Assembly (NCBI GenBank): GCA_026390695.1
Contig: JAPLFL010000031.1
Coordinates: forward strand, 1 to 64,000
Direction: 5' to 3'
Source of the DNA: Candidatus Kapaibacterium sp.
GTDB taxonomy: Bacteria; Bacteroidota; Ignavibacteria; Kapaibacteriales; UBA2268
Length of the DNA: 64,000 bases
Shown here: piece after piece, positions 1 to 64,000 of the stretch
Position numbering within the stretch: the first letter of the stretch is position 1
Layout: each line of letters starts with the position of its first letter
Program-made: the position numbers and the translations under genes
The notes under the pieces: model-generated
The model's database searches: none
The model's input: the letters and a program-made list of their open reading frames with translations, nothing else
What the model was told of the DNA's origin: nothing

Positions 1-213
1 AATACCCCATTGAGCGCAGGTTATAAAATGCGTTTGCTTGATTGAATCGCTATTAAGCTGAGTAGCATAAGTTTTACCATTATACTTGAAAAACAATGCT
101 TCCGGCTCTTTGTTCTGTGCTAAAACAGAAATACTCAAAAGGAATATTGTCAAGGCTATAACTGTCATTCTGAACGAAGTGAAGAATCTCTCTTTTATAT
201 TTACATTTTTCAT
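1..213 (-). CDS. N-terminus of a secreted protein (cut by window edge)
   Basis: The minus strand is open from an ATG at 213 to the window edge (71 codons, no stop). The first 33 residues look like a signal peptide: a basic n-region (KNVNIKERFFTSFRM), a hydrophobic core (VIALTIFLLSISVLA) and a probable cleavage site before QNKEPEALF. The mature part visible (about 38 residues) is too short to assign. It lies downstream of the WD40/T9SS gene on the same strand with only 12 bases between them, so they may be co-transcribed. Part of the signal peptide is encoded by a copy of a short dispersed repeat (163-192). An alternative start is the internal ATG at 168, but that would remove the positive n-region. 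Confidence 0.6.
   Translation of the reverse strand, partial: MKNVNIKERFFTSFRMTVIALTIFLLSISVLAQNKEPEALFFKYNGKTYATQLNSDSIKQTHFITCAQWGI
163..192. repeat. Dispersed short repeat inside a signal-peptide coding region
   Basis: The plus strand reads GTCATTCTGAACGAAGTGAA followed by GAATCTC. From memory this motif recurs between genes in many bacterial genomes and resembles the GTCATTCCTGCGAATGCAGG repeats found elsewhere in this window. Here it lies within an open reading frame, encoding RFFTSFRMT just before the hydrophobic core of the signal peptide. Confidence 0.55.
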
Positions 214-225
214 TTTTCTACTCCC

Positions 226-1539
226 TTATTTATTAACAATTATTTGGATAGTAGAAACTTGCCCTGCCGCCGTTATTCTTGCATAATAAACACCTGAAGC
301 TACAGATAGGGCATTCCAAGGGATATTTTGCATCCCTTGTTGTAATTGACCGTTAAAGACAGATGAAACAAGATTTGATGCAGAATCATAAATTTTAATG
401 TTTATTAATTCAGGTTTTAAAAGACTGAATTGAATGTTCGCTGTTCCGTTTGTAGGATTTGGGAAAATTATTGGATTGATGATTTGAATTAGATTATTCG
501 CTACTGAGGCTGGGTTCCATTTGGCATTGAGCATATAAATTCCAACACCTCCACTTACTGCAATAAATTTAGAGTTGGGACTTATTGATATTGATAAAGG
601 TGTATCACCTGCAACTTGACCAAATAAATAACTAAACCAATTCAGTAAATAAGAGAATGTTGTTTTATTTGTTAATAAATCAATAATAAATAGTCTATCC
701 CAATCTTTCCCCCCAATAGTAAATCCAGCCACAACAAACTTATTATCAGGTGAAAAAGCAATTGCTCTTGAATCAGAGCCTAAGTTAATATTCCTAAACA
801 GCCCCCAATCGGAAGTATTCCAGATTTTATCGCCGTCAGAGCCAAGTGCACAGGCAAGATTTTGGTTAACATCTGAGAAAACAAGTTGATTAATAGATAA
901 ATAGCTTCTTGTTATTAATGTTTTAAAATATGTTAAATCAGGAAAATTGTAAATTAGAACTGATGCTATTGAATCCTTGATATTCATGTTCCAATTTTTA
1001 GCAACTGCGATATATTTATTATCTGGAGATAAATCAAGTCTATCAGAACCCGGGGCTAAATTAATTGTTTTGATTTTTTTCCAAAATTTAGTATCAAATA
1101 TAGTAATTCCGTCAATATCAACACCCGATCCATGACATGAAATCATGAAATTTCCATCATTTGAAAATTTCACAGAAGCAGAACCTTCATTTATTGAAAA
1201 CATGAGAGAATCATTCAGTAAATTATAAACATTCGTGCCTCTTTTCCCTATATCCAAAACACCAGTAAAAGCAATAATATTTTCGTTAATCGCTATATCA
1301 AATATGATGAAATTTTGATAAGGATATTGTTTAACCAAAGCACCAGTAGCCACATCCCAAAGCCTTGGAATTCCATCAGAACCACCAGTTAATAAGTATT
1401 TCCCATCCGGCGTAAATTTAACAGCATTAATTTGAGTAGGATAGGTGTATTTGCACCAGACAGTGTCGGGTAAATCAGCTTTAGAAGCAGAGATAAGCAC
1501 AAAAAGAAGTGCTAAAACGAGTAATAAATTCTTAAACAT
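226..1539 (-). CDS. Secreted WD40-repeat protein with T9SS C-terminal sorting domain
   Basis: 437 residues. It has a Sec signal peptide (residues 1-21, ending near SASKA). The central beta-propeller-type repeats carry recognisable WD40 phrases (INAVKFTPDGKYLLTGGSDG, PRLWD, LSPDNKYIAV, AFSPDNKFVVAG). The last 80 residues form a type A T9SS sorting domain: an NPTNGTANIQFSL start, a central IKIYDSASNLV strand and an ending SGVYYARI...IIVNK. The protein is therefore expected to cross the inner membrane by Sec and the outer membrane by T9SS and to end up on the cell surface or outside; the binding partner is unknown. The start at 1539 is preceded by AAAGAGG about 4 nt upstream. Two related WD40/T9SS proteins are encoded at 13945 and 17309. 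Confidence 0.88.
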   Translation of the reverse strand: MFKNLLLVLALLFVLISASKADLPDTVWCKYTYPTQINAVKFTPDGKYLLTGGSDGIPRLWDVATGALVKQYPYQNFIIFDIAINENIIAFTGVLDIGKRGTNVYNLLNDSLMFSINEGSASVKFSNDGNFMISCHGSGVDIDGITIFDTKFWKKIKTINLAPGSDRLDLSPDNKYIAVAKNWNMNIKDSIASVLIYNFPDLTYFKTLITRSYLSINQLVFSDVNQNLACALGSDGDKIWNTSDWGLFRNINLGSDSRAIAFSPDNKFVVAGFTIGGKDWDRLFIIDLLTNKTTFSYLLNWFSYLFGQVAGDTPLSISISPNSKFIAVSGGVGIYMLNAKWNPASVANNLIQIINPIIFPNPTNGTANIQFSLLKPELINIKIYDSASNLVSSVFNGQLQQGMQNIPWNALSVASGVYYARITAAGQVSTIQIIVNK

Positions 1540-1723
1540 AAAACCTCTTTATTATGACTTTCCGTTTGAATATTTAAAATTAATTTAACAAACCTAATTG
1601 AACTTCGAGTTTTTGAACCGTGTAGTTGACAGCGAAGATTTGAGGAGTTAATTTTGTGGAAGTTCTTTGAAAATTTATCATGGTAAGAATGAAATCGAAA
1701 ATTTGTGCTTCTTTCATTAGGGG

Positions 1724-1781
1724 ATTCCTGCATTCGCAGGAATGACAATAATTCCTACTTCATTAAGGAAATGATATTATT
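1724..1781. repeat. REP-like palindrome with conserved flank
   Basis: ATTCCTGCATTCGCAGGAAT (1724-1743) is a near-perfect palindrome, followed by GACAATAATTCCTA and an AT-rich stretch ending GATATTATT. The same palindrome plus flank recurs, decayed, at 10049-10108. So the repeat unit is longer than the palindrome alone. Confidence 0.75.
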
Positions 1782-1802
1782 GACAACGCTTTTCTAACCA
1801 GC

Positions 1803-1851
1803 ATCAAAAAAAAATCGTCCAGTTAATTAATTTATTTGACTGGACGATTAT
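1803..1851 (-). terminator. Rho-independent terminator of rny
   Basis: Read on the minus strand, AATCGTCCAGT (1849-1839) pairs perfectly over 11 bp with ACTGGACGATT (1823-1813), with a 15-nt AT-rich loop, and is followed by a run of U residues. It lies 26 bases beyond the rny stop codon. Confidence 0.9.
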
Positions 1852-1876
1852 TTAAGTTTAGAACCTTAAATTACTG

Positions 1877-3439
1877 TTATTTTGCAACAGAAACTGATCG
1901 ACGTTCGCGAATGACAGTTACTTTAATTTGTCCCGGATATTCCATTTCGGATTCTATTTTCTTTGCAATTTCTGCAGCCATTGAATCGGCACTGCTGTCA
2001 TCAACCTTTTCAGGTTCAACTATAACGCGAACCTCACGGCCAGCCTGTATTGCAAATGTTTTAGCAACTCCTTCGAAATTATTTGCCAAACCTTCTAATT
2101 TCTCTAATCTCTTTACATAATTTTCAAGAGATTCTCTTCTGGCTCCTGGTCTGGCTCCACTAATGCTATCTGCCGCCTGTACAAGGACAGCATACGGTGT
2201 TTCCATTTCAATATCCTCATGGTGAGCACCTATTGCATTGAATACTGCTGGAATTTCCTTATACTTTTTGGCAAGTTCATAGCCAATTATCGCATGCGGC
2301 CCTTCGGTATCTTTATCTACACATTTGCCAATATCGTGCAATAATCCTGCTCTTTTAGCTATTTTTGTATCTAAACCAAGTTCAGCAGCCATTATTCCGC
2401 AGACATAAGCAACTTCAATAGAATGGTTCAAAAGATTTTGACCATAACTGGAACGATATTTCATCTTGCCGACATATTTTAATAATTCAGGATGCATTCC
2501 ATGCAAACCGAGATCCAGAGTTGTTGCCTCTCCTATTTTTACAATATCTTCTTCAAGTTCTTTTTTAGTTTTTTCGACTAATTCTTCAATTCTTGTCGGA
2601 TGGATTCTACCGTCTAACATAAGTTTTTCAAGTGCCTTTTTGGCAACTTCACGGCGGAATGGATCAAATCCGGAAATAACGACTGCTTCGGGTGTATCAT
2701 CAATAATAAGGTCTATACCCGTTGCAGCTTCGAATGCACGAATGTTTCTGCCTTCACGGCCGATTATTCTGCCCTTCATTTCATCGCTTTCAAGATTAAC
2801 CACTGAAACAGTAGTCTCAACGCTATGATCCGATGCTGTTCTCTGAATAGCCTGAATGATAATGCCCTGAGCTTCGCGCTGAGCAGTGCTTTTGGCTTCA
2901 TCACGGATTTTATTAATCATTTGACCGGCTTCGGTTTTAGCTTCATTAATAAAATTAGAAATAAGTTCACGTTTAGCTTCATCGCGGGATAAGCCGGAAA
3001 TTTCTTCTAATTTCTTCTTTTGGTCTAAAACTAATTTTTCAGCTTCTGCAGTTTTGTTTTTAATGGTTTCTTCTCTTTTGGGCAACTGATCAAGCTGAGA
3101 CTGTAAATTTCTTTCTTTTTTCTTTAACTCTTCGTTACGTTGATCAACAGCATCCTGATTATATTTGACTTGCTTTTCAGCTTGTTGCATTTTCATTTTT
3201 CTTGATTGAGCTTCGCTTTCAAATTCCTGTTTCCGCTTGTGCCATTCCTCTTTAACTTCTAAAAGTTTTTCTTTTTTGTTATTGTTGGCTTCTTTTTCAG
3301 CTTCACTTACTATATTTTTTGCTCTATCTTCTGCGTTTGCAATTTTTCCGGCTGCTAACTTATTACTCATAATATAAGAAGCATAATATCCGGCAATCAA
3401 CCCAACTGCACTCACAATTACAATAATCAATTCACTCAT
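1877..3439 (-). CDS. rny: Ribonuclease Y
   Basis: Membrane-anchored endoribonuclease that initiates mRNA decay. The chosen start (3439, [13 protein letters not shown]) gives 520 residues, the usual family length, and has AAGGGA upstream; a longer in-frame reading would run into the end of the structured RNA described at 3471-3700. Domains in order: an N-terminal membrane helix (about 1-22), a long charged coiled coil (about 30-185), a KH RNA-binding domain ([15 protein letters not shown], with the GREG loop) and an HD phosphohydrolase domain ([10 protein letters not shown] supplies the HD metal ligands; a second histidine pair is in IGAHHEDIE). It ends in a strong terminator. It follows zapA and the 6S-like RNA. 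Confidence 0.96.
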
Positions 3440-3470
3440 TTTTATATTTCCCTTAAATAATTTGTTCATA

Positions 3471-3700
3471 AAAAAACCGCATTTTCTACCACGCAAATCG
3501 CATCTCACGAGGAATAAGAACCCTCAAGACACGGTGGGCAATAGTTTGTCTATCTCATGCTTCTAACGAACAGTGCCTTTAAGGAACCATTCTTACCATT
3601 TAAGGTAAGTGAAGCCTGCAATCCATAGCAATCCTAAATCCCTATTTGATTTAATTTATCGTTCTTATCCGTGAAAATGATAGTAAAATGCGGCTAATAT
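3471..3700 (-). ncRNA. ssrS: Probable 6S RNA
   Basis: The minus strand contains about 225 nt with rod-like structure. The ends pair as CCGCATTTT(A)CTA with TAGAAAATGCGG and are followed at once by a run of seven U. Further in, TCACG-G-ATAAGAAC pairs with GTTCTTAT-TCCT-CGTGA, and the apex is the hairpin CTTACC-TTAAAT-GGTAAG. Long closing stem, internal loops, central unpaired region and terminal hairpin are the architecture of 6S RNA, which binds housekeeping RNA polymerase as a promoter mimic. Its position directly after zapA is the classic ssrS location (established for many bacteria). A family model was not run, so identity rests on structure plus synteny; the 5' end is approximate. Confidence 0.72.
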
Positions 3701-3723
3701 CTAATTGGTTTTTTCAAAGAACT

Positions 3724-4026
3724 TTAATTGCTGATGCCTTTTTGATTTAAATTTAACGATTGGTTCAAATAATCATTCATTTTATTTATTTCATTGGACA
3801 AGTATGTTCGGTTTTCATTATTCTGTTTTTTTAAGACATAATTTTTTTCAGCAATATTCAAAGCCGCAAGTATTGACAAAGTTGTCATCGGTTCATTTGT
3901 AAGAGTTTTTCGTAAAAGTGAGACCTGTTCATCAACTTCCGCTGCTGCAGACTGAATCAGTTCCGGATCATCACCCACTAAAGGATATTCAATTCCTCCG
4001 ATATTTACTTTTATTTTATGAGCCAT
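3724..4026 (-). CDS. zapA: Cell division protein ZapA
   Basis: 100 residues, the normal length. ZapA dimers and tetramers bundle FtsZ filaments at the Z ring. The N-terminal beta-hairpin and helix (KIKVNIGGIEYPLVGDDPEL) and the following helices (VDEQVSLLRKT, TLSILAALNIAEKNYVLKK) match the family, and the C-terminus is a coiled coil (about 55-95). A Bacteroidetes-type -7 box sits 36 bases upstream of the start, so zapA, the RNA and rny may form a unit separate from pheT. Confidence 0.9.
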   Translation of the reverse strand: MAHKIKVNIGGIEYPLVGDDPELIQSAAAEVDEQVSLLRKTLTNEPMTTLSILAALNIAEKNYVLKKQNNENRTYLSNEINKMNDYLNQSLNLNQKGISN

Positions 4027-4061
4027 TGTTTAAATTATATTTAATTATTTTTATAACTATT

Positions 4062-4069
4062 CAAAATTA
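4062..4069 (-). promoter_or_regulatory. Candidate -7 box for zapA
   Basis: Minus-strand TAATTTTG (consensus TAnnTTTG) lies 36 nt upstream of the zapA start in a 148-nt AT-rich gap. No clear -33 TTTG was found. Confidence 0.4.
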
Positions 4070-4174
4070 TTACTAAATATTAAAGCAGGTAAATTATTTT
4101 TACCTTGCATTCAAAATATAAAATTAATATAACGTTTACTAAAAAACAAGTTTTTTTTAAATAAATGATTATAT

Positions 4175-6298
4175 TTATAATAATGATCTTTCGACAATTT
4201 CAATAGCTGTCAACATTTTAGCTTTAAGATTAGTCTTCAAAAGCTCATTTCTGCCGATAGCAGCAACGAAATTCTGATTTTCTCTTAGCAAATTTTCATT
4301 TATAACTTTTAATTCAATGAAATTTTGATTTATCTTTTCAAGTCTTGATTGTTTCTCTTCATCCTTTTTTAAATTGATCAGCTTCTCATTATTGAGGGCG
4401 GTTATTCTTTCGTTCTGTGAGCTTAACTGCATTTTTAATGCTTCTGATTCATTCCTGTAATTATTTAATTCAATTAAATTCCTATCTGAATTTTCCTCGA
4501 AAAGTGTTTGGGCTTTATTTAATCTCAACTGTTTGGTTTCAAGGGATTCTACATTAATTTTTAAATTCTCAATTAGTTTTACTTTTTCAGCAATAATTTC
4601 ATCTTTTGATAAAATTTCCTGCGAAATGAGTGCTTTTTCGGAACTAATTAAGGTAAATTGCTTTTCGCTTTGAATAAGAGCTTCACTCATAAATTCCAAT
4701 TTATCACTGAACTTTGTAACTGTCGCTTTGAGTGCAGTTAATTCACCTTGATAAAGATCAATTTGTTTGTTATAATCATCAAGACTTATATTTTTTGATG
4801 ACAATTCATCGTTCAGTTGACTGATGAGAACAAGGCTTTGTCTTGTGGCTTCAGTAGCCTCACTAAGCAATTTATCCTTTTCAGTCATAATTTTTTTCAG
4901 CTCTTCATTATCAATTTCAACTTCTAATTGATAATTTTCCAAATCATGAATTTCAGACTTTAATTTTGAAATTTCATTCCCTTGTTCCTCAGCTTTCCGT
5001 GCCGTATCTTGTAGGTTTGTTATTTCTTGATTTTTAACTAAAATTTCTTCTTTGTAAAGATTTGAATTGTTCTCCAATTCGATAATCTGAGATTTCAACT
5101 TTGCTAATTCATCATTTAAAGCCACAGTTTGCTGGGTACTACTGCGAAGTTTGTTTATCTCATAATCTTTTTTGGAAATTTCAGATTTTAAATGATGTAT
5201 TGATTCGTTCAGATTTTTGATTCTCTTATCGTTCTCGGCATCAGATCGCTTTAGATCGAACAAATTCCCTGAATAAGACTCAATGGCTTTTTGCTGTTCT
5301 TTAGTTATTTTTTTGTGATTCTCCAATTGCTCTGCCATATTTTTTGAAGCTGCAACTGCAGCGTTCTTTTCGGCTTCTAATGCAAGATTTGCTTGCTGTT
5401 TTTCTGAAAGCAAGACATTGAGTTGTTCTAATTTTTCATCAAGGGAGATTTTTATCAAATTAATTGAATCTTTCTCAGCCGCTATAGCGTTAATCGAGCT
5501 TTGATTTTCAATTATTAAATCTTCAATTCTATTTTTAAAAATTTCCTTATCTGAATTTAATTCTGAAATTTGTAATTCCAAGGATTTCTTTTCATCTTCA
5601 TTGATTAGGAGCAGCTTTCTCTGATATTCCTTCAATTCTTCTATTTGTCTCTGATATTCGGAATGCTCCGATTCTAAAAGAGCATTAGCTGCTTTGGACC
5701 GTTCATTTTCAAAAAGTTTATTCTTTAATTCGGCAATTTGAACTTTATAATTCTCAATTTCTACTGCATGTTCGCTGAGAACAAAATTTCTTCTTGTAAT
5801 TTCCTTCTGGGCAAAGGAATAGTCTTCCTTAACGAGATCAAATTCTTTTTGTTTTTTATTTAGATCATCAATTGTATTTTGCAGCAGCTCATTTGTATCC
5901 TTAAATGTCTGTAACTCAGCAAGGAGACTTGGGATATTAGCATCAGCTTCTTTGAGTTTAACAAGTTCGTCTCGCGATGCAATATACATTGCATTGAGTT
6001 CTTGAAAATTTTTATTTTTTTCTGCCTCAAGCGAGAGAGATTGCCTTAGATCAGCTATTTGAGTATTTAATCCTGAGATATTTACCTCATAATGCTCGAT
6101 CATACCGTTCTTTTCATCGAGAATTGACTTTAGCTCGCTCTGGTTCAAGTTATTGGAATCAATTCCGGTTTCGAGATCAGATACTCTTTTAACTAAATCA
6201 GAGTTAAGCTCACTTGTTGATTTCAAATCATCAGTAACTTTTCTGATTAGCTCCCAGAGCGTACCTAAAGATTGTTTCAAATCATTATCAGCATTCAT
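4175..6298 (-). CDS. Large coiled-coil protein between pheT and zapA
   Basis: 707 residues from the ATG at 6298 (a TTG three codons earlier is also in frame but less likely). Almost the entire length is heptad-rich coiled coil with abundant Glu, Lys, Leu, Asn and Ser; no signal peptide, membrane segment or enzymatic motif is visible. The short C-terminus (NLKAKMLTAIEIVERSLL) is the least charged part. The gene starts 21 bases after pheT and is followed by zapA. Function is unknown; the position suggests a structural or cell-division role by association only. SMC-like ATPase motifs are absent, so it is not a condensin head. Confidence 0.8.
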   Translation of the reverse strand: MNADNDLKQSLGTLWELIRKVTDDLKSTSELNSDLVKRVSDLETGIDSNNLNQSELKSILDEKNGMIEHYEVNISGLNTQIADLRQSLSLEAEKNKNFQELNAMYIASRDELVKLKEADANIPSLLAELQTFKDTNELLQNTIDDLNKKQKEFDLVKEDYSFAQKEITRRNFVLSEHAVEIENYKVQIAELKNKLFENERSKAANALLESEHSEYQRQIEELKEYQRKLLLINEDEKKSLELQISELNSDKEIFKNRIEDLIIENQSSINAIAAEKDSINLIKISLDEKLEQLNVLLSEKQQANLALEAEKNAAVAASKNMAEQLENHKKITKEQQKAIESYSGNLFDLKRSDAENDKRIKNLNESIHHLKSEISKKDYEINKLRSSTQQTVALNDELAKLKSQIIELENNSNLYKEEILVKNQEITNLQDTARKAEEQGNEISKLKSEIHDLENYQLEVEIDNEELKKIMTEKDKLLSEATEATRQSLVLISQLNDELSSKNISLDDYNKQIDLYQGELTALKATVTKFSDKLEFMSEALIQSEKQFTLISSEKALISQEILSKDEIIAEKVKLIENLKINVESLETKQLRLNKAQTLFEENSDRNLIELNNYRNESEALKMQLSSQNERITALNNEKLINLKKDEEKQSRLEKINQNFIELKVINENLLRENQNFVAAIGRNELLKTNLKAKMLTAIEIVERSLL

Positions 6299-6319
6299 AA
6301 TTATCAAATTTATAAATGA

Positions 6320-8740
6320 TTAAATTTTCCTTAATTCAGCATTAAAGCCAGTTTCAACAGCTTTTATAATTTTCTGAAGGGCAGAATCAACTTCAGAATC
6401 AATCAATGTCCTTTCGTCTGAACCAAAAACAAGGGTATAAGCCAAACTCTTCATTCCATTTCCAAGATTTTTTCCAGCATATACATCAAAAATGGCTGTA
6501 GAACGCAATAAATTACCAGCATTTGAAATAATACAATTTTGAATATCCGCTGATTTTAAATTTTCAGCAACAATAAAACACAAATCTCTGGACATTGCCG
6601 GATATACGGAAACATTAGAATAGCTCATTCTTTTACGCTGTATATCATATAAATAATTCAGATTAACATCAGCGATATAAACAGGAATTTCAATATTAAA
6701 TTTTTTCAGTAAAACAGGGTTAAGTTCACCAAATTTTCCGATACAAGAGCCTGAGTGAATTAATTCAATATTATTTTTTGAAAATATATCTGATTCAGAG
6801 CCAGTTTTGAATGATATTGTATCTAATCCTAAAAATTTGATCATTGATTCTAATAGACCCTTCAAATCGTAGAAATCTACAGACCTATCAGGACTATCCC
6901 AGTTCTTTGAGTCAGTGGACTTGCCACACAGAGCTATTATCAGATTCTCTTTTTCTGAAACACCCGGAATAAATCTGCAATCATTCTCATTCATATAGAA
7001 GGAATGCCCGATTTCAAAGAAATGAAGATTTTTATTACCATTTCTTAAATTTCTTTCAATTGTACGAATCATAGACGGAATCAGCGATGGGCGCATTATG
7101 GAGAGTTCATCTCCTAAAGGATTGGAAATTTCGATAAGATTTTGATTAAAAATAGCTGCTGAAGCAGGGTCAATCATATTTTGAGTTAAAATTTCATTGT
7201 AACCACTATTCACTAAATAATTTCGTAATCTCGCTCTCAAAGGCGGAACCGAAAGATATTTATCAATACCGCTTAATCCGAAATTTAAATTAGTAGTAAA
7301 ATCTGGTTGAATATTATCGTAATTATAAATTCTTACTATTTCTTCTATCAAATCAACGGATGAATCCATATCCACACGGTATGAAGGCGCTTTTACCGTT
7401 AGCTTGGTCTCATTATCATCAATAATTTCAAAAGATAATCCAAGTAGATAATCACGAATATCCTTATTTGAAAATTCCGTTCCGCTTAACTTAGACACTT
7501 GCATATAGTCTAATTCAATAATTTTACTTTGTATTTTAACGGGATAAACATTGATAAGATCGGACATAATAGTTGCTCCTGAATACTGAGCAATCAGAGC
7601 CGCAGCACGATTGCAAGCATAATCGACCATATTGTAATCCACACCTCGTTCAAATCTATATGATGATTCACTGGATAATCCTAATCGCTTAGAACTACGG
7701 CGTACACTGGTTGGATTAAAAAATGCAGATTCAATCAAAATATTTTTTGTATCTGAAGAAATTTCAGTATTAGCGCCACCCATCAATCCTGCAATTGCTA
7801 TTTGTTTTTCTGCATCGCATATCATAAGCATTTCTGCATCCAGAGCACGTTCTTTGCCATCCAAAGTAATAAATTTATCACCATTTTCAGCAAGTTTGAC
7901 AATTATCTTCTGTCCGGAAATTTTATCATAATCAAAAGCATGCAATGGCTGCCCCAATTCGAGCATCACGAGATTTGTAACATCTGCGGCAAGGTTGATG
8001 GGTCTCATTCCAAGCAGCTTTAGTCTATTTACCAACCATGCGGGAGATTGCCCGCCTGATGCTCCCATTAGGACTCTGGCAGTATATCGGGGACAGTTCT
8101 CTATATCATCGATTATAACCTGAATGCAATCATTAATAGCAGAGTCGCTTTCAACAGAAGTGAAATCAGGTAATTTTACTTTTTTTCCTGAATAGTTAGC
8201 AATTTCTCGTGCAATACCAAGATGGCTCAGACAGTCGGCGCGATTTGGAGTCACACTAATTTCAAGCACTGTGTCATTAATATTCAAATATTCAGCCAAT
8301 GGCATACCTACAGGAGCATTTTCAGGCATTACCCATATTCCACTGCTGTCATCTCCTAAATCGAGCTCAAGGCTACTGCAAATCATTCCTTCGGATTCAA
8401 CTTTTCTTATTTTCCGCCGTTCAAGAGCAAACCCACCTTTGGGAACAACCGCACCAATCACACCAAGAACAATCTTCTGTCCTGCTGCAACGTTCGGAGC
8501 ACCACACACGATATTTAATAAATTTTGGTTGCCAAGAGAAACCTTGCATACTGATAATTTATCGGCATCAGGATGTTTTTCACAGCTTTCGACATAAGCT
8601 ATAAAAAAATTATTATATTTTGAACGATAATCATGAATTTTTTCAACTTCAATACCAAGCATCGTAAGTATTTTATCCAGTTCTGTGGCTGTATATTCGA
8701 AATCAACAAATTCTTTTAACCAATTTAAAGAGATATTCAT
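6320..8740 (-). CDS. pheT: Phenylalanine--tRNA ligase beta subunit
   Basis: 806 residues, typical for the bacterial beta subunit that, with PheS, charges tRNA-Phe. Domains: N-terminal EMAP-type tRNA-binding OB fold (about 40-150, HPDADKLSVCKVSLG), B3/B4 editing domain (about 210-385, with LLGMRPINLAADVTNLVMLE), B5 domain (about 400-480), catalytic-like core (about 490-690) and the C-terminal anticodon-binding fold (about 710-805, YPAMSRDLCFIV, DERTLIDSEV). pheS is not in the window. It is the first gene of the pheT/coiled-coil/zapA/rny run and is divergent from the response regulator at 8922. Confidence 0.97.
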   Translation of the reverse strand: MNISLNWLKEFVDFEYTATELDKILTMLGIEVEKIHDYRSKYNNFFIAYVESCEKHPDADKLSVCKVSLGNQNLLNIVCGAPNVAAGQKIVLGVIGAVVPKGGFALERRKIRKVESEGMICSSLELDLGDDSSGIWVMPENAPVGMPLAEYLNINDTVLEISVTPNRADCLSHLGIAREIANYSGKKVKLPDFTSVESDSAINDCIQVIIDDIENCPRYTARVLMGASGGQSPAWLVNRLKLLGMRPINLAADVTNLVMLELGQPLHAFDYDKISGQKIIVKLAENGDKFITLDGKERALDAEMLMICDAEKQIAIAGLMGGANTEISSDTKNILIESAFFNPTSVRRSSKRLGLSSESSYRFERGVDYNMVDYACNRAAALIAQYSGATIMSDLINVYPVKIQSKIIELDYMQVSKLSGTEFSNKDIRDYLLGLSFEIIDDNETKLTVKAPSYRVDMDSSVDLIEEIVRIYNYDNIQPDFTTNLNFGLSGIDKYLSVPPLRARLRNYLVNSGYNEILTQNMIDPASAAIFNQNLIEISNPLGDELSIMRPSLIPSMIRTIERNLRNGNKNLHFFEIGHSFYMNENDCRFIPGVSEKENLIIALCGKSTDSKNWDSPDRSVDFYDLKGLLESMIKFLGLDTISFKTGSESDIFSKNNIELIHSGSCIGKFGELNPVLLKKFNIEIPVYIADVNLNYLYDIQRKRMSYSNVSVYPAMSRDLCFIVAENLKSADIQNCIISNAGNLLRSTAIFDVYAGKNLGNGMKSLAYTLVFGSDERTLIDSEVDSALQKIIKAVETGFNAELRKI

Positions 8741-8860
8741 ATTAATTTTATATCAATAGATTTAATAATTTTCCAAAAACTAAAAGATACAATTTAACAC
8801 AATTTTCTATGATTTATTCTTAACCTAAATTATATTATTTTTTATTTTGGAATTATGTCT

Positions 8861-8868
8861 TAATTTTG
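8861..8868 (+). promoter_or_regulatory. Candidate -7 box for the LuxR-type regulator
   Basis: TAATTTTG (TAnnTTTG) lies 53 nt upstream of the start at 8922 in a very AT-rich divergent region. No convincing -33 element at the expected distance. Confidence 0.35.
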
Positions 8869-8921
8869 TAAATTAAATTATTTTAATATTCATTGTTTCA
8901 TAATTAAACTTTTAAAATGAC

Positions 8922-9608
8922 ATGGAAGAAATTGTAGATTCAAATTACGGTGAAGAGAAAGTTTTGACGATAGTTCTTGCTGATGATCACGAAATTGTCC
9001 GAGCGGGAATTAAAAGAATGCTTTCAATTAATAAAAGTATCAAAGTCCTTGATGAAGCTGCTAATGGTGCGGCTTGTGTGGAAATTATCAAATATCATAA
9101 ACCTGATATTGCATTAGTGGATATTCTAATGCCAATTATGAATGGTATTGATGCGACCAGAATAATCAAAGCTGAATGCCCCGATACGGCTGTTATTATG
9201 CTCACTGCATTTGAAGATTATTTACACATTGAACAAGCCCTTAACGCTGGAGCCAATGGCTATTTATCGAAAGATATAAGTGCAAAAGACTTGATAGAAG
9301 CAATTTTCCATGTTTTCGACGGTGAGCGGGTTTTTAGCAAATCCATTCTGAAGCTTTTAAAGAAGAAATTTCCTGAAAGTGTTGTAGATGCCACTCCGGT
9401 TGTTGTATCTAAACGAGAACAGGAAATATTGAATTTGGTTGCACTCGGCAAAACAAGTGGAGATATAGCCAATGAATTATTCATTAGTGTAAGGACAGTT
9501 GAATCTCACAGATATAATTTAATGCAGAAATTAAATGTAAAAAATGCAGCAGGACTTGCTCGATATGCCATGATCAATCAAACTATGTATAAAAGAGATC
9601 CTGAATAG
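8922..9608 (+). CDS. NarL/FixJ-type response regulator with LuxR HTH
   Basis: 228 residues. Receiver domain (about 15-130) with the acidic pair D21/D22, phospho-acceptor D67 (LVDILMP), T95 and K117 all present. It is followed by a LuxR-type helix-turn-helix (about 163-225: SKREQEILNLVALGKTSGDI, SVRTVESHR, LNVKNAAGLARYA). It is expected to bind DNA when phosphorylated by a histidine kinase. No kinase is adjacent, so the partner is unknown. Monocistronic, divergent from pheT, with a repeat-filled region downstream. Confidence 0.93.
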   Translation: MEEIVDSNYGEEKVLTIVLADDHEIVRAGIKRMLSINKSIKVLDEAANGAACVEIIKYHKPDIALVDILMPIMNGIDATRIIKAECPDTAVIMLTAFEDYLHIEQALNAGANGYLSKDISAKDLIEAIFHVFDGERVFSKSILKLLKKKFPESVVDATPVVVSKREQEILNLVALGKTSGDIANELFISVRTVESHRYNLMQKLNVKNAAGLARYAMINQTMYKRDPE

Positions 9609-10183
9609 TCCCAAGCTCCACTTCTATATTTTAAACTTCGTAGAACATGCTGGCTCATAACCTTCGTTTTTTCATTTTTCCCAAAAATATCCTCCAGACT
9701 CATAAATGTTTGAATTAATATCGTTTCCTACTTGAAGGCTGTCATTTGTGCGTATGCAGGAATCTCCTGATTGGTATTGGAAGGTGATTCCCGCATGCAA
9801 GAGTGTGTGAAAACTACATTTTCTTGTCATTCCTGCGAATGCAGGAATCCACAATTGCGCCATGGAAGGGGATTCCCGCATGCGAGCTTGTGTGAAAACC
9901 GCAATTTCTTGTCATTCCTGCGAATGCAGGAATGACATTCCATTGGAATTTTCGAGTTTTCACACAGTCTCTTAGTTCTGAATGACTGAATTTGAGTGTT
10001 TTCATACAAGCTCAAATACTGGAATCTCCTAAAGTGTGTCTGGCAGCGGATTCCTGCATTTGCAAAAATGACAATAATTCCTAATTAATTAATGAAATTA
10101 TATTATTTAAGTTAGTGCTTATTGGGTTAGATAAACTTTCCAACACTGACTACTCGATACCAATTTCCATTTTTAGATTTGAT
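9609..10183. other. Gene-free repeat region
   Basis: 575 bases without a credible gene. From about 9741 to 10108 it is a string of palindromic repeats and inserted terminal-inverted-repeat fragments. Short overlapping open frames on the minus strand (peptides such as VIPAFAGMT and HSCIRRNDK) are translations of the repeats. Confidence 0.8.
9741..10108. repeat. Cluster of nested palindromic repeats
   Basis: Three full or half palindromes of the ATTCCTGCGAATGCAGGAAT type (near 9744, 9830, 9913) are interrupted by sequences beginning GAGTGTGTGAAAAC (9800) and GAGCTTGTGTGAAAAC (9884) and ending GTTTTCACACAGTCTC (about 9956-9971). The inserted ends sit next to half-palindromes such as ATTCCCGCATGC, suggesting repeated insertion into palindrome loops. 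The right part (10049-10108) matches the unit at 1724-1781. The segment from 9800 on is co-linear with the inner element at 13181-13311 read in reverse. Confidence 0.75.
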
Positions 10184-11071
10184 TTATTTTTCTGGTACTG
10201 CAATTTCGTATTGTCTTCCCTTTGGCATTGGCAGGCTCTTTTGAAGAATCCATAAATTTAAAAGACGAATATCCTTATATGTATATCCTAATTGTTTGGC
10301 CCAATCGGATAAATCCGGTATCGAACGATTCCAACTGATTATTTTAGCTTTTACGGTTGAATATTTTTCGGATTCCTTAATTTTGAAGCCATATTTCTCT
10401 GCATTCAGCATGATTTCTTTGATGAGAATGATTCTGAAAATATATCTTGATGTCTCTTCATTTAAGAATAATGAGAAATAGTCATCTGCCGATTGAAAGC
10501 GTAAACTACTCGAAACACCGCTGTGTCCCATGTTATAACCCGCCGCTGTTAAAGTCCATGAATGAAATGTATCGTATCCCTCTTTCAAATATTTGATTGC
10601 AGCAATTGTACTTTTTTCTGGATGGCGGCGTTCATCGACAAATTCATCGATTCGCAAACCCATTTTTCTACCGGTTTCGGGAATAAACTGCCATAAGCCT
10701 TCAGCTCCCTTAGATGATCTTGCCATAAACAAGGCGCTTTCGGCTACACATAAATATTTCAAATCACCTGGCAGATTATTTTGTTTCAATAGATTATCAA
10801 AAAGTTCAAAATATTTACCTGAACGCTTCAAATACAAAATTATCTGTCCTGGCTGCTGGAGAAGCATATAGAACTCACGTTCAGCTCGTTCGCGAACTTC
10901 AGGAATATCTAATGGCACTTTCTCTCCACAGAAATCAAGATTATCAGGCATCTTTAGTGAAGAAATAAATTCAAAAAGGTTATTATTATTGACGGGAGCG
11001 CTCTCAACGCGAATTTGCTTAGTGCAGGAAAAGAAAATAAAAAATATAAACAAAAAAAATATTCTACCCAT
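10184..11071 (-). CDS. Lytic transglycosylase lipoprotein (SLT domain)
   Basis: 295 residues from the ATG at 11071, which has GGGGGGA about 5 nt upstream (an in-frame TTG at 11083 is the alternative). The N-terminus is a lipoprotein signal, MGRIFFLFIFFIFFSC, with lipidation expected on C16. The SLT/lysozyme-like domain (about 98-210) has the catalytic glutamate in VAES (E111) and the family motifs SKGAEGLWQFIP and TLTAAGYNMGHSGV. It should cleave peptidoglycan glycan strands from the periplasmic side of a membrane. It resembles MltD without LysM repeats; the C-terminal 70 residues have no recognised LysM. Convergent with the regulator at 8922 across the repeat region. Confidence 0.88.
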   Translation of the reverse strand: MGRIFFLFIFFIFFSCTKQIRVESAPVNNNNLFEFISSLKMPDNLDFCGEKVPLDIPEVRERAEREFYMLLQQPGQIILYLKRSGKYFELFDNLLKQNNLPGDLKYLCVAESALFMARSSKGAEGLWQFIPETGRKMGLRIDEFVDERRHPEKSTIAAIKYLKEGYDTFHSWTLTAAGYNMGHSGVSSSLRFQSADDYFSLFLNEETSRYIFRIILIKEIMLNAEKYGFKIKESEKYSTVKAKIISWNRSIPDLSDWAKQLGYTYKDIRLLNLWILQKSLPMPKGRQYEIAVPEK

Positions 11072-11224
11072 AGTTCCCCCCAAAAAACAGATAAATTTAA
11101 TTAAATTATTATAATAATTTTCTAAAAGTCAATTTGCATTTTTAAGATATTAAACAATTCAATGAAATAATTTGATAATAAAAAAATTGGCTTCAGCTCT
11201 TAGTTTTGCTCAATCGGCATTAAG

Positions 11225-12031
11225 CTATTCAAACACATTATCAAATTTTGCAACTATCACAAAAAAGTCAATTTCCTTTTCGGCTTCGGTTTCATTAGCT
11301 GCCTTTGGAGCAACTGAATAATCCTTTATTATCTTCAGTCTGCTTTTATAATCACCGAAGCTTTCGAAATATTTATAGAAAGCGCGTTCCCTTGCTTCTA
11401 TCATAGTTGAAATAAAAGCAGAGTCAGGTTTGATTATTTCAATTTTTGGCTGTTCTATTTGCTTTTTTGGTTTTGCATTCTTCTTTGGTTTTTCAGGAGG
11501 ACTAATGATAGTTCTTTCAGTTTCACGGTTAATATCAAGCACCGTTAATTTAAGATCAAACTTAGCCGAGCGGTTGAACCTTAGCAGTTCTTTAAGCTTA
11601 TCAAGCTCTTTAACGGCATCTGGATTTAAAGTAGTATCTGCTTGCTTAAAGAGATTTAAACTTTCAAAAACTCTGCCCTGAGTCAAACGTTTTACAGTGA
11701 AATCAACTTTTTGTTCAAAATATTTTTCCCCTGCTTCCATTCTCAAAGTTTCAATGGTTCTCGGGATATCATACCGAGTAAAGATCAAAGTATAGGTCTC
11801 ACCGGCACTTAATAATTGATCGAATTGTCCTGTTTTCGAATTGGATTTGATTTTAAACTTCTGTCCTGCAGCCGACCTTATCTCAATCGTTACGTCAATG
11901 GGTTCGCCGGTGTATTCATCTGTAATTACACCTTTCACCAGAGCTTTGGCTTTGCTATCATTAACAGGTTGAGCATTCAAAGCCGGTATCAATAAGATTG
12001 GACACAGGAAAATCAAAAAAAATGTTTTCAT
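11225..12031 (-). CDS. Periplasmic protein with N-terminal beta-sandwich and OmpA-like C-terminus
   Basis: 268 residues with a Sec signal peptide (1-20, ending LNA-QPV). Residues about 28-105 look like a carboxypeptidase-regulatory or transthyretin-like fold (ALVKGVITDEYTGEPIDVTI). The C-terminal part (about 130-265) has a pattern reminiscent of a divergent OmpA peptidoglycan-binding domain (LNPDAVKELDKLKELLRFN, then ARERAFYKYFESFG), interrupted by a Lys/Pro-rich insert. The OmpA assignment is an inference; the conserved Asp/Arg pair of OmpA domains is not clear. Its start is 12 bases beyond the stop of the cheY-like gene upstream, so they probably share a transcript. Confidence 0.6.
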   Translation of the reverse strand: MKTFFLIFLCPILLIPALNAQPVNDSKAKALVKGVITDEYTGEPIDVTIEIRSAAGQKFKIKSNSKTGQFDQLLSAGETYTLIFTRYDIPRTIETLRMEAGEKYFEQKVDFTVKRLTQGRVFESLNLFKQADTTLNPDAVKELDKLKELLRFNRSAKFDLKLTVLDINRETERTIISPPEKPKKNAKPKKQIEQPKIEIIKPDSAFISTMIEARERAFYKYFESFGDYKSRLKIIKDYSVAPKAANETEAEKEIDFFVIVAKFDNVFE

Positions 12032-12043
12032 AACTATTTAAAT

Positions 12044-12427
12044 TTAAGAAATAATCCAGTCTTTTTTATTTGTAACTTTTTCAATTTTTTTCTTTAAAAT
12101 TGAAGGAGTAAACGGTTTGACTATATAATCGTTTACACCTGCATTCAGGGCTTTGATCACATTATCTTTATCATCGAGGGCAGTGATCATAAGAATAGGA
12201 ATATCTTTTGTATCTTCTCTTTCACGAATTTTAAGGGTAAGTTGTAATCCATCAATGTTTGCCATCACCCAATCTGTAACCACAAGATCAAACTTATCCT
12301 TATCCATTGCTTCCAGAGCTTCTTCACCACTTTTTACAGATACTGAATCCTTTAAACCGATTTCCGACAGAGAATTTGCAATTAATCTTCTCATTATCAT
12401 TAAATCATCAACAACTAAAACCTTCAT
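12044..12427 (-). CDS. CheY-like single-domain response regulator
   Basis: 127 residues, receiver domain only. Catalytic residues are intact: D7/D8, phospho-acceptor D52 (VVTDWVM), T82 (MITALDD) and K104 (IVKPF). The WVMANIDGL stretch and 'KPFTP' ending are typical of chemotaxis-type CheY proteins, but no che genes are adjacent, so the name is not assigned. It could signal to the flagellar switch encoded at 57-58 kb or to another target. It is followed by the periplasmic OmpA-like gene. Confidence 0.88.
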   Translation of the reverse strand: MKVLVVDDLMIMRRLIANSLSEIGLKDSVSVKSGEEALEAMDKDKFDLVVTDWVMANIDGLQLTLKIREREDTKDIPILMITALDDKDNVIKALNAGVNDYIVKPFTPSILKKKIEKVTNKKDWIIS

Positions 12428-12660
12428 AAAAATTCAATTCAATTTCAATAAATTTATTTCAAAAAATATATCTTCCCAGCATCAAAAATAACAAACATAT
12501 AGCAAGCATCCAAGAAAAAAAACATATTTTATTATTCCCAGCACCTTTCAAATGAAATTCAAATTAATAAATTTCATTTATTAACATTTTCGGTAATTTT
12601 TAATCAAAGTTTAATTTAAAAAATAAAGATAAAGAATTTCCCATTTTTTATGAAAATTTT

Positions 12661-12679
12661 TGGTACGTTATTTGAAATA
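12661..12679 (+). promoter_or_regulatory. Sigma-54-like motif upstream of small protein gene
   Basis: TGGTACGTTATTTGAA resembles the -24/-12 consensus TGGCACG-N4-TTGCA, with the -24 GG intact and GA in place of the -12 GC. A TATAAT also lies just downstream (12686-12691), so a sigma-70-type reading is possible. A similar motif precedes flgB. Confidence 0.25.
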
Positions 12680-12722
12680 TTCGGGTATAATCAATTTTAA
12701 TAATTATTACATGGAGGTTCAA

Positions 12723-13088
12723 ATGACTATAAAGGAAATACGCTACACACCAACACAAGCCTCGGATATTCAACCATTTACGAAACCTGCAACCTCAAAG
12801 AAAGAACTCAAGCCCTTATCCGATACTAACAGTATTCATCAAGCATCACCTGCTTGGCAGAAGGATATTCTACTTTCAGCTATAAATATGCTGGAGAATA
12901 ATATCCAATTGAATGATATTCACCCTTTAGATAGAAAAAGTGCTTCACCAATTGAAACACATCAGGAAGCATTAATCGAATTAACCTTTTTTAAAGCCGG
13001 ATTTAATCCTGATGAAACATCCAAAGCACAGGCTAATATTAAAGCTTCAGATATAGCTTCATTGTTTAGTTCCGAGCAGATGAATTAA
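12723..13088 (+). CDS. Small protein with flagellin-like AQAN tail, unknown function
   Basis: 122 residues from the ATG at 12723, chosen because GGAGG lies five bases upstream; an earlier in-frame ATG would leave that site inside the gene. The N-terminal 50 residues are polar and probably disordered (TPTQASDIQPFTKPA). The C-terminal 70 look helical and end in AQANIKASDIASLF, which recalls the terminal helix of flagellins and related axial proteins (QAN...LSLL). No signal peptide. I do not recognise the family. Not obviously FlgM. A role linked to motility is a guess from the tail, the sigma-54-like motif and the neighbouring cheY-like gene. Confidence 0.65.
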   Translation: MTIKEIRYTPTQASDIQPFTKPATSKKELKPLSDTNSIHQASPAWQKDILLSAINMLENNIQLNDIHPLDRKSASPIETHQEALIELTFFKAGFNPDETSKAQANIKASDIASLFSSEQMN

Positions 13089-13129
13089 ATTCAGAAATTT
13101 CAAATTTTTCGAGTCATTTTCTAAATAAT

Positions 13130-13397
13130 CGAGCCTGTCTCAAAAGCCACATATTTAACAAAAATGTCATTCCTGCGTATGAGACTGTGTGAAAACACGA
13201 AATATTCACGTATCTATCATTCCCGCGAATGCGGAAATCCCCTTCCATGGCGCAATTGGGGATTCCTGCATTCGCAGGAATGACAAGAAAAGGTAGTTTT
13301 CACACAGTCTCGTATGCAGGAATCTCCTTCCAGTGCCACTTTAGGGGATTCCTGCATTCGCAGGAATGACAGAAATGAGGCGTTTGAGACAGCCTCG
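13130..13397. mobile_element. MITE-like element (outer), interrupted by an inner element
   Basis: 268 bases bounded by the imperfect inverted repeat CGAG(C/G)CTGTCTCAAA (left end 13130, right end 13397 in reverse complement). It contains two ATTCCTGC-type palindromes; the first is split by the inner element at 13181-13311. A related copy in opposite orientation lies at 16962-17068, where the same palindrome is uninterrupted. There is no open reading frame for a transposase, so any movement would need a transposase from elsewhere. The CTGTCTCAAA ends resemble ends of some insertion sequences (from memory). Confidence 0.65.
13181..13311. mobile_element. Inner 131-bp element with 16-bp perfect inverted ends
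   Basis: GAGACTGTGTGAAAAC (13181-13196) is repeated exactly in inverted orientation at 13296-13311. GTAT flanks it on both sides (13177-13180 and 13312-13315), consistent with a 4-bp target duplication. Removing the element and one GTAT restores ATTCCTGCGTATGCAGGAAT, an intact copy of the local palindrome. The interior holds two more palindromes of the same kind, around ATTCCCGCGAATGCGGAAAT and ATTCCTGCATTCGCAGGAAT. Confidence 0.75.
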
Positions 13398-13562
13398 TTT
13401 TTATTTCCCATTAGCTTTGCTTCTTGTCATTGCAGCGCATAAGGCTATTTAAAAACGTAGAATTTTGTGTAATGTCATCATGAGGCTATTATAAAAAGCT
13501 ACGCTTTTAAAAGGGTGAAAATGACAAGATAATTTAAACCCCCGAACCCCTCCTTGGAAATG

Positions 13563-13799
13563 CTAACAATTATACACAAATATTGACTAAAATAGGATTT
13601 TACTGATGAAACACTGTAAAGCCTTATTTTCTGACAAAAAACTTCATCTAAATTTTATAAATTAGTAGCTTAGACATTCTTGTCTGAGCATTATAAACAG
13701 CCAACAGACAGTAATGACTGTTCTACTAAAAAATAAGTTAGATGAAAGGTTTTTGATCCATTTCTCTGTTAATATTTAAAAGATGTGTATAATTGTTAG
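13563..13799. repeat. Fold-back (long inverted repeat) element
   Basis: CTAACAATTATACACA (13563-13578) is matched exactly by its reverse complement at 13784-13799. A second pair of arms nearer the centre is imperfect: ACTTCATCTAA...TTAGTAG on the left against its counterpart around 13725-13750, then AGACATTCTTGTCTG against CAGACAGTAATGACTGT. The whole 237 bases could fold into one long hairpin. It contains no gene. No unambiguous target duplication is seen. Confidence 0.6.
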
Positions 13800-13944
13800 A
13801 CTTTGAAATGAGTGGGAAATTGGAATGATTAAGTATTTTTTAATTATTTAGATTATTAAAATTATTACCAGATATTCTAAAATATATTTATATTCTTTTC
13901 GTTATATTTATTTAAATTTATAAAACATACACCTATTGTGATAA

Positions 13945-16614
13945 ATGATAAATCTTTGGAAATATTGTCTGATTTTAATTTATCCGATTATTTTTTATTA
14001 TAATTCATTTTCACAGATAAATATCATTAATCCCGCTCCTAATGCTCAACTTACAAGCGATTCAATTATTAATTTCAATTTTAGCAAATCATCAGCAAGT
14101 GGATTAAAACTTTATTATTCTTTTGATAAATCATCGTGGATACTAATTGATGATAAAATTTTATCAAACACATATAAATGGAAATTACCTTATTTCAGTC
14201 AAAAAAATATTTTTTTTCGTGTTGAATATTTTAATTATATAGCTCCGAAATTAATCTGGCAGATTGACAATGCTCATCTGTCTGAGATTCGGAGTGTTCA
14301 TTTCTCGCAGGATGGAAACTATCTTGAATCCACAGCTTATGGGAATGAAGTCATTGAGTGGTTTATTAAAAATAAAGCGCCAAATACCCTGATTTTAAAA
14401 CAAAATCAAAGTATAATAAATTCAAATTATTTTCATAATCACGATTCAATTATCTTCTCAAACAGAAATGAAATTTCACTCTGGGATCAGAAAAATAATA
14501 ATTTAATTAATTATACAAATTTATTCGCTGATGATGTTTATTCTGTTGTTGCGCATCCATACAAACTTTTAATCGCAGCTGCAGGCTTTGATTCTACAAT
14601 TAATATTTTTGACATAACGACATCGCTTCCAGTTTATTCAAAAAAATTAAATACAAGATTATATACAATATCTTTTGATAAGATTGGTGATAAAATCTTA
14701 GCTGCAGGTGAAGATGGAATAATTTATGAAATTGACTGGAAGCAAGATAAGTTATTGAATAAATTTTCCCAGCATGGAGCAAGCGGTGTAAATCAGGTAG
14801 TTTGGTCAACAGATTTTTCACCAGATGGCAAATTAATTTGTTCAGGTGGTGTCGATAGAACAGTAAGAATTTGGAAGGAATCCGATCCATCGAACGTTAT
14901 TATCATTAACCAACATAATTCCCATGTTAGGAAAACAATGTTTCATCCTTCAGGTAAATATGTACTTTCCGGTTCTTTGGACAGCACAGCAAGGCAGTGG
15001 GACGCCTCTACCGGAATAGAAATTGAGAATTCGCGAATAAAGCATGGAGGGCAGATTTTATGTGTGGATTATTCTCCGACAGGTGATAGTATCGTTACAA
15101 CAGGTAGAGATTTATCAATAAAGCTGTGGGAAAACTTCCGCTTACTTAAATACTCCGACACCGTTTCTTGCCGTATTCAATATCCACTAAAGATATATAT
15201 TCCAAATCTTGTAAGTTTTGATGACGATAATTTCAATTTACCTGTCCGGGCAGAAATATCTGATAGCATGAAATCTATCATTGGTGCAAACCAATATCAT
15301 ATAAAAGTAGTGATTGAAATACCGAATAAACTGCTTAAAGTTAATTCAAGCGTTACCGGTACTAATAGTTCAACAAGGAAAGATACAATAACTTATGAAC
15401 AGGATAACCTCACACTTCAAGATACTATTTTTTTACTCAACTGCACTGCACTCTGCACTGACACATTATCCGAACCCATCAGACTACTCTCGTTTGAAAT
15501 AAGAGAGCCAAATAATTTCACTTTTGCTTTGAATGATGGAACCCTGACCGTTTATTCCCCTGTACTTATTAAAATTCCACATTTGAAAGCAATAGTGGAT
15601 GATAATTTAAAGCTACCTATTCAATTTTCAGCACGTAAAGAGATATTTCAGTTTTTTGGCAAACAAAATCAATTTAAAATTCAATTTACTCTCGAAATTC
15701 CGAGAAATTTAATGCAGATAAACTCCCTGGTTTATCGTTTATCAGGAAACGATAGAAAGGATACGATTTTCTTTGAAGCTGATGGAATAAAGCTACAGGA
15801 CACGCTTTTAATGCTGGATGCAATTGCATTACAAGGCGATATTGTTCGGGAAGAAATCAGAATAGTAAAAGCCGAATTTATGAGTTTTCCAAAATTTTCG
15901 CCAGTTTATCGCGAAGGTTCAATTTCAATAATTAGACCAATCAGGGCGATAATTCCACATTTAAAAATTAGACTTGGAGATGAATTTGATATTCCAATTA
16001 TTCTTGATCCGTTTCCAGCAGTTGAGAAAATTATTGCCGGACAGAAATTATCTGCTTCTTTGGAAATAGAGATTCCCCAAATGATCTGTGAAATTCTTGA
16101 TACTCTGCCCCATTCGCGCCCTAAGAGCAGGAAGGATACTTTAAAATTTAATCTAATTAATTTGCCGTATCATAGAGATTTTTACAAAATCAAGGCTTTG
16201 GCACTTCACGGTGATACTGCCTCTGAACCGATAAGAATATTAAAATTTGATGTTTTAAGCGATACTACCTTAACAATTGAAAAAGTTAATGGCTTATTAT
16301 CTATTGACCCCTTATGTCCCGATATTGGTTTTTATAAATTAGTTTTCGGAGACAACGCAAATATTATAGAAATTTATCCAAACCCAGTCCAGGATTATGC
16401 AACAATTTATTTAAATAAAATAAGTGATAGTCCTTGTAAAATAATCATGACCTCAGCCGATGGCTCGGCGACAGGAGTGATTTACGAAAATTCACTAAAG
16501 TCTGGTAATTTTATTTTCAATATTTCAATGAAGGAACAATCAGCAGGAATTTATTTCCTTCGCTATGAGTGCGATGGAGAGATATGGACTAAGGAGATAA
16601 TTAAGGTGGAATAA
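13945..16614 (+). CDS. Secreted WD40-repeat protein with T9SS sorting domain
   Basis: 889 residues with a signal peptide (about 1-24, ending FSQ). A short beta domain (about 25-85) precedes WD40-like repeats (about 90-410; phrases such as VWSTDFSPDGKLICSGGVDR, VRIWKE, VLSGSLDSTARQWDA, VDYSPTGDSIVTTGRDLS). Residues about 420-790 contain three tandem copies of a beta-rich module (IPHLKA..DDNLKLPI, then ...RKDTI...LQDTI..L.A.AL), each near 120 residues. The last 80 residues are a T9SS sorting domain (IYPNPVQDYATIYL...SAGIYFLRYECDGE...IIKVE). Expected on the surface or secreted; ligand unknown. It is flanked on both sides by repeat-rich DNA. Confidence 0.88.
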   Translation: MINLWKYCLILIYPIIFYYNSFSQINIINPAPNAQLTSDSIINFNFSKSSASGLKLYYSFDKSSWILIDDKILSNTYKWKLPYFSQKNIFFRVEYFNYIAPKLIWQIDNAHLSEIRSVHFSQDGNYLESTAYGNEVIEWFIKNKAPNTLILKQNQSIINSNYFHNHDSIIFSNRNEISLWDQKNNNLINYTNLFADDVYSVVAHPYKLLIAAAGFDSTINIFDITTSLPVYSKKLNTRLYTISFDKIGDKILAAGEDGIIYEIDWKQDKLLNKFSQHGASGVNQVVWSTDFSPDGKLICSGGVDRTVRIWKESDPSNVIIINQHNSHVRKTMFHPSGKYVLSGSLDSTARQWDASTGIEIENSRIKHGGQILCVDYSPTGDSIVTTGRDLSIKLWENFRLLKYSDTVSCRIQYPLKIYIPNLVSFDDDNFNLPVRAEISDSMKSIIGANQYHIKVVIEIPNKLLKVNSSVTGTNSSTRKDTITYEQDNLTLQDTIFLLNCTALCTDTLSEPIRLLSFEIREPNNFTFALNDGTLTVYSPVLIKIPHLKAIVDDNLKLPIQFSARKEIFQFFGKQNQFKIQFTLEIPRNLMQINSLVYRLSGNDRKDTIFFEADGIKLQDTLLMLDAIALQGDIVREEIRIVKAEFMSFPKFSPVYREGSISIIRPIRAIIPHLKIRLGDEFDIPIILDPFPAVEKIIAGQKLSASLEIEIPQMICEILDTLPHSRPKSRKDTLKFNLINLPYHRDFYKIKALALHGDTASEPIRILKFDVLSDTTLTIEKVNGLLSIDPLCPDIGFYKLVFGDNANIIEIYPNPVQDYATIYLNKISDSPCKIIMTSADGSATGVIYENSLKSGNFIFNISMKEQSAGIYFLRYECDGEIWTKEIIKVE

Positions 16615-16688
16615 ACTAATATTAAATTAAATATAAAAATTCTATCGATAGATTCTTTAAATCAAATTTATCACAAAATCAATATAAT

Positions 16689-16760
16689 GACAGTTCCTTC
16701 GAATGAGACTGTTTAAAAACACGAAATAATTACTTATCTGTCATTCCCGCGCAGACGAGA
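16689..16760. repeat. Partial copy of the inner MITE-like element
   Basis: TTCGAAT then GAGACTGTTTAAAAAC, then CACGAAATAATTACTTATCT and GTCATTCCCGCG. This matches the left end and first 45 bases of the inner element at 13181 with several substitutions. No right end is present. Confidence 0.55.
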
Positions 16761-16787
16761 ATCTTCTTCCTGTAACACTTTGCACTC

Positions 16788-16858
16788 GTTACCAAGCACC
16801 TGCTTGGTAACGGATTGCTGAGGCAAAAGAGGAAGTTCCCAAGCAGGAGCTTGGGAAC
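16788..16858. repeat. Two palindromes of the GTT(A/C)CCAAGC type
   Basis: GTTACCAAGCA..TGCTTGGTAAC (16788-16811) and GTTCCCAAGC..GCTTGGGAAC (16835-16858) are 24-bp palindromes separated by 23 bases. This is a different repeat family from the ATTCCTGC one; from memory similar motifs are scattered through many bacterial genomes. Confidence 0.65.
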
Positions 16859-16961
16859 AAGCAGAAAAATTCAATTTTGCCTTCCATCACATTGATCTCA
16901 TTATTGTGAAACATGTATGTATAGACGACTTTCATCCTAATTTGTGATTTTTTTTAAATCA

Positions 16962-17068
16962 TGACAGTTCCCGCGCAGGTGGGAATCCCCTAAAGTGGCA
17001 CTGGAAGGAGATTCCTGCATTCGCAGGAATGACATTTTTGTTAAATATGTGGCTTTTGAGACGGCCTC
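16962..17068. repeat. Uninterrupted copy of the outer element (empty site)
   Basis: In reverse complement this begins GAGGCCGTCTCAAAAGCCAC and matches the element at 13130 over about 85 bases with only three differences, once the inner element there is ignored. The palindrome at 17011-17030 is intact (ATTCCTGCATTCGCAGGAAT), so it represents the pre-insertion state. The second terminal repeat is missing here. Confidence 0.7.
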
Positions 17069-17092
17069 AATTGATGATTTTCGGAAGAATGA

Positions 17093-17165
17093 CAGCAATA
17101 AAGAGTTTTTACACAAGCTCGAATGCAGAAATGACAAGGAATTGAAGTTTTCACACAGTTTCATA
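17093..17165. repeat. Degenerate repeat copy
   Basis: GTTTTTACACAAGCTC (about 17105-17120) directly followed by GAATGCAGAAATGACA, then GTTTTCACACAGTTTC (about 17147-17162). These are decayed ends of the inner element next to a half palindrome. Confidence 0.5.
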
Positions 17166-17264
17166 AGCATGGTAACAATAAATGATATACTCCATTAATG
17201 AAAGCAAATTGGAATATCAGGGTGCAAAAAAAAATCAGTACCTAATAAATCCGCTCTTTTTGTG

Positions 17265-17272
17265 TAATTTTG
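17265..17272 (+). promoter_or_regulatory. Candidate -7 box for WD40/T9SS gene
   Basis: TAATTTTG 36 nt upstream of the start at 17309, in the context TGTGTAATTTTGTATAATCT; the TATAAT just downstream offers an alternative. No clear -33 TTTG at standard spacing. Confidence 0.35.
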
Positions 17273-17308
17273 TATAATCTTGATTCTGAATTTTAAATTG
17301 GACATTTT

Positions 17309-19498
17309 ATGAAATATATATACATACTCACAATCTTTATTTTATCAACACTGAAGCTATTGAGCTGGAATATTGAGTGGTGGAATAAAGGATTTCTTGA
17401 TGAAATAAAAAGAATAAAAATATCTTCAAATGAACAATTCATTGCCGCCGAAACTGTCACTGACTCCGGTCTCATTATACGCCAATGGGATATTCAGCAG
17501 AGAACTAAAGTATTTGAGACCAAATCACTTGGCATTTATTTTGAAATCTCATCCGACGGAGCACTATTAGCTGTGTCTGATTCTAACTCTTTCAGTATTT
17601 ATGATACAAAAAAAACAGAGCTGATAAAAAAAGAAAATATTCCAAACCAGAGAAAGATTTCAAATCTCGCTTTTGTACCCAATTCTTCAAAACTAATCAT
17701 TGAATACAAAACCGATTCAGCAATTGCAATATATGTGCTCTATGATTGTATTGCTAAAAAAATTGATAACCAGTTCTTTATCACAAATAAAAATGCATAT
17801 AGAGCTCATAAGTCACTCCCATTAATATTTACCAGCGATGGCAAAAATTTAATCTCCCGCAATATGGACGATTATTCAGATTTATACATCACCACAGAAA
17901 ACGATATGTTCATTCTGAATCTCGAAACAGGAAATATAACTTATCGGAATCAAATACATAAATTTATATTTGATAAATTGCTCATCTCACCAGATGATAA
18001 GTATATTGCGGCTCTTTATTATAATAATACCCAAGCCAAATATTATGTTGATTTTCTGAATATTTCAAATTTTTCAGTCCAGAAGTCAATTTTACTGGGT
18101 TCAATACCAGAAACCGCAGTTGGTTTTGATAAAACCGATAATAGTCTGAGATTCTGGTATTCAAACGGACTAATAAAAAAGATAGCAGCCAACGGAACAA
18201 ACTTCGATTCAAGTAAAGTCAAGATTTCAAGCAATGGGGCTGCTTTTCTAAGCAATAACCGTTTCATAAGCTATATGTCACATATCCTTTCAATTTGGGA
18301 TATCAGCAGTGCTTATCAGAATTTATATGAAATTAACGGTTATTCAGGCAGTTCACCGGTCGGGTATTTGCAAAGCGTAGATATATCGCCCGATAATAAA
18401 ATTGTTGCAACAAGCGGTCAAGATAAAGTAATCCGCCTCTGGGACTCTAAAACAGGGAACATATTAACCACTCTGACAGGGAACAAGAATATCTGTAATT
18501 CTATCATGTTTTCACCGGATGGGCAATATCTGGCAGCTAATCAAACATTAGATTCAGCCAAGATATTGATCTGGAAACTTTCTGATTTTTCACTTTTTAG
18601 AACACTATACAACTCTGATGATTCATCTTCGGTATTTTCTTGGTCACCAGATAGCAAGAGCATTGCCAGTGGCGGTTATTCGGTTATCACAACTACTATT
18701 TTTGATATTTCAAGCGGAAAAATAACAAATAGCTTCCCTTTGAATAGCAAACTCACAGCTTTAGCATATTCAAAATCGGGAAATTGGATAGGTTCAGGTA
18801 CAGGTGCGGGATATTACCATGTATATGATTACCTTAAATTAACCGATATATCAGCTTGGCAGATTCGTCCGACAAATCCGGCTATATATAGTATGGAATT
18901 CAGCACAAACGACAGTGTTTTTACAGTAGCATGTCAGGATGCCACTATCAGAATCATATCATCTGTTAATCGCCGGCTTAGTAAATCTTTTACATGTTTA
19001 TCAGAACAGGGCAAGTTAATTACACCTATTAGGTCACAACTTTCAAAAGACGGGAAAACTCTGTGGGGCACAAGTTCACAATTCATCATGGGATGGGATA
19101 CCAGCAGAGTTCAAGTCAATCAGCTTGTTACGGAAATGTATGACCGGGATACTTTAATCTCAATAAGATATTCGGCTGTCAGTCCTGACGAAACATTTAT
19201 TATGGTTGGCACCCAAAGAGGAGATCTGATACGTCTCAAGGTAAACCCTGTTTCAGTAACGGAGCCTGTACCTGATAAAAACGAGCTGATTATAAGTCCT
19301 AATCCTGCAAATGATCTGATTAATGTAGATATAGCAGAATCATTTTCATTAGTTATCTATAATCAATTAGGAGAAAAAGTCCATTCATCTGAAAACGAGC
19401 ATCAGGTAGATATTAGCACGTTATCTTCCGGCATGTATTACTGCACAATAAGAGTAGGAGCCATGGTTTTAGTTAGGGCAGTAGTAGTTTCTCGATGA
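17309..19498 (+). CDS. Secreted WD40-repeat protein with T9SS sorting domain
   Basis: 729 residues with a signal peptide (about 1-19, KYIYILTIFILSTLKLLS). The body is beta-propeller type, with the clearest WD40 repeats near 350-560 (SVDISPDNKIVATSGQDKVI, RLWDSKTGNIL, MFSPDGQYLAAN, WSPDSKSIASGGYS). The C-terminal 75 residues are a T9SS type A sorting domain (ISPNPANDLINVDI, YNQLGEKV, SSGMYYCTIRVG). Expected to be exported across the outer membrane. Its stop codon abuts the stop of tadA on the opposite strand with no base between them. Confidence 0.9.
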   Translation: MKYIYILTIFILSTLKLLSWNIEWWNKGFLDEIKRIKISSNEQFIAAETVTDSGLIIRQWDIQQRTKVFETKSLGIYFEISSDGALLAVSDSNSFSIYDTKKTELIKKENIPNQRKISNLAFVPNSSKLIIEYKTDSAIAIYVLYDCIAKKIDNQFFITNKNAYRAHKSLPLIFTSDGKNLISRNMDDYSDLYITTENDMFILNLETGNITYRNQIHKFIFDKLLISPDDKYIAALYYNNTQAKYYVDFLNISNFSVQKSILLGSIPETAVGFDKTDNSLRFWYSNGLIKKIAANGTNFDSSKVKISSNGAAFLSNNRFISYMSHILSIWDISSAYQNLYEINGYSGSSPVGYLQSVDISPDNKIVATSGQDKVIRLWDSKTGNILTTLTGNKNICNSIMFSPDGQYLAANQTLDSAKILIWKLSDFSLFRTLYNSDDSSSVFSWSPDSKSIASGGYSVITTTIFDISSGKITNSFPLNSKLTALAYSKSGNWIGSGTGAGYYHVYDYLKLTDISAWQIRPTNPAIYSMEFSTNDSVFTVACQDATIRIISSVNRRLSKSFTCLSEQGKLITPIRSQLSKDGKTLWGTSSQFIMGWDTSRVQVNQLVTEMYDRDTLISIRYSAVSPDETFIMVGTQRGDLIRLKVNPVSVTEPVPDKNELIISPNPANDLINVDIAESFSLVIYNQLGEKVHSSENEHQVDISTLSSGMYYCTIRVGAMVLVRAVVVSR

Positions 19499-19963
19499 TT
19501 AGGAATTACGAATTCGTAATTTCTTAAAGAAACCCTTGAGCAGAAGCGAACTTTCATCTGCCATTACTCCCCTCACTACTTCGCAACGATGATTCAATCT
19601 CGCATCTTCGGTTATTGAATACAAACTGCCACTGGCTCCGGTCTTTGGATCATTTGCTGCAATGACAAGTCTCGGAATACGTGCCAAAACTATAGCCCCC
19701 GAACACATTGCACAAGGTTCAAGTGTCACATAAATAGTACAATTCAGAAGATGTTTATATTTATTTTTTTTTATTGCTTTTTGAATTGCGATAAGCTCGG
19801 CGTGCAGCAGAGAATCAGATTTCCGTTCTATGGAATTTCTGCCACGGCCAATGATTTTTCCTTCACAAACAACAACACATCCGACAGGAACATCCCCGTA
19901 ATTAGCTGCCTTTGCAGCTTCTCGCAAGGCTAAACTCATAAATTTAAAATCAGTATTCATCAA
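19499..19963 (-). CDS. tadA: tRNA-specific adenosine deaminase
   Basis: 154 residues, the family length. TadA deaminates A34 to inosine in tRNA-Arg(ACG), allowing wobble decoding. The zinc-dependent deaminase motifs are complete: H54-A-E56 (HAE, with the catalytic glutamate) and P83-C84-x-x-C87 (PCAMC). The segment GASGSLYSI and the ending LLKGFFKKLR also fit TadA rather than cytosine deaminases. It is convergent with the WD40/T9SS gene, the two stop codons abutting. Confidence 0.95.
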   Translation of the reverse strand: MMNTDFKFMSLALREAAKAANYGDVPVGCVVVCEGKIIGRGRNSIERKSDSLLHAELIAIQKAIKKNKYKHLLNCTIYVTLEPCAMCSGAIVLARIPRLVIAANDPKTGASGSLYSITEDARLNHRCEVVRGVMADESSLLLKGFFKKLRIRNS

Positions 19964-20021
19964 AATCTATTAAATTAAGAAAATCTTTACAATATACAAT
20001 GATTAAATGAACATTTTTTCT

Positions 20022-20029
20022 TAATTTTG
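20022..20029 (+). promoter_or_regulatory. Candidate -7 box upstream of the aldehyde dehydrogenase
   Basis: TAATTTTG in the context TTCTTAATTTTGTATAAG, about 225 nt upstream of the start at 20254. If used, it would give a long leader containing the TTATGAGTTATAA repeats. Confidence 0.3.
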
Positions 20030-20041
20030 TATAAGTTCTTT

Positions 20042-20236
20042 GAACGTTTTTTAGTTATTAGTTATGAGTTATAAGTTATATGAAGAAACCTAATAACTTT
20101 AAACAAAATAATTTATTTGCATTCTGAAACTGATTCTGATAATAAAATCAATTTAAAAATGCCACCAGACCTAGTCCTCAACTCATAATTTATAACTCAT
20201 AACTCATAATTTATAACTCATAACTCATAATTAATA
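20042..20236. repeat. AGTTATGAGTTATAA-type simple repeats
   Basis: TTAGTTATTAGTTATGAGTT at 20050-20069 and, in inverted orientation, a 21-bp tandem repeat of ACTCATAATTTATAACTCAT plus A (about 2.6 copies, 20181-20235). The two parts could pair across about 110 bases. The same word occurs upstream of fliE near 60385. No gene in this interval. Confidence 0.7.
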
Positions 20237-20253
20237 AAATATCGGAGCATTAT

Positions 20254-21801
20254 ATGAAAGAATTTTCAAACGAAGTTTATCTTGATTTTAAAGATCCAGC
20301 CGTTCTTTTAAAACAAAAAAAAGCACTTCAAACTGTTCGTAGTCAGTTCGGCAAAGAGTACCCAAATATTATAGGCGGAGTTAAAGTTAAAACAACTAAA
20401 AAAACTCTTTCCGTAAACCCCTCACATCCAAATGAAATAATCGGAACTTTTCAGAAAGGTGGCCAGAAGGAAGCCGAATTAGTTGTTCAATCTGCTGTGA
20501 AAGCCTTTGAAACATGGAAAAATGTGCCTGCAAAAGAACGAGCTGAATATTTATTCAAAGCTGCAAAAGAAATGCGCCGCCGTCGCTATGAAATCAATGC
20601 TTGGATGATTTCCGAAGTTGGTAAAAATTATCTTGAAGCCGATGCAGATACCTGCGAAGCTATTGACTTTCTTGAATTTTACGGCCGCGAAGCAATTCGC
20701 TATTCAAAAAAACAACCACTAACTCCAAATAAAGGTGAAAAGAACGACTATTTCTATATTCCGCTTGGCGTTGGTTTAATTGTTCCACCATGGAATTTTC
20801 CACTCGCAATTTTAGTTGGAATGACTTGCGCTGCCCTTGTGAGTGGCAATACTGTCATTTTAAAACCATCGTCTGAATCTCCGATGATGGGCTGGATATT
20901 AAGCGAAATCATGCAATCAATAGATATGCCCGACGGAGTTTTGAATTTCTTCGTTGCCAGTGGAGCCGAAGCAGGTGACTATTTAGTCGAGCATCCAAAA
21001 ACAAGATTTATTGCTTTCACAGGTTCAATGGAAGTCGGATTGCACGTCAATGAATTAGCAGCCAAAAAATCTCAGGGTCAAATATGGATCAAACGTGTTA
21101 TTGCAGAAATGGGCGGAAAAGATTCTATCATTGTCGATTCTGAAGCAGATATTGATTCTGCTGTTCAAGGAGTTGTCAGTGCTGCTTTCGGATTTCAGGG
21201 ACAAAAATGTTCGGCATGTTCCCGAGCAATTGTAGATAAAAAGATTTATTCAGAATTTAATAAAAAATTGAAAGCCGCAGTCGATAAACTTGAAATCGGT
21301 GATCCAGCTGAAAATTATATTTGTGGTCCGGTTGTTAGTGCTAAGGCAGAACATTCAATTCTCCAATATATCGAATTAGGTAAAAAAGAAGGAAAATTAC
21401 TTTGCGGTGGTAGCAAAATCCGTGAAATGGACGGATTCTACATCAAACCCACAGTATTTTTTGATATTAAACCAGAAGCCAGATTATCCCAAGAAGAAAT
21501 TTTCGGTCCCGTACTTGCTGTCATCAAATCTAACGATTACGACGATGCCTTAAAAATTGCAAACAACACAATGTTCGGATTGACAGGTGCGGTTTACTCA
21601 AAAAATAAAGAGAAATTGGAACGTGCCCGTACAGAATTTCACGTCGGAAATCTTTATTTGAATAGAAAATGCACCGGTGCAATGGTCGATGTTCATCCTT
21701 TTGGTGGCTTCAACATGAGTGGTACTGACTCCAAAGCAGGCAGCCGTGATTATTTAATGCTTTTCCAACAAGGGAAATCAATTGCTGAGAAAATAAAGTA
21801 A
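20254..21801 (+). CDS. pruA: L-glutamate gamma-semialdehyde dehydrogenase
   Basis: 515 residues. Oxidises glutamate-5-semialdehyde (from proline or arginine breakdown) to glutamate with NAD. The aldehyde dehydrogenase fold is complete: the substrate channel and NAD site (PPWNFPLAILVGMTCAALVS, ILKPSSESP, FTGSMEVG), the general base E285 (AEMGGKDS) and the nucleophile C319 (FQGQKCSACSR). The length and the FQGQKCSACSR wording match the stand-alone RocA/PruA group rather than bifunctional PutA; the substrate is an inference from family resemblance. No proline dehydrogenase lies nearby. It ends in a clear terminator at 21841. Confidence 0.9.
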   Translation: MKEFSNEVYLDFKDPAVLLKQKKALQTVRSQFGKEYPNIIGGVKVKTTKKTLSVNPSHPNEIIGTFQKGGQKEAELVVQSAVKAFETWKNVPAKERAEYLFKAAKEMRRRRYEINAWMISEVGKNYLEADADTCEAIDFLEFYGREAIRYSKKQPLTPNKGEKNDYFYIPLGVGLIVPPWNFPLAILVGMTCAALVSGNTVILKPSSESPMMGWILSEIMQSIDMPDGVLNFFVASGAEAGDYLVEHPKTRFIAFTGSMEVGLHVNELAAKKSQGQIWIKRVIAEMGGKDSIIVDSEADIDSAVQGVVSAAFGFQGQKCSACSRAIVDKKIYSEFNKKLKAAVDKLEIGDPAENYICGPVVSAKAEHSILQYIELGKKEGKLLCGGSKIREMDGFYIKPTVFFDIKPEARLSQEEIFGPVLAVIKSNDYDDALKIANNTMFGLTGAVYSKNKEKLERARTEFHVGNLYLNRKCTGAMVDVHPFGGFNMSGTDSKAGSRDYLMLFQQGKSIAEKIK

Positions 21802-21840
21802 CTCTAAAGATTATTAAAGTTAAAGGGAAGTAAGAATGTA

Positions 21841-21873
21841 AAAAAGAGGTTCATGAAAGGAACCTCTTTTTAT
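21841..21873 (+). terminator. Rho-independent terminator after pruA
   Basis: AAAAAGAGGTTC pairs with GAACCTCTTTTT (12 bp) across a 7-base loop and ends in a U-rich tract, 39 bases after the stop codon. Confidence 0.88.
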
Positions 21874-22094
21874 TTATCATTAAACGATCTAAAAATAATT
21901 TATTAAACATTACGATTAATCTTAAAAAAAATATTATATTTGTTGATATCAAGATTCATTTTGATTTGATTCAATTGATCAATGATAATTTTGATAAATG
22001 TTGAAATATAAAGATAATGTGGATACATTTGGATCATAATGAGTTACTAATATAAATTTTCAGTTAAAAAAATAAATTTGAAGAGGAGATATCT

Positions 22095-24467
22095 ATGAAC
22101 TCTAAAGATAAATCAAATGAAGAACTAATTATAGAACTTCATCAACAGAAACAAAAAAATGATGATTTAGCTTTATATTGCCAAAAAATAAGCGATGATT
22201 TTAAATATATTGAGAACTCTCTAAGAGATAGCGAGTCAAAATATAAACATCTCTCAGATACATTAGAAGCTATCTTAGACCATATCCCCGGTCTTGTGTT
22301 TTATAAGGATAAACTAAATAATTTTATTAAAGTTAATAAATTTGTTGCTAACGCTTATCAAAAAGCAAAGCAGGAATTAGAAAATGTAAATCTTGCTAAT
22401 CTCCATTCTAAGGAAGAGGCGGAAAGTTATTTCAAAGATGATTTGGAAGTTATAGAATCAGGAATTCCAAAATTAAATATCGTAGAAAAATGGGACACGC
22501 CCGAAGGTGAAAAATGGATTAGTACAAGCAAAATACCTTTCGTTGATCCTGATGGGAATATTGATGGCATAATAGGAATATCATTGGATATTACAGAAAA
22601 TGAAATTTCCGAACAAGCTCTTGCCCGGAGTGAAGACCTATACCGAGATTTGATTGAGAATAGTAGTGACTTAATCTGTATTCATGATTTGGATGGACAT
22701 ATCCTGAATGTGAACCGTGCTGCTGCCATAGCTACCGGTTATTCAATTGATGAACTGCTCACAATGAAAATCCAAGACTTCTTGCTGCCTAAACTGAAAA
22801 AATTGTTTAACGGTTATATTGAGAAGTTAATTGTAAACGGAACGGCAAAAGGCATTTTTACAATTATTACCAAATCAGGTGAAAGACGACTGTGGGAGTT
22901 TAACGATAGTTTACGAACTGAAGGAGTTGCAAAACCTATTGTCCGTGGAATGTCAATAGACATTACAGAGCGCAAGCGTGATGAGGCAATATTGCGTTTA
23001 TATGGTGAAATGATCAAAAATATGTCGGAGGGAGTTCAATTTAGTGGCTTTGGAGATGGATTAGTTTATTTTACAAATCCCAAATTTGATCAAATGTTCG
23101 GCTATGGTTCAGGTGAAATGATAGGTAGAAATATTTCGACTATATATAATTTCGATTATGAATCATCATCTCTTAATAGAAGTCTTATAATGAAATCTAT
23201 TAAGGACACCGGTGAATGGCATGGAGAAATTTCAAATGTTAAAAAGGATGGCTCATCATTCTGGTGTTTTGTTAACGTCTCGGTATTCAACCATCCTTCT
23301 CATGGTAAGGTAATGATGTCTATTCATCAAGACATTTCAGAAAGAAAACAAAAGGAAGAACAAATTTCAATCCTTACCAAAGCCGTTGAACAAAGCCCTG
23401 CATCAGTAGTTATAACAAATATTAATGGTGATATCGAATATGTTAATCAAAAGTTTTGCAATTTAACAGGTTTTACAAAAGATGAAGCCCTTGGTTTAAA
23501 TCCGAGAATATTAAAATCCGGTAAAATGAACAAAGAGTTTTATACTGAGCTTTGGAAAACAATTCTTGCAGGTAATGAATGGCATGGTGAATTAATCAAC
23601 AAAAAGAAAAGCGGTGATTTATATTGGGAAGAGGCTTTGATTGCTCCTTTGAAGAATATAAAAGGTGAAACAACTCATTATCTCGGATTAAAGGAAGACA
23701 TTACTAAAAGAAAAATTGCTGAGGAAAAACTTATAGTATTAGTTGATGAACTAACTCAAACAAAAGATACATTAGAAAAGATTAATTACGAAAAAGATAA
23801 GTTCTTTTCAATAATTGCACATGATTTGAAAGGCCCATTTACCGGATTCTTAGGGTTATCAAGAATCATCATTGAAGATTTTATGGATCTATCAATGAAA
23901 GATGTTACCGAACTTGGGAAAAGTATGTATGATTCAGCTGATAATTTGTATAGATTGTTAGAGAATCTTTTGGAATGGTCAAGAATGCAAAGAGGAGTTA
24001 TAGATTTCAGCCCTGACAATTATGAACTATACTCAATTGTCAAGCAAAATATTGAGATTGTACACGAATTTGCAAAACAAAAACAAATTGAACTGATCAA
24101 TAATATTCCTGAAGGATATCGGATTTATGCAGATATTCCTATGATCAACACTGTTTTTAGAAATTTAATATCAAATGCAATAAAATTTACTCCAAGAGCT
24201 GGAAATATTGAAATTGGAATCACAAAAAAGGCTTCCGATGAAACCATCTATATAAAAGACAGTGGAATAGGAATGAGTGAAGATATTCTCAGTAAGTTAT
24301 TCCAAATTGATCAAAAGGTATCACGACCGGGCACTGAAAATGAGCCAAGCACAGGGTTAGGCTTATTACTTGTCAAAGAATATGTTGAAAAACATGGTGG
24401 AAAAATATGGGTAGAAAGCCAGGAAGGAAAAGGTACAACCTTCTTTTTCTCAATACCGGAATGTTAA
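22095..24467 (+). CDS. Multi-PAS sensor histidine kinase
   Basis: 790 residues, no signal peptide or membrane segment, so probably cytoplasmic. A short N-terminal coiled coil (about 5-55) is followed by four PAS/PAC modules (about 60-170, 180-295, 300-415, 420-540; repeated phrases such as 'GI.LDITENE', 'GMSIDITERKRDE', 'SIHQDISERKQKE', 'GLKEDITKRK'). Then comes a HisKA domain with phospho-acceptor H576 (FSIIAHDLKGPFTGFLG) and a HATPase domain (N box NLISNAIKFTP, G1 box DSGIGM, G2 box STGLGLLLV). No receiver domain and no adjacent response regulator, so it is an orphan kinase. GAGGAG lies a few bases before the start. Confidence 0.95.
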   Translation: MNSKDKSNEELIIELHQQKQKNDDLALYCQKISDDFKYIENSLRDSESKYKHLSDTLEAILDHIPGLVFYKDKLNNFIKVNKFVANAYQKAKQELENVNLANLHSKEEAESYFKDDLEVIESGIPKLNIVEKWDTPEGEKWISTSKIPFVDPDGNIDGIIGISLDITENEISEQALARSEDLYRDLIENSSDLICIHDLDGHILNVNRAAAIATGYSIDELLTMKIQDFLLPKLKKLFNGYIEKLIVNGTAKGIFTIITKSGERRLWEFNDSLRTEGVAKPIVRGMSIDITERKRDEAILRLYGEMIKNMSEGVQFSGFGDGLVYFTNPKFDQMFGYGSGEMIGRNISTIYNFDYESSSLNRSLIMKSIKDTGEWHGEISNVKKDGSSFWCFVNVSVFNHPSHGKVMMSIHQDISERKQKEEQISILTKAVEQSPASVVITNINGDIEYVNQKFCNLTGFTKDEALGLNPRILKSGKMNKEFYTELWKTILAGNEWHGELINKKKSGDLYWEEALIAPLKNIKGETTHYLGLKEDITKRKIAEEKLIVLVDELTQTKDTLEKINYEKDKFFSIIAHDLKGPFTGFLGLSRIIIEDFMDLSMKDVTELGKSMYDSADNLYRLLENLLEWSRMQRGVIDFSPDNYELYSIVKQNIEIVHEFAKQKQIELINNIPEGYRIYADIPMINTVFRNLISNAIKFTPRAGNIEIGITKKASDETIYIKDSGIGMSEDILSKLFQIDQKVSRPGTENEPSTGLGLLLVKEYVEKHGGKIWVESQEGKGTTFFFSIPEC

Positions 24468-24747
24468 AAATTAAACCCAGATTGATTATCAGATTGCTGT
24501 AATAATCTTAAAAGTCACAACCACAGCTATCCTCAACGATAATTTCCGGAGGAAGTGCTAAGAAAAAGCAATTCATTCATCTTATGCACACTCATTATCC
24601 CGAATATAGAAAGGAGAATGGAGAACTATAAACCCAAATAATTCAATAGAAAAAACTATCTGTGTTAAATAAGAATTTTACTTTTAAATGTAACTATTTC
24701 TGTATTGAACTGTTCTTAGACTAAGAAGCATATGTAAAAAGGGGAAT
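24468..24747. other. Intergenic with a short possible gene remnant
   Basis: 280 bases. A 42-codon open frame without a clear start ends at 24631 (last codons read ...KKKQFIHLMHTHYPEYRKE then NGEL). The wording looks protein-like, so it may be the tail of a decayed gene, but I do not recognise it. The rest is AT-rich with no clear structure. Confidence 0.3.
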
Positions 24748-27606
24748 ATGAAAAAATATCTACTTTATTTGTTAGTTATAATGTTCACAATAACCGTTCA
24801 GACGGCTACAAAAGCAGAAGAGATGCTCAAAAACTGCCACAGTAATGCCGGTAATGATTTTTGGTTTACTCTACCTGCTGCTTTATATGGTGAAAGTAAT
24901 TTCTATCATATCCTTGTTAATGTAGTTTCATCAACAAATAATAATTGTTATCTGGAAATTCCGGGAAAAGGAGTTTTCAAATCCCAAGCACTAACTCCTG
25001 ATGAAACTTTTACCTTTGAACTCACTCCCGGAGATGTTATTGTCAATAATAGAGGTTCTGGAACTTTACCTATTTCAGAACAAGTCTATGCTGGTGCCGG
25101 AGTACATATTTTTTCGGATTCAGCCATAATTCTTTATGTGACACTATATTATACATACATGTCCGATGGAATTATAGTCTTACCTTTCCAAATGTTAGGA
25201 ACGGAGTACATTGTATCAAGTTATCCCGAAACAACTATGTATCCTTCTTCTCATTTATCGAGTGAATCTGCATGTATCGCAGTTTACGACAATACACAAG
25301 TAAGTTTCACTTTGGAAGGGACCTCAAGTACTGAAACTTCAGGAGGTTTAACAAGCGGGAATAAAATTTCAAGAATTTTAAACAGAGGTGATATTTGGAT
25401 GTTTTCAGGCAAGAAAAACGGTGATGATCTGTCTGGCTCCATGTTTAGTTCATCAAAACCGATAGCAGTCGTTTCAGGTAATTATTGTGCAAATGTTCCT
25501 CAGGATAATAAATGGTGTGATTATCTCTGCGAAATGGAAATTCCGACACATTTATGGGGAACCGATTATTTTGTCGGAAAATTACCTATGAGAAGATATC
25601 CTTCTATCATTCGAATATATGCTAAGGAATCAGGTACTAAATTTTATATTGATGGTAATGAGTGTGGTACAATGACAAAAGTGCCGGGTGTATTTAACAA
25701 AGGATACTTTGAAAGAAGGATGGTACCAATGGGGCAAAAACCGAAGAGTGTTGTGGTTAGCGGTAGTGCGCCGATAAATGTAGTACTATACAATACAGGA
25801 ATAGAAGAAGAAGATCCAGTCAATTTTCCTCGATTAGACCCATTTCAAATGAATATTGTCCCATACCAAGGTTTTATGAAAGATATTAGTTTTGCTGTGC
25901 CAAATCTGAATGGTAAAAATCCGTTTAGTTTAAGTTACCTCAATTTATCATATCAGGTAGATAAATACGGGAATGCTCCTGATGATCTTGAGATTGCAGA
26001 TTTTTCTAATCCTTATCCAAGTTGGACAAGAATTAATCAAAAGTACCCCGGAATTGACGAAAAATACTCGGTTCTGGTCGATGGGAAACAATACGCACAC
26101 AAAACGATTCAATTATCCGGCAAAGGTCCTTTTAAACTTAGGGCAAAGAATCCACTTGGAGCACAATATTATGGAGATGTAGGTGATCTTTCCCCTGTAG
26201 GTTATCCTGCAGCATATGGAAACAACTTATATAATTCATCTGATCTTGAGAAGCCTGTAACAAGCTGGAGCTTTAACAAAGATTCAATTTGTTTTATAAA
26301 TTATACTGAGGATATGCCCCAAAACGCTGCACTACGCTCAAATCTATGCTGTATTTCACTGATTGATTCACTCTCTTACAATATGAAATTATTTACTCCC
26401 AATATACTACCAGGTATAACACATGCCCTGTCTTGGAACCTATTTGTAAGAGATTCGAATAAATATGCAAAAGGTTCTGTTTATATTTCTGATTTTAATT
26501 ACAACGATACGGTTTTGATTTTCAATTATTCTCCAGCAAAAAGATTGCAGGCTTCACCTTCTGATAATATTTATGAAACTTATATTGGGAAAAATATTGA
26601 CACAAGTATTATAATTAATAATATCGGTTCAACAACTTTTTATGTGAAGAATATATTCGGCAATAATTCAAATTATTATCAATTTGCTGCAAACAGAAAT
26701 ATTGCCTACCTTAATCCAAATGATACTTTTTCGGTTTCTATTCATTTTATTGCCAAACAAATCGGGAAATTCAATGACTCATTGCTCGTTTACGATGATA
26801 CAACTAAATTAGTAACTGCTTATTTTAATTCTCTTGTTCACAACAGAAATATAAAAATAAGTGGCAAAACTCAGGTCTGTTCTTATGATAGCAATAATTA
26901 CTCTGTGACCAATTTTCCAAATACAACTTATCAATGGGAGTTGAATAATAGCAAGCTAAACAACAAGCCAAACGAATATTCACTGAATTTATTAATGGCC
27001 ACCTTTGAAAATCAAATACATGTATTTTTGCAAGATACTGTCAAGAACTTCTATGATACAGTATCATTAAAAGTTTATTCAAAAAGCAGACCTGGAGCCA
27101 ATATAAATGTTGTTTTTTTTGATAAACGAAACGTAAAATCAATTTTTTCTACCGATTTTTCTACAAATGTAGAAAATTACTGGTCATTATCAAGTGGAAA
27201 TTTTGATTCAATTTCCGTTCATAAGGATACAGTTTTTGTCTGTTGGGATCAAAGTGCAAGCGATGTTAAAGTAACCTTAATCAGAAGATATAAAGACGGT
27301 GCTTGTGAGGACAGCGCCTTCAAAACATTCCAACTCAAAACCTCGGTCTATGAAATGGAAATCGGACAATTATCAGTCTCACCTAATCCCATCTCAAACC
27401 AAATCCATCTATCAGGCAAGGTACCAAACCAATTTTACCATTTGACAATTCAGGATATTTTTGGTACTGATATTTATTCATCTGATGAAACAATCACTGA
27501 TAATTCATTAAACCTGACTATAGATGCAACAAATTTTGGAAATTGTATTTATTTTGTGATTTTAAGAAGTGATGATAAAAACTACTTTTTGAAATTTATA
27601 AAGTAA
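24748..27606 (+). CDS. Secreted IgGFc-binding-type protein with T9SS sorting domain
   Basis: 952 residues with a signal peptide (about 1-23, ending KAEE). The mature N-terminus begins NAGNDFWFTLP and continues through about residue 380 in a pattern seen in IgGFc-binding protein N-terminal-like domains of Bacteroidetes surface proteins (IIVLPFQMLGTEYIVSSYPE, IPTHLWGTDYFV). A middle domain (about 600-700) resembles a DUF1573/Hydin-type beta sandwich (SIIINNIGSTTFYVKNI). The C-terminal 85 residues are a T9SS sorting domain (SPNPISNQIHLSG...NFGNCIYFVILRSDDKN). Expected on the cell surface; adhesion is plausible but unproven. GGGG lies just upstream of the start. Confidence 0.85.
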   Translation: MKKYLLYLLVIMFTITVQTATKAEEMLKNCHSNAGNDFWFTLPAALYGESNFYHILVNVVSSTNNNCYLEIPGKGVFKSQALTPDETFTFELTPGDVIVNNRGSGTLPISEQVYAGAGVHIFSDSAIILYVTLYYTYMSDGIIVLPFQMLGTEYIVSSYPETTMYPSSHLSSESACIAVYDNTQVSFTLEGTSSTETSGGLTSGNKISRILNRGDIWMFSGKKNGDDLSGSMFSSSKPIAVVSGNYCANVPQDNKWCDYLCEMEIPTHLWGTDYFVGKLPMRRYPSIIRIYAKESGTKFYIDGNECGTMTKVPGVFNKGYFERRMVPMGQKPKSVVVSGSAPINVVLYNTGIEEEDPVNFPRLDPFQMNIVPYQGFMKDISFAVPNLNGKNPFSLSYLNLSYQVDKYGNAPDDLEIADFSNPYPSWTRINQKYPGIDEKYSVLVDGKQYAHKTIQLSGKGPFKLRAKNPLGAQYYGDVGDLSPVGYPAAYGNNLYNSSDLEKPVTSWSFNKDSICFINYTEDMPQNAALRSNLCCISLIDSLSYNMKLFTPNILPGITHALSWNLFVRDSNKYAKGSVYISDFNYNDTVLIFNYSPAKRLQASPSDNIYETYIGKNIDTSIIINNIGSTTFYVKNIFGNNSNYYQFAANRNIAYLNPNDTFSVSIHFIAKQIGKFNDSLLVYDDTTKLVTAYFNSLVHNRNIKISGKTQVCSYDSNNYSVTNFPNTTYQWELNNSKLNNKPNEYSLNLLMATFENQIHVFLQDTVKNFYDTVSLKVYSKSRPGANINVVFFDKRNVKSIFSTDFSTNVENYWSLSSGNFDSISVHKDTVFVCWDQSASDVKVTLIRRYKDGACEDSAFKTFQLKTSVYEMEIGQLSVSPNPISNQIHLSGKVPNQFYHLTIQDIFGTDIYSSDETITDNSLNLTIDATNFGNCIYFVILRSDDKNYFLKFIK

Positions 27607-27635
27607 CAAGGTGAAAATACTAATCATACAAATCA

Positions 27636-27662
27636 AAAAGGCAGCCATTTGGGCTGCCTTGT
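27636..27662 (-). terminator. Terminator of the alpha operon (probably bidirectional)
   Basis: AAGGCAGCC (27638-27646) pairs with GGCTGCCTT (27652-27660) over 9 bp with a 5-base loop. On the minus strand it is followed by TTTTT, ending the rplQ transcript; it also lies 30 bases after the converging T9SS gene. Confidence 0.88.
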
Positions 27663-27683
27663 TAAAAATATTTAAACTAATAA

Positions 27684-28388
27684 TTAGTTCGCCGGTGTTT
27701 CTGAAGTAGAATCTGCAAGAGTATCTGATACAATGGCTTCGGCTTGAGGTACATCTTCGGCAACAGGTTCGGAAATAGCTTCAGGTATTGCATCGACCAC
27801 GACTTCTTCGATAACTTCAGCGACGGGTAAATCTTCAGTAATAACCTCCTGAGCTACTGCTGCAGGAATTGATACTGCAAGTTCAGCAGCTTTTTTGTCC
27901 GATGCTTTTTGAGGAACAGCTTTGCCTTTAACTTTACCTTTTGCAGGTTTGCGTTTTTTCATGCTGGTAGCTCCATCAATTGGTGCTGCCCAGTCAACAA
28001 GCTCAATGATTGCAGTACGTCCTGCATCACCGCGTCGAATACCGGTTTTAACTATTCTGCAATAACCACCGGGACGAGATTCCACGGCTGGAGCAATTGC
28101 ATCGAAAAGTTCTTTAATGATTTTATCACTCATAATGTAGCGTGCTACTATTCTACGTGAGTGAACATCTACTTTAGCTCCGTCGGCTAACAAACCTTGT
28201 TTTTCCCGGCTGAGAGCAACTTTTGCTTTTGTAATAAGTTGTTCGGCAATCGGACGAAGTTCTTTAGCTTTAGCTTCAGTAGTGTGGATTTTTTTATGTT
28301 CAAAAAGAGATGTTACCATATTGCGGAACATTGCTCTCCGATGGCTTGCGGTACGTTTTAATTTTCTACCTGCTACTGCGTGTCTCAT
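27684..28388 (-). CDS. rplQ: Ribosomal protein L17 with acidic C-terminal extension
   Basis: 234 residues, about twice the usual length. Residues 1-140 are a normal L17 (MRHAVAGRKLKRTASHRRAM, IMSDKIIKELFD, GGYCRIVKTGIRRGDAG). A basic Lys/Pro-rich linker (about 143-170) leads to a 65-residue tail rich in Glu, Val, Ala, Pro (EVITEDLPVAEVIEEVVVDA). The tail is low-complexity and probably disordered; S17 has a compositionally similar segment at its N-terminus. Last gene of the alpha operon, 37 bases after rpoA, with a terminator behind it. Confidence 0.95.
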   Translation of the reverse strand: MRHAVAGRKLKRTASHRRAMFRNMVTSLFEHKKIHTTEAKAKELRPIAEQLITKAKVALSREKQGLLADGAKVDVHSRRIVARYIMSDKIIKELFDAIAPAVESRPGGYCRIVKTGIRRGDAGRTAIIELVDWAAPIDGATSMKKRKPAKGKVKGKAVPQKASDKKAAELAVSIPAAVAQEVITEDLPVAEVIEEVVVDAIPEAISEPVAEDVPQAEAIVSDTLADSTSETPAN

Positions 28389-28425
28389 AATTTATATTTC
28401 GCTTTCTGATTAATATTCAAACAAA

Positions 28426-29436
28426 TCAAACAACTGGTGTTTTATCTTCACGTAGATAATGCTCAACGTTCATCCCAAACTCCAAGCTATGGTCTTGAAC
28501 AACTTGAATTAGTTCGGCAAGAGATTTTCTGCCGAAATTTCTGAATTTAAGTAGTTCGGATTCCTCAAGAATAACTAATTGCCATAAATGAGTAATATTG
28601 GCAGCCTTGAGGCAATTATGTGCACGAACCGATAATTCAAGTTCATCCACCGGTGTTGTAAGAATCTTTTTAATTCTTGTTTTTTCAGCAACTTTAACTT
28701 CTTCTTCAGCAACGACCATACGTTTTTCTTCTTCGATCTGATCTTCAAAACTGGTGAAGAATTTAATATGCTCATTCATAACTTTTGCTGCAAAGTGAAG
28801 AGCTTCCTGAGCACTAACAGTACCATCGGTTTTAACGTCCAATGACAATTTTTCAAAATCAATTTTGTTACCAACACGGTAAGGTTCAATCTGATAAAGA
28901 ACATTGACAATCGGAGTATAAATTGCATCAATCGGAAGCATGCCAATCGGATAATCGACCAATTGCAGTTCTTCTGAAGGAACATATCCTTTGCCGCGCC
29001 CGATACGCAATTCAACGTCAAATTCAGTATCTTCGGCAATGGTAGCGATGTAATGATTAGGTTCAATAACTTCGATCAAATCATCGGAGCCGTTTTGTAT
29101 ATCTTTAGCAGTCCAAACATGAGGGCCGCTAATATGGAAATTCACTTTAAAAGGTTTTAATTCATCGGATTTTATTTTAACTTCTTTGAGATTTAAAATA
29201 ATATCGGTCATATCTTCGACCACACCGGGAATAGTTTGAAATTCGTGCAAAACATCGGTAATTTTAATGCCGATAATCGCATATCCCTGAATGGAAGAGA
29301 GCAGAACTCTACGAAGGGAGTTTCCGATAGTAACCCCATATCCTCTTTCTAAAGGTTGCAGAATGAATCTTCCGTTAAACAGTGTTGATGATTCGTCAAC
29401 CTGAACCCTTTCGGGCATTTGCATTTGTGTATTCAT
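28426..29436 (-). CDS. rpoA: RNA polymerase alpha subunit
   Basis: 336 residues, normal length. The N-terminal dimerisation domain is clear (LEPLERGYGVTIGNSLRRVL, then GVVEDMTDIILNLKEV) and the C-terminal domain that contacts UP elements and activators follows a linker (DELELSVRAHNCLKAANI, LLKFRNFGRKSLAELI). It scaffolds assembly of RNA polymerase. In most bacteria rpsD precedes it; here rpsK does, 61 bases upstream. Confidence 0.98.
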   Translation of the reverse strand: MNTQMQMPERVQVDESSTLFNGRFILQPLERGYGVTIGNSLRRVLLSSIQGYAIIGIKITDVLHEFQTIPGVVEDMTDIILNLKEVKIKSDELKPFKVNFHISGPHVWTAKDIQNGSDDLIEVIEPNHYIATIAEDTEFDVELRIGRGKGYVPSEELQLVDYPIGMLPIDAIYTPIVNVLYQIEPYRVGNKIDFEKLSLDVKTDGTVSAQEALHFAAKVMNEHIKFFTSFEDQIEEEKRMVVAEEEVKVAEKTRIKKILTTPVDELELSVRAHNCLKAANITHLWQLVILEESELLKFRNFGRKSLAELIQVVQDHSLEFGMNVEHYLREDKTPVV

Positions 29437-29497
29437 AATCTCTCTAAATAAGTCTGATAAATGCGCTTATGATTAAAAAATAATCTGAATGATTAAT

Positions 29498-29878
29498 TTA
29501 AACTCTTCTTCTCTTGGGCGGTCTGCATCCATTATGCGGTATCGGTGTTCTGTCGATAATACTATGGATTTCAAGCCCAGCCTGCGTCAATGATCTGATA
29601 GCGGCTTCACGGCCGGAACCGGGACCTTTGACAACTACATCGATTTTGCGTAAGCCCATATCATAAGCTTCACGGGCAGCTTTATCTGCCGAAATCTGAG
29701 CTGCATAAGGTGTATTTTTCTTAGAACCTTTGAATCCGTTACGTCCGGCAGAAGACCAGCATAGCGTATTACCATACATATCCGAAATGGTTACCATCAC
29801 ATTATTAAATGATGCCCGGACAAATGCTTTGCCATGAATATCGGCAATAATTTTTTTCTTTACTCTTTTTTTAGCCAC
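29498..29878 (-). CDS. rpsK: Ribosomal protein S11
   Basis: 126 residues. A protein of the 30S platform. The family signature near the C-terminus is clear ([32 protein letters not shown]) and the core [19 protein letters not shown] is typical. It starts 39 bases after rpsM. rpoA follows directly, with no rpsD between. Confidence 0.98.
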
Positions 29879-29917
29879 GACTATTTACCATTAATTGTTG
29901 ATTCAAAATTTTATGAA

Positions 29918-30295
29918 TTACTTCTTAGCTGCTTTCTTCTTTCCGGCAACTGTCTTACGACGTCCCTTACGGGTACGTGAATTAGTACGAGTCCGCTGAC
30001 CACGGACAGGCAATCCGCGACGATGACGTAAGCCGCGATAGCAGCCAATGTCCATCAATCGTTTAATATTCATCTGAATTTCACCGCGAAGTTGTCCTTC
30101 AACTTTATATTCTTGAATGATCTGACGAATGCGAGCTACTTCAGCATCAGACCAAAGATGAACTCGTTTCGATAAGTCAACTTCGGCTCTTGTCAGAATT
30201 TCTTCAGATGTTGAGCGTCCAACACCGAAAATATAAGTCAAGCCAATTACGCCCCTTTTATTTTTTGGTAAGTCGATACCTGCAATACGTGCCAA
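29918..30295 (-). CDS. rpsM: Ribosomal protein S13
   Basis: 125 residues. A 30S head protein contacting the 50S subunit and P-site tRNA. The start [20 protein letters not shown] and the C-terminal [20 protein letters not shown] are diagnostic; the basic tail ends in KKKAAKK. First gene of the alpha group, 45 bases after rpmJ. Confidence 0.98.
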
Positions 30296-30340
30296 TTTAT
30301 CTGTCTCCTTTAATTATTATTTGCTTATATTCGGGCAAAA

Positions 30341-30457
30341 TTAACCTTGTCTCTGTTTGAAACGAGGATTCTTTTTATTAATAATGTAAACGCGTCCCTT
30401 ACGGCGAACAATTTTGTCGTCGGGATTTCTTTTTTTAACTGATGCTTGAACTTTCAT
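30341..30457 (-). CDS. rpmJ: Ribosomal protein L36, zinc-free form
   Basis: 38 residues, [20 protein letters not shown] then [18 protein letters not shown]. The Cys/His zinc ligands of the common form are absent (Asn, Asp, Asn in their places), the C-minus type usual in Bacteroidetes. Placed between infA and rpsM as in the standard spc/alpha junction. Such forms do not need zinc. Confidence 0.95.
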
Positions 30458-30503
30458 ATCAAAAACTCAATTTATATAAAACAATTATACTTCTACTCTT
30501 CAT

Positions 30504-30531
30504 CATTAATCATTAATCATTAACCATTAAT
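30504..30531. repeat. Heptanucleotide repeat (CATTAAY)4
   Basis: CATTAAT, CATTAAT, CATTAAC, CATTAAT in tandem, directly after the infA stop codon in the infA-rpmJ gap. A longer heptad array of a different word lies near fliE (60413). Confidence 0.8.
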
Positions 30532-30533
30532 TA

Positions 30534-30752
30534 TTATTTGTACCGATAAATTATTCTACCCTTTGAAAGATCATAAGGAGAAACTTCTACCGTCACTTTA
30601 TCACCCTGCAATATTTTGATAAAATTCATTCTCATTTTACCTGCAATATGCGCATGAACACGATGACCATTTTCAAATTTTACAATGAACTGCGTATTAG
30701 GCAATGTTTCCTCGATTACTCCGTCAATTCTTATTAATTCCTGTTTTGCCAT
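30534..30752 (-). CDS. infA: Translation initiation factor IF-1
   Basis: 72 residues, standard length; an OB-fold protein occupying the 30S A site during initiation. The motifs [35 protein letters not shown] and [12 protein letters not shown] are diagnostic. It follows map by 8 bases. Confidence 0.98.
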
Positions 30753-30760
30753 GTACGCTA

Positions 30761-31573
30761 TTAATCTCTTAAAGTTAAAATTACTGGTTTTGAATTATCG
30801 ACAATCACTGTATGCTCAAAGTGAGCAGCAGGACTCGAATCTGCCGTTTTTACAGTCCATCCGTCATCCAAATTTTTTACCTTATGCGTTCCGGCATGAA
30901 CCATTGGTTCAATTGCCAGCGCCATACCTCTCATAAGTTTCAGATTAGGATAATTTTTCCTGCTCAGAAGCGGAGGTACAAAATTCGGAATTGGCGGATC
31001 TTCGTGCAATTTCTTACCGATTCCATGACCTACAAGCTCTCGTGTAAGTGAAAAGCCGTTATTTTCAACGAACGTCTGTATTTCTCGCGAAATATCATAT
31101 ACTTTATTACCGGTTATTGCCTGAGCTAATCCAAGGAACAAGCTCTCGTTGGTTATTTTCATCAATCGCTGTTTTAATTCGCTGATTTTTCCGACAGCCA
31201 CAGTGATTGCGCTATCTCCGAAATAACCTTCTTTGCATGCACCGCAATCAATAGATACAATTTCACCTTCAACAAGTTTTCTATTTCCAGGCATTCCATG
31301 AACGACAACTTCATCAATTGAAATGCACAATGTATAAGGGAAAACTTTTTTTTCTATTTTATATCCCTTGAAAGCCGGTTTAGCACCTTTGGACAAAATA
31401 AAATCCTCAGCAATTTTATCAAGTTCGAGGGTCGAGACTCCCGGTACAATTTTTTTTTCAATGAGCGTTAAAGTTTCTGCAACAATCCTGCAGGCTTTTT
31501 CAATCAGATCAATTTCTTTTTCGGTTTTAATATATACTGATTCATAAGATTTACTATTTTCGAATCGATTCAT
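30761..31573 (-). CDS. map: Type I methionine aminopeptidase
   Basis: 270 residues. Removes N-terminal methionine from new proteins. The five metal ligands of the pita-bread fold can be placed: D in SIDCGACK, D in [10 protein letters not shown] in [13 protein letters not shown] in ALAIEPMV and E in AAHFEHTV; the substrate histidine is in EVVVHGMPG. It lies three bases after secY, the usual spc-operon arrangement. The N-terminal 14 residues are a little longer than in most family members. Confidence 0.97.
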
Positions 31574-31576
31574 ATA

Positions 31577-33001
31577 TTAGTAGCTGCCGCTTGATCTTCC
31601 CTTAATTCTTCCACTCTTCATAAATCCGTCATAATGACGCATCAACAAATAAGATTCGATTTTATTCAAAGTATCGAGGGCAACTCCAACAACAATCAGC
31701 AAGCTGGTACCTCCGAAAAATGATGCAAGTGCACTATCAACTCCGAAAACTTTCATCATAAAAGTTGGAAGAATAGCGACTATCGCAAGGAAAATCGAAC
31801 CGGGAAGGGTTATTCTATATAAAATTCCATCGAAATATTCAGAAGTCTGATCGCCTGGTCTGATTCCGGGAATGAACCCACCCTGCTTCTTTATATTATC
31901 AGCCATATCACGAGGATTAAAAATAATTGCCGTATAGAAATATGTAAACAGAATAATCATTATACTGTAAACCAAAGCATAAAAGTAAGAACGTTCCGAA
32001 AACATATTTGCAAATTCATGCAACCATCTTGTGTTCGGGAAAAAACTTGCTATAGTTGCAGGTATAAAGATCAATGACTGAGCAAAGATTATAGGCATAA
32101 CGTTTGCCGAAAGAACAGGAATCGGAATATATTGAGTTGTTCCGCCAAAAACTTTTCTTCCAACCTGACGCTTTGCATATTGAACCGGAATACGCCGGGC
32201 ACCTTGCGTAATAAAGGTGACACCTGCTATAACTGCTATCAAGAACAAGAGAATAATCATATCGACCACGATATTTTTATTCCCCACATTCTGCATAAAT
32301 AATGATTTTAAGCCTTCTGGGAAAAGTGATTTAATTTCCTGAATGATGGCAGAAGGGAACCTTGCAACGATACCGATTGCAATAATCAGTGAAATTCCGT
32401 TACCAATTCCTTTTTCAGTAATCTGTTCGCCAAGCCACATTAAAAATACAGTACCTGCGGTGATTAATATTATTGTTGTGATTGTGAATAAATAAGGTGA
32501 AGTAGCAACAACAGGTATTCCACTGTAATTTTGGTTAAGAAGTTTAATACTTATTCCCCAACCTTGCATTGCAGCAATGACTACTGTACCTAATCTTGTA
32601 TATTGATTGATTTTTCTGCGTCCTTCTTCACCTTCTTTTTGCATCTTCTGTATCTGAGGGATAACAAATCCACCAAGCTGAAGAATAATAGAAGCAGTAA
32701 TATAAGGCATGATTCCAACTGCGAAGATAGCAGCATTATTAAATGCACCACCAACAAACATATCTAATAAATTAAATAATGAATCTTTGGAATCACTTGC
32801 TGAAAATACATTAAAAATATCCCAGAAAGAACCGGTACTAAAATGACCCATCGAAGCACGAAGTACCTGAAGATCGATACCGGGAAGTGTAATAAACGCA
32901 CCTACGCGAACAACGAGCAAAATACCAAAGGTAAAAAGTATCCTTTGGCGAAGCTCTTCAATTTTAAAAATATTTCCTATGGTTTGGGTAAATTTAGCCA
33001 T
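31577..33001 (-). CDS. secY: Protein translocase subunit SecY
   Basis: 474 residues with ten predicted membrane segments; the central channel of the Sec translocon, which also feeds the T9SS cargo encoded in this window. Typical motifs: GIMPYITASIILQL, GEQITEKGIGNGISLII, QGARRIPVQYAKRQVG, and the cytoplasmic tip FNPRDMADNIKKQGGFIPGI. Slightly longer than the E. coli protein owing to an extra loop in the first periplasmic region. Its start overlaps the end of rplO by 8 bases. Confidence 0.98.
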   Translation of the reverse strand: MAKFTQTIGNIFKIEELRQRILFTFGILLVVRVGAFITLPGIDLQVLRASMGHFSTGSFWDIFNVFSASDSKDSLFNLLDMFVGGAFNNAAIFAVGIMPYITASIILQLGGFVIPQIQKMQKEGEEGRRKINQYTRLGTVVIAAMQGWGISIKLLNQNYSGIPVVATSPYLFTITTIILITAGTVFLMWLGEQITEKGIGNGISLIIAIGIVARFPSAIIQEIKSLFPEGLKSLFMQNVGNKNIVVDMIILLFLIAVIAGVTFITQGARRIPVQYAKRQVGRKVFGGTTQYIPIPVLSANVMPIIFAQSLIFIPATIASFFPNTRWLHEFANMFSERSYFYALVYSIMIILFTYFYTAIIFNPRDMADNIKKQGGFIPGIRPGDQTSEYFDGILYRITLPGSIFLAIVAILPTFMMKVFGVDSALASFFGGTSLLIVVGVALDTLNKIESYLLMRHYDGFMKSGRIKGRSSGSY

Positions 33002-33455
33002 TTAAAGTTACTTTGCCTCCTGCTGATTCGATTTTCTGTTTGGCCGATTCGGAACAGCTATCAGCAATTATATTCAATGAAGCGCTGATATCACCGTTGC
33101 CAAGAATTTTTAACGGAAGACTTCTTTTACTAATCACACCAAGTGTTAATAAAATATCAAAATCAACAGTATTATCCACTAATCTTTTTTCATCGAATAA
33201 TGTCTGAAGAGTCGAAACATTAACGATTTGATATTCAATCCGATTCATGTTGTTGAATCCGAATTTTGGGATCCTACGGTTGAGAGGCATTTGCCCGCCT
33301 TCAAAGAATCTTTTTACATGTGCACCGGAACGGGATTGTTGTCCTTTATGTCCGCGGGTTGCAGTTCCGCCATGACCTGAGCCAGGACCACGACCGATTC
33401 TTTTTTTCTTTGATTTTGCGCCTTCAGATGCTTGTAAATTTCCAATATGTTTCAT
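32994..33455 (-). CDS. rplO: Ribosomal protein L15
   Basis: 153 residues. The glycine/arginine-rich N-terminus (KRIGRGPGSGHGGTATRGHK) that threads into 23S rRNA and the globular C-terminus are both present. It follows rpmD by 15 bases and overlaps secY by 8. Confidence 0.98.
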   Translation of the reverse strand: MKHIGNLQASEGAKSKKKRIGRGPGSGHGGTATRGHKGQQSRSGAHVKRFFEGGQMPLNRRIPKFGFNNMNRIEYQIVNVSTLQTLFDEKRLVDNTVDFDILLTLGVISKRSLPLKILGNGDISASLNIIADSCSESAKQKIESAGGKVTLNG

Positions 33456-33470
33456 CTTTGAACTTTATTT

Positions 33471-33653
33471 TTATGATACTTTTTCAGTTTTAACTAAATG
33501 CGAAACGACATTAATCATGCCTCTAATCTGTGGGTTATCCGGAAGAATATTGAAATTATTCGGACGACCGAGCCCAAGAGCTTCAATTGTGCGTTTCTGC
33601 TTTTCCATTCTTTTGATAACGCTTTTTGTCTGAGTTACTTTTATCTTTTCCAT
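33471..33653 (-). CDS. rpmD: Ribosomal protein L30
   Basis: 60 residues, the short bacterial form. The motif KVTQTKSVIKRMEKQKRTIE and the following LGLGRPNN, GMINVVSHLVKTE fit the family. A 137-base AT-rich gap separates it from rpsE, larger than neighbouring gaps. Confidence 0.96.
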   Translation of the reverse strand: MEKIKVTQTKSVIKRMEKQKRTIEALGLGRPNNFNILPDNPQIRGMINVVSHLVKTEKVS

Positions 33654-33658
33654 GTTTT

Positions 33659-33787
33659 TTCAATTGTTAATTGTTAATTATTAATTATCAATTATGAATA
33701 ATTACATTTTTCACTTTTCAATTTCAACATTAACTTTATAAATTTTATAAACTTAAAAATTTTATAAACTTTACAAACTTAAAAAAC
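33659..33787. repeat. Low-complexity repeats between rpsE and rpmD
   Basis: TTGTTAATTGTTAATTATTA-type words are followed by irregular copies of ACTTTATAA/ACTTTACAA (about 33730-33780). Similar words in inverted orientation occur upstream of flgE (about 49098-49130). No gene or clear terminator. Confidence 0.5.
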
Positions 33788-33790
33788 TCT

Positions 33791-34294
33791 CTATCCGTGG
33801 ATTACTTTTTGCACGGAAATTCCACGACGTGCTGCAACAGACTGAGCATCTTCCAATTGGAGTAAACCCTGAACAGCGGCTTTTACACTATTGTGAGGAT
33901 TTGACGAGCCAAGGCTTTTTGTCAAAACATCCTGTACACCGGCTAATTCAAGAATTGCACGGACTCCTCCGGCTGCAATAACTCCGGTACCTTCTGTTGC
34001 TGGTTTAATCAAAACCTTTGCTGCTCCATATCTTCCGAGAACGGTATGAGGGATAGTTGTTCCCAACAAACGAACTTTTACGATATTCTTTTTAGCAGAT
34101 TCGGTTGCTTTCGATACTGCATCCACTACTTCACCGGCTTTGCCGAGTCCATATCCTACATGACCGTTTCCATCACCAACAACGACAATTGCTGAGAAAT
34201 TGAAACGACGTCCACCTTTGACGACTTTTGCTGTACGACCGACATAGACTAATTTATCTCTTAAATCAAGTTCGGAAGCTTTAATTTTTGCCAC
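33791..34294 (-). CDS. rpsE: Ribosomal protein S5
   Basis: 167 residues. A 30S protein involved in translational accuracy. Signature region [20 protein letters not shown] followed by [14 protein letters not shown], and the C-terminal domain [19 protein letters not shown]. It follows rplR by 30 bases. Confidence 0.98.
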
Positions 34295-34324
34295 AAATAA
34301 CTCCTTACAGTTTGCTTTCCAAAT

Positions 34325-34696
34325 TTAAAATTGTAAACCTGCCAGGCGAGCGGCGTCTGCGACTGCTTTAACTCTTCCGTGGTACAGGTAACCGTTTCTG
34401 TCAAAAACTACTTTAATTATATTCTTTTCGAGGGCACGTTTTGCTACAACAGCACCAACCAATTTACCCTTGTCCAATTTTTTCATCTCGCTGGTAATCA
34501 TACCCTTAACTTCTTTATCAATAGTAGAAGCCGAGACAATTGTACTTGAACTTTTGTCATCTATAATCTGAACAAAAATATTGTTAAGACTACGGGTAAT
34601 TGTCATTCTGTGTCTATCGCCTGCGCCAAGAATCTTATTCCTGATCTGCATTTTCCGGCGATGACGTCTCTTATTTTTAATCTCAATTCTGCTCAT
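34325..34696 (-). CDS. rplR: Ribosomal protein L18
   Basis: 123 residues. Binds 5S rRNA. The basic N-terminus RRHRRKMQIRNKILGAGDRH, the strand FVQIIDDKSSSTIVSASTID and the ending YHGRVKAVADAARLAGLQF are typical. It follows rplF by 37 bases. Confidence 0.98.
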   Translation of the reverse strand: MSRIEIKNKRRHRRKMQIRNKILGAGDRHRMTITRSLNNIFVQIIDDKSSSTIVSASTIDKEVKGMITSEMKKLDKGKLVGAVVAKRALEKNIIKVVFDRNGYLYHGRVKAVADAARLAGLQF

Positions 34697-34733
34697 GTTT
34701 CTATCTGTTATAATTATTAATTTTAATTCTTAA

Positions 34734-35273
34734 TTATTTTGATGCAGTTTTACCGGCTTTTCTGCGAATATATTCACCCTGATAACGAAGACCTTTTCCT
34801 TTATATGGTTCTGGTTTGCGTAAGGAACGAATTTTAGCGGCAACAGCTCCGATAAGTTGTCTGTCAATACCTGATATTTTAATCGTATTCGGAGGTGTGA
34901 ATTCAAATTTAATTCCATCCGGAGGAATAACTAAAACCGGATGAGAGAAGCCAAGAGATAATAAAAGCCTTGTACCGCGCAATTCAGCTTTATATCCGAC
35001 TCCCTCGAATTGAAGAATTTTTGTAAATCCGGTTGCAACTCCGTTGATGGCATTAGAAGCCAAGGCACGGGTCAAACCATGGAGACCGCGTACATGCTTT
35101 AAATCATTTGCACGACTGAAACTCAAAGTTTTATCCTCAAGTTTATAGTCAATATGTTCAGGCAAATCAAATGTTAAATTTCCATTCGGGCCTGTTACAT
35201 AAAAAGTTTTATCTTTCAACTCGATAGTTACTTTATCGGGAATTACTATAGGTTTTAAACCAATCCTTGACAC
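34734..35273 (-). CDS. rplF: Ribosomal protein L6
   Basis: 179 residues with the two tandem L6 domains; the C-terminal signature GKGLRYQGEYIRRKAGKT is clear. It sits near the factor-binding site of the 50S subunit. It follows rpsH by 60 bases. Confidence 0.98.
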   Translation of the reverse strand: MSRIGLKPIVIPDKVTIELKDKTFYVTGPNGNLTFDLPEHIDYKLEDKTLSFSRANDLKHVRGLHGLTRALASNAINGVATGFTKILQFEGVGYKAELRGTRLLLSLGFSHPVLVIPPDGIKFEFTPPNTIKISGIDRQLIGAVAAKIRSLRKPEPYKGKGLRYQGEYIRRKAGKTASK

Positions 35274-35333
35274 TTTCGTATGCTCCTATTTTTTTTCAAA
35301 CTTATAAAATTTGGTAATTACTATTTAGTCGAA

Positions 35334-35729
35334 TTACCATACTGAACAAAGAACTTCACCGCCTAAGTTTTGCAGACGTGCTTGTTTATCGCTCATCACT
35401 CCGTGCGAAGTCGAGATAATAGTTGTTCCCAATCCATTATTTACTCGTGGTAATCTATCTGCTGGCATATAGATTCTTCTACCGGGTTTACTGATTCTTT
35501 TTATATTTACTATTGCGTGTTCACGATTATAGTAGCGTAAAGTTATGCGGATCGAGCCCTGCACACCTTCTTCTATTTTTTCACAATTTGAAATATATCC
35601 CTGATCTTTTAAAATTTGCGAAATTGCAAATTTTGTATTTGAAAAAGGAGTATCCAAAGTTTTATGTTTAGCTGAACCAGCGTTTCTGATTCTTGCTAAT
35701 AAATCCGCTATTGAGTCTGATACCGGCAT
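35334..35729 (-). CDS. rpsH: Ribosomal protein S8
   Basis: 131 residues. A primary 16S rRNA binder and, in several bacteria, a translational repressor of the spc operon (family knowledge; no site tested here). MPVSDSIADLLARIRNAGSA and the C-terminal LGTTIISTSHGVMSDKQARL are diagnostic. Confidence 0.98.
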   Translation of the reverse strand: MPVSDSIADLLARIRNAGSAKHKTLDTPFSNTKFAISQILKDQGYISNCEKIEEGVQGSIRITLRYYNREHAIVNIKRISKPGRRIYMPADRLPRVNNGLGTTIISTSHGVMSDKQARLQNLGGEVLCSVW

Positions 35730-35806
35730 TTTTTTTCACTCTAATTATTTATCAATTAATCAATTTCTAAAATTTATATAATTCAATTCAATGAATTATC
35801 TCTTTC

Positions 35807-36076
35807 TTACCAGCTTGCTTTTCTGATTCCGGGAATTTTCCCTTCAAGAGAAAGTAATCTGAACATATTTCTGCAAACACCGAATTTTTTGTAATTTCCT
35901 CGGCCACGACCGGTAATTGAACATCTCAACCTCACTCTTGTCGGAGAGCTGTTGCGTGGCAATTTTTGAAGACCTACCATATCTCCGCCTGCTTTAAGGG
36001 CAGCGCGTCTTTCGGCAAATTTTTCAGTTAATTTTTTTCTTCTTTCGTTTTTAGCAACGACGCTTGTTCTTGACAT
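35807..36076 (-). CDS. rpsN: Ribosomal protein S14, zinc-free long form
   Basis: 89 residues, the longer C-minus type that lacks the CxxC pairs of the short zinc form. Motifs [20 protein letters not shown] and [20 protein letters not shown] are typical. Together with L36, both zinc-ribbon proteins in this block are the zinc-independent versions. Confidence 0.97.
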
Positions 36077-36095
36077 ATTTATACCTTATTTCTTT

Positions 36096-36755
36096 TTATT
36101 CTTTTTTACGGAATGGGAAACCAAATTCACTCAAGAGAGCATAAGATTGCTCATCGGAATCGGACTTAATACAAAAAGTAATATCGAATCCGGTGATTTT
36201 ATTTACTTTATCAACATCAATTTCAGGGAAAATGATTTGTTCTTTGATACCCAAAGTATAATTTCCACGGCCATCAAAACTTTTATCAGGGAATCCTCTA
36301 AAGTCGCGAATACGAGGAGAAGCAATATTGATGAATCTGTCTAAGAATTCGTACATTCTTGCTCTGCGTAGAGTGACTCTACATCCGATTGGCATACCTT
36401 CACGTAATTTGAAGTTAGAAATTGATTTTCTTGCTCTGGTAATTGCAGGACGTTGACCTGAAATCAATTCAAGTTCATTAAGAGCATTTGCAAGAAGTTT
36501 TTGATCTGCTGATGCTAATCCAACACCCATATTAAGAACAATTTTTTCTAATTTAGGAGCCTGCATAAGAGATTTAAATCCAAATTTCTTTGTAAGAGAT
36601 GGAATTACCTGACTTGTATAGAATTCATACAGTCTTGGAAATGGTGGTTTTTCCTTATCCTTCAGATCTGATAATCTTTTGCCTTCTGGTTTGAAGTCAG
36701 CTTTTTTGCTTGTTGAGGCAAAGTTTTTTCCTTGTGTACCTGTTGCTTTCGCCAT
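36096..36755 (-). CDS. rplE: Ribosomal protein L5 with N-terminal extension
   Basis: 219 residues. The L5 core that binds 5S rRNA starts near residue 38 ([36 protein letters not shown]) and ends with [20 protein letters not shown]. The first 37 residues are a Lys/Ser-rich extension; there is no ATG between the annotated start and the core, so the extension is probably real unless an alternative start codon is used. Confidence 0.95.
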
Positions 36756-36813
36756 ATTAAAAATCTATTTTATTATTAATCTTTCAAAAAATCTATCTGC
36801 TTTATCCAAAGGA

Positions 36814-37140
36814 TTAAATGGCTTTTTCGTTAGTACGTGCAAAGCGTCTTTCTGTCCCCTTCGGAGTATCGGCTTTTAGCTTATTGCCGATTCTTGTTGG
36901 CTTGCTGTCCGAATCAGAGATCATCACATTAGAATAATGGACGGGCATCTCTTTATGGACAATTCCACCTTTTTGATTTTGTTGGCTGGGGCGTGAGTGC
37001 TTAGCCTGCACATTAACACCTTCGACCAGTATTCTCATTGTTTTTGGATAAACAGCCAGTACTCTGCGGGGTTTTTCAAGGTTTCTATCTGCCCCTGTGA
37101 TTACGAAAACGCTGTCGCCTTTTTTAATTTTTAAATTCAT
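36814..37140 (-). CDS. rplX: Ribosomal protein L24
   Basis: 108 residues with the KOW motif (KIKKGDSVFVITGADRNLEK) and the segment RVLAVYPKTMRILVEGVNVQ. An assembly initiator of the 50S subunit. It follows rplN by 12 bases. Confidence 0.97.
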   Translation of the reverse strand: MNLKIKKGDSVFVITGADRNLEKPRRVLAVYPKTMRILVEGVNVQAKHSRPSQQNQKGGIVHKEMPVHYSNVMISDSDSKPTRIGNKLKADTPKGTERRFARTNEKAI

Positions 37141-37152
37141 CTTTCTTCACCA

Positions 37153-37521
37153 TTAAATAACTTCGGGTGCAAGGGAAATAATTTTCATATAATTTTTTTC
37201 GCGTAATTCACGTGCAACGGGACCGAAGATGCGGGTTCCACGTGGTTCACCATTTGTATTCAGAATCACGGCAGCATTATCATCGAATCTGATAAAACTT
37301 CCATCTTTCCGGCGAACTTCTTTACTTGTGCGAACAACAACTGCTTTCTGAACCGTACCTTTTTTGACGGCTGAGTTTGGAAGAGCAGATTTCACAGCAA
37401 CAACGATTATATCACCGACTGTTGCATATTTTCTACCATGTCCGCCTAAAACGCGGATACATCTTATTTTCTTCGCACCGGAATTATCCGCTACGGTCAA
37501 ATTCGTTTCTTCTTGAATCAT
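37153..37521 (-). CDS. rplN: Ribosomal protein L14
   Basis: 122 residues, standard. [20 protein letters not shown] at the N-terminus and the signature [20 protein letters not shown], then [17 protein letters not shown]. It follows rpsQ by 14 bases. Confidence 0.98.
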
Positions 37522-37535
37522 TTTCTAACCCTTTC

Positions 37536-37940
37536 TTACTTAGCTCTTTCAACAACATCCAGCAATGTCCAGCGTTTTAATGCGCTCAAAGGACGAGATT
37601 CGCGGATGCGGACAGTATCGCCTGTTTTACATTCGTTGTTTTCATCGTGAGCCATAAATTTCTTACTTACTTTATAATATTTCTTATAAAGCGGGTGAGC
37701 AACCTGACGCTCAACTTTTACCACAATTGTTTTATCAGGCTTATTGGATACTACCTTACCCTGTAAAATTCTTTTATGAGGCTTTTTAACTGCCAACTCG
37801 ACAGGATCAACCTGTGCAATTGGTTTTACCGGCTCGGCTGCGGCGACAACTTCAATTGTCTCAACAGGACTTATAACTTCGGTTTCAACCATTTCGACCG
37901 TTTCAACAGTTTGATCGATATTTTCAATAATTTCTTCCAT
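37536..37940 (-). CDS. rpsQ: Ribosomal protein S17 with acidic N-terminal extension
   Basis: 134 residues, about 50 more than usual. The S17 OB fold begins near residue 54 ([20 protein letters not shown]) and includes the signature [18 protein letters not shown]. Before it lies a Val/Glu-rich, probably disordered stretch ([20 protein letters not shown], then Ala/Pro/Val-rich). Met17 is the only later in-frame Met before the core, so most of the extension is encoded. Its composition resembles the C-terminal tail of L17. Confidence 0.95.
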
Positions 37941-37958
37941 TTTTACCTTTTATTGCTA

Positions 37959-38156
37959 TTATTGAGCGCTTTGGTTTAAAATTGTTTTCATTCTCGCTAT
38001 ATCTTTCCTTAATATTTTAAGATATGCAGTATCATGCAATTGCTTGAGGGCATGTTGAAACCTCTGCTTTGCAAGCGTTTCTTCACTTTCTGCCAGGAGA
38101 TGTTGAATCTCGGCAGTTGTTAATTCAGTTAGGTCTTTAATCTTACGAGGCTTCAT
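37959..38156 (-). CDS. rpmC: Ribosomal protein L29
   Basis: 65 residues from the ATG at 38156 ([20 protein letters not shown]), the normal start and length; an upstream in-frame ATG adds 29 residues that are just rplP read in another frame. Two-helix protein at the peptide exit tunnel, ending [19 protein letters not shown]. It overlaps rplP by 14 bases. Confidence 0.93.
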
Positions 38157-38574
38157 TGTAAACCAGGTCAATACGTGTAACAAACTTTGTTTTAATCGGC
38201 AATTTTTGAGATGCAAGGCGCATAGCTTCTTTGGCTGCTTCACGTTTCACACCATCAACCTCAAACATAATCTTTCCGGGACGAACTACTGCCACCCAAA
38301 ATTCAGGATTACCTTTACCGGAACCCATACGAGTTTCTAACGGCTTTTTGGAGACAGGTTTATCTGGGAAAATCTTGATCCATACTTGTCCATCGCGCTT
38401 TAAATAACGATTTATTGCGATACGGGCAGCTTCTATCTGTCGGTTGGTTATCCAGGCACATTCCATTGCCTTTAGACCAAATGATCCGAAAGCAATCTGA
38501 GAGCCGCGCATTGCCTTACCTCTTCTTTTGCCACGTTGTGACTTTCTGTATTTTGTTCTTTTCGGGACTAACAT
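38143..38574 (-). CDS. rplP: Ribosomal protein L16
   Basis: 143 residues. [20 protein letters not shown] and the signature [36 protein letters not shown]. It organises the A-site region of the 50S subunit. Its end overlaps the rpmC start. Confidence 0.98.
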
Positions 38575-38618
38575 TTCACATCATTCCGAATATATATTAA
38601 AATTTAATTCTAAATTAT

Positions 38619-39257
38619 TTATTGGTTCATTTTTCCAATAATCTCACCTTTGCATATCCAGACTTTAATTCCGATTGATCCGTAAATTGTCTGTGCTGTA
38701 TATGCTATATAATCAATATCTGCTCTAAGAGTGTGGAGTGGAATTCTTCCTTCTTTATATTGTTCGGTACGGGCCATTTCTGCTCCGCCAAGCCGACCGG
38801 CACACATTACACGAATACCAACTGCTCCCATTCTCATTGATGAAGATACTGCCTGTTTCATTGCTCGACGGAATGAAATTCTGCCTTCAATCTGCTGGGC
38901 AATATTTTCTGCTACCAAAAAAGCATCCAATTCGGGGCGTTTAATCTCACTAATCAGAATTTTTACTTCTTTTCCGGTCACTTTCTTTAATTCTTCTTCC
39001 AATTGGGTTATATCTTTTCCTGAACGACCGATAATTACACCCGGGCGTGAAGTATGGATTGTGATCCTGAGCTGTTTAGCCGTGCGTTCCACAAGTATTC
39101 TTGAAATACCAGCTTTTTTCTTTCTGCTTCTGATGTAGTTTCTTACCTGAACATCTTCCGATAATTTTTCGGCTACATTATGCTCATCGAACCAGTTAGC
39201 ATCCCAGCTTTTTATTATTCCCAGTCTTAACCCGATCGGATTAGTTTTCTGTCCCAA
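38619..39257 (-). CDS. rpsC: Ribosomal protein S3
   Basis: 212 residues with an N-terminal KH domain (GVIIGRSGKDITQLEEELKK) and a C-terminal domain (GAVGIRVMCAGRLGGAEMAR, IDYIAYTAQTIYGSIGIKVW). It forms part of the mRNA entry tunnel. It lacks the long basic C-terminal tail seen in some phyla. Confidence 0.98.
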   Translation of the reverse strand: MGQKTNPIGLRLGIIKSWDANWFDEHNVAEKLSEDVQVRNYIRSRKKKAGISRILVERTAKQLRITIHTSRPGVIIGRSGKDITQLEEELKKVTGKEVKILISEIKRPELDAFLVAENIAQQIEGRISFRRAMKQAVSSSMRMGAVGIRVMCAGRLGGAEMARTEQYKEGRIPLHTLRADIDYIAYTAQTIYGSIGIKVWICKGEIIGKMNQ

Positions 39258-39272
39258 AGTTAGCTCCTTTTA

Positions 39273-39623
39273 TTAGTCTTTAGTTGCTACTATAATTGTT
39301 AAATGATTAGAGCGTTTTCTTACTCTGTATGCTCTGCCCATTGGTGCAGGCAGAATTCTTTTTACCATTGGTCCGCAATTTACGAATACTTCTTTTACGA
39401 AAATATCGTCCACATTCACATTAATTCCATCAGCTTTTTGTTTAGCCTGAAGATTCGATACTGCTGATTTCAGGACATTTTCAGCGTCCGAAGCAGCATG
39501 TTTTGCATTAAAGTGAAGTATATTCAAAGCTTCACCTGCTTTTTTTCCTCGAATCAAATCAATGACTAATCTCATTTTTCGTGGCGAGGACCTGATATGT
39601 TTTTTTAATGCTTGAGCTTGCAT
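39273..39623 (-). CDS. rplV: Ribosomal protein L22
   Basis: 116 residues. SPRKMRLVIDLIRGKKAGEA, the tunnel loop around VKRILPAPMGRAYRVRKRSN and the ending HLTIIVATKD are typical. The loop carries no obvious macrolide-resistance deletion. Confidence 0.97.
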   Translation of the reverse strand: MQAQALKKHIRSSPRKMRLVIDLIRGKKAGEALNILHFNAKHAASDAENVLKSAVSNLQAKQKADGINVNVDDIFVKEVFVNCGPMVKRILPAPMGRAYRVRKRSNHLTIIVATKD

Positions 39624-39657
39624 AGTTTTTTTCCTTACGATTTTATACCGTTACTTA

Positions 39658-39948
39658 TTACTTTTTACCGGATGAACGTTGTTCTTTTCTATGTCCGGAA
39701 TGACCACGATAAATTCTGGTCGGGGAAAATTCTCCAAGTTTATGACCGACTAAATTCTCAGTTATATAAACCGGTATAAATATTTTTCCGTTATGAATCG
39801 CTATCGTATGACCAACGAAATCAGGTGTAATGGTAGAAGCACGAGACCATGTCTTGAGAACTTTCTTCTGCCGTGACTCGTTAAGAGCATCGATTTTTCT
39901 TTGCAATTTATAGTGTACAAAATAACCCTTTTTTAGCGAGCGTGCCAT
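39658..39948 (-). CDS. rpsS: Ribosomal protein S19
   Basis: 96 residues. [20 protein letters not shown] and the signature [21 protein letters not shown] 30S head protein partnering S13. It follows rplB by 15 bases. Confidence 0.98.
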
Positions 39949-39963
39949 ACAATAACCTCTATT

Positions 39964-40803
39964 CTATTTTGATTTTCTCGAACGAACAATATATTTTGAT
40001 GATTGCTTACGTTTATTACGCGTTTTCAATCCTTTTGCAAGCTGACCCCAAGGTGATTCGGGATGTTGACGTCCACCGCCGGATTTTGATGTACCTTCTC
40101 CACCGCCCATTGGGTGATCGATCGGGTTCATTGCCATTCCGCGTGATTGCGGACGTATTCCGTACCAGCGCTTGCGTCCTGCTTTTCCGTACATTATGTT
40201 TTCGTGATCACCGTTACTGACTGTTCCAAGTGTTGCATAGCAAGTTGAAGGCAACATTCTGATTTCACCTGAAGGCAATTTTATCTGGCATGTTTTTTCT
40301 CCGCTTGCAACAACCTGACATGCTGTACCGGCACTACGTGCAATCTGGGCACCTTTTCCCGGTTTCATTTCAATATTGTGAATATATAATCCTATCGGTA
40401 TTCTTCTGAGCGGTAAAGCATTACCATCTTTGAATTCTGCATCAGGACTTGCTACAATCGTATCGCCTACTTTTAATTTATCAGGGCAAATTATATAACG
40501 AATTTCTTCATCCTGATACTGAACCAGAGCTATACGAGCTGAACGGTTTGGATCGTATTCAACTGTTTTTACAGTTGCTACCATACCTATTTTATTTCTC
40601 TTGAAATCAATAATTCGGTAATTGCGTTTATGTCCTCCGCCACGATGGCGGGAGGTTATACGACCGGTATTATTTCTTCCTCCCGATTTTTTCAAAGGAA
40701 CGACAAGCGGCTTATAGGGCTTGGTGCTTGTAATCTCCTCGAAAGTAGGAACAGAATAGAATCTCGTTCCGGGAGTTATTGGTTTAAAAATTCTTAATGC
40801 CAT
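39964..40803 (-). CDS. rplB: Ribosomal protein L2
   Basis: 279 residues. It supports the peptidyl-transferase centre; the signature [20 protein letters not shown] including the conserved HPMGGG loop is intact, as is [20 protein letters not shown]. Highly basic C-terminus. Confidence 0.98.
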
Positions 40804-40834
40804 TTTTTGTCTATTAAATATTTTTTAATACTTA

Positions 40835-41131
40835 TTAATTTGTAGCTCCGCTTACCAATTCAATTGATTGTCCCTCTTTCAGGGTAATGTAAGCTTTTTT
40901 AATCAAAGGTGTAGTTCCGCGCATTATTCCACGACGGGTCATTCTTTGTTTAACTTTTCCTTTTACACGAACTGTCCGGATACTTGTGATCTTTACCTCA
41001 AACATTTCTTCAAGTGCTTTTCTAATTTCAATTTTATTTGAATTAGGATCAACTGCGAAGCAATACTGGCGCTGAGCACCCATTTTCATTGCTTTTTCAG
41101 TTATTATCGGTCGTTTTATAATGCTAATCAT
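40835..41131 (-). CDS. rplW: Ribosomal protein L23
   Basis: 98 residues; MISIIKRPIITEKAMKMGAQ, the strand YCFAVDPNSNKIEIRKALEE and a basic loop (GKVKQRMTRRGIMRG). It lies at the tunnel exit where trigger factor and SRP dock. Confidence 0.97.
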   Translation of the reverse strand: MISIIKRPIITEKAMKMGAQRQYCFAVDPNSNKIEIRKALEEMFEVKITSIRTVRVKGKVKQRMTRRGIMRGTTPLIKKAYITLKEGQSIELVSGATN

Positions 41132-41145
41132 GATATTTTCTTAGA

Positions 41146-41772
41146 TTAATTTCCGAAAGTATTTACGATAGTTTCAATCGCTCCCTGGAACAAAAGAATC
41201 TTTTTATGAATCAATATATCATAAGTAGATATTTTGTCAGCCGGTGCTAAGTTGACATTGTCAATGTTTCTTCCCGAAAGAAAAACATTATTATCAACTC
41301 CGGGTGTAAGCACCAATGTTTTTTCAGTATCCAGATTCAAATTTTTCAAAACTGCTGCGAATTGTTGAGTTTTGATCTCGTTAAATTTAAAGTCTTCAAC
41401 AAGGATAAAATTATCTTCGGAAATACGCATTGACAAAGCTGATTTACGGGCTAATTGTTTCAATTTCTTTGTAATTTTCAAAGTATAAGGGAAAGCCTTT
41501 GGTCCGTGGACTGTACCTCCACCTGACCATAAAGGTGAGCGTGATGAACCCGAACGGGCAGTACCGCGACCTTTTTGACGCCATGGTTTTTTACCACCTC
41601 CACTTACTTCATTACGAAGTTTTGTTTTTCTGGTACCTTGTCTTTGATGAGCTAAATAAGTTACAACAGCCTGATGCATTGCATGCTCGTTTGGTTCGAT
41701 TCCGAATATATGATCCGGCAGATCTACCTGACCTGACTGTTTTCCTTCTGTATTGTATAAATTTACAAGCAT
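41146..41772 (-). CDS. rplD: Ribosomal protein L4
   Basis: 208 residues. The extended tunnel loop (KTKLRNEVSGGGKKPWRQKG, then RGTARSGSSRSPLW) is standard. In gammaproteobacteria L4 autoregulates the S10 operon; no evidence for that here. A 73-base gap separates it from rplC. Confidence 0.97.
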   Translation of the reverse strand: MLVNLYNTEGKQSGQVDLPDHIFGIEPNEHAMHQAVVTYLAHQRQGTRKTKLRNEVSGGGKKPWRQKGRGTARSGSSRSPLWSGGGTVHGPKAFPYTLKITKKLKQLARKSALSMRISEDNFILVEDFKFNEIKTQQFAAVLKNLNLDTEKTLVLTPGVDNNVFLSGRNIDNVNLAPADKISTYDILIHKKILLFQGAIETIVNTFGN

Positions 41773-41845
41773 TTTTCAGCCTTTTTCGTTTTCTTAAATT
41801 TTTAACTTTTTTGAATATTCATTCAAAATTTCATTATCAATCAAC

Positions 41846-42469
41846 TTAATTAATTACTATCTCTACAAGAGAGTTTTTCGATCCGGGTATTGATCCCTTT
41901 AATAAAATCAGATTTCTATCCGGAATAATTTCTATAACTTCAATATTTCTTACCGAGCTGGTTTTTCCGCCCATTCTTCCGGCCATCCTAATACCTTTGA
42001 TAACTCTTGATGGGTACGATGATGCTCCGATAGAACCCGGGTGACGCTGTCTGTCTGATTGTCCGTGAGTTGTCATTCCGACTCCGCTGAAATGGTGACG
42101 TTTTACAACTCCCTGAAATCCGCGGCCAATTGAAGTACCGCTAACTTTAACTTTATCGCCTTTTTTAAATTGCTCAATAGTTAATTTATTTTCAACTATA
42201 TTTTCTGCTGGTAAATCACGGAATTCTTTTAAGTTTTGGGTCGGATCAACATTGTTTTTCTTAAAATGTCCTTCTAAAGGTTTATTTGTTCTATTTTTTT
42301 TCCTTTTACCGAAACCAACCTGAATTGCGGAATAACCGTCTGTTTCTTTAGTTTTTAGCTGAACCACCGGGCAAGGTCCAGCCTCTACCACAGTGCATGG
42401 TAGCTGTACCCCGTCTTCCTTGAAGAAGCTCGTCATTCCCAGTTTTTTGCCAAGTATTGCTGCCTTCAT
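41846..42469 (-). CDS. rplC: Ribosomal protein L3
   Basis: 207 residues. MKAAILGKKLGMTSFFKEDG and the loop reaching the peptidyl-transferase centre (HHFSGVGMTTHGQSDRQRHP, GSIGASSYPSRVIKG, MAGRMGG) are intact, including the methylated-glutamine position. It follows rpsJ by 15 bases. Confidence 0.98.
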   Translation of the reverse strand: MKAAILGKKLGMTSFFKEDGVQLPCTVVEAGPCPVVQLKTKETDGYSAIQVGFGKRKKNRTNKPLEGHFKKNNVDPTQNLKEFRDLPAENIVENKLTIEQFKKGDKVKVSGTSIGRGFQGVVKRHHFSGVGMTTHGQSDRQRHPGSIGASSYPSRVIKGIRMAGRMGGKTSSVRNIEVIEIIPDRNLILLKGSIPGSKNSLVEIVIN

Positions 42470-42484
42470 TTTCAGTTCCTTCCT

Positions 42485-42793
42485 TTAAACCTTCACTTCG
42501 ACATCTACACCGGCAGGCAATTCGAGTCTCATAAGAGCGTCAATAGTCTTTTGGGTTGATGAAAATATGTCGATTAAGCGTTTATGAATACGGCTTTCAA
42601 ATTGTTCGCGGGATTTTTTATCAACGTGAGGTGAGCGATTAACTGTATATACTGTTTTAGTGGTCGGTAGTGGTACCGGACCGGAAACAACTGCACCAGT
42701 TTGCTTTACCGTGCGAACAATTCTTTCGCTCGACTTATCTATAAGTTGATGGTCGTACGACTTTAGTTTTATTCTTATTCTTTGACTTGACAC
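42485..42793 (-). CDS. rpsJ: Ribosomal protein S10
   Basis: 102 residues from a GTG start (GTG TCA AGT) with AAAAGG about eight bases upstream. [20 protein letters not shown] and [20 protein letters not shown] are diagnostic. S10 also acts as NusE in transcription antitermination. First gene of the S10 operon, separated from tuf by a terminator. Confidence 0.97.
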
Positions 42794-42856
42794 TGCAAAT
42801 CCTTTTAATTTTATATTTATTATTTTTTAATAAATCAAGTTTTTCAAGACAAATTA

Positions 42857-42885
42857 AAAAGCTCCCGAATCCTCCGGGAGCTTAT
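42857..42885 (-). terminator. Rho-independent terminator after tuf
   Basis: On the minus strand AAGCTCCCG (42883-42875) pairs with CGGGAGCTT (42867-42859) over 9 bp with a 7-base loop, followed by a short U run. It separates the str operon from the S10 operon. Confidence 0.88.
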
Positions 42886-42892
42886 ATTTATC

Positions 42893-44101
42893 TTATTCAA
42901 TAATTTTAGCTACAACTCCAGCACCTACTGTACGGCCACCTTCGCGGATTGCGAAACGAAGACCGTCTTCCATAGCGACAGGTGTAATCAATTCAACCGA
43001 TAAATTATCGAAGTTATCACCTGGCATAACCATTTCTATTCCTTCGGGTAATGTCATTGAACCTGTAACGTCTGTTGTGCGGAAATAGAACTGTGGACGA
43101 TAGTTGTTGAAGAATGGAGTATGACGTCCGCCTTCTTCCTTTTTCAAAACGTAAATCTGAGCAAGGAATTTAAAGTGAGGGGTCACAGAACCGGTTTTGG
43201 CAATAACCATTCCGCGTTCCAATTCATTTTTATCTACACCGCGGAGCAATAAACCTACGTTATCACCGGCGCGACCTTCGTCTAATAATTTACGGAACAT
43301 TTCAATTCCGGTACATGTTGACTTTTTATGGAGACCGAAACCAACGATTTCGACTTCTTCGTTCACTTTGATTATACCGCGTTCGATACGACCGGTTCCT
43401 ACTGTACCACGACCTGTGATTGAGAACACGTCTTCAACTGGCATTAAGAATGGTTTATCTGTATCGCGGATTGGAGTTGGGATGTAAGTATCAACTGCAT
43501 CCATTAATTCAAAGATACATTTCAAACGTTCATCATCAACCGAAACGCCATCTGTTGATCCTGCTTCAAGAGCATGAAGAGCTGATCCACGGATAATCGG
43601 AATATCATCGCCTGGGAACTGATTGAAGGAAAGGATTTCCCTTAATTCCATTTCGACTAATTCTAAAAGATCGGGATCTGCAATATCAACTTTATTAAGA
43701 AATACTACGATGTAAGGTACGTTGACCTGATGGGCTAATAGGATGTGTTCACGTGTTTGAGGCATTGGACCGTCATCTGCTGCGCATACAACAATTGCTC
43801 CGTCCATCTGAGCAGCACCGGTAATCATGTTTTTGATATAATCGGCGTGTCCTGGGCAGTCAACGTGTGCATAGTGACGATTTTTTGTTTGATATTCTAC
43901 GTGTGCAGTAGCAATTGTAATTCCACGGGCTTTTTCTTCGGGTGCATTATCAATTGAATCGAATGTACGTACTGCAGACATACCTGTTTTTGCTAAAGCC
44001 ATTGTGATGGCTGCTGTCAAGGTGGTTTTTCCATGATCGACATGTCCAATTGTACCGACGTTTACGTGCGGTTTGGAACGATCAAATTTTTCTTTTGCCA
44101 T
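42893..44101 (-). CDS. tuf: Elongation factor Tu
   Basis: 402 residues. Delivers aminoacyl-tRNA to the ribosome. GTPase motifs: G1 [13 protein letters not shown], switch [16 protein letters not shown]3 DCPGHADY, G4 NKVD; the domain 2 and 3 sequences ([27 protein letters not shown]) are complete. AGGAG precedes the start. Last gene of the str operon, 169 bases after fusA; that gap contains an inverted repeat. Confidence 0.99.
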
Positions 44102-44170
44102 AGTAGCTCCTGTAATTTAAACTCAAAAATAATTTATTATAATTCGTTTAATTCCGAATTTACTGCCGAT

Positions 44171-44211
44171 GTTGATTGGCTTGGAACATCCATAGCTAAT
44201 CTTCAATCAAC
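44171..44211. repeat. Inverted repeat in the fusA-tuf gap
   Basis: GTTGATTG (44171-44178) and CAATCAAC (44204-44211) form an 8-bp stem with a 25-base loop. There is no U run, so it is probably not a terminator; it could be a processing or regulatory structure, or chance. Confidence 0.3.
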
Positions 44212-44270
44212 GTTATTCACATTATTTAAAAATAATTTCACCTTATGTTCCAAAAATCAGTAATTCGTTT

Positions 44271-46331
44271 TTAGTAATTATTAATTATTTGGTGAGCTGG
44301 CTCATAGTGAGAGAAAATCATCGTGTATGATGCTCTTCCCTGGCTCTGAGACCGAAGCTTTGTTACATAGCCGAACATTTCCGAAAGAGGGGCATTTGCC
44401 TTGAGCGATTGCATGGTCGCTCTGACTTCAATTCCTTCTATTCTTCCTTTCCGGGAATTCATATCGGAAATAATATCTCCGATATATTCTTCGGGTGAAA
44501 CAATTTCTACTTCAAAGAACGGTTCGAGTAATATCGAACTTGATTTTCTAAATGAATCTCTTAGGGCTATTGTCGCGGCTACTCGAACATTATTAGCTCT
44601 TTCGCTCGAATCGTCTTCACCATAATCAATTCTGAGAACTTTTACCGCGACATCAATCATCGGATAACCTTGCGGACCTACTTGCAGTGCGCTGTTTATC
44701 CCCTGCTCAATAGCAGGGATGATGTCTTTAGGCAATTTAGCAGTCGGGCATTTAAATTCAATGGTGTTTCCACCTTTCTTTTCAGGACAAACCTTTACTT
44801 CAACGATTCCGTAATGATTTTTTCCTGAAACGACTTTCTCGAATTTTCCTTCCTGAATCGCTTCTGAAGCGACTGTTTCTCGGTAGGCCACTTGTGGTTT
44901 CCCGATTCGGACAGCTAAATTAAATTCTCTTTTAAGCCTGTCAACAATTATTTCAAGATGAAGTTCGCCAACTCCGCTAATAATCACTTCACCACTATCT
45001 TTATCAATCGAAAACCTAAAGGTCGGGTCTTCGTCCACCAATTTTTGAAGCGAATCAAGCATTTTTTCGTAATCAGCCTGTGTTTTCGCCTCTATGGCTT
45101 GGTTTATCACCGGTTCGGCAAACAGGATTTTTTCATACATCAGAGGAGCCTTGGGTTCGCATAAGGTATCACCAGTTCTGGTAAATCTTAAATCAGGAAG
45201 AGCGACAATGTCGCCGGTGTATGCTTCTTGAATTTCATCTTGTCGGTTAGCGTGCATCCTGATAATTTTCAGGATTCTTTCTTTTTTTCCTACGGAGGAA
45301 TTTTCTACCGATTGCCCAATTTTTAGTGTCCCCGAATAAATCCTTATGAACGTTAACTTCTTAACATATTTATCAGATAGTATTTTGAATGCTAACGCTG
45401 ATAAGGATTCATCATCTTTTGGAACTCGTTTCACGATTTTATCGTGATCATCTACATCATATCCGTCGAAAGATTGTTTTTCGTCCGGAGCCGGAAGGTA
45501 GTCAATAACTGCATCAAGCAGTGGCTGTACCCCGATATTTCTTTTGGATGAACCGCAGAAAACCGGAATTACCTTACCTTCAATCGTTGCTTTTCTTAAA
45601 GCTGTTTTCATTTCCCCGATTTCAAGTTCAATTCCGCCGAGATACTTTTCAATGAGATCATCATTTAGTTCAGCTATCTTTTCAACCAATGCCAGCCTGT
45701 ATTCTTTCGCCTCTTTAAGATATTTCTCAGGAATTTCCTGTTCTTCATAACTTATTCCTTCGTTTTCGGAATCAAAATAAAGCGCCTTCATTTTAAACAA
45801 GTCAATAATTCCTTCAAAATCGTCTTCAGCACCCATTGGGATTTGAACCGGAGCAGGATTTGCTGCCAATCTGGAAACCATCATTTCCAGTACTCTTGTG
45901 AAATTAGCACCAGTGCGATCTAATTTGTTTACGAAAGCAACTCTTGGCACGTTATACATATCGGCTTGATGCCAGACTGTCTCGGATTGAGGTTCTACTC
46001 CGCCAACCGCGCAGAACAGAGCGATTGTACCGTCAAGAACCCTTAGAGAACGCTGTACTTCAACTGTAAAATCAACATGTCCCGGAGTATCGATTATATT
46101 GAAGGAATAGTTTTTCCACATACAAGAAGTGGCTGCAGAGGTAATTGTAATTCCTCTTTCTTTTTCCTGGTCCATATAATCCATAAAAGCAGTTCCATCA
46201 TCAACCTGACCGATCTTGTGAATGTAACCGGTATAGAATAGAATTCTTTCAGTTGTAGTTGTCTTTCCGGCATCAATATGAGCCATGATTCCGAAATTTC
46301 TAACTTTTTCTATTTGTACTGCCCTGGACAT
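44271..46331 (-). CDS. fusA: Elongation factor G
   Basis: 686 residues, five domains as usual. Catalyses translocation. GTPase motifs: [41 protein letters not shown] and [10 protein letters not shown]; domain IV contains [20 protein letters not shown]-type sequence and the C-terminus [17 protein letters not shown]. It sits between rpsG (51 bases) and tuf. Confidence 0.99.
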
Positions 46332-46382
46332 ATTCTACTTTCAATCAGGGTAAAAATTAAATTTTCAAAGAACTGGTATGAT

Positions 46383-46850
46383 TTACCACTTAAAATGAGC
46401 AAATGCTTTATTAGCCTCAGCCATTCTATGTGTATCATCACGTTTTTTAACAGATGACCCCTCCCCTTTGGAAGCTGCCATTAATTCAGAAGCAAGACGC
46501 AATGCCATTGATTTGTCACGGCGAGATGAAGCATAATTTTTTATCCAGCGAATAGCAAGTGCTACACGGCGATCTTCACGAACTTCAACAGGTACCTGAT
46601 ATGTTGCACCTCCAACACGGCGAGACCGAACTTCAAGTACTGGTGCAACGTTCGACATTGCTTTGCGAAATACTTCAAGAGGCTCTTGTTTGGTTTTTTC
46701 TCCGATGATGTCAAAAGCACCATATACAAGCTTACGGGCAGTATTTTTTTTGCCCTGAATCATTATATTATTGATAAAGCGAGTTACTACTATATCGTTG
46801 AATTTTGGATCCGGTAGTATTTTTCGTTTTTCTGCTTTTCTTTTTCTCAT
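46383..46850 (-). CDS. rpsG: Ribosomal protein S7
   Basis: 155 residues. Nucleates assembly of the 30S head. The N-terminal [20 protein letters not shown] and the segment [20 protein letters not shown] are diagnostic; it ends KAFAHFKW. 54 bases after rpsL. Confidence 0.98.
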
Positions 46851-46904
46851 AATCTATTTTTCTATTAAAGTTCTCTTTTATCTAATTAACTTTTCGTTTA
46901 TTAA

Positions 46905-47330
46905 TTATTTCTTTTTACCCGGAGTGCTCTTACCTGCTGCACCTTTTGCCGGTACACCTTTCTTAGGTGTTTTTGTCCCGTATTTGGAGCGTCCCTGATG
47001 ACGGCCTTCAACACCCTGAGCATCGGCTGCTCCGCGAATGATGTGGTAACGAACACCCGGAAGGTCTTTTACACGACCACCGCGAACATATACTATTGAG
47101 TGCTCCTGAAGATTATGACCTTCGCCCGGAATATATGCGGTTACTTCAAATGAAGAAGTCAAACGAACACGAGCTACTTTTCTTAATGCCGAATTTGGTT
47201 TTTTTGGCGTTGTCGTATAAACTCTTGTACAAACCCCGCGACGCTGTGGGCAGGCTTTCAAAGCGGCTGATTTACTTTTTGTAATCACGCGCTTTCTTCC
47301 TTTTCTTACTAACTGACTTATTGTCGGCAC
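46905..47330 (-). CDS. rpsL: Ribosomal protein S12
   Basis: 141 residues, with a 17-residue Lys/Pro/Gly-rich C-terminal tail ([20 protein letters not shown]) beyond the usual end. The decoding-centre loops are wild type ([18 protein letters not shown], and [15 protein letters not shown]), so no classic streptomycin-resistance change is visible. First gene of the str operon; promoter at 47384-47414. Confidence 0.98.
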
Positions 47331-47383
47331 TCGTCTATCTCCAATTTTTTATACTTTTTAAAATTTATTTCTTTCAGAGCTTA

Positions 47384-47414
47384 CAAAATTACGAAATTTA
47401 TAATTAACCCGCAA
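47384..47414 (-). promoter_or_regulatory. Promoter of the str operon (Bacteroidetes type)
   Basis: On the minus strand a -7 box TAATTTTG (47391-47384) lies 20 nt downstream of CTTG (47415-47412), close to the Bacteroidetes TTTG-N19-20-TAnnTTTG arrangement. It would start transcription about 45-50 nt before rpsL. This is the best-spaced example in the window. Confidence 0.55.
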
Positions 47415-47572
47415 GAACTATTTTCATTTTCTTCATTTTTTTTTAAAATAATTTGAAGACTAATGTTTTTTGTTCTTTTACTCTTCCGAATGTCCGCTCT
47501 GAGTACTGTGTTTGAACCGAATGAGTATTGACGTGTATTTTAAAATTATATTGCATTTATTTTTTAAATTTA

Positions 47573-47600
47573 AAAAACCGGCCTAAGTAAGACCGGTTTT
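47573..47600 (-). terminator. Terminator of the flagellar operon
   Basis: On the minus strand AAACCGG (47599-47593) pairs with CCGGTTT (47581-47575) around an 11-base loop, followed by TTT and AT-rich DNA. It lies 27 bases after the flgE stop. Confidence 0.85.
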
Positions 47601-47625
47601 TATTTACTTTAAATTATTTTATTAA

Positions 47626-49002
47626 TTATCTCTTTAATTGATTAACTTCCTGAAGAAGCTGATCTGCTGTGGTTATTGTCCTTGATGCTGCCTCAAATGC
47701 ACGTTGAGTCTTGATCATATTCACAAACTCAGTAGTTATATCGACATTGGAAGACTCTAAAGAATTTGAAACGATCAAAGTTGATGAAAATATATCACCT
47801 GCTGTACTTACGTTCGGATTACCGCTGTCAGGGCCTGTTATAAACATGTTATTACCTTGTTTTACAAGTCCGCCTTGATTACTGAATTTTGCTATTGAAA
47901 CCTGCCCAAGCAGCTCTGATTGCCCATTTGTGAACGCTCCGATTATTCTTCCATTCGGATCAACCGAAAGACTCTTCAAATCACCAGATGTATAGCCATC
48001 ACTTGCGATAGCTGTTGCATTTGATGTTTGTGCAAGATTTGTCATTCCAGCCATCAGATTTGATGGATCGGATAGCTTGAGTGTGATTGCACTCGAAAAT
48101 CTCGGAGCAGCTAATGAATTTGCATTATTCAAAGATGCACTGTCTAATTGATAACCGCCTGCAGGAATGATCAAGGTACCATCCGGATTAAAATTAACTG
48201 GGACAGATATAGCCGCAGCAGCCGGTGAAACAGTTATTCCAACTGATTTTGCAGCAACCGAATCATTATCCAAATAAATATTCATACTGTATTGACCCGC
48301 TGCTGGAGCAGGTGGTCCGGCAGGTTTTGAAAAATGCAAATATAATGTATGTTTACCACCAGCAGTATCAAATATATCAATACTTGTTTTTCTATCATTT
48401 GTCGCGCCAGCAACCATGTTTGTGTCCAAATTCCCTTGAACTGTCACATTTGTAGTTTGTGTAGGTGCGGAAATGACATTAGGTGGGATATTTAAATTAT
48501 GCACACCACCGGTTAGCATATTTGTATTGTAAGCCCCTTTTACAGCCAATCCGTTGTTCATTAGAACATTGTACCCCTGCAACAAAGCTCCTTGAGAATT
48601 GACAAGATTTCCGCTTTTATCTATGCTTATAGCGCCATCACGGGAATACATGCTTGTTCCGTTCACATTATAAACAAAGAATCCGTCGCCCTGAAGAGCT
48701 AAGTCAAGCGGTCTGGATGTGGTTTCCATGGCTCCTTGTGAAAAATTATTTGTTGTTGCAACCAATTTGACACCAAGTCCTATTTCCTTTGGATCGGTGC
48801 CACCAAAGCCACTACCACTTAAATTTGCAGTAGGTGCACTACCATAATTATAAATCTGAGATAATTGGTCAGCAAACTCACCTCTCATTGATTTGTAGCC
48901 GGTTGTGCTTGCATTTGCAATATTGTTTGAAATTACATCCATCTGCAACTGCTGTGCAATTAGAGAACTTGCACCTGAAGAAAGAGTGCGTGATAAACTC
49001 AT
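47626..49002 (-). CDS. flgE: Flagellar hook protein
   Basis: 458 residues. The hook joins the rod to the filament. The N-terminal axial helix (LIAQQLQMDVISNNIANAST, TGYKSMRGEFADQL) and the C-terminal one (NVDITTEFVNMIKTQRAFEA, ASRTITTADQLLQEVNQLK) are typical of FlgE/FlgF/FlgG; the long variable middle with FlgE-type sequence and the neighbouring flgD identify it as hook rather than rod. AGGAGG lies seven bases before the start. A 191-base gap precedes it. Last gene of the cluster. Confidence 0.95.
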   Translation of the reverse strand: MSLSRTLSSGASSLIAQQLQMDVISNNIANASTTGYKSMRGEFADQLSQIYNYGSAPTANLSGSGFGGTDPKEIGLGVKLVATTNNFSQGAMETTSRPLDLALQGDGFFVYNVNGTSMYSRDGAISIDKSGNLVNSQGALLQGYNVLMNNGLAVKGAYNTNMLTGGVHNLNIPPNVISAPTQTTNVTVQGNLDTNMVAGATNDRKTSIDIFDTAGGKHTLYLHFSKPAGPPAPAAGQYSMNIYLDNDSVAAKSVGITVSPAAAAISVPVNFNPDGTLIIPAGGYQLDSASLNNANSLAAPRFSSAITLKLSDPSNLMAGMTNLAQTSNATAIASDGYTSGDLKSLSVDPNGRIIGAFTNGQSELLGQVSIAKFSNQGGLVKQGNNMFITGPDSGNPNVSTAGDIFSSTLIVSNSLESSNVDITTEFVNMIKTQRAFEAASRTITTADQLLQEVNQLKR

Positions 49003-49193
49003 AAAAAACCTCCTAAATTTTATAAAAAATATTTTCTTTCAAGTTTAACAGATTCTTCTGTCGTTCGGAATCTGCATCCAGCGCTTCAACCACTCAAGTT
49101 TATAAAGTTTGTAAGTTTTAAAGTTTATCAAAATCATCTAATTAAACTTTTCACTTTGCTCTAAGTTGCCGTCCAGCGCTTTAATTTATATTT

Positions 49194-49586
49194 TTAATTA
49201 TTCAAAAAAACTACGGAATCAATATCTGTAATAATGTTTGATTCCAATTGGCCCTGATTCACAGCCGTTATTATCGTTCTGTTAGGAATATTGATAATAA
49301 ATGCTTTGTCATTCATCAAAGCAAGAGTTTGCTCTGATCCTTTATTTTCTGCTTGTTGTACTGCATTTTCCAGTTTTATTAATTCATCAGGATTAAGAGA
49401 AATATCACGACTAATCATTCGAGTCTGAGCATGCCCGGAAAACTTGAGTTTGCTTATTTCCTGTTTAAAAACATCACTAAAAGAACCCTGATTCACAGTG
49501 GTTTTCGGAGCGTTATTATTTCTTTTTAACTCCGATATTCCTCCTGCCGGTACAAATGGTAGCCTTATTCCATCAATTTCTGACAT
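49194..49586 (-). CDS. Small flagellar-operon protein (TIGR02530-type)
   Basis: 130 residues. The phrase LKFSGHAQTRMISRDISLNP and the rest of the layout match a short protein usually found between flgD and flgE in flagellar operons (family called flagellar operon protein, TIGR02530; from memory). Its exact role is not known to me. It contains no signal peptide. It starts 12 bases after flgD. Confidence 0.85.
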   Translation of the reverse strand: MSEIDGIRLPFVPAGGISELKRNNNAPKTTVNQGSFSDVFKQEISKLKFSGHAQTRMISRDISLNPDELIKLENAVQQAENKGSEQTLALMNDKAFIINIPNRTIITAVNQGQLESNIITDIDSVVFLNN

Positions 49587-49598
49587 AATTCCATCCGA

Positions 49599-50297
49599 TT
49601 AATTATTAGAAACATCCGAAATGTTAGCCAGTGGCACTTCTTGACCATTAATCACAAGAACAGTCCCATCGGTTTTAAATCTGATAGCTTCGATTTTTCC
49701 ATAAGTATAAGATTTTGAATTTATTGATCCGCCCGATCCATCGCTGCTTATAACAGAAAAATTATAATTTCCTGCCGATACCACCGTACCATCGGAATTC
49801 TTTCCATCCCAGTTGATATTGTGATCTCCTCCGCTTAATTCTGATAATCCAAGAGGAATCGATTTAACTAATTTCCCTTTGCTATCAGTGATTCTAATTT
49901 CACCATTCGCACCTTGAATAGGCATATTAAAGCCAATAGAAGCCGGACTGGAGCCATTAAATGTAATGCTTGATGTTTCTGCTTTTGCAGTTTTGCCAAG
50001 CATTCCGGGTAATGCAGAATTGGAAATAGTTTGCGACAAAGCCTGATTAGACTTTCCCTGGCTATCAAGAAGAGTGTAAATATTGGTCAATTGCTCCAAT
50101 TGAGAGAATTGAGCAAGTTGAGATGCAAATTCCTGATTATTATAAGGTTGAAGCGGGTTCTGACTTTTAAGTTGATAAGTGAGCAGCTTTAAGAACTGAT
50201 CCTTACTGACTTGTGCATTGGAACCGGCTGCTGCTGTAATGCCGGTGCCTGGGCTTGTAGATTGGGCTAATGCTTGAGTTATCAAAGCAACCTCCAT
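49599..50297 (-). CDS. flgD: Flagellar hook-capping protein FlgD
   Basis: 232 residues. Scaffold that caps the growing hook. The N-terminal signature VSKDQFLKLLTYQLKSQNPL, then EFASQLAQFSQLEQL, is clear; the middle is a FlgD Ig-like/tudor domain (GEIRITDSKGKLVKSIPLG, NWDGKNSDGTVVSAGNYNF). The stop is close to the next gene (12 bases). It follows fliK by 51 bases. Confidence 0.95.
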   Translation of the reverse strand: MEVALITQALAQSTSPGTGITAAAGSNAQVSKDQFLKLLTYQLKSQNPLQPYNNQEFASQLAQFSQLEQLTNIYTLLDSQGKSNQALSQTISNSALPGMLGKTAKAETSSITFNGSSPASIGFNMPIQGANGEIRITDSKGKLVKSIPLGLSELSGGDHNINWDGKNSDGTVVSAGNYNFSVISSDGSGGSINSKSYTYGKIEAIRFKTDGTVLVINGQEVPLANISDVSNN

Positions 50298-50348
50298 GTT
50301 GATAATTTTAAATCCCGGGTAGAAACTTCCTTGTTTATTTAGCCCGGT

Positions 50349-52388
50349 TTATTTATTTTCCTCTTTCAAATTCTGAAACGACTTCACAAAATCTTTTCGT
50401 GCTTTTTCGTCGTCTTGACTTAAGCCGTTTCTTCTATTCTTTGAATTGCTCTCATCTTGCCAGGAATCCTTCAATTCTACCTCGATTTTATCGGATTGCA
50501 AGCCGTTTCCGGCAAGTTTTTCCTTCAAATCATTTATCTGTTGCCTTATATTCATCACAGCTTCTTTTGTTTCTGCCTTAATGTTTATATCGACAACATT
50601 CCCCTTAAGAGACATTTCTACAAAAACCGTACCAAGTGATTCAGGATTTAAAATTATTTTCGCCTGATAACTTGTTCCGTTAGTCATACTTGAAGCATAA
50701 GACCTGATTGTATTATTTAGTTCGTTTAAGTTTATTCGGACAGTATTTTCTTGATTATTTACAATAATTTTCTCAATTTTTCCATCTTGACTATTTTTAA
50801 TATCTTCTTTATTAACTATATTATCCAATGGATTAGGCTGTTCGAGGCTTCTACCTTGTTCATTTTTGAAAAAATTCGTATTGCTTTCATTTTTTGATTG
50901 ATTTTTACTTGGTTCGGCTGATTGGTCTGTTTTCGTTATTATCTTGTAATCATTTGATTTATCATCTTTTAGGTATTCCTTCACATTCGGAGCTGGATTT
51001 TTTCCGGTAGCTAATGAAATACTTTGTCCTTTTGCGGAATTTGACAGCTCGTTAAGTTTTATCAAATTTATATCCGGTTTTATTTCAAAATTTTTATTTT
51101 GCTCGGTAGAATCATTTTTATTCGAGTAATCAGTCTGATTTTTAAATGAAGAATATTCGCCATCTTTTTTTATAAGGTTAATATTATCATCCAAATTTGA
51201 GCTTTCAGATCCTAAAAGTTTAATTGTCGGATTAATAATCGAATCCGAATTATCCTTATTTGTCTTTGTTTGTCCAAGAAGTTGATCAATTGCTTTATCT
51301 TGGCTTTGGATGCTTGTTTGAGAAAGCTGCTCAAATTTTAAATTATCAATATTTTTAACAGTATTATCAATTAAGACGCTCTCAGTGCTATTATTCTGAT
51401 TTGCTAATTCCTTCTTCAATAAATTAATATTTATTGATAGACTATTATGCTCGGCTGGTGGCTGATCTATGCTGCTTTTTACAAAACTATTTTCATTCAA
51501 ATTTATTAGAGAATCAGGGCTATTTCCCAATATTTTCGGATCAATAATGTTTATAGATTTACTATTCCTTTGAGTTAAATTAAAGAGTAAATTTAAATCA
51601 TTATCTGCAGCTACACTGCTTTTATTCCCATTCAAAGTATTAATTTTAATTTTAATTACATCCTTATCAAAAGGTAAAATAGTCCCAAAATTCAAATTTT
51701 TATTATCGGTCAATATTAGCTTTTTTGAATCATTTATAGGATTATTTATATTAGAAATACCCTGATCAGTCCTTAACTCTTGAGGTATTGAGTTCAGATT
51801 ATTTTTATTGATAACTGCCTTGGGATCTTTATTTTTTGTAATTTGGTCTGTTTCATCATTTGAAATATTTTGTCCCACATTTGTCAAATCATTGACAGAA
51901 CCTGATAATTTATTTGTCAAAATTCCACCTGAAATTCTTTTGGATCCACTAAATCCCAAATAAGCATTTTGCTGATCCACAATAGCTTTCTGAAATTTTT
52001 GATATGGAATTGGCTCATAAGTGTTTTCTGGATTTTGTTCACCATTATTAGCTAACAGATCATCTATTTGATTCATCTGCGATACAGTTTGAGGCACGAC
52101 AGTTAGAGTAGCAGCTATTGATTCGCTTGGGACTAAGTTCTCTTCTACTTGATTTTTTAATGATTGATCATTTTTAATTGGCTTTTCCTCTGACTTTAAA
52201 TCAGAGGATTCTACTATTGTCCTTGCTTTATTATCAGAAATTATTTCTTTCTTTTTCAGTTTTAATCCTCCTGCCGCCACTTTCGGTAAGTCATCAGTGA
52301 TTGGTTCTGTTGCCGGCTTTTCTGTTACTGTTTGATTTTCTACAGATTTTACTTCAATCGATACTTTCTGTTCCGCTCCTGCCGCCAT
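50349..52388 (-). pseudogene. fliK: fliK, C-terminal part after frameshift (hook-length control)
   Basis: Open frame of 679 residues beginning MAAGAEQKVSIEVK. The C-terminal 140 residues are the FliK substrate-switching (Flg_hook) domain (YQAKIILNPESLGTVFVEMS, NDLKEKLAGNGLQSDKIEVE). The rest is Asn/Ser/Lys-rich, low complexity and probably extended, as expected of a molecular ruler. The frame continues upstream of the Met into the tandem repeat at 52312-52535 and would join the N-terminal part if 11 duplicated bases were removed. The combined protein would be about 1060 residues, unusually long for FliK. It could be a true pseudogene, a recent slippage or phase variant, or a sequencing or assembly error. 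Confidence 0.8.
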
Positions 52389-52535
52389 TTTCGGTAAGTC
52401 TTCAGTTATTGGTTCTGTTGCCGGCCTGTTGCCGGCTTTTCTGTTACTGTTTGATTTTCTACAAATTTTACTTCAATCGATACTTTCTGTTCCGCTCCTG
52501 CCGCCATTTTCGGTAAGTCTTCAGTTATTGGTTCT
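52312..52535. repeat. 108-bp in-frame tandem duplication with an 11-bp frameshifting duplication
   Basis: The block starting GCCGGCTTTTCTGTTACTG at 52312 recurs at 52431. At the junction CTGTTGCCGGC is present twice (52415-52425 and 52426-52436). Without the extra 11 bases the period is 108, exactly 36 codons, encoding PITEDLPKMAAGAEQKVSIE and so on. A third, diverged partial copy (PITDDLPKVAAG) lies just before at about 52272-52311. Confidence 0.88.
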
Positions 52536-53545
52536 TTCGTTGGTTTATCCGTTATGGCTTTAATATTTTCAGGATAAACTTTAGCAGATATTCCTTCTAT
52601 CGCCTTTGCAGCGGGTTTTGTTGATTGTGAAATAGTGGTTAAACTAATTAATTGATCATTGTCCGAATTTGAAATCTCTGTTTTGAATGCTTTAATTCCA
52701 TTCGTATTCTCGGTAATAGCTACCAAAGCATCGGGAACTAATTTTAAAGCGTCCGATTGATCAGTTTTTCCTGAATTTATATACTTAGCTTTTTCGTTAT
52801 TTTCTTTAACATCGGGATCTGATACTGTCTCGGCTTGTCCGGATAGTGCTTCAAAAGAGGCTATGAGTTTAGCTAAATCAAATTTATTAGATGAATTTTT
52901 ACTGCCTATTACATTTTTCTCTATTTGATTTATTATTTTCCCAAGACCTTCCAGTGGTTCTTTCTGACTACTTTTACTATTAACAAGAGCCTCTATTGCA
53001 GCATTCAATTCATTGACATTTGCAATATTTTCAGAGTTAAAATTCAAATAAACTGAATCTAAATTTACTAAATTCCCTATTTTAAAAGAATCTGGAATAC
53101 CTTGAATATTATTATTGTTAACAAACTTCTCAGAAAAAAATAACTTATTAATTAAATTCTGGTTCAGTTCATTTTTTGAATTAACAGGCAATTGAATATC
53201 TTTTTGAACTATTATTTCAGTTAGATTATTAGTAGGTTCATCAACAATATTCTCAGATTTTACAGAGCTACTTGCCTCTGATTGCGCTGCTGGATTGACT
53301 AAATCGGAGCTAATACTTAAATTTTCTTTATTGACTTTTTGAAACACCAATAACTGAACAAGCGAAATTTTATTCGTCTGTGCAGTTTCTGTTTGAAGTA
53401 ATTGAGAAAATGAATCAGCCTTGGTAGCTAAGTTCGGGGCTGTTGATCCTGTTTCTATCGTTCCAGAATCGAAGATTATTTTGTTTACTAAATCAGTCGA
53501 AATGTTCGACTTTGACGAGCCAACATCCATTTGTGCATCCTGCAA
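52406..53545 (-). pseudogene. fliK: fliK, N-terminal part before frameshift
   Basis: Open frame of 379 residues from an ATG at 53545. It is Asn/Ser/Gln-rich with no strong domain, matching FliK N-terminal regions. The start MQDAQMDVGSSKSNIS has no signal peptide, as expected for a substrate of the flagellar export apparatus. The frame ends with five out-of-frame residues (GRQQNQ region) at the 11-bp duplication. It follows the MotE-like gene by 47 bases. If the frameshift is real, this part lacks the switching domain and cells would be expected to make polyhooks or be non-motile unless the frame is restored. Confidence 0.72.
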
Positions 53546-53592
53546 ATATTTACAAAATTTAGCGGGACATCTCCGGTCAACCGCTAAAAACT

Positions 53593-54291
53593 CTAATCAT
53601 TCGACGAGAGTAGCAAAATTGCTGCCGCTCGTTCAGGTAACATGCTTTCAATTACCTTGCCAGCTTTTTTCTTTTGCATGAGTTTTAATATTTTTGCAGC
53701 ATCGCGCTCATCTATTTGCTCCAGTATCCGAGCTACATCCGAAGGATTGGAATTATTGTAAATCTTTGCAAAATAAGTAAAATTCTTATTTTCAATAGTA
53801 TCGTTCTTTGCCTGAATTAATTTTTCCTGATCATCTATTTTTTTTCTTGATAAATCATTATTCGATTTTAACGATTTATTAGTAATGTTCACTTTTGTGA
53901 GTGAATCAATCAGAAAATTATTTGTTTTTCTAACCTCTGCTAATGTTCCATGAACTTTGTTGATTGAATCCTGATAATGTTTTGTTGTTTTCCAAACAAA
54001 ATTGACTGAGTCCAGCATTTTCTGGTTTAATTTTTTTAATGAATCAATTTGAGAGAACAGTTTTGGTTTTTCATTTATGCTCTGCTCCATCTGTTTTAAC
54101 TTTAACTCATTGATTTTCATTAAATTTTCAACATACAAGGTGTCTTGTTTGGATTGAAGTGAGTCTTTTTTCTTTCCGTTAAATCCGATTAAATGAGGAT
54201 AATATTTTACAACTACAGCTCCCCCAATTAACAGAAATGAAAAAGTTAAAGTTATTATTACTATTAAAATTATTACTGATTTTATATTCAT
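53593..54291 (-). CDS. MotE-like flagellar protein with MgtE-N domain
   Basis: 232 residues. One N-terminal membrane helix (about 5-28, VIILIVIITLTFSFLLIGGA), a coiled coil (about 45-165) and a C-terminal MgtE-N type helical domain (about 168-230: IYNNSNPSDVARILEQIDER, DAAKILKLMQKKKAGKVIE, MLPERAAAIL). This architecture and the place between fliJ and fliK match MotE, a periplasmic chaperone of the stator protein MotB in epsilonproteobacteria and related FliJ-adjacent proteins. It is probably periplasmic, anchored in the inner membrane. motA and motB are not in the window. Confidence 0.75.
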   Translation of the reverse strand: MNIKSVIILIVIITLTFSFLLIGGAVVVKYYPHLIGFNGKKKDSLQSKQDTLYVENLMKINELKLKQMEQSINEKPKLFSQIDSLKKLNQKMLDSVNFVWKTTKHYQDSINKVHGTLAEVRKTNNFLIDSLTKVNITNKSLKSNNDLSRKKIDDQEKLIQAKNDTIENKNFTYFAKIYNNSNPSDVARILEQIDERDAAKILKLMQKKKAGKVIESMLPERAAAILLLSSND

Positions 54292-54358
54292 TTAAATTTT
54301 TTATTTGCCTACACATTCCATTTGGAATTTATCGGCATTTTAGATCAAATCTAAAGAA

Positions 54359-54793
54359 TTATTGATTTTTTAAGTAAATATTTATTCCAATCTCATCAAG
54401 AATCATTGATTCTTCTTTATCAATTATGTTTTTGTATTCCGCAAATTTCTTTTCTTTTAGTTTATCAATTATTTTTTCCTGCTTCTGAGCATCTGTAAGT
54501 TCTTTTCTTTTAAACTCTTCAATTTCCATTAATTGATGTTTTTCGTACTCAAGACGTTTTATTTCCTCAACAACATAACTTTTATGGTGCTGGTATGCTT
54601 GAAGATCGGCTACTTTTGTGCTTTTTGGTGAGTTTGTGTTTAAAGATTTATGGTATTCTTGTTGATTTTCTATTTCATTTTCTTTATTATGTCGTAAAAA
54701 AGCAACCTGATTCAGAGCTTCTTTTGCCAGATCAGCTTTATGTGTACGAAGTTTATGAATCGTATCTAAATTAAATATAAATTTCTTAGCCAA
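54359..54793 (-). CDS. fliJ: Flagellar export chaperone FliJ
   Basis: 144 residues, all coiled coil (FNLDTIHKLRTHKADLAKEA, then EVEEIKRLEYEKHQLMEIEE-type helices). The length, the start (KFIFNLDTIHKLR) and the position right after fliI identify it. FliJ sits in the centre of the FliI hexamer and couples it to FlhA. It starts 55 bases after the fliI stop. Confidence 0.85.
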   Translation of the reverse strand: MAKKFIFNLDTIHKLRTHKADLAKEALNQVAFLRHNKENEIENQQEYHKSLNTNSPKSTKVADLQAYQHHKSYVVEEIKRLEYEKHQLMEIEEFKRKELTDAQKQEKIIDKLKEKKFAEYKNIIDKEESMILDEIGINIYLKNQ

Positions 54794-54848
54794 GTTATTT
54801 TAATTATTAATGTTCAATGATTTATGGTTAATGCGACAGAACTGGTAA

Positions 54849-56168
54849 TTATTCTAAAATTTTCTTTATGAGATTCAGTGAATCATCAAAGTTCATTGCT
54901 TCATCAATTTTTTGTTTTAAATAAAGGTTAATTTTATCCATTAAATTAATGGCCATGTCAATTTTCGGATTTGTCCCCTTTTGATACGCACCAACACTGA
55001 TTAAATCTTCAGCACCGCGATAAACAGCTAATAATTCCTTAATCTTTTGAGCTGTCGTATAGTGATCGGGTGAAATAATATCATTCATTACTCTACTAAC
55101 TGATTCAAGTATGTCAATAGCTGGATAATGGCCCATTGTAGCCAGTTTACGTGTTAGAACTATATGTCCGTCTAATATACCGCGAGCTGCATCTGCAATC
55201 GGCTCATTCATGTCATCACCTTCAACAAGAACAGTATAAAGACCTGTAATAGAGCCTAATTCGGAAGTTCCTGCCCTCTCCATCGTTTTCTGCAAGAGGC
55301 TAAAAACACTCGGTGTGTAACCTTTAGTAGTGGGTGGTTCACCGATCGTTAATCCAACTTCACGCTGTGCCATTGCAAGTCTGGTAGCAGAATCCATCAT
55401 AAACATTACATCAAGTCCTTTATCACGGAAGAACTCTGCAATCGAAGTTGCTACTAAAGCAGCTTTAACCCTTACCAGAGGCGGCGAATCACTTGTTGCG
55501 ACGATTATTATCGAACGTTTCAACCCTTCCGCACCCAGGTCTTTCTCAATAAATTCTTTAACCTCCCTGCCACGTTCACCTATTAAAGCAATTATATTAA
55601 TATCAGCCGATGTATTGCGGGCAATCATTCCAAGCAGGGTTGATTTACCAACGCCAGAACCTGCAAAAATACCAACTCTTTGTCCTTTTCCTAAGGAAAG
55701 TAATGAATCAATGGCTCTAATTCCAGTTGTAACAGGTTTCTTGATTCTCATCCTGTCAAGCGGATTCGGAGCCTGACTATAAATCGAACGCTGGTATTCA
55801 ACTCTTATACTGCTTTTATGATCAATCGGTTCTCCCAGACCATTTAATATCCTGCCCAAAAGTGAATCTCCAACTCCAATAGTCAAATGTTTATCAAGAG
55901 CAACTATCTCCATACCCGGAGCTATATCCGTCATCTCTCCCAAAACCATCGACAGAATTCTATTATCACGAAAACCGACAATTTCAGATTTACTTACTTC
56001 TACACCTGCTTTAGTACGAATTGAACAAATCTCACCTATCGGGGCTTTAGGTCCATCACTTTCTATGACCAAACCAATAAGCTGAGTGATTCTACCGCTA
56101 ATTCTATAAGGATTTGAAGCCAGAACAGCAGGTTTAATTTTTCGTCGTATAAGCTGTGTAGTTATCAA
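54849..56168 (-). CDS. fliI: Flagellum-specific ATPase FliI
   Basis: 439 residues. Hexameric ATPase of the flagellar type III export system, related to F1-beta. Walker A GIFAGSGVGKSTLLGMIARN, Walker B region DVMFMMDSATRLAMAQREVG, and the segment EPPTTKGYTPSVFSLLQKTM are clear; the catalytic glutamate follows in GERGREVKEF. It starts 17 bases after fliH. Confidence 0.97.
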   Translation of the reverse strand: MITTQLIRRKIKPAVLASNPYRISGRITQLIGLVIESDGPKAPIGEICSIRTKAGVEVSKSEIVGFRDNRILSMVLGEMTDIAPGMEIVALDKHLTIGVGDSLLGRILNGLGEPIDHKSSIRVEYQRSIYSQAPNPLDRMRIKKPVTTGIRAIDSLLSLGKGQRVGIFAGSGVGKSTLLGMIARNTSADINIIALIGERGREVKEFIEKDLGAEGLKRSIIIVATSDSPPLVRVKAALVATSIAEFFRDKGLDVMFMMDSATRLAMAQREVGLTIGEPPTTKGYTPSVFSLLQKTMERAGTSELGSITGLYTVLVEGDDMNEPIADAARGILDGHIVLTRKLATMGHYPAIDILESVSRVMNDIISPDHYTTAQKIKELLAVYRGAEDLISVGAYQKGTNPKIDMAINLMDKINLYLKQKIDEAMNFDDSLNLIKKILE

Positions 56169-56185
56169 TTGTTAATGTTTAATGA

Positions 56186-57055
56186 TTAATTACCGCTGAA
56201 GTTTATTTCATCCTGAACCGATGGTAAGGCTAAAGAATGGTTAATAGAATATTTTATTTGGTTTAATTGTGTTTGTAAACGAGCATCAATAGATCCGGCT
56301 GATGTTTCGATCACACAATCGTTCTTTTCCAGTGAAACGTCCCCTGAAATAACTATTTGATCAGCCTTGTCAATTTCAGGAACCAGAGCAGCCCTTGCAT
56401 CAAATAAAATTTTAACATTATCGGGATGAACACGAATTTTAAAAATAATATCGTTATTCAAAGTTGAAATTGCTTTTTTAGCTTGATTAACAATTTCCAA
56501 AGAATTTTCGTGCATTTCATGACCTAAAATATGTTCAGCAACGATAATAGCAAGCTCTCCAAGTGATTCTTCAAAATTTCTAAGAGATTCCCGATAACTT
56601 TTTTGCAATTTTTCAGAAATACTGTCAAAATTAATAATATTAGTATGGAATGCCTCCAATTCCTGATTGAAAGACCCTATCATGGCTTCTTTTCCATCTT
56701 TAAATCCAAGATCATAAGCATTTTGAACTTCGGCTTGAACAATAGATAATGGTAATGACTCTTCAGGAATTTTCTTTAAAGATATTTCTATTGGTTTATC
56801 AACATTAGAAATTGTAAATTCCTCAGTGAAGAGAACTCTTTTCTCAATCTTAGCAGCTTCAGCAGCAGCACGCTCTTCCTCTTGCAAACGTTCATACTCT
56901 TCTCGAATTTTAACTTGCTCTTCGTTAAATTTTTGAATTTGAATTCTCTCCTCAGCCAAACGACGCTTCATTACCTCAGTTTGGATAAGATCCTTTGAGC
57001 GAATTATTCTGACAGTATTAACAATTTTTGGTATTTTAACCTGAATTTGAGCCAC
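56186..57055 (-). CDS. fliH: Flagellar assembly protein FliH
   Basis: 289 residues. A long charged N-terminal region and coiled coil (about 20-80, EERIQIQKFNEEQVKIREEY) precede the conserved part (VQNAYDLGFKDGKEAMIGSF, LGELAIIVAEHILGHEMHEN) and a V-type ATPase E-subunit-like C-terminal domain (RVHPDNVKILFDARAALVPE, SLEKNDCVIETSAGSIDARL). FliH is the peripheral stalk regulating FliI. 18 bases after fliG. Confidence 0.92.
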   Translation of the reverse strand: MAQIQVKIPKIVNTVRIIRSKDLIQTEVMKRRLAEERIQIQKFNEEQVKIREEYERLQEEERAAAEAAKIEKRVLFTEEFTISNVDKPIEISLKKIPEESLPLSIVQAEVQNAYDLGFKDGKEAMIGSFNQELEAFHTNIINFDSISEKLQKSYRESLRNFEESLGELAIIVAEHILGHEMHENSLEIVNQAKKAISTLNNDIIFKIRVHPDNVKILFDARAALVPEIDKADQIVISGDVSLEKNDCVIETSAGSIDARLQTQLNQIKYSINHSLALPSVQDEINFSGN

Positions 57056-57073
57056 TTCTGCGATTTTCTAATA

Positions 57074-58099
57074 TTAAACAAATATATCTTCTTTACCACG
57101 TCCACCGACGACAATTTCTTCCTGATCTTCAAGTTTCTTAATAATATCAACAATACGTAACTGAGCAGCTTCCACTTCCTTAAGTTTAACGGGCCCCATA
57201 AATTCTAATTCTTCTTTTACAACTGCAGCAGCACGTTCTGACATATTTCTAAATATTTTTGTACGAATTTTTTCATCCGACACTTTAAGAGCCAGAGCCA
57301 AATCTCGTTTGTCAACATCGCGGAGAATACGCTGAACGCCCTTGTCATCGACCTGAACAATATCGTCAAACAAGAACATCATTCTCTTAATATCAATCGC
57401 TAATTGAGGATCTTTATCTTCAATAGATTCCAATAAGAATTTAGCAACAGCATTATTACTTTTATTCAAAATCGACGCTACAAGCTGTGCTCCACCGGCT
57501 GAGGCAAGATTTTGAGATAAAGTAGCTTCGGCAATCTGATCTACCACATGTTCAATTTGAGTAACAAGCTCAGGAGAGACTTTCCCTGTTTTAGCAATTC
57601 TGATAATAGTTTCGCCCCGGAGTTCTTCTGAAAATTCATTTAAAACTTCAGCAGTAAGATCAGCAGGCAAATGAGAAAGAATGAGCGCAATTGTCTGTGG
57701 ATGTTCCTTTGATAAAAAATTTGCAAGTTGTGCCGGATCTGCTTTTTTCAAAATACTAAAGCCACGTACTGTGGTCAATACTCTAACTTTTTCAATAATA
57801 TCGCGTGCTTTTTCAAGACCATAAGTTTTTTCAAGAAGCACTTGGGCATATTCAAGACCACCTTCAATCATATAAGACTGAGCGGTCATCATTTGATAAA
57901 ACTCTTCAATGACGTCTTCAACCACGTTCGGATGAATATCCCTTAAATTAGTTATTTCAACCGCAATCTGCTCTACTTCCTTCATATCAAGTTCTTTAAA
58001 AACTTTTGCAGATGTTTCTACATCCATTGACATGAGGAGTACGGCAGCTTTTTGTTTACCGGTTAGCGATTTTACACTTATAGAGGTTTCTTGTTTCAT
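57074..58099 (-). CDS. fliG: Flagellar motor switch protein FliG
   Basis: 341 residues, standard. Rotor component that transmits torque from the stator. N-terminal FliF-binding domain (SLTGKQKAAVLLMSMDVETS), middle domain (EHPQTIALILSHLPADLTAE, the EHPQTIA motif) and C-terminal torque helix (FDDIVQVDDKGVQRILRDVD, with the charged residues). 67 bases after fliF. Confidence 0.97.
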   Translation of the reverse strand: MKQETSISVKSLTGKQKAAVLLMSMDVETSAKVFKELDMKEVEQIAVEITNLRDIHPNVVEDVIEEFYQMMTAQSYMIEGGLEYAQVLLEKTYGLEKARDIIEKVRVLTTVRGFSILKKADPAQLANFLSKEHPQTIALILSHLPADLTAEVLNEFSEELRGETIIRIAKTGKVSPELVTQIEHVVDQIAEATLSQNLASAGGAQLVASILNKSNNAVAKFLLESIEDKDPQLAIDIKRMMFLFDDIVQVDDKGVQRILRDVDKRDLALALKVSDEKIRTKIFRNMSERAAAVVKEELEFMGPVKLKEVEAAQLRIVDIIKKLEDQEEIVVGGRGKEDIFV

Positions 58100-58166
58100 T
58101 TTATCTTTTATTATATATCAAATAATTAATACGAATAGTCCATTGATTTATTTCATTAATTAATTA

Positions 58167-59915
58167 TTATGGATTATTTTCAATATCCTGAGAGAAAAAC
58201 ATTCTAATCAAACGAACTGAATCCTCGGTATTATTATCCAAATATGAAGCAACTTTATTTTTTATTTCAATTTTAATTAATTTATCTTCGGTCATTTCCT
58301 CGGTTTCAAAATCATCTAATCTGGCACGAGCCTGTTCAGCAAGAGATGCTTTATCGAAACCATCGGTGAATTCGGCTGCTTCTTCGCTTTCCCGCTCTTC
58401 ACGCATACCTTCGAGTAATAATTGTTCTGGTAATTCAGCAGGAAGAAGCATAAGATCATCTTCTCCTAAATCAATTTCTTCTAACTCTTCTTCTACCTCT
58501 TCGTGATCTTCCTCATCAATATGCACGTGCTCAGGAAGTGAGAATGCAAGGCGTAATCTTTCGCGAACCTGCTTTGAGTGAAGAATTCTATAAATCACTA
58601 ATAAAATAATCAATAGAGAAACAACTAAGAAAATTATTTTTTGATATTCATGGTTTTTCCACCAAGGTCCTTGCAATACTTGATCAAAATCTTCTTCGGG
58701 AGTCATAGTATCAAATTCAACATTAATTATAGACACCTGATCATTACGATTCGGATCATATCCGACAGCGTTCTTTATAATTAAGGTTAAGTTATCCATG
58801 TCCTTTTGATCTCGTGGAAGATATTGAACTTCTTTTTTTCCCTCTTTTTCAATTATTTTGTTTTTACCATTGATCAAACCTGCTACCGATAAGCGCTTGA
58901 CATTTCCTACACCCTGAACGATTTTCTCAACTGTTTTTGAAATTTCATAATTTGATATTACATTTGATGATTTTTTATCCATATTGACGGCCGGATAACT
59001 CAAAGAATCAGATGATTTATTATTGTCAACAATATTCTGTTCACTGCGAATAACCTGACGTTCAGGATCAAAATCAGTAATTGTTTTTTCAATTTGTGTA
59101 AAATCAAGTTCGGCATTTACGCGAACCTCGCTATTGCCCTGCCCGATCACACCATCAAGCAGAGATTGAGCTTTTTCTGCAAGATACTGCTCAACTTTCC
59201 GCTGTTGTTCATATTGTGCATTCGTTAAACCGGCAACAGTTTTAGTATCAAGGGCAGGTTCATTAATAATTTTACCACGCTGATCGACAATTGTCACAGC
59301 ATCGGGCTTCAATCCCTCTACACTGCTTGCAACAAGATGCTGAATTCCCTCAATACTTATTTTATTTAAACTCTTACCATTCTTTAATTTTAACGAAACA
59401 GATGCAGTCGGTTCTTTCTGATCTTTATCAAAAAGCGCCTTTTCAGGAAGAACTATATGGACACGTACTTTTTTAATTTCCTCCAATGCACCAATTGTCC
59501 GAGCAAGCTCACCTTCCAGCGCACGTTTATAATTTAATTTTTGAACAAATTCGCTCATACCCAGGTTGGTTTTATCGAAAATATCATAGCCTGCCACTGA
59601 TGTCTGAGGAAGTCCTTCGGCTGCTAATGCCAATCTTGTATCAGCAACAATCTTTTTATCTACAAGAATTGTGTTTCCATTATCTTTTAACTCATATTTT
59701 ATCAGTTTTTCTTTTAATTTATTTATAATCTGACCGGCATCATTCTCATCAAGAGAAGTAAAAAGAGTTCCCATTTCAACATCTTTGCCGGATGATAATA
59801 AAGTAATCAATCCACCGATTACCAAAATTAATACTGAACCAATTACAATTTTCTGCCAAAGCACGAGTTTATTGTAAAATTGTTTAACTTGAGATATTAC
59901 TTGAGATTCAGCCAT
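58167..59915 (-). CDS. fliF: Flagellar M-ring protein FliF
   Basis: 582 residues. Builds the MS ring. A TM helix near 18-40 (IVIGSVLILVIGGLITLLSS), ring-building motif domains (KIKKVRVHIVLPEKALF, SVSLKLKNGKSL, VEGLKPDAVTIVDQRGKI), a periplasmic loop, a second TM helix near 418-440 (IIFLVVSLLIILLVIYRILH) and an acidic cytoplasmic tail ending in the FliG-binding segment (SYLDNNTEDSVRLIRMFFSQ). The tail is unusually Glu-rich (EEDHEEVEEELEEIDLGEDD). Confidence 0.96.
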   Translation of the reverse strand: MAESQVISQVKQFYNKLVLWQKIVIGSVLILVIGGLITLLSSGKDVEMGTLFTSLDENDAGQIINKLKEKLIKYELKDNGNTILVDKKIVADTRLALAAEGLPQTSVAGYDIFDKTNLGMSEFVQKLNYKRALEGELARTIGALEEIKKVRVHIVLPEKALFDKDQKEPTASVSLKLKNGKSLNKISIEGIQHLVASSVEGLKPDAVTIVDQRGKIINEPALDTKTVAGLTNAQYEQQRKVEQYLAEKAQSLLDGVIGQGNSEVRVNAELDFTQIEKTITDFDPERQVIRSEQNIVDNNKSSDSLSYPAVNMDKKSSNVISNYEISKTVEKIVQGVGNVKRLSVAGLINGKNKIIEKEGKKEVQYLPRDQKDMDNLTLIIKNAVGYDPNRNDQVSIINVEFDTMTPEEDFDQVLQGPWWKNHEYQKIIFLVVSLLIILLVIYRILHSKQVRERLRLAFSLPEHVHIDEEDHEEVEEELEEIDLGEDDLMLLPAELPEQLLLEGMREERESEEAAEFTDGFDKASLAEQARARLDDFETEEMTEDKLIKIEIKNKVASYLDNNTEDSVRLIRMFFSQDIENNP

Positions 59916-60050
59916 TATTTATTTCTTCTATGTAAATTTCTATAATTTTATATTCATTCAGGAAAATCCAACTCATATATTTTAGAATTACCATTTCACA
60001 CATCCTTTGAAAAAGGAGTTAACGGGATTTTCATTTTACAATTTCCTCAC

Positions 60051-60359
60051 TTATACCTGCAATCTATTCACTTCATGATAAAGGTCTAAGCCCTTATTTC
60101 TCAATTCCATAAGAAGCTGAAAACTTGTTTTGGCTTTTTCAGCAGTAATCATAACGTCATGTATATCAACGGGTTCGCCCTTGATCATTTTCTCATTTTG
60201 ATCAGCCGAATCACGTTGTAGAGAGTTAACATCATGGATAAACTCTTTCAAAGTATCTGTAAATGACTCTGATTTTGCTGAAGAAATGCCATTATTCTGC
60301 ATTTTTTGTTCAACAAGCGGTAGATATTTTTTACCAAGTTCAATATCGTTCGTTACCAT
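60051..60359 (-). CDS. fliE: Flagellar hook-basal body protein FliE
   Basis: 102 residues. The MS ring-rod junction protein. ESFTDTLKEFIHDVNSLQRD, the central ..D.HDVMITAEKAKTSFQLLM and the ending ELRNKGLDLYHEVNRLQV match FliE closely. It is 135 bases before fliF; upstream lies the heptad repeat region. Confidence 0.93.
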   Translation of the reverse strand: MVTNDIELGKKYLPLVEQKMQNNGISSAKSESFTDTLKEFIHDVNSLQRDSADQNEKMIKGEPVDIHDVMITAEKAKTSFQLLMELRNKGLDLYHEVNRLQV

Positions 60360-60588
60360 ATTCCTCTTTCAGTAAGTTTTTTATTATGAGTTATGAGTTA
60401 TAAACAATTCTGCATTTTTCATTCTGCATTCTACATTCTACATTTTTCATTTTTCATTCTGCATTCTACATTTTTCATTCTACATTTTTCATTTTACATT
60501 TTTCATTCTACATTTTTTAAAAAGTTCAATATTAACCACCTGCCCAATATTATCAACCAATTCTTCACCATTAACCATTCACCATTAT
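60360..60588. other. Low-complexity gap between fliE and the 96-residue gene
   Basis: 229 bases with no gene. It begins with a TTATGAGTTATGAGTTATAA word (60383-60402), contains fifteen tandem heptads (60413-60517) and ends in short AT-rich words. The plus-strand open frame here (FILHSTFFIL-type) is a translation of the heptads. Confidence 0.75.
60413..60517. repeat. Heptanucleotide tandem repeat, 15 units
   Basis: 105 bases exactly divide into 15 consecutive heptads of the form CATTYTD: CATTTTT (seven), CATTCTA (five), CATTCTG (two), CATTTTA (one), in irregular order. The period of 7 is not a multiple of 3 and it lies in the flagellar operon upstream of fliE. Confidence 0.9.
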
Positions 60589-60879
60589 CTAAGCTAAGCC
60601 ATCGACAAACATTCCCTTCGAAAAACTTGTGGTTTGTAATTTCCCGTTCCGGTTAAATACAACATGCCTTGAGAGCTGGGCAGAGCTGTCCGGGAACATA
60701 TTCATAAAGAATGCCCGCTCTTTTTTAGTAATTATTTTATTCGGATTAGCTAAGGTTTTCTCCGTCCTACTAATCGTTTTAAAGTCAAGTCCACTGGAAT
60801 CAATTCTTTGCTTTGGAATTGAATCGCCGTTATGCAGCGGATAAGTATCCGTATTAAAATCGTAACCCTGAATTCTCAT
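60589..60879 (-). CDS. Unknown 96-residue protein in the flagellar operon
   Basis: I do not recognise the family. The N-terminal half is polar (DFNTDTYPLHNGDSIPKQRI). The C-terminal half, TKKERAFFMNMFPDSSAQLS then RHVVFNRNGKL...SKGMFVDGLA, looks like a compact conserved domain. No signal peptide or membrane helix. It sits between flgC and fliE, a position usually empty, which suggests a role in rod or basal-body assembly in this lineage. Confidence 0.65.
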   Translation of the reverse strand: MRIQGYDFNTDTYPLHNGDSIPKQRIDSSGLDFKTISRTEKTLANPNKIITKKERAFFMNMFPDSSAQLSRHVVFNRNGKLQTTSFSKGMFVDGLA

Positions 60880-60995
60880 ACTCTACCATACATTAATTAG
60901 CAATCAGCCAACACATTTTCCCCCTCCGCGTTTCCTTTTCTTCCTCTTTTGCCAGTAGATACAATTCAGTAAATCAGCATTTAAGCAGATTTAAT

Positions 60996-61481
60996 CTATA
61001 TTTCAAGCGAATCCCGCGCTATGTTCTTCGCAGAATCGACGACAGATGTATTTGCCTCGAAAGCCCTTTGAGCTGCAATCATCTCGACCATTTCGGTGAC
61101 TATATTTATATTTGGCATAGAAACATATCCACTTTCATCGGCATCGGGATGAGAAGGATCGTAAACGAGCCTCGGAGGCGATGCATCAGTTGTAGTAGCT
61201 ACTTTCAAAACTCTATAATCCGGCGGATAAGTTCCCGGATGAGCCGTAGGAGCATGATCGTTAGTCGTTCGTGAAAGCGACAACTGACTATCAAGTTCCT
61301 CTTCAAATGGACTTCCGGGAATAGCGCGGGCAATAACCACTTCTCGCTTATATGGCTGCCCATCGATACTTTTGGTTGTGTTCACGTTTGCAATATTTTT
61401 AGCCGTAGCCGAAAGCCGCATTCGTTGTACACTCATTCCCTGCCCGCTTATTGCAAAAGCTGCAAAAACATTTTCCGCCAT
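60996..61481 (-). CDS. flgC: Flagellar basal-body rod protein FlgC
   Basis: 161 residues from the ATG at 61481 (MAENVFAAFAISGQGMSVQR), which aligns with other FlgC starts; an ATG ten codons upstream is possible. Axial-protein signature RMRLSATAKNIANVNTTKSI at the N-terminus and the C-terminal helix VTEMVEMIAAQRAFEANTSV. It follows flgB by 88 bases from this start. Confidence 0.94.
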   Translation of the reverse strand: MAENVFAAFAISGQGMSVQRMRLSATAKNIANVNTTKSIDGQPYKREVVIARAIPGSPFEEELDSQLSLSRTTNDHAPTAHPGTYPPDYRVLKVATTTDASPPRLVYDPSHPDADESGYVSMPNINIVTEMVEMIAAQRAFEANTSVVDSAKNIARDSLEI

Positions 61482-61569
61482 CTGTTCATCCTGAATATTT
61501 AAACATTTCAAAAATAACCCTAATTTAAACCTATGTGAATAGGTACTAATACCTAATCTTTACAAAGAA

Positions 61570-61998
61570 CTACTGGATTGTCCCGCGAATAGCCGAAGCC
61601 ATTCCTGCAAAATAGCGTTTCACAGCCCCGGAAGCAAAACGAAACCGGATTTGATTCTGTGCCATTTCGGACATTTCCTTATCAATATTTACATGTGTTT
61701 CACCGGAAAAATAAATTTCAGGTTTTGGTATTTGTGAATTTTCTATTTCGCCGGTTACGCTGCTTTCGTCGGGTTTACCTATTGGAATGTGCATTTCATC
61801 GTCCTTAGAGCCCGATGCAACCACTTCCTGATCCTGGAAAAATTCTTCAAATTTGACGCGTTCCGGCCTGTAGTGCGGCGATGTGACGTTTGCAATATTT
61901 TTTGAAGTTGTTCTTGTACGCAGTGCATACGCATCCAATGCCCTATTCATTAATGGCAGGTTGGATTTGAACATATATTGTCTAAAAATCATCAGCAT
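61570..61998 (-). CDS. flgB: Flagellar basal-body rod protein FlgB
   Basis: 142 residues from the ATG at 61998, with TTAGG just upstream (a later ATG at 61974 is possible). MNRALDAYALRTRTTSKNIA, then NVTSPHYRPERVKFEEFF, matches FlgB; the C-terminal helix MSEMAQNQIRFRFASGAVKR is typical. First gene of the 14.4 kb operon; a sigma-54-like motif lies 42 bases upstream. Confidence 0.93.
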   Translation of the reverse strand: MLMIFRQYMFKSNLPLMNRALDAYALRTRTTSKNIANVTSPHYRPERVKFEEFFQDQEVVASGSKDDEMHIPIGKPDESSVTGEIENSQIPKPEIYFSGETHVNIDKEMSEMAQNQIRFRFASGAVKRYFAGMASAIRGTIQ

Positions 61999-62039
61999 TA
62001 CCTAAAAAATTAGCACTTCAATATTCACCAAATTGGATA

Positions 62040-62057
62040 TACAAAATAAGTGCCAAT
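62040..62057 (-). promoter_or_regulatory. Sigma-54-like motif upstream of flgB
   Basis: Minus-strand TTGGCACTTATTTTGTA resembles the sigma-54 -24/-12 pattern (TGGCAC-N5-TTGC), with GT in place of the -12 GC. It is 42 nt upstream of flgB. The same general motif lies before the gene at 12723. Confidence 0.3.
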
Positions 62058-62251
62058 TTCTCAGAATGAGGGAAAGCCTTGCCGGAAGCGGGCTATAAAA
62101 TTTCCTAATTATTACGTAACTTTTTACTTATGGTTAATAATCCGCAAAAAATAATTTGTGGCGAGAGTTGGACAATTTGGGATTACGAATTATTTGGAAT
62201 CAACAAAAATTAATATTCACTCAAGTCAGATGTTACCAATGACACTCTTAT

Positions 62252-62292
62252 AAAATCTCCCCTGCCCATCTTTTGCGGGTGAGGGGATTTTT
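62252..62292 (-). terminator. Terminator of the Sia-type operon
   Basis: On the minus strand AAAATCCCCTCACCC pairs (with one internal mismatch region) with GGGCAGGGGAGATTTT around a short loop. It lies right after the stop of the gene at 62296. Confidence 0.75.
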
Positions 62293-62295
62293 ATA

Positions 62296-62772
62296 CTAAT
62301 GATTCTTAGTAAATTGAAATCCTGCCCTTTTAAGCATAAAATGTTCAAATAAATCTTCAATCGGTTTAATGAGAATTGCAATAATTGTTTTAAATATCAA
62401 TCCAATATAAATACTTTGCGCAACAAAATCTATTGATGGCTCAATCACAACTTCTGAAAATAAGAACAATGTTACTACCGCAATATAAGCAACAACCTTA
62501 GCTTTTTTATTAATTTTAGTCAAAGTCAGTTCATCAATCGTTTTTTTTAATTCATCATTTGTCAGATTTAATTTATCATTTGTTTTATCAAGTTTATTTT
62601 GAAGTCGGTCGCTTACTTTTGTAAGCATGATAACCTGATCAAGTAAATCTTGGAAATCTTTTTTGAATTCATGGATAGCAGCGGCTATATCGTCCCTTGA
62701 TAAATTTGTATCTTTTATTAATTCTTCAAATTTAACTAATTTTGCCTGCTCATTTCTGAAAATATTTCCCAT
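62296..62772 (-). CDS. Coiled-coil, two-TM protein; possible SiaC target
   Basis: 158 residues. N-terminal half (about 10-85) is helical with the phrase LDQVIMLTKVSDRLQNKLDK, then TNDKLNLTNDELKKTIDELT. The pattern L..Q...LTK.SDR.Q..L resembles the signalling helix that in Sia systems carries a GGDEF or adenylate-cyclase domain and is bound by SiaC (inference from memory). Here it is followed instead by two membrane helices (about 90-112, VVAYIAVVTLFLFSEVVIEP; about 118-138, IYIGLIFKTIIAILI). No cyclase motif. It starts right at the stop of siaC (62773), so they are translationally coupled. Confidence 0.7.
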   Translation of the reverse strand: MGNIFRNEQAKLVKFEELIKDTNLSRDDIAAAIHEFKKDFQDLLDQVIMLTKVSDRLQNKLDKTNDKLNLTNDELKKTIDELTLTKINKKAKVVAYIAVVTLFLFSEVVIEPSIDFVAQSIYIGLIFKTIIAILIKPIEDLFEHFMLKRAGFQFTKNH

Positions 62773-63153
62773 TTATATCTCAATAAATTTAATGTCCAAA
62801 TTTAGAATTTCCTTAAAATCCTCACCAATTTCTTTAATTTCTTCGTCTCCATCTTCATAGTACCACTCCACTTGAAGTGAATAATCTGTATTATATTCCT
62901 TAACCTCTTTAAATTTTTTAAACAGTTCAAGCAGAAATTTTGATGAACTTGTATTAAAATAATCAAGTTCCATTTTTATTTGTGTAACAGGTAAAGGAAT
63001 TTGAACATAATCGCTGATCCAAGAGATGACTGGTTGGTAAAAATTAAATGTATCTTCGGGTATGGATCTACCCTTTAATTGGCACACTCCGCTTTTACAA
63101 TCAAAATTAATTAGTGGAGTCTTTTTTGAACTTTCAATAAATAAGTTTTCCAT
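62773..63153 (-). CDS. SiaC-family regulatory phosphoprotein (DUF1987)
   Basis: 126 residues, the family length. SiaC is the switch of Sia modules: it is phosphorylated by SiaB and dephosphorylated by SiaA, and only the unphosphorylated form activates the target enzyme (known from Pseudomonas). The family motif DYFNTSSSKFLLELFKKF is intact and contains T68, the residue phosphorylated in the Pseudomonas protein as I recall. Rest: GRSIPEDTFNFYQPVISWIS. It is 7 bases after the phosphatase/kinase gene and abuts the next gene. Confidence 0.9.
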   Translation of the reverse strand: MENLFIESSKKTPLINFDCKSGVCQLKGRSIPEDTFNFYQPVISWISDYVQIPLPVTQIKMELDYFNTSSSKFLLELFKKFKEVKEYNTDYSLQVEWYYEDGDEEIKEIGEDFKEILNLDIKFIEI

Positions 63154-63160
63154 ATTTTCC

Positions 63161-64000
63161 TCATTGATTTTTAAAAGTTACTTTTAATGAGAATTTTGAA
63201 TGATCCTCATCAATTTCAAAAATTTTATATATTAAATTAGAGTCGCATTTTGATGCAATATAATAGAACCCTAAACCAGCACTGCTTTTTTGGGGCATTT
63301 GTCCACTGCTGAGTTGAGATTTGTAAAATTCCTTAATCTCCTCTTTTGATTTTGAATGAACAAAATCAAGTTTTTCTTTAAGATTATAAATGTTAGAGTT
63401 CAAAATATTATTTGTTGTTTCAATACAAAAAAGATCATTTTCGAGCGTAACCGAAATTGAAAATTCCTTATCGAATTTATCAGTCTCAAAACTTGTATAA
63501 TAATTATAGCAATTTTGTAGAATTTCAATCAAAACAGTATTAATTCTTTTTCTTAATACTTTATTTATTTCATTTTCCAATAGATATTCTTCAACAGTAT
63601 CTGTAATTTTGGAGATAACCGGACTTGATGTTTCACCCTGATAAGAAATAATTAACTTATATGATGCTTTTATAAGTTCCTCCTTTTTAAATTTCACTCC
63701 AATCAGAAGAATGTCATCAACCTGTTCTTCTTTACCCTTCCATTCAAAGAAGTCTTCTTTCAGTTTACTAACTTGATCATAAATATCCATTTTTCTATAT
63801 TCAACAAAAGCACTTTTCAATCTTAGTGGCAGAAATTTATTATTTTTTGGGCCTCCGAACTGATCAGTATAACCATCTGTACCGATATACATAACATCCT
63901 CATCTTCCAATCTAATTGTATGACAAGAAAAGGGAATGTTCATGTTTGTCGAAAACCCTATCGGCATTCTGTCTCCCTTTATTACTATCAAATGTTCTCT
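63161..64000 (-). CDS. SpoIIE/PP2C phosphatase fused to SiaB-like kinase (N-terminus cut off)
   Basis: The frame is open to the window edge, so the N-terminus is missing. The first 90 visible residues are the end of a SpoIIE/PP2C phosphatase domain (IKGDRMPIGF, MYIGTDGYTDQFGG with metal-ligand Asp, VDDILLIGVKF with a second). From about residue 105 a SiaB-type kinase domain begins (SYQGETSSPVISKITDTVEE, the N-box-like NTVLIEILQNCYNYY, and the glycine loop SAGLGFYYIASKC). SiaA and SiaB are separate proteins in Pseudomonas; here antagonistic phosphatase and kinase appear in one chain next to SiaC, their expected substrate. Confidence 0.82.
   Translation of the reverse strand, partial: REHLIVIKGDRMPIGFSTNMNIPFSCHTIRLEDEDVMYIGTDGYTDQFGGPKNNKFLPLRLKSAFVEYRKMDIYDQVSKLKEDFFEWKGKEEQVDDILLIGVKFKKEELIKASYKLIISYQGETSSPVISKITDTVEEYLLENEINKVLRKRINTVLIEILQNCYNYYTSFETDKFDKEFSISVTLENDLFCIETTNNILNSNIYNLKEKLDFVHSKSKEEIKEFYKSQLSSGQMPQKSSAGLGFYYIASKCDSNLIYKIFEIDEDHSKFSLKVTFKNQ

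Follow-up and report, generated by a model that had tools for sequence, protein, structure and literature searches.

A receiver-SpoIIE-SiaB fusion beside SiaC in Candidatus Kapaibacterium, predicted to set a partner switch that docks on a membrane-anchored stalk protein

Does a single polypeptide of Candidatus Kapaibacterium both add and remove the phosphate that sets the state of SiaC? The initial annotation of a 64,000-nt stretch of contig (hereafter the window) had placed a SpoIIE/PP2C phosphatase end and a SiaB-like kinase domain in one continuous frame next to siaC, and had set this against Pseudomonas, where SiaA and SiaB are indeed separate proteins (PMC7647112). On the minus strand, positions 63161-64000 form a single open frame of 279 codons that leaves the edge of the window. 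The contig (111,861 bp) reaches past this edge, and the whole gene (C121:63161-65038, minus strand) encodes 625 residues with no internal stop; nothing interrupts the frame, and the frameshift at the domain border that had been entertained as a counter-explanation is not there. The features of the locus are collected in Table 1.

With the upstream sequence in hand, a receiver domain was found at residues 8-123 of the full protein (PF00072, 8e-17, above the Pfam cut-off), joined by a helical linker to a SpoIIE phosphatase domain (PF07228, residues 235-450, 1e-15, 58.5 bits against a cut-off of 25). The C-terminal half matched DUF6272 (PF19788, residues 488-616, 2e-23, 82.9 bits against 26.6) and the SiaB_fam_kinase model of NCBIfam (100.1 bits against 85), so that both families were above cut-off and the earlier worry that this half might belong to no SiaB family falls away. 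The equivalog models for SiaB (NF038264, 44.5 against 225) and SiaA (140.7 against 700) were matched below their NCBIfam cut-offs. The top PDB match of residues 167-450 was 6k4e, titled 'Putative serine phosphatase' (E 1.4e-18), which we take to be the PP2C domain of SiaA. The phosphatase motifs GDFYW, DCTGHG, DGMD, TDG and QVDD are all present, as are receiver residues D12, D13, D64, T92 and K115; the roles that we assign to them, including metal binding by the aspartates of the phosphatase motifs, are presumed. Among the 80 named loci retained, the closest receiver is from Candidatus Kapaibacterium (66% across residues 1-187). A sensory input through the missing N-terminus had been anticipated, and a regulatory input domain does lie there in the form of the receiver. 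Because the N-terminus is a receiver domain, input to the fusion should come by phosphotransfer from a histidine kinase rather than through a sensor of its own; no histidine kinase gene was seen among the adjacent ORFs read.

Table 1. Features of the SiaC locus, in window coordinates.
Feature	Position	Strand	Details
Hairpin between the operon and downstream flagellar genes, possible terminator	62249..62295	.	76-nt stretch -21.4 kcal/mol, z -2.66
Predicted SiaC receptor, 158 aa	62296..62772	-	SiaD-type stalk at residues 3-81, SDRLQ at 54-58; two hydrophobic helices at about 87-141
SiaC, 126 aa, phospho-acceptor T68 (codon 62952-62950) in YFNTSSS	62773..63153	-	PF09345
In-window C-terminal part of the receiver-SpoIIE-SiaB fusion, residues 347-625 of 625	63161..64000	-	Gene extends past the window edge, as far as contig position 65038
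SiaB-family GHKL kinase domain, residues 459-621	63176..63664	-	NF038262; N-box E505/Q508/N509, N543 and G588/G590 retained
Junction, residues 451-458	63665..63688	-	Ribosome-binding-site-like AAGGAGG (63685-63679), 5 nt, then ATA
SpoIIE/PP2C phosphatase, C-terminal part, residues 347-450	63689..64000	-	PF07228; GTDGYTDQ (386-393), QVDD (439-442)

The neighbouring gene had been called siaC, and the call stands: its product matched PF09345 at 3e-37 (127.3 bits against the Pfam cut-off of 24.5). The NCBIfam equivalog model of SiaC was matched below its cut-off (90.3 against 150). Its PDB match is SiaC (E 3.5e-13), and the acceptor T68 bears the identical residue number. A search of the genome found one DUF6272 domain, one SiaC and one stalk protein, all of them at this locus.

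The two halves of the fusion are closely joined: the phosphatase core ends in DDILLIGVKF, and the SiaB core begins only about 10 residues further on. No in-frame ATG lies at the junction; a GTG (V448) is found just ahead of it. The remaining two frames of the same strand contain 10 and 26 stops across the SiaB half. The heptamer AAGGAGG at the junction, which occurs twice in the window when both strands are counted, may be a relic of the start of a formerly separate siaB, and is treated as a hint only because it was spotted post hoc and because a four-base Shine-Dalgarno core precedes 10 of the 36 long ORFs of the window, against 8% of random places. An assembly or sequencing error that erased the stop between two neighbouring genes would also leave such a site at the junction, and would agree with separate spoIIE and siaB genes being the rule in the surveyed genomes and with the lack of another genome of the same genus among the 54 family genomes searched. 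Given 625 open codons, so short a spacing with no ATG in it, and a second receiver-SpoIIE-SiaB fusion in another genome (locus L108), we consider such an error very improbable.

Whether the SiaB half still phosphorylates SiaC is a closer question. When compared with 34 other SiaB rows, it keeps all six invariant columns (G468, E505, Q508, N509, N543 and G590), N-box included. At the 20 columns conserved at 80% or more, however, it keeps ten, less than any other row in the comparison. The 34 rows from which these columns were defined keep at least 13 each; of two rows that are likewise outside the definition, the second fusion retains 17 and SiaB of P. aeruginosa 15. The consensus glycines at 527, 529 and 586 and the arginine at 596 are all serine. 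The branch of this half is 4.17 changes per column long, against 0.8 for the SpoIIE half. Such divergence is what would be seen if the SiaB half had decayed to a docking arm that keeps SiaC in place for the attached phosphatase. The protein would then work as a SiaC phosphatase under receiver control, and its kinase activity would be weak or gone, or another enzyme would provide it; that SiaB was crystallised in complex with SiaC (title of 6kko) suits this view as well. It is the main rival to an active kinase, and we judge it unlikely though well worth keeping in mind. Against it, beside the six invariant columns, stands the fold that is predicted. The C-terminal part matched SiaB of 6kko in a PDB sequence search (E 5e-4), and an AlphaFold model of the SiaB half, built from four sequences (pLDDT 76.2), had 6kko_A, P. 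aeruginosa SiaB, as its first fold match (TM 0.73/0.76, E 6.4e-8, rmsd 2.4), followed by SpoIIAB, with 3ke6 (Rv1364c) also among the matches. The search of the genome found no second DUF6272 protein that could supply the kinase, the fusion being the sole one found, which speaks for kinase activity of this half. We also weighed a SiaB-like half that targets some partner other than the adjacent SiaC, with SiaC merely one ligand, as in the sequestration of RpoS by CrsR; the third domains of CrsR and HsbR bind RpoS besides their antagonists (PMC6482189). Membership of the SiaB family, the adjacency of siaC and the finding of one SiaC and one SiaB domain in the genome make this improbable. The SiaB half is therefore read as a kinase that is probably active but evolving fast, and the activity of both halves on SiaC is inferred from the active-site residues that they retain.

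The third gene of the operon offers a candidate for what SiaC acts upon. Its 158-aa product matched no family model of Pfam or NCBIfam above cut-off, and no enzyme domain, GGDEF included, was found in it; the single GGDEF match of the genome lies elsewhere (contig C15). A homologue with 41% identity occupies the same place after siaC in a Flavobacteriia MAG (L011). A profile of seven SiaD-type stalks, built without either of these proteins, found the 158-aa protein by its first 80 residues at E 1e-9 among the 2074 ORFs of the fetched loci; siaC is present in the loci that the profile hit. Up to E 1, the genome search gave no second stalk protein. A single-sequence PDB search with the 158-aa protein gave nothing usable. 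With the protein included, an eight-stalk profile ranked SiaD (7e6g) first in the PDB, at E 0.0012 for the whole sequence; the match spans both SiaC-binding motifs, but E is just 0.23 and 85 for its individual stretches, and the next entry, close behind at 0.0035, is a designed coiled coil. In SiaD, S82 and Q86 bond T68 of SiaC (PMC8457831), and these correspond to S54 and Q58 of the 158-aa protein. The AlphaFold model of this protein was poor (pLDDT 45.1) and was taken only as showing helical character.

Stalks of this kind follow siaC in 24 of the 38 loci in which SiaC was found by motif, and in the other 14 none was present within the fetched stretch; the motif count missed one locus that has both SiaC and a stalk (L098). 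What the stalk carries differs between loci: above the Pfam cut-off, the attached domains are GGDEF (L101, L102), histidine kinase (L090, L120), nucleotide cyclase (L098, L104) and SpoIIE (L095, L099), and by eye GGDEF in L103 and L109 and histidine kinase in L092 and L093. A stalk followed by two hydrophobic helices was seen in the 158-aa protein and its homologue in L011. Free stalk proteins of 85-99 aa, with no output domain, follow siaC in three loci (L106:815-1072, L107:815-1114 and L108:2259-2516). In two loci of the same family (L095:2275-3324 and L099:62-1087), the protein after siaC joins the stalk to a SpoIIE/PP2C phosphatase, an arrangement in which a phosphatase would be the docking partner of SiaC, with feedback a possible outcome. 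On a plasmid of Azospirillum oryzae (L140:3946-6052), two stalk-bearing proteins are encoded after siaC, one a histidine kinase and the other a diguanylate cyclase, and one SiaC may there serve two outputs.

The membrane hairpin formed by the two helices turns up again in other proteins from the same order, in 4 of 394 genomes in all. It terminates TPR-coiled-coil proteins in L133 (TPR repeats by Pfam) and L134 (alike by eye), with a weak match in L135, and a receiver protein from a Candidatus Kapaibacterium MAG (L063) has it too. Given this recurrence, the hairpin seems to be an anchor that coiled stalks use generally. The L063 locus (L063:4007-7181) encodes three consecutive response regulators whose receivers are alike by eye and whose outputs differ, one ending with the membrane hairpin and one with a histidine-kinase-like part.

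Contacts of the SiaC-SiaD complex were followed through 21 SiaC-stalk pairs that could be used, one of them from P. aeruginosa and many of them close relatives; positions are given as SiaC/stalk. At contact 110/80, all 21 pairs set an acidic residue against a basic one, and 23 of 25 do so when four further loci are added (L126 and L140 fit; L138 and L139 have E/G and do not). At contact 114/77, the base is absent from two stalks only, where it is replaced by M in the 158-aa protein and by I in L011, and these face the only two SiaC proteins with I or V at 114. Shuffling reproduced this match in 101 of 20000 pairings, but the loci of the two hydrophobic pairs are related, and a single event may account for both. 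L099 has K/K at this contact. At contact 103/91, P. aeruginosa has R/D and the window locus E/K; across the 21 pairs, the charges are opposite in nine, seven pair an acid with asparagine, five have a neutral SiaC residue, and none are like-charged. This charge pattern was dropped as evidence for docking, since 2850 of 20000 shuffles were likewise without like charges. Contacts 79/74 and 114/74 of SiaC-SiaD are retained neither at the window locus nor in the other pairs outside P. aeruginosa.

Taken together, we favour, with a probability of roughly 0.6, a reading in which one chain holds a receiver-steered phosphatase and kinase for SiaC, and unphosphorylated SiaC docks on the membrane-anchored stalk protein of the third gene. 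Some kinase would phosphorylate D64 of the receiver, and the helical linker would relay the state of the receiver to the phosphatase. A phosphatase dimer mediated by the linker has been proposed for RsbU, and has been probed by prediction for other input domains, response receivers included (PMC12143880). The SpoIIE/PP2C half would take the phosphate off T68 of SiaC and the SiaB-type GHKL half would add it, as their families and residues suggest, and the balance of the two would fix the share of unphosphorylated SiaC. In HsbR, phosphorylation favours dephosphorylation of HsbA (PMC6482189). Unphosphorylated SiaC would then bind, by the side that carries T68, to the helical stalk in the 158-aa protein, in the manner of SiaC and SiaD in P. 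aeruginosa, a step supported by the stalk motif and, in part, by the contacts; phosphorylation of T68 would block it. The hairpin of the 158-aa protein is predicted to insert in the membrane. For the effect at the membrane our guess, made because SiaD goes from pentamer to dimer (PMC8457831), is a change in the oligomeric state of the 158-aa protein.

The fusion is rare. Three overlapping surveys covered 394 genomes of the phylum, 197 of the class and 54 of the family of the organism. DUF6272 was above cut-off in 21 of the 394 phylum genomes with 32 matches: 26 in frames of 178-212 aa, two in receiver-SpoIIE-SiaB fusions (that of the window, genome G000, and one in G298), two in a tandem double SiaB and two in a stop-broken gene. 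The class survey returned the same two fusions. In the family survey, 10 of 54 genomes were above cut-off, nine of them in frames of 178-208 aa. Combined, 27 genomes had DUF6272 above cut-off and two had a fusion. The second fusion (L108, G298; 573 aa) resembles the first in being receiver-SpoIIE-DUF6272 followed by siaC and then a stalk protein, here an 85-aa protein that is stalk only; its receiver differs by sequence and the acceptor of its SiaC is serine (YLNSSSI). A plasmid search gave 12 records, and the three loci opened, from Azospirillum, Caballeronia and Paraburkholderia, have separate spoIIE and siaB.

Several long proteins with weak DUF6272 matches (L110, L111, L113, L114, L116 and L117) looked histidine-kinase-like on reading and were rejected as fusions; L112, L115, L119 and L131 appeared by eye to be unrelated proteins, and L010 and L012, from Cytophagales, were receiver-SpoIIE proteins without a SiaB half. 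L105 was set aside as a phosphatase fusion, since it is in fact the tandem double SiaB: two SiaB domains share one 364-aa frame (L105:1354-2448, G045) with siaC directly after. In G272 (L109:1468-2029), the SiaB gene is broken by a frameshift or stop, and is followed by siaC and a stalk-GGDEF protein.

Trees of SiaB (36 rows) and SpoIIE (39 rows, partly hand-picked) both require two changes for the fusions, with well supported branches forcing two. An AU test on the SiaB tree gave p 0.0152 against a single fusion clade, with the position of so long a row unsure. The fusion of G298 clusters with G172 and G180, in which receiver-SpoIIE, SiaB and SiaC are encoded by separate neighbouring genes. 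The phosphatase half of the window fusion clusters with L011 at 93/93, just below the mark for strong support, and L011 has separate genes in the order of the window locus; in the SiaB tree, the window row and L011 both fall among seven rows whose branching is unresolved. Separate origins of the two fusions are therefore favoured from these trees, and because the tree relatives have separate adjacent genes, each fusion most likely arose through the joining of neighbours.

The locus combines elements known from several systems. As in SiaABCD of P. aeruginosa, there is a SpoIIE/PP2C phosphatase, a SiaB-type kinase, T68 of SiaC and a stalk protein (PMC7647112, PMC8457831). There, SiaA and SiaB are separate and SiaD is a diguanylate cyclase, whereas the window locus joins phosphatase and kinase in one chain behind a receiver and encodes a stalk protein with a membrane hairpin in place of GGDEF. 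HsbR-HsbA of P. aeruginosa and CrsR-CrsA of Shewanella likewise use a receiver-PP2C-kinase protein to set a small switch protein, but with a GHKL kinase/anti-sigma domain acting on HsbA or CrsA rather than a SiaB-family domain with SiaC as its target (PMC6482189); the antagonist adjoining the window fusion is SiaC (PF09345) and not of the HsbA/CrsA type. SypE-SypA of Vibrio fischeri also places an opposed serine kinase and phosphatase in one response regulator, in the order kinase-receiver-phosphatase, unlike the window fusion (PMC3610818). Rv1364c of Mycobacterium tuberculosis similarly joins partner-switch phosphatase and kinase/anti-sigma domains in one chain; it has PAS input and a fused antagonist domain, and the part of the source available mentions no SiaB or SiaC family part (PMC12143880). 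The layout of a writer and eraser in one protein is thus already known for partner switches from HsbR, CrsR, SypE and Rv1364c, and the window fusion appears, by its domains, to copy that of HsbR and CrsR using Sia parts. Use of SiaB or SiaC was not seen in the available parts of the literature on these four proteins (PMC6482189, PMC3610818, PMC12143880), and no title or abstract in the literature searched, which covers subscription papers thinly, describes a SpoIIE-SiaB fusion.

So far, the SiaC switch has been studied with a separate phosphatase and kinase. If both halves of the fusion work, one protein sets the state of SiaC, and its receiver brings that state under phosphorelay control. Two apparently separate fusions with the domain order of HsbR and CrsR suggest that receiver-phosphatase-kinase is a favoured solution. 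Depending on the locus, stalks are joined to cyclases, histidine kinases, phosphatases or just a membrane hairpin. The SiaC system could be a modular partner switch with the coiled stalk as a portable socket. It would be realised here by three proteins, the receiver-controlled writer-eraser, SiaC and a non-enzymatic membrane receptor, and SiaC would control a process at the membrane without c-di-GMP. We hold this wider reading tentatively, at a little short of even odds, since 14 loci showed no stalk, the single PDB stretches score weakly and the shuffling control undercut contact 103/91. It has been remarked that DUF1987 proteins may modulate adjacent proteins (PMC8457831). The stalk finding turns this remark into a testable rule, by which the output can be read off wherever a stalk lies beside siaC, and here it indicates a membrane protein that bears no second-messenger enzyme.

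Downstream of the operon and on the same strand lies a flagellar cluster (56186-61998), with fliH-, fliG-, fliF-, fliE-, flgC- and flgB-like genes by eye. About 300 bp, hairpin included, separate it from the SiaC operon; this hairpin was not among the hits of a scan for terminator patterns. Within the cluster, a repetitive plus-strand frame at 60393-60656 (ILHSTFFILHF...) is probably simple repeat DNA.
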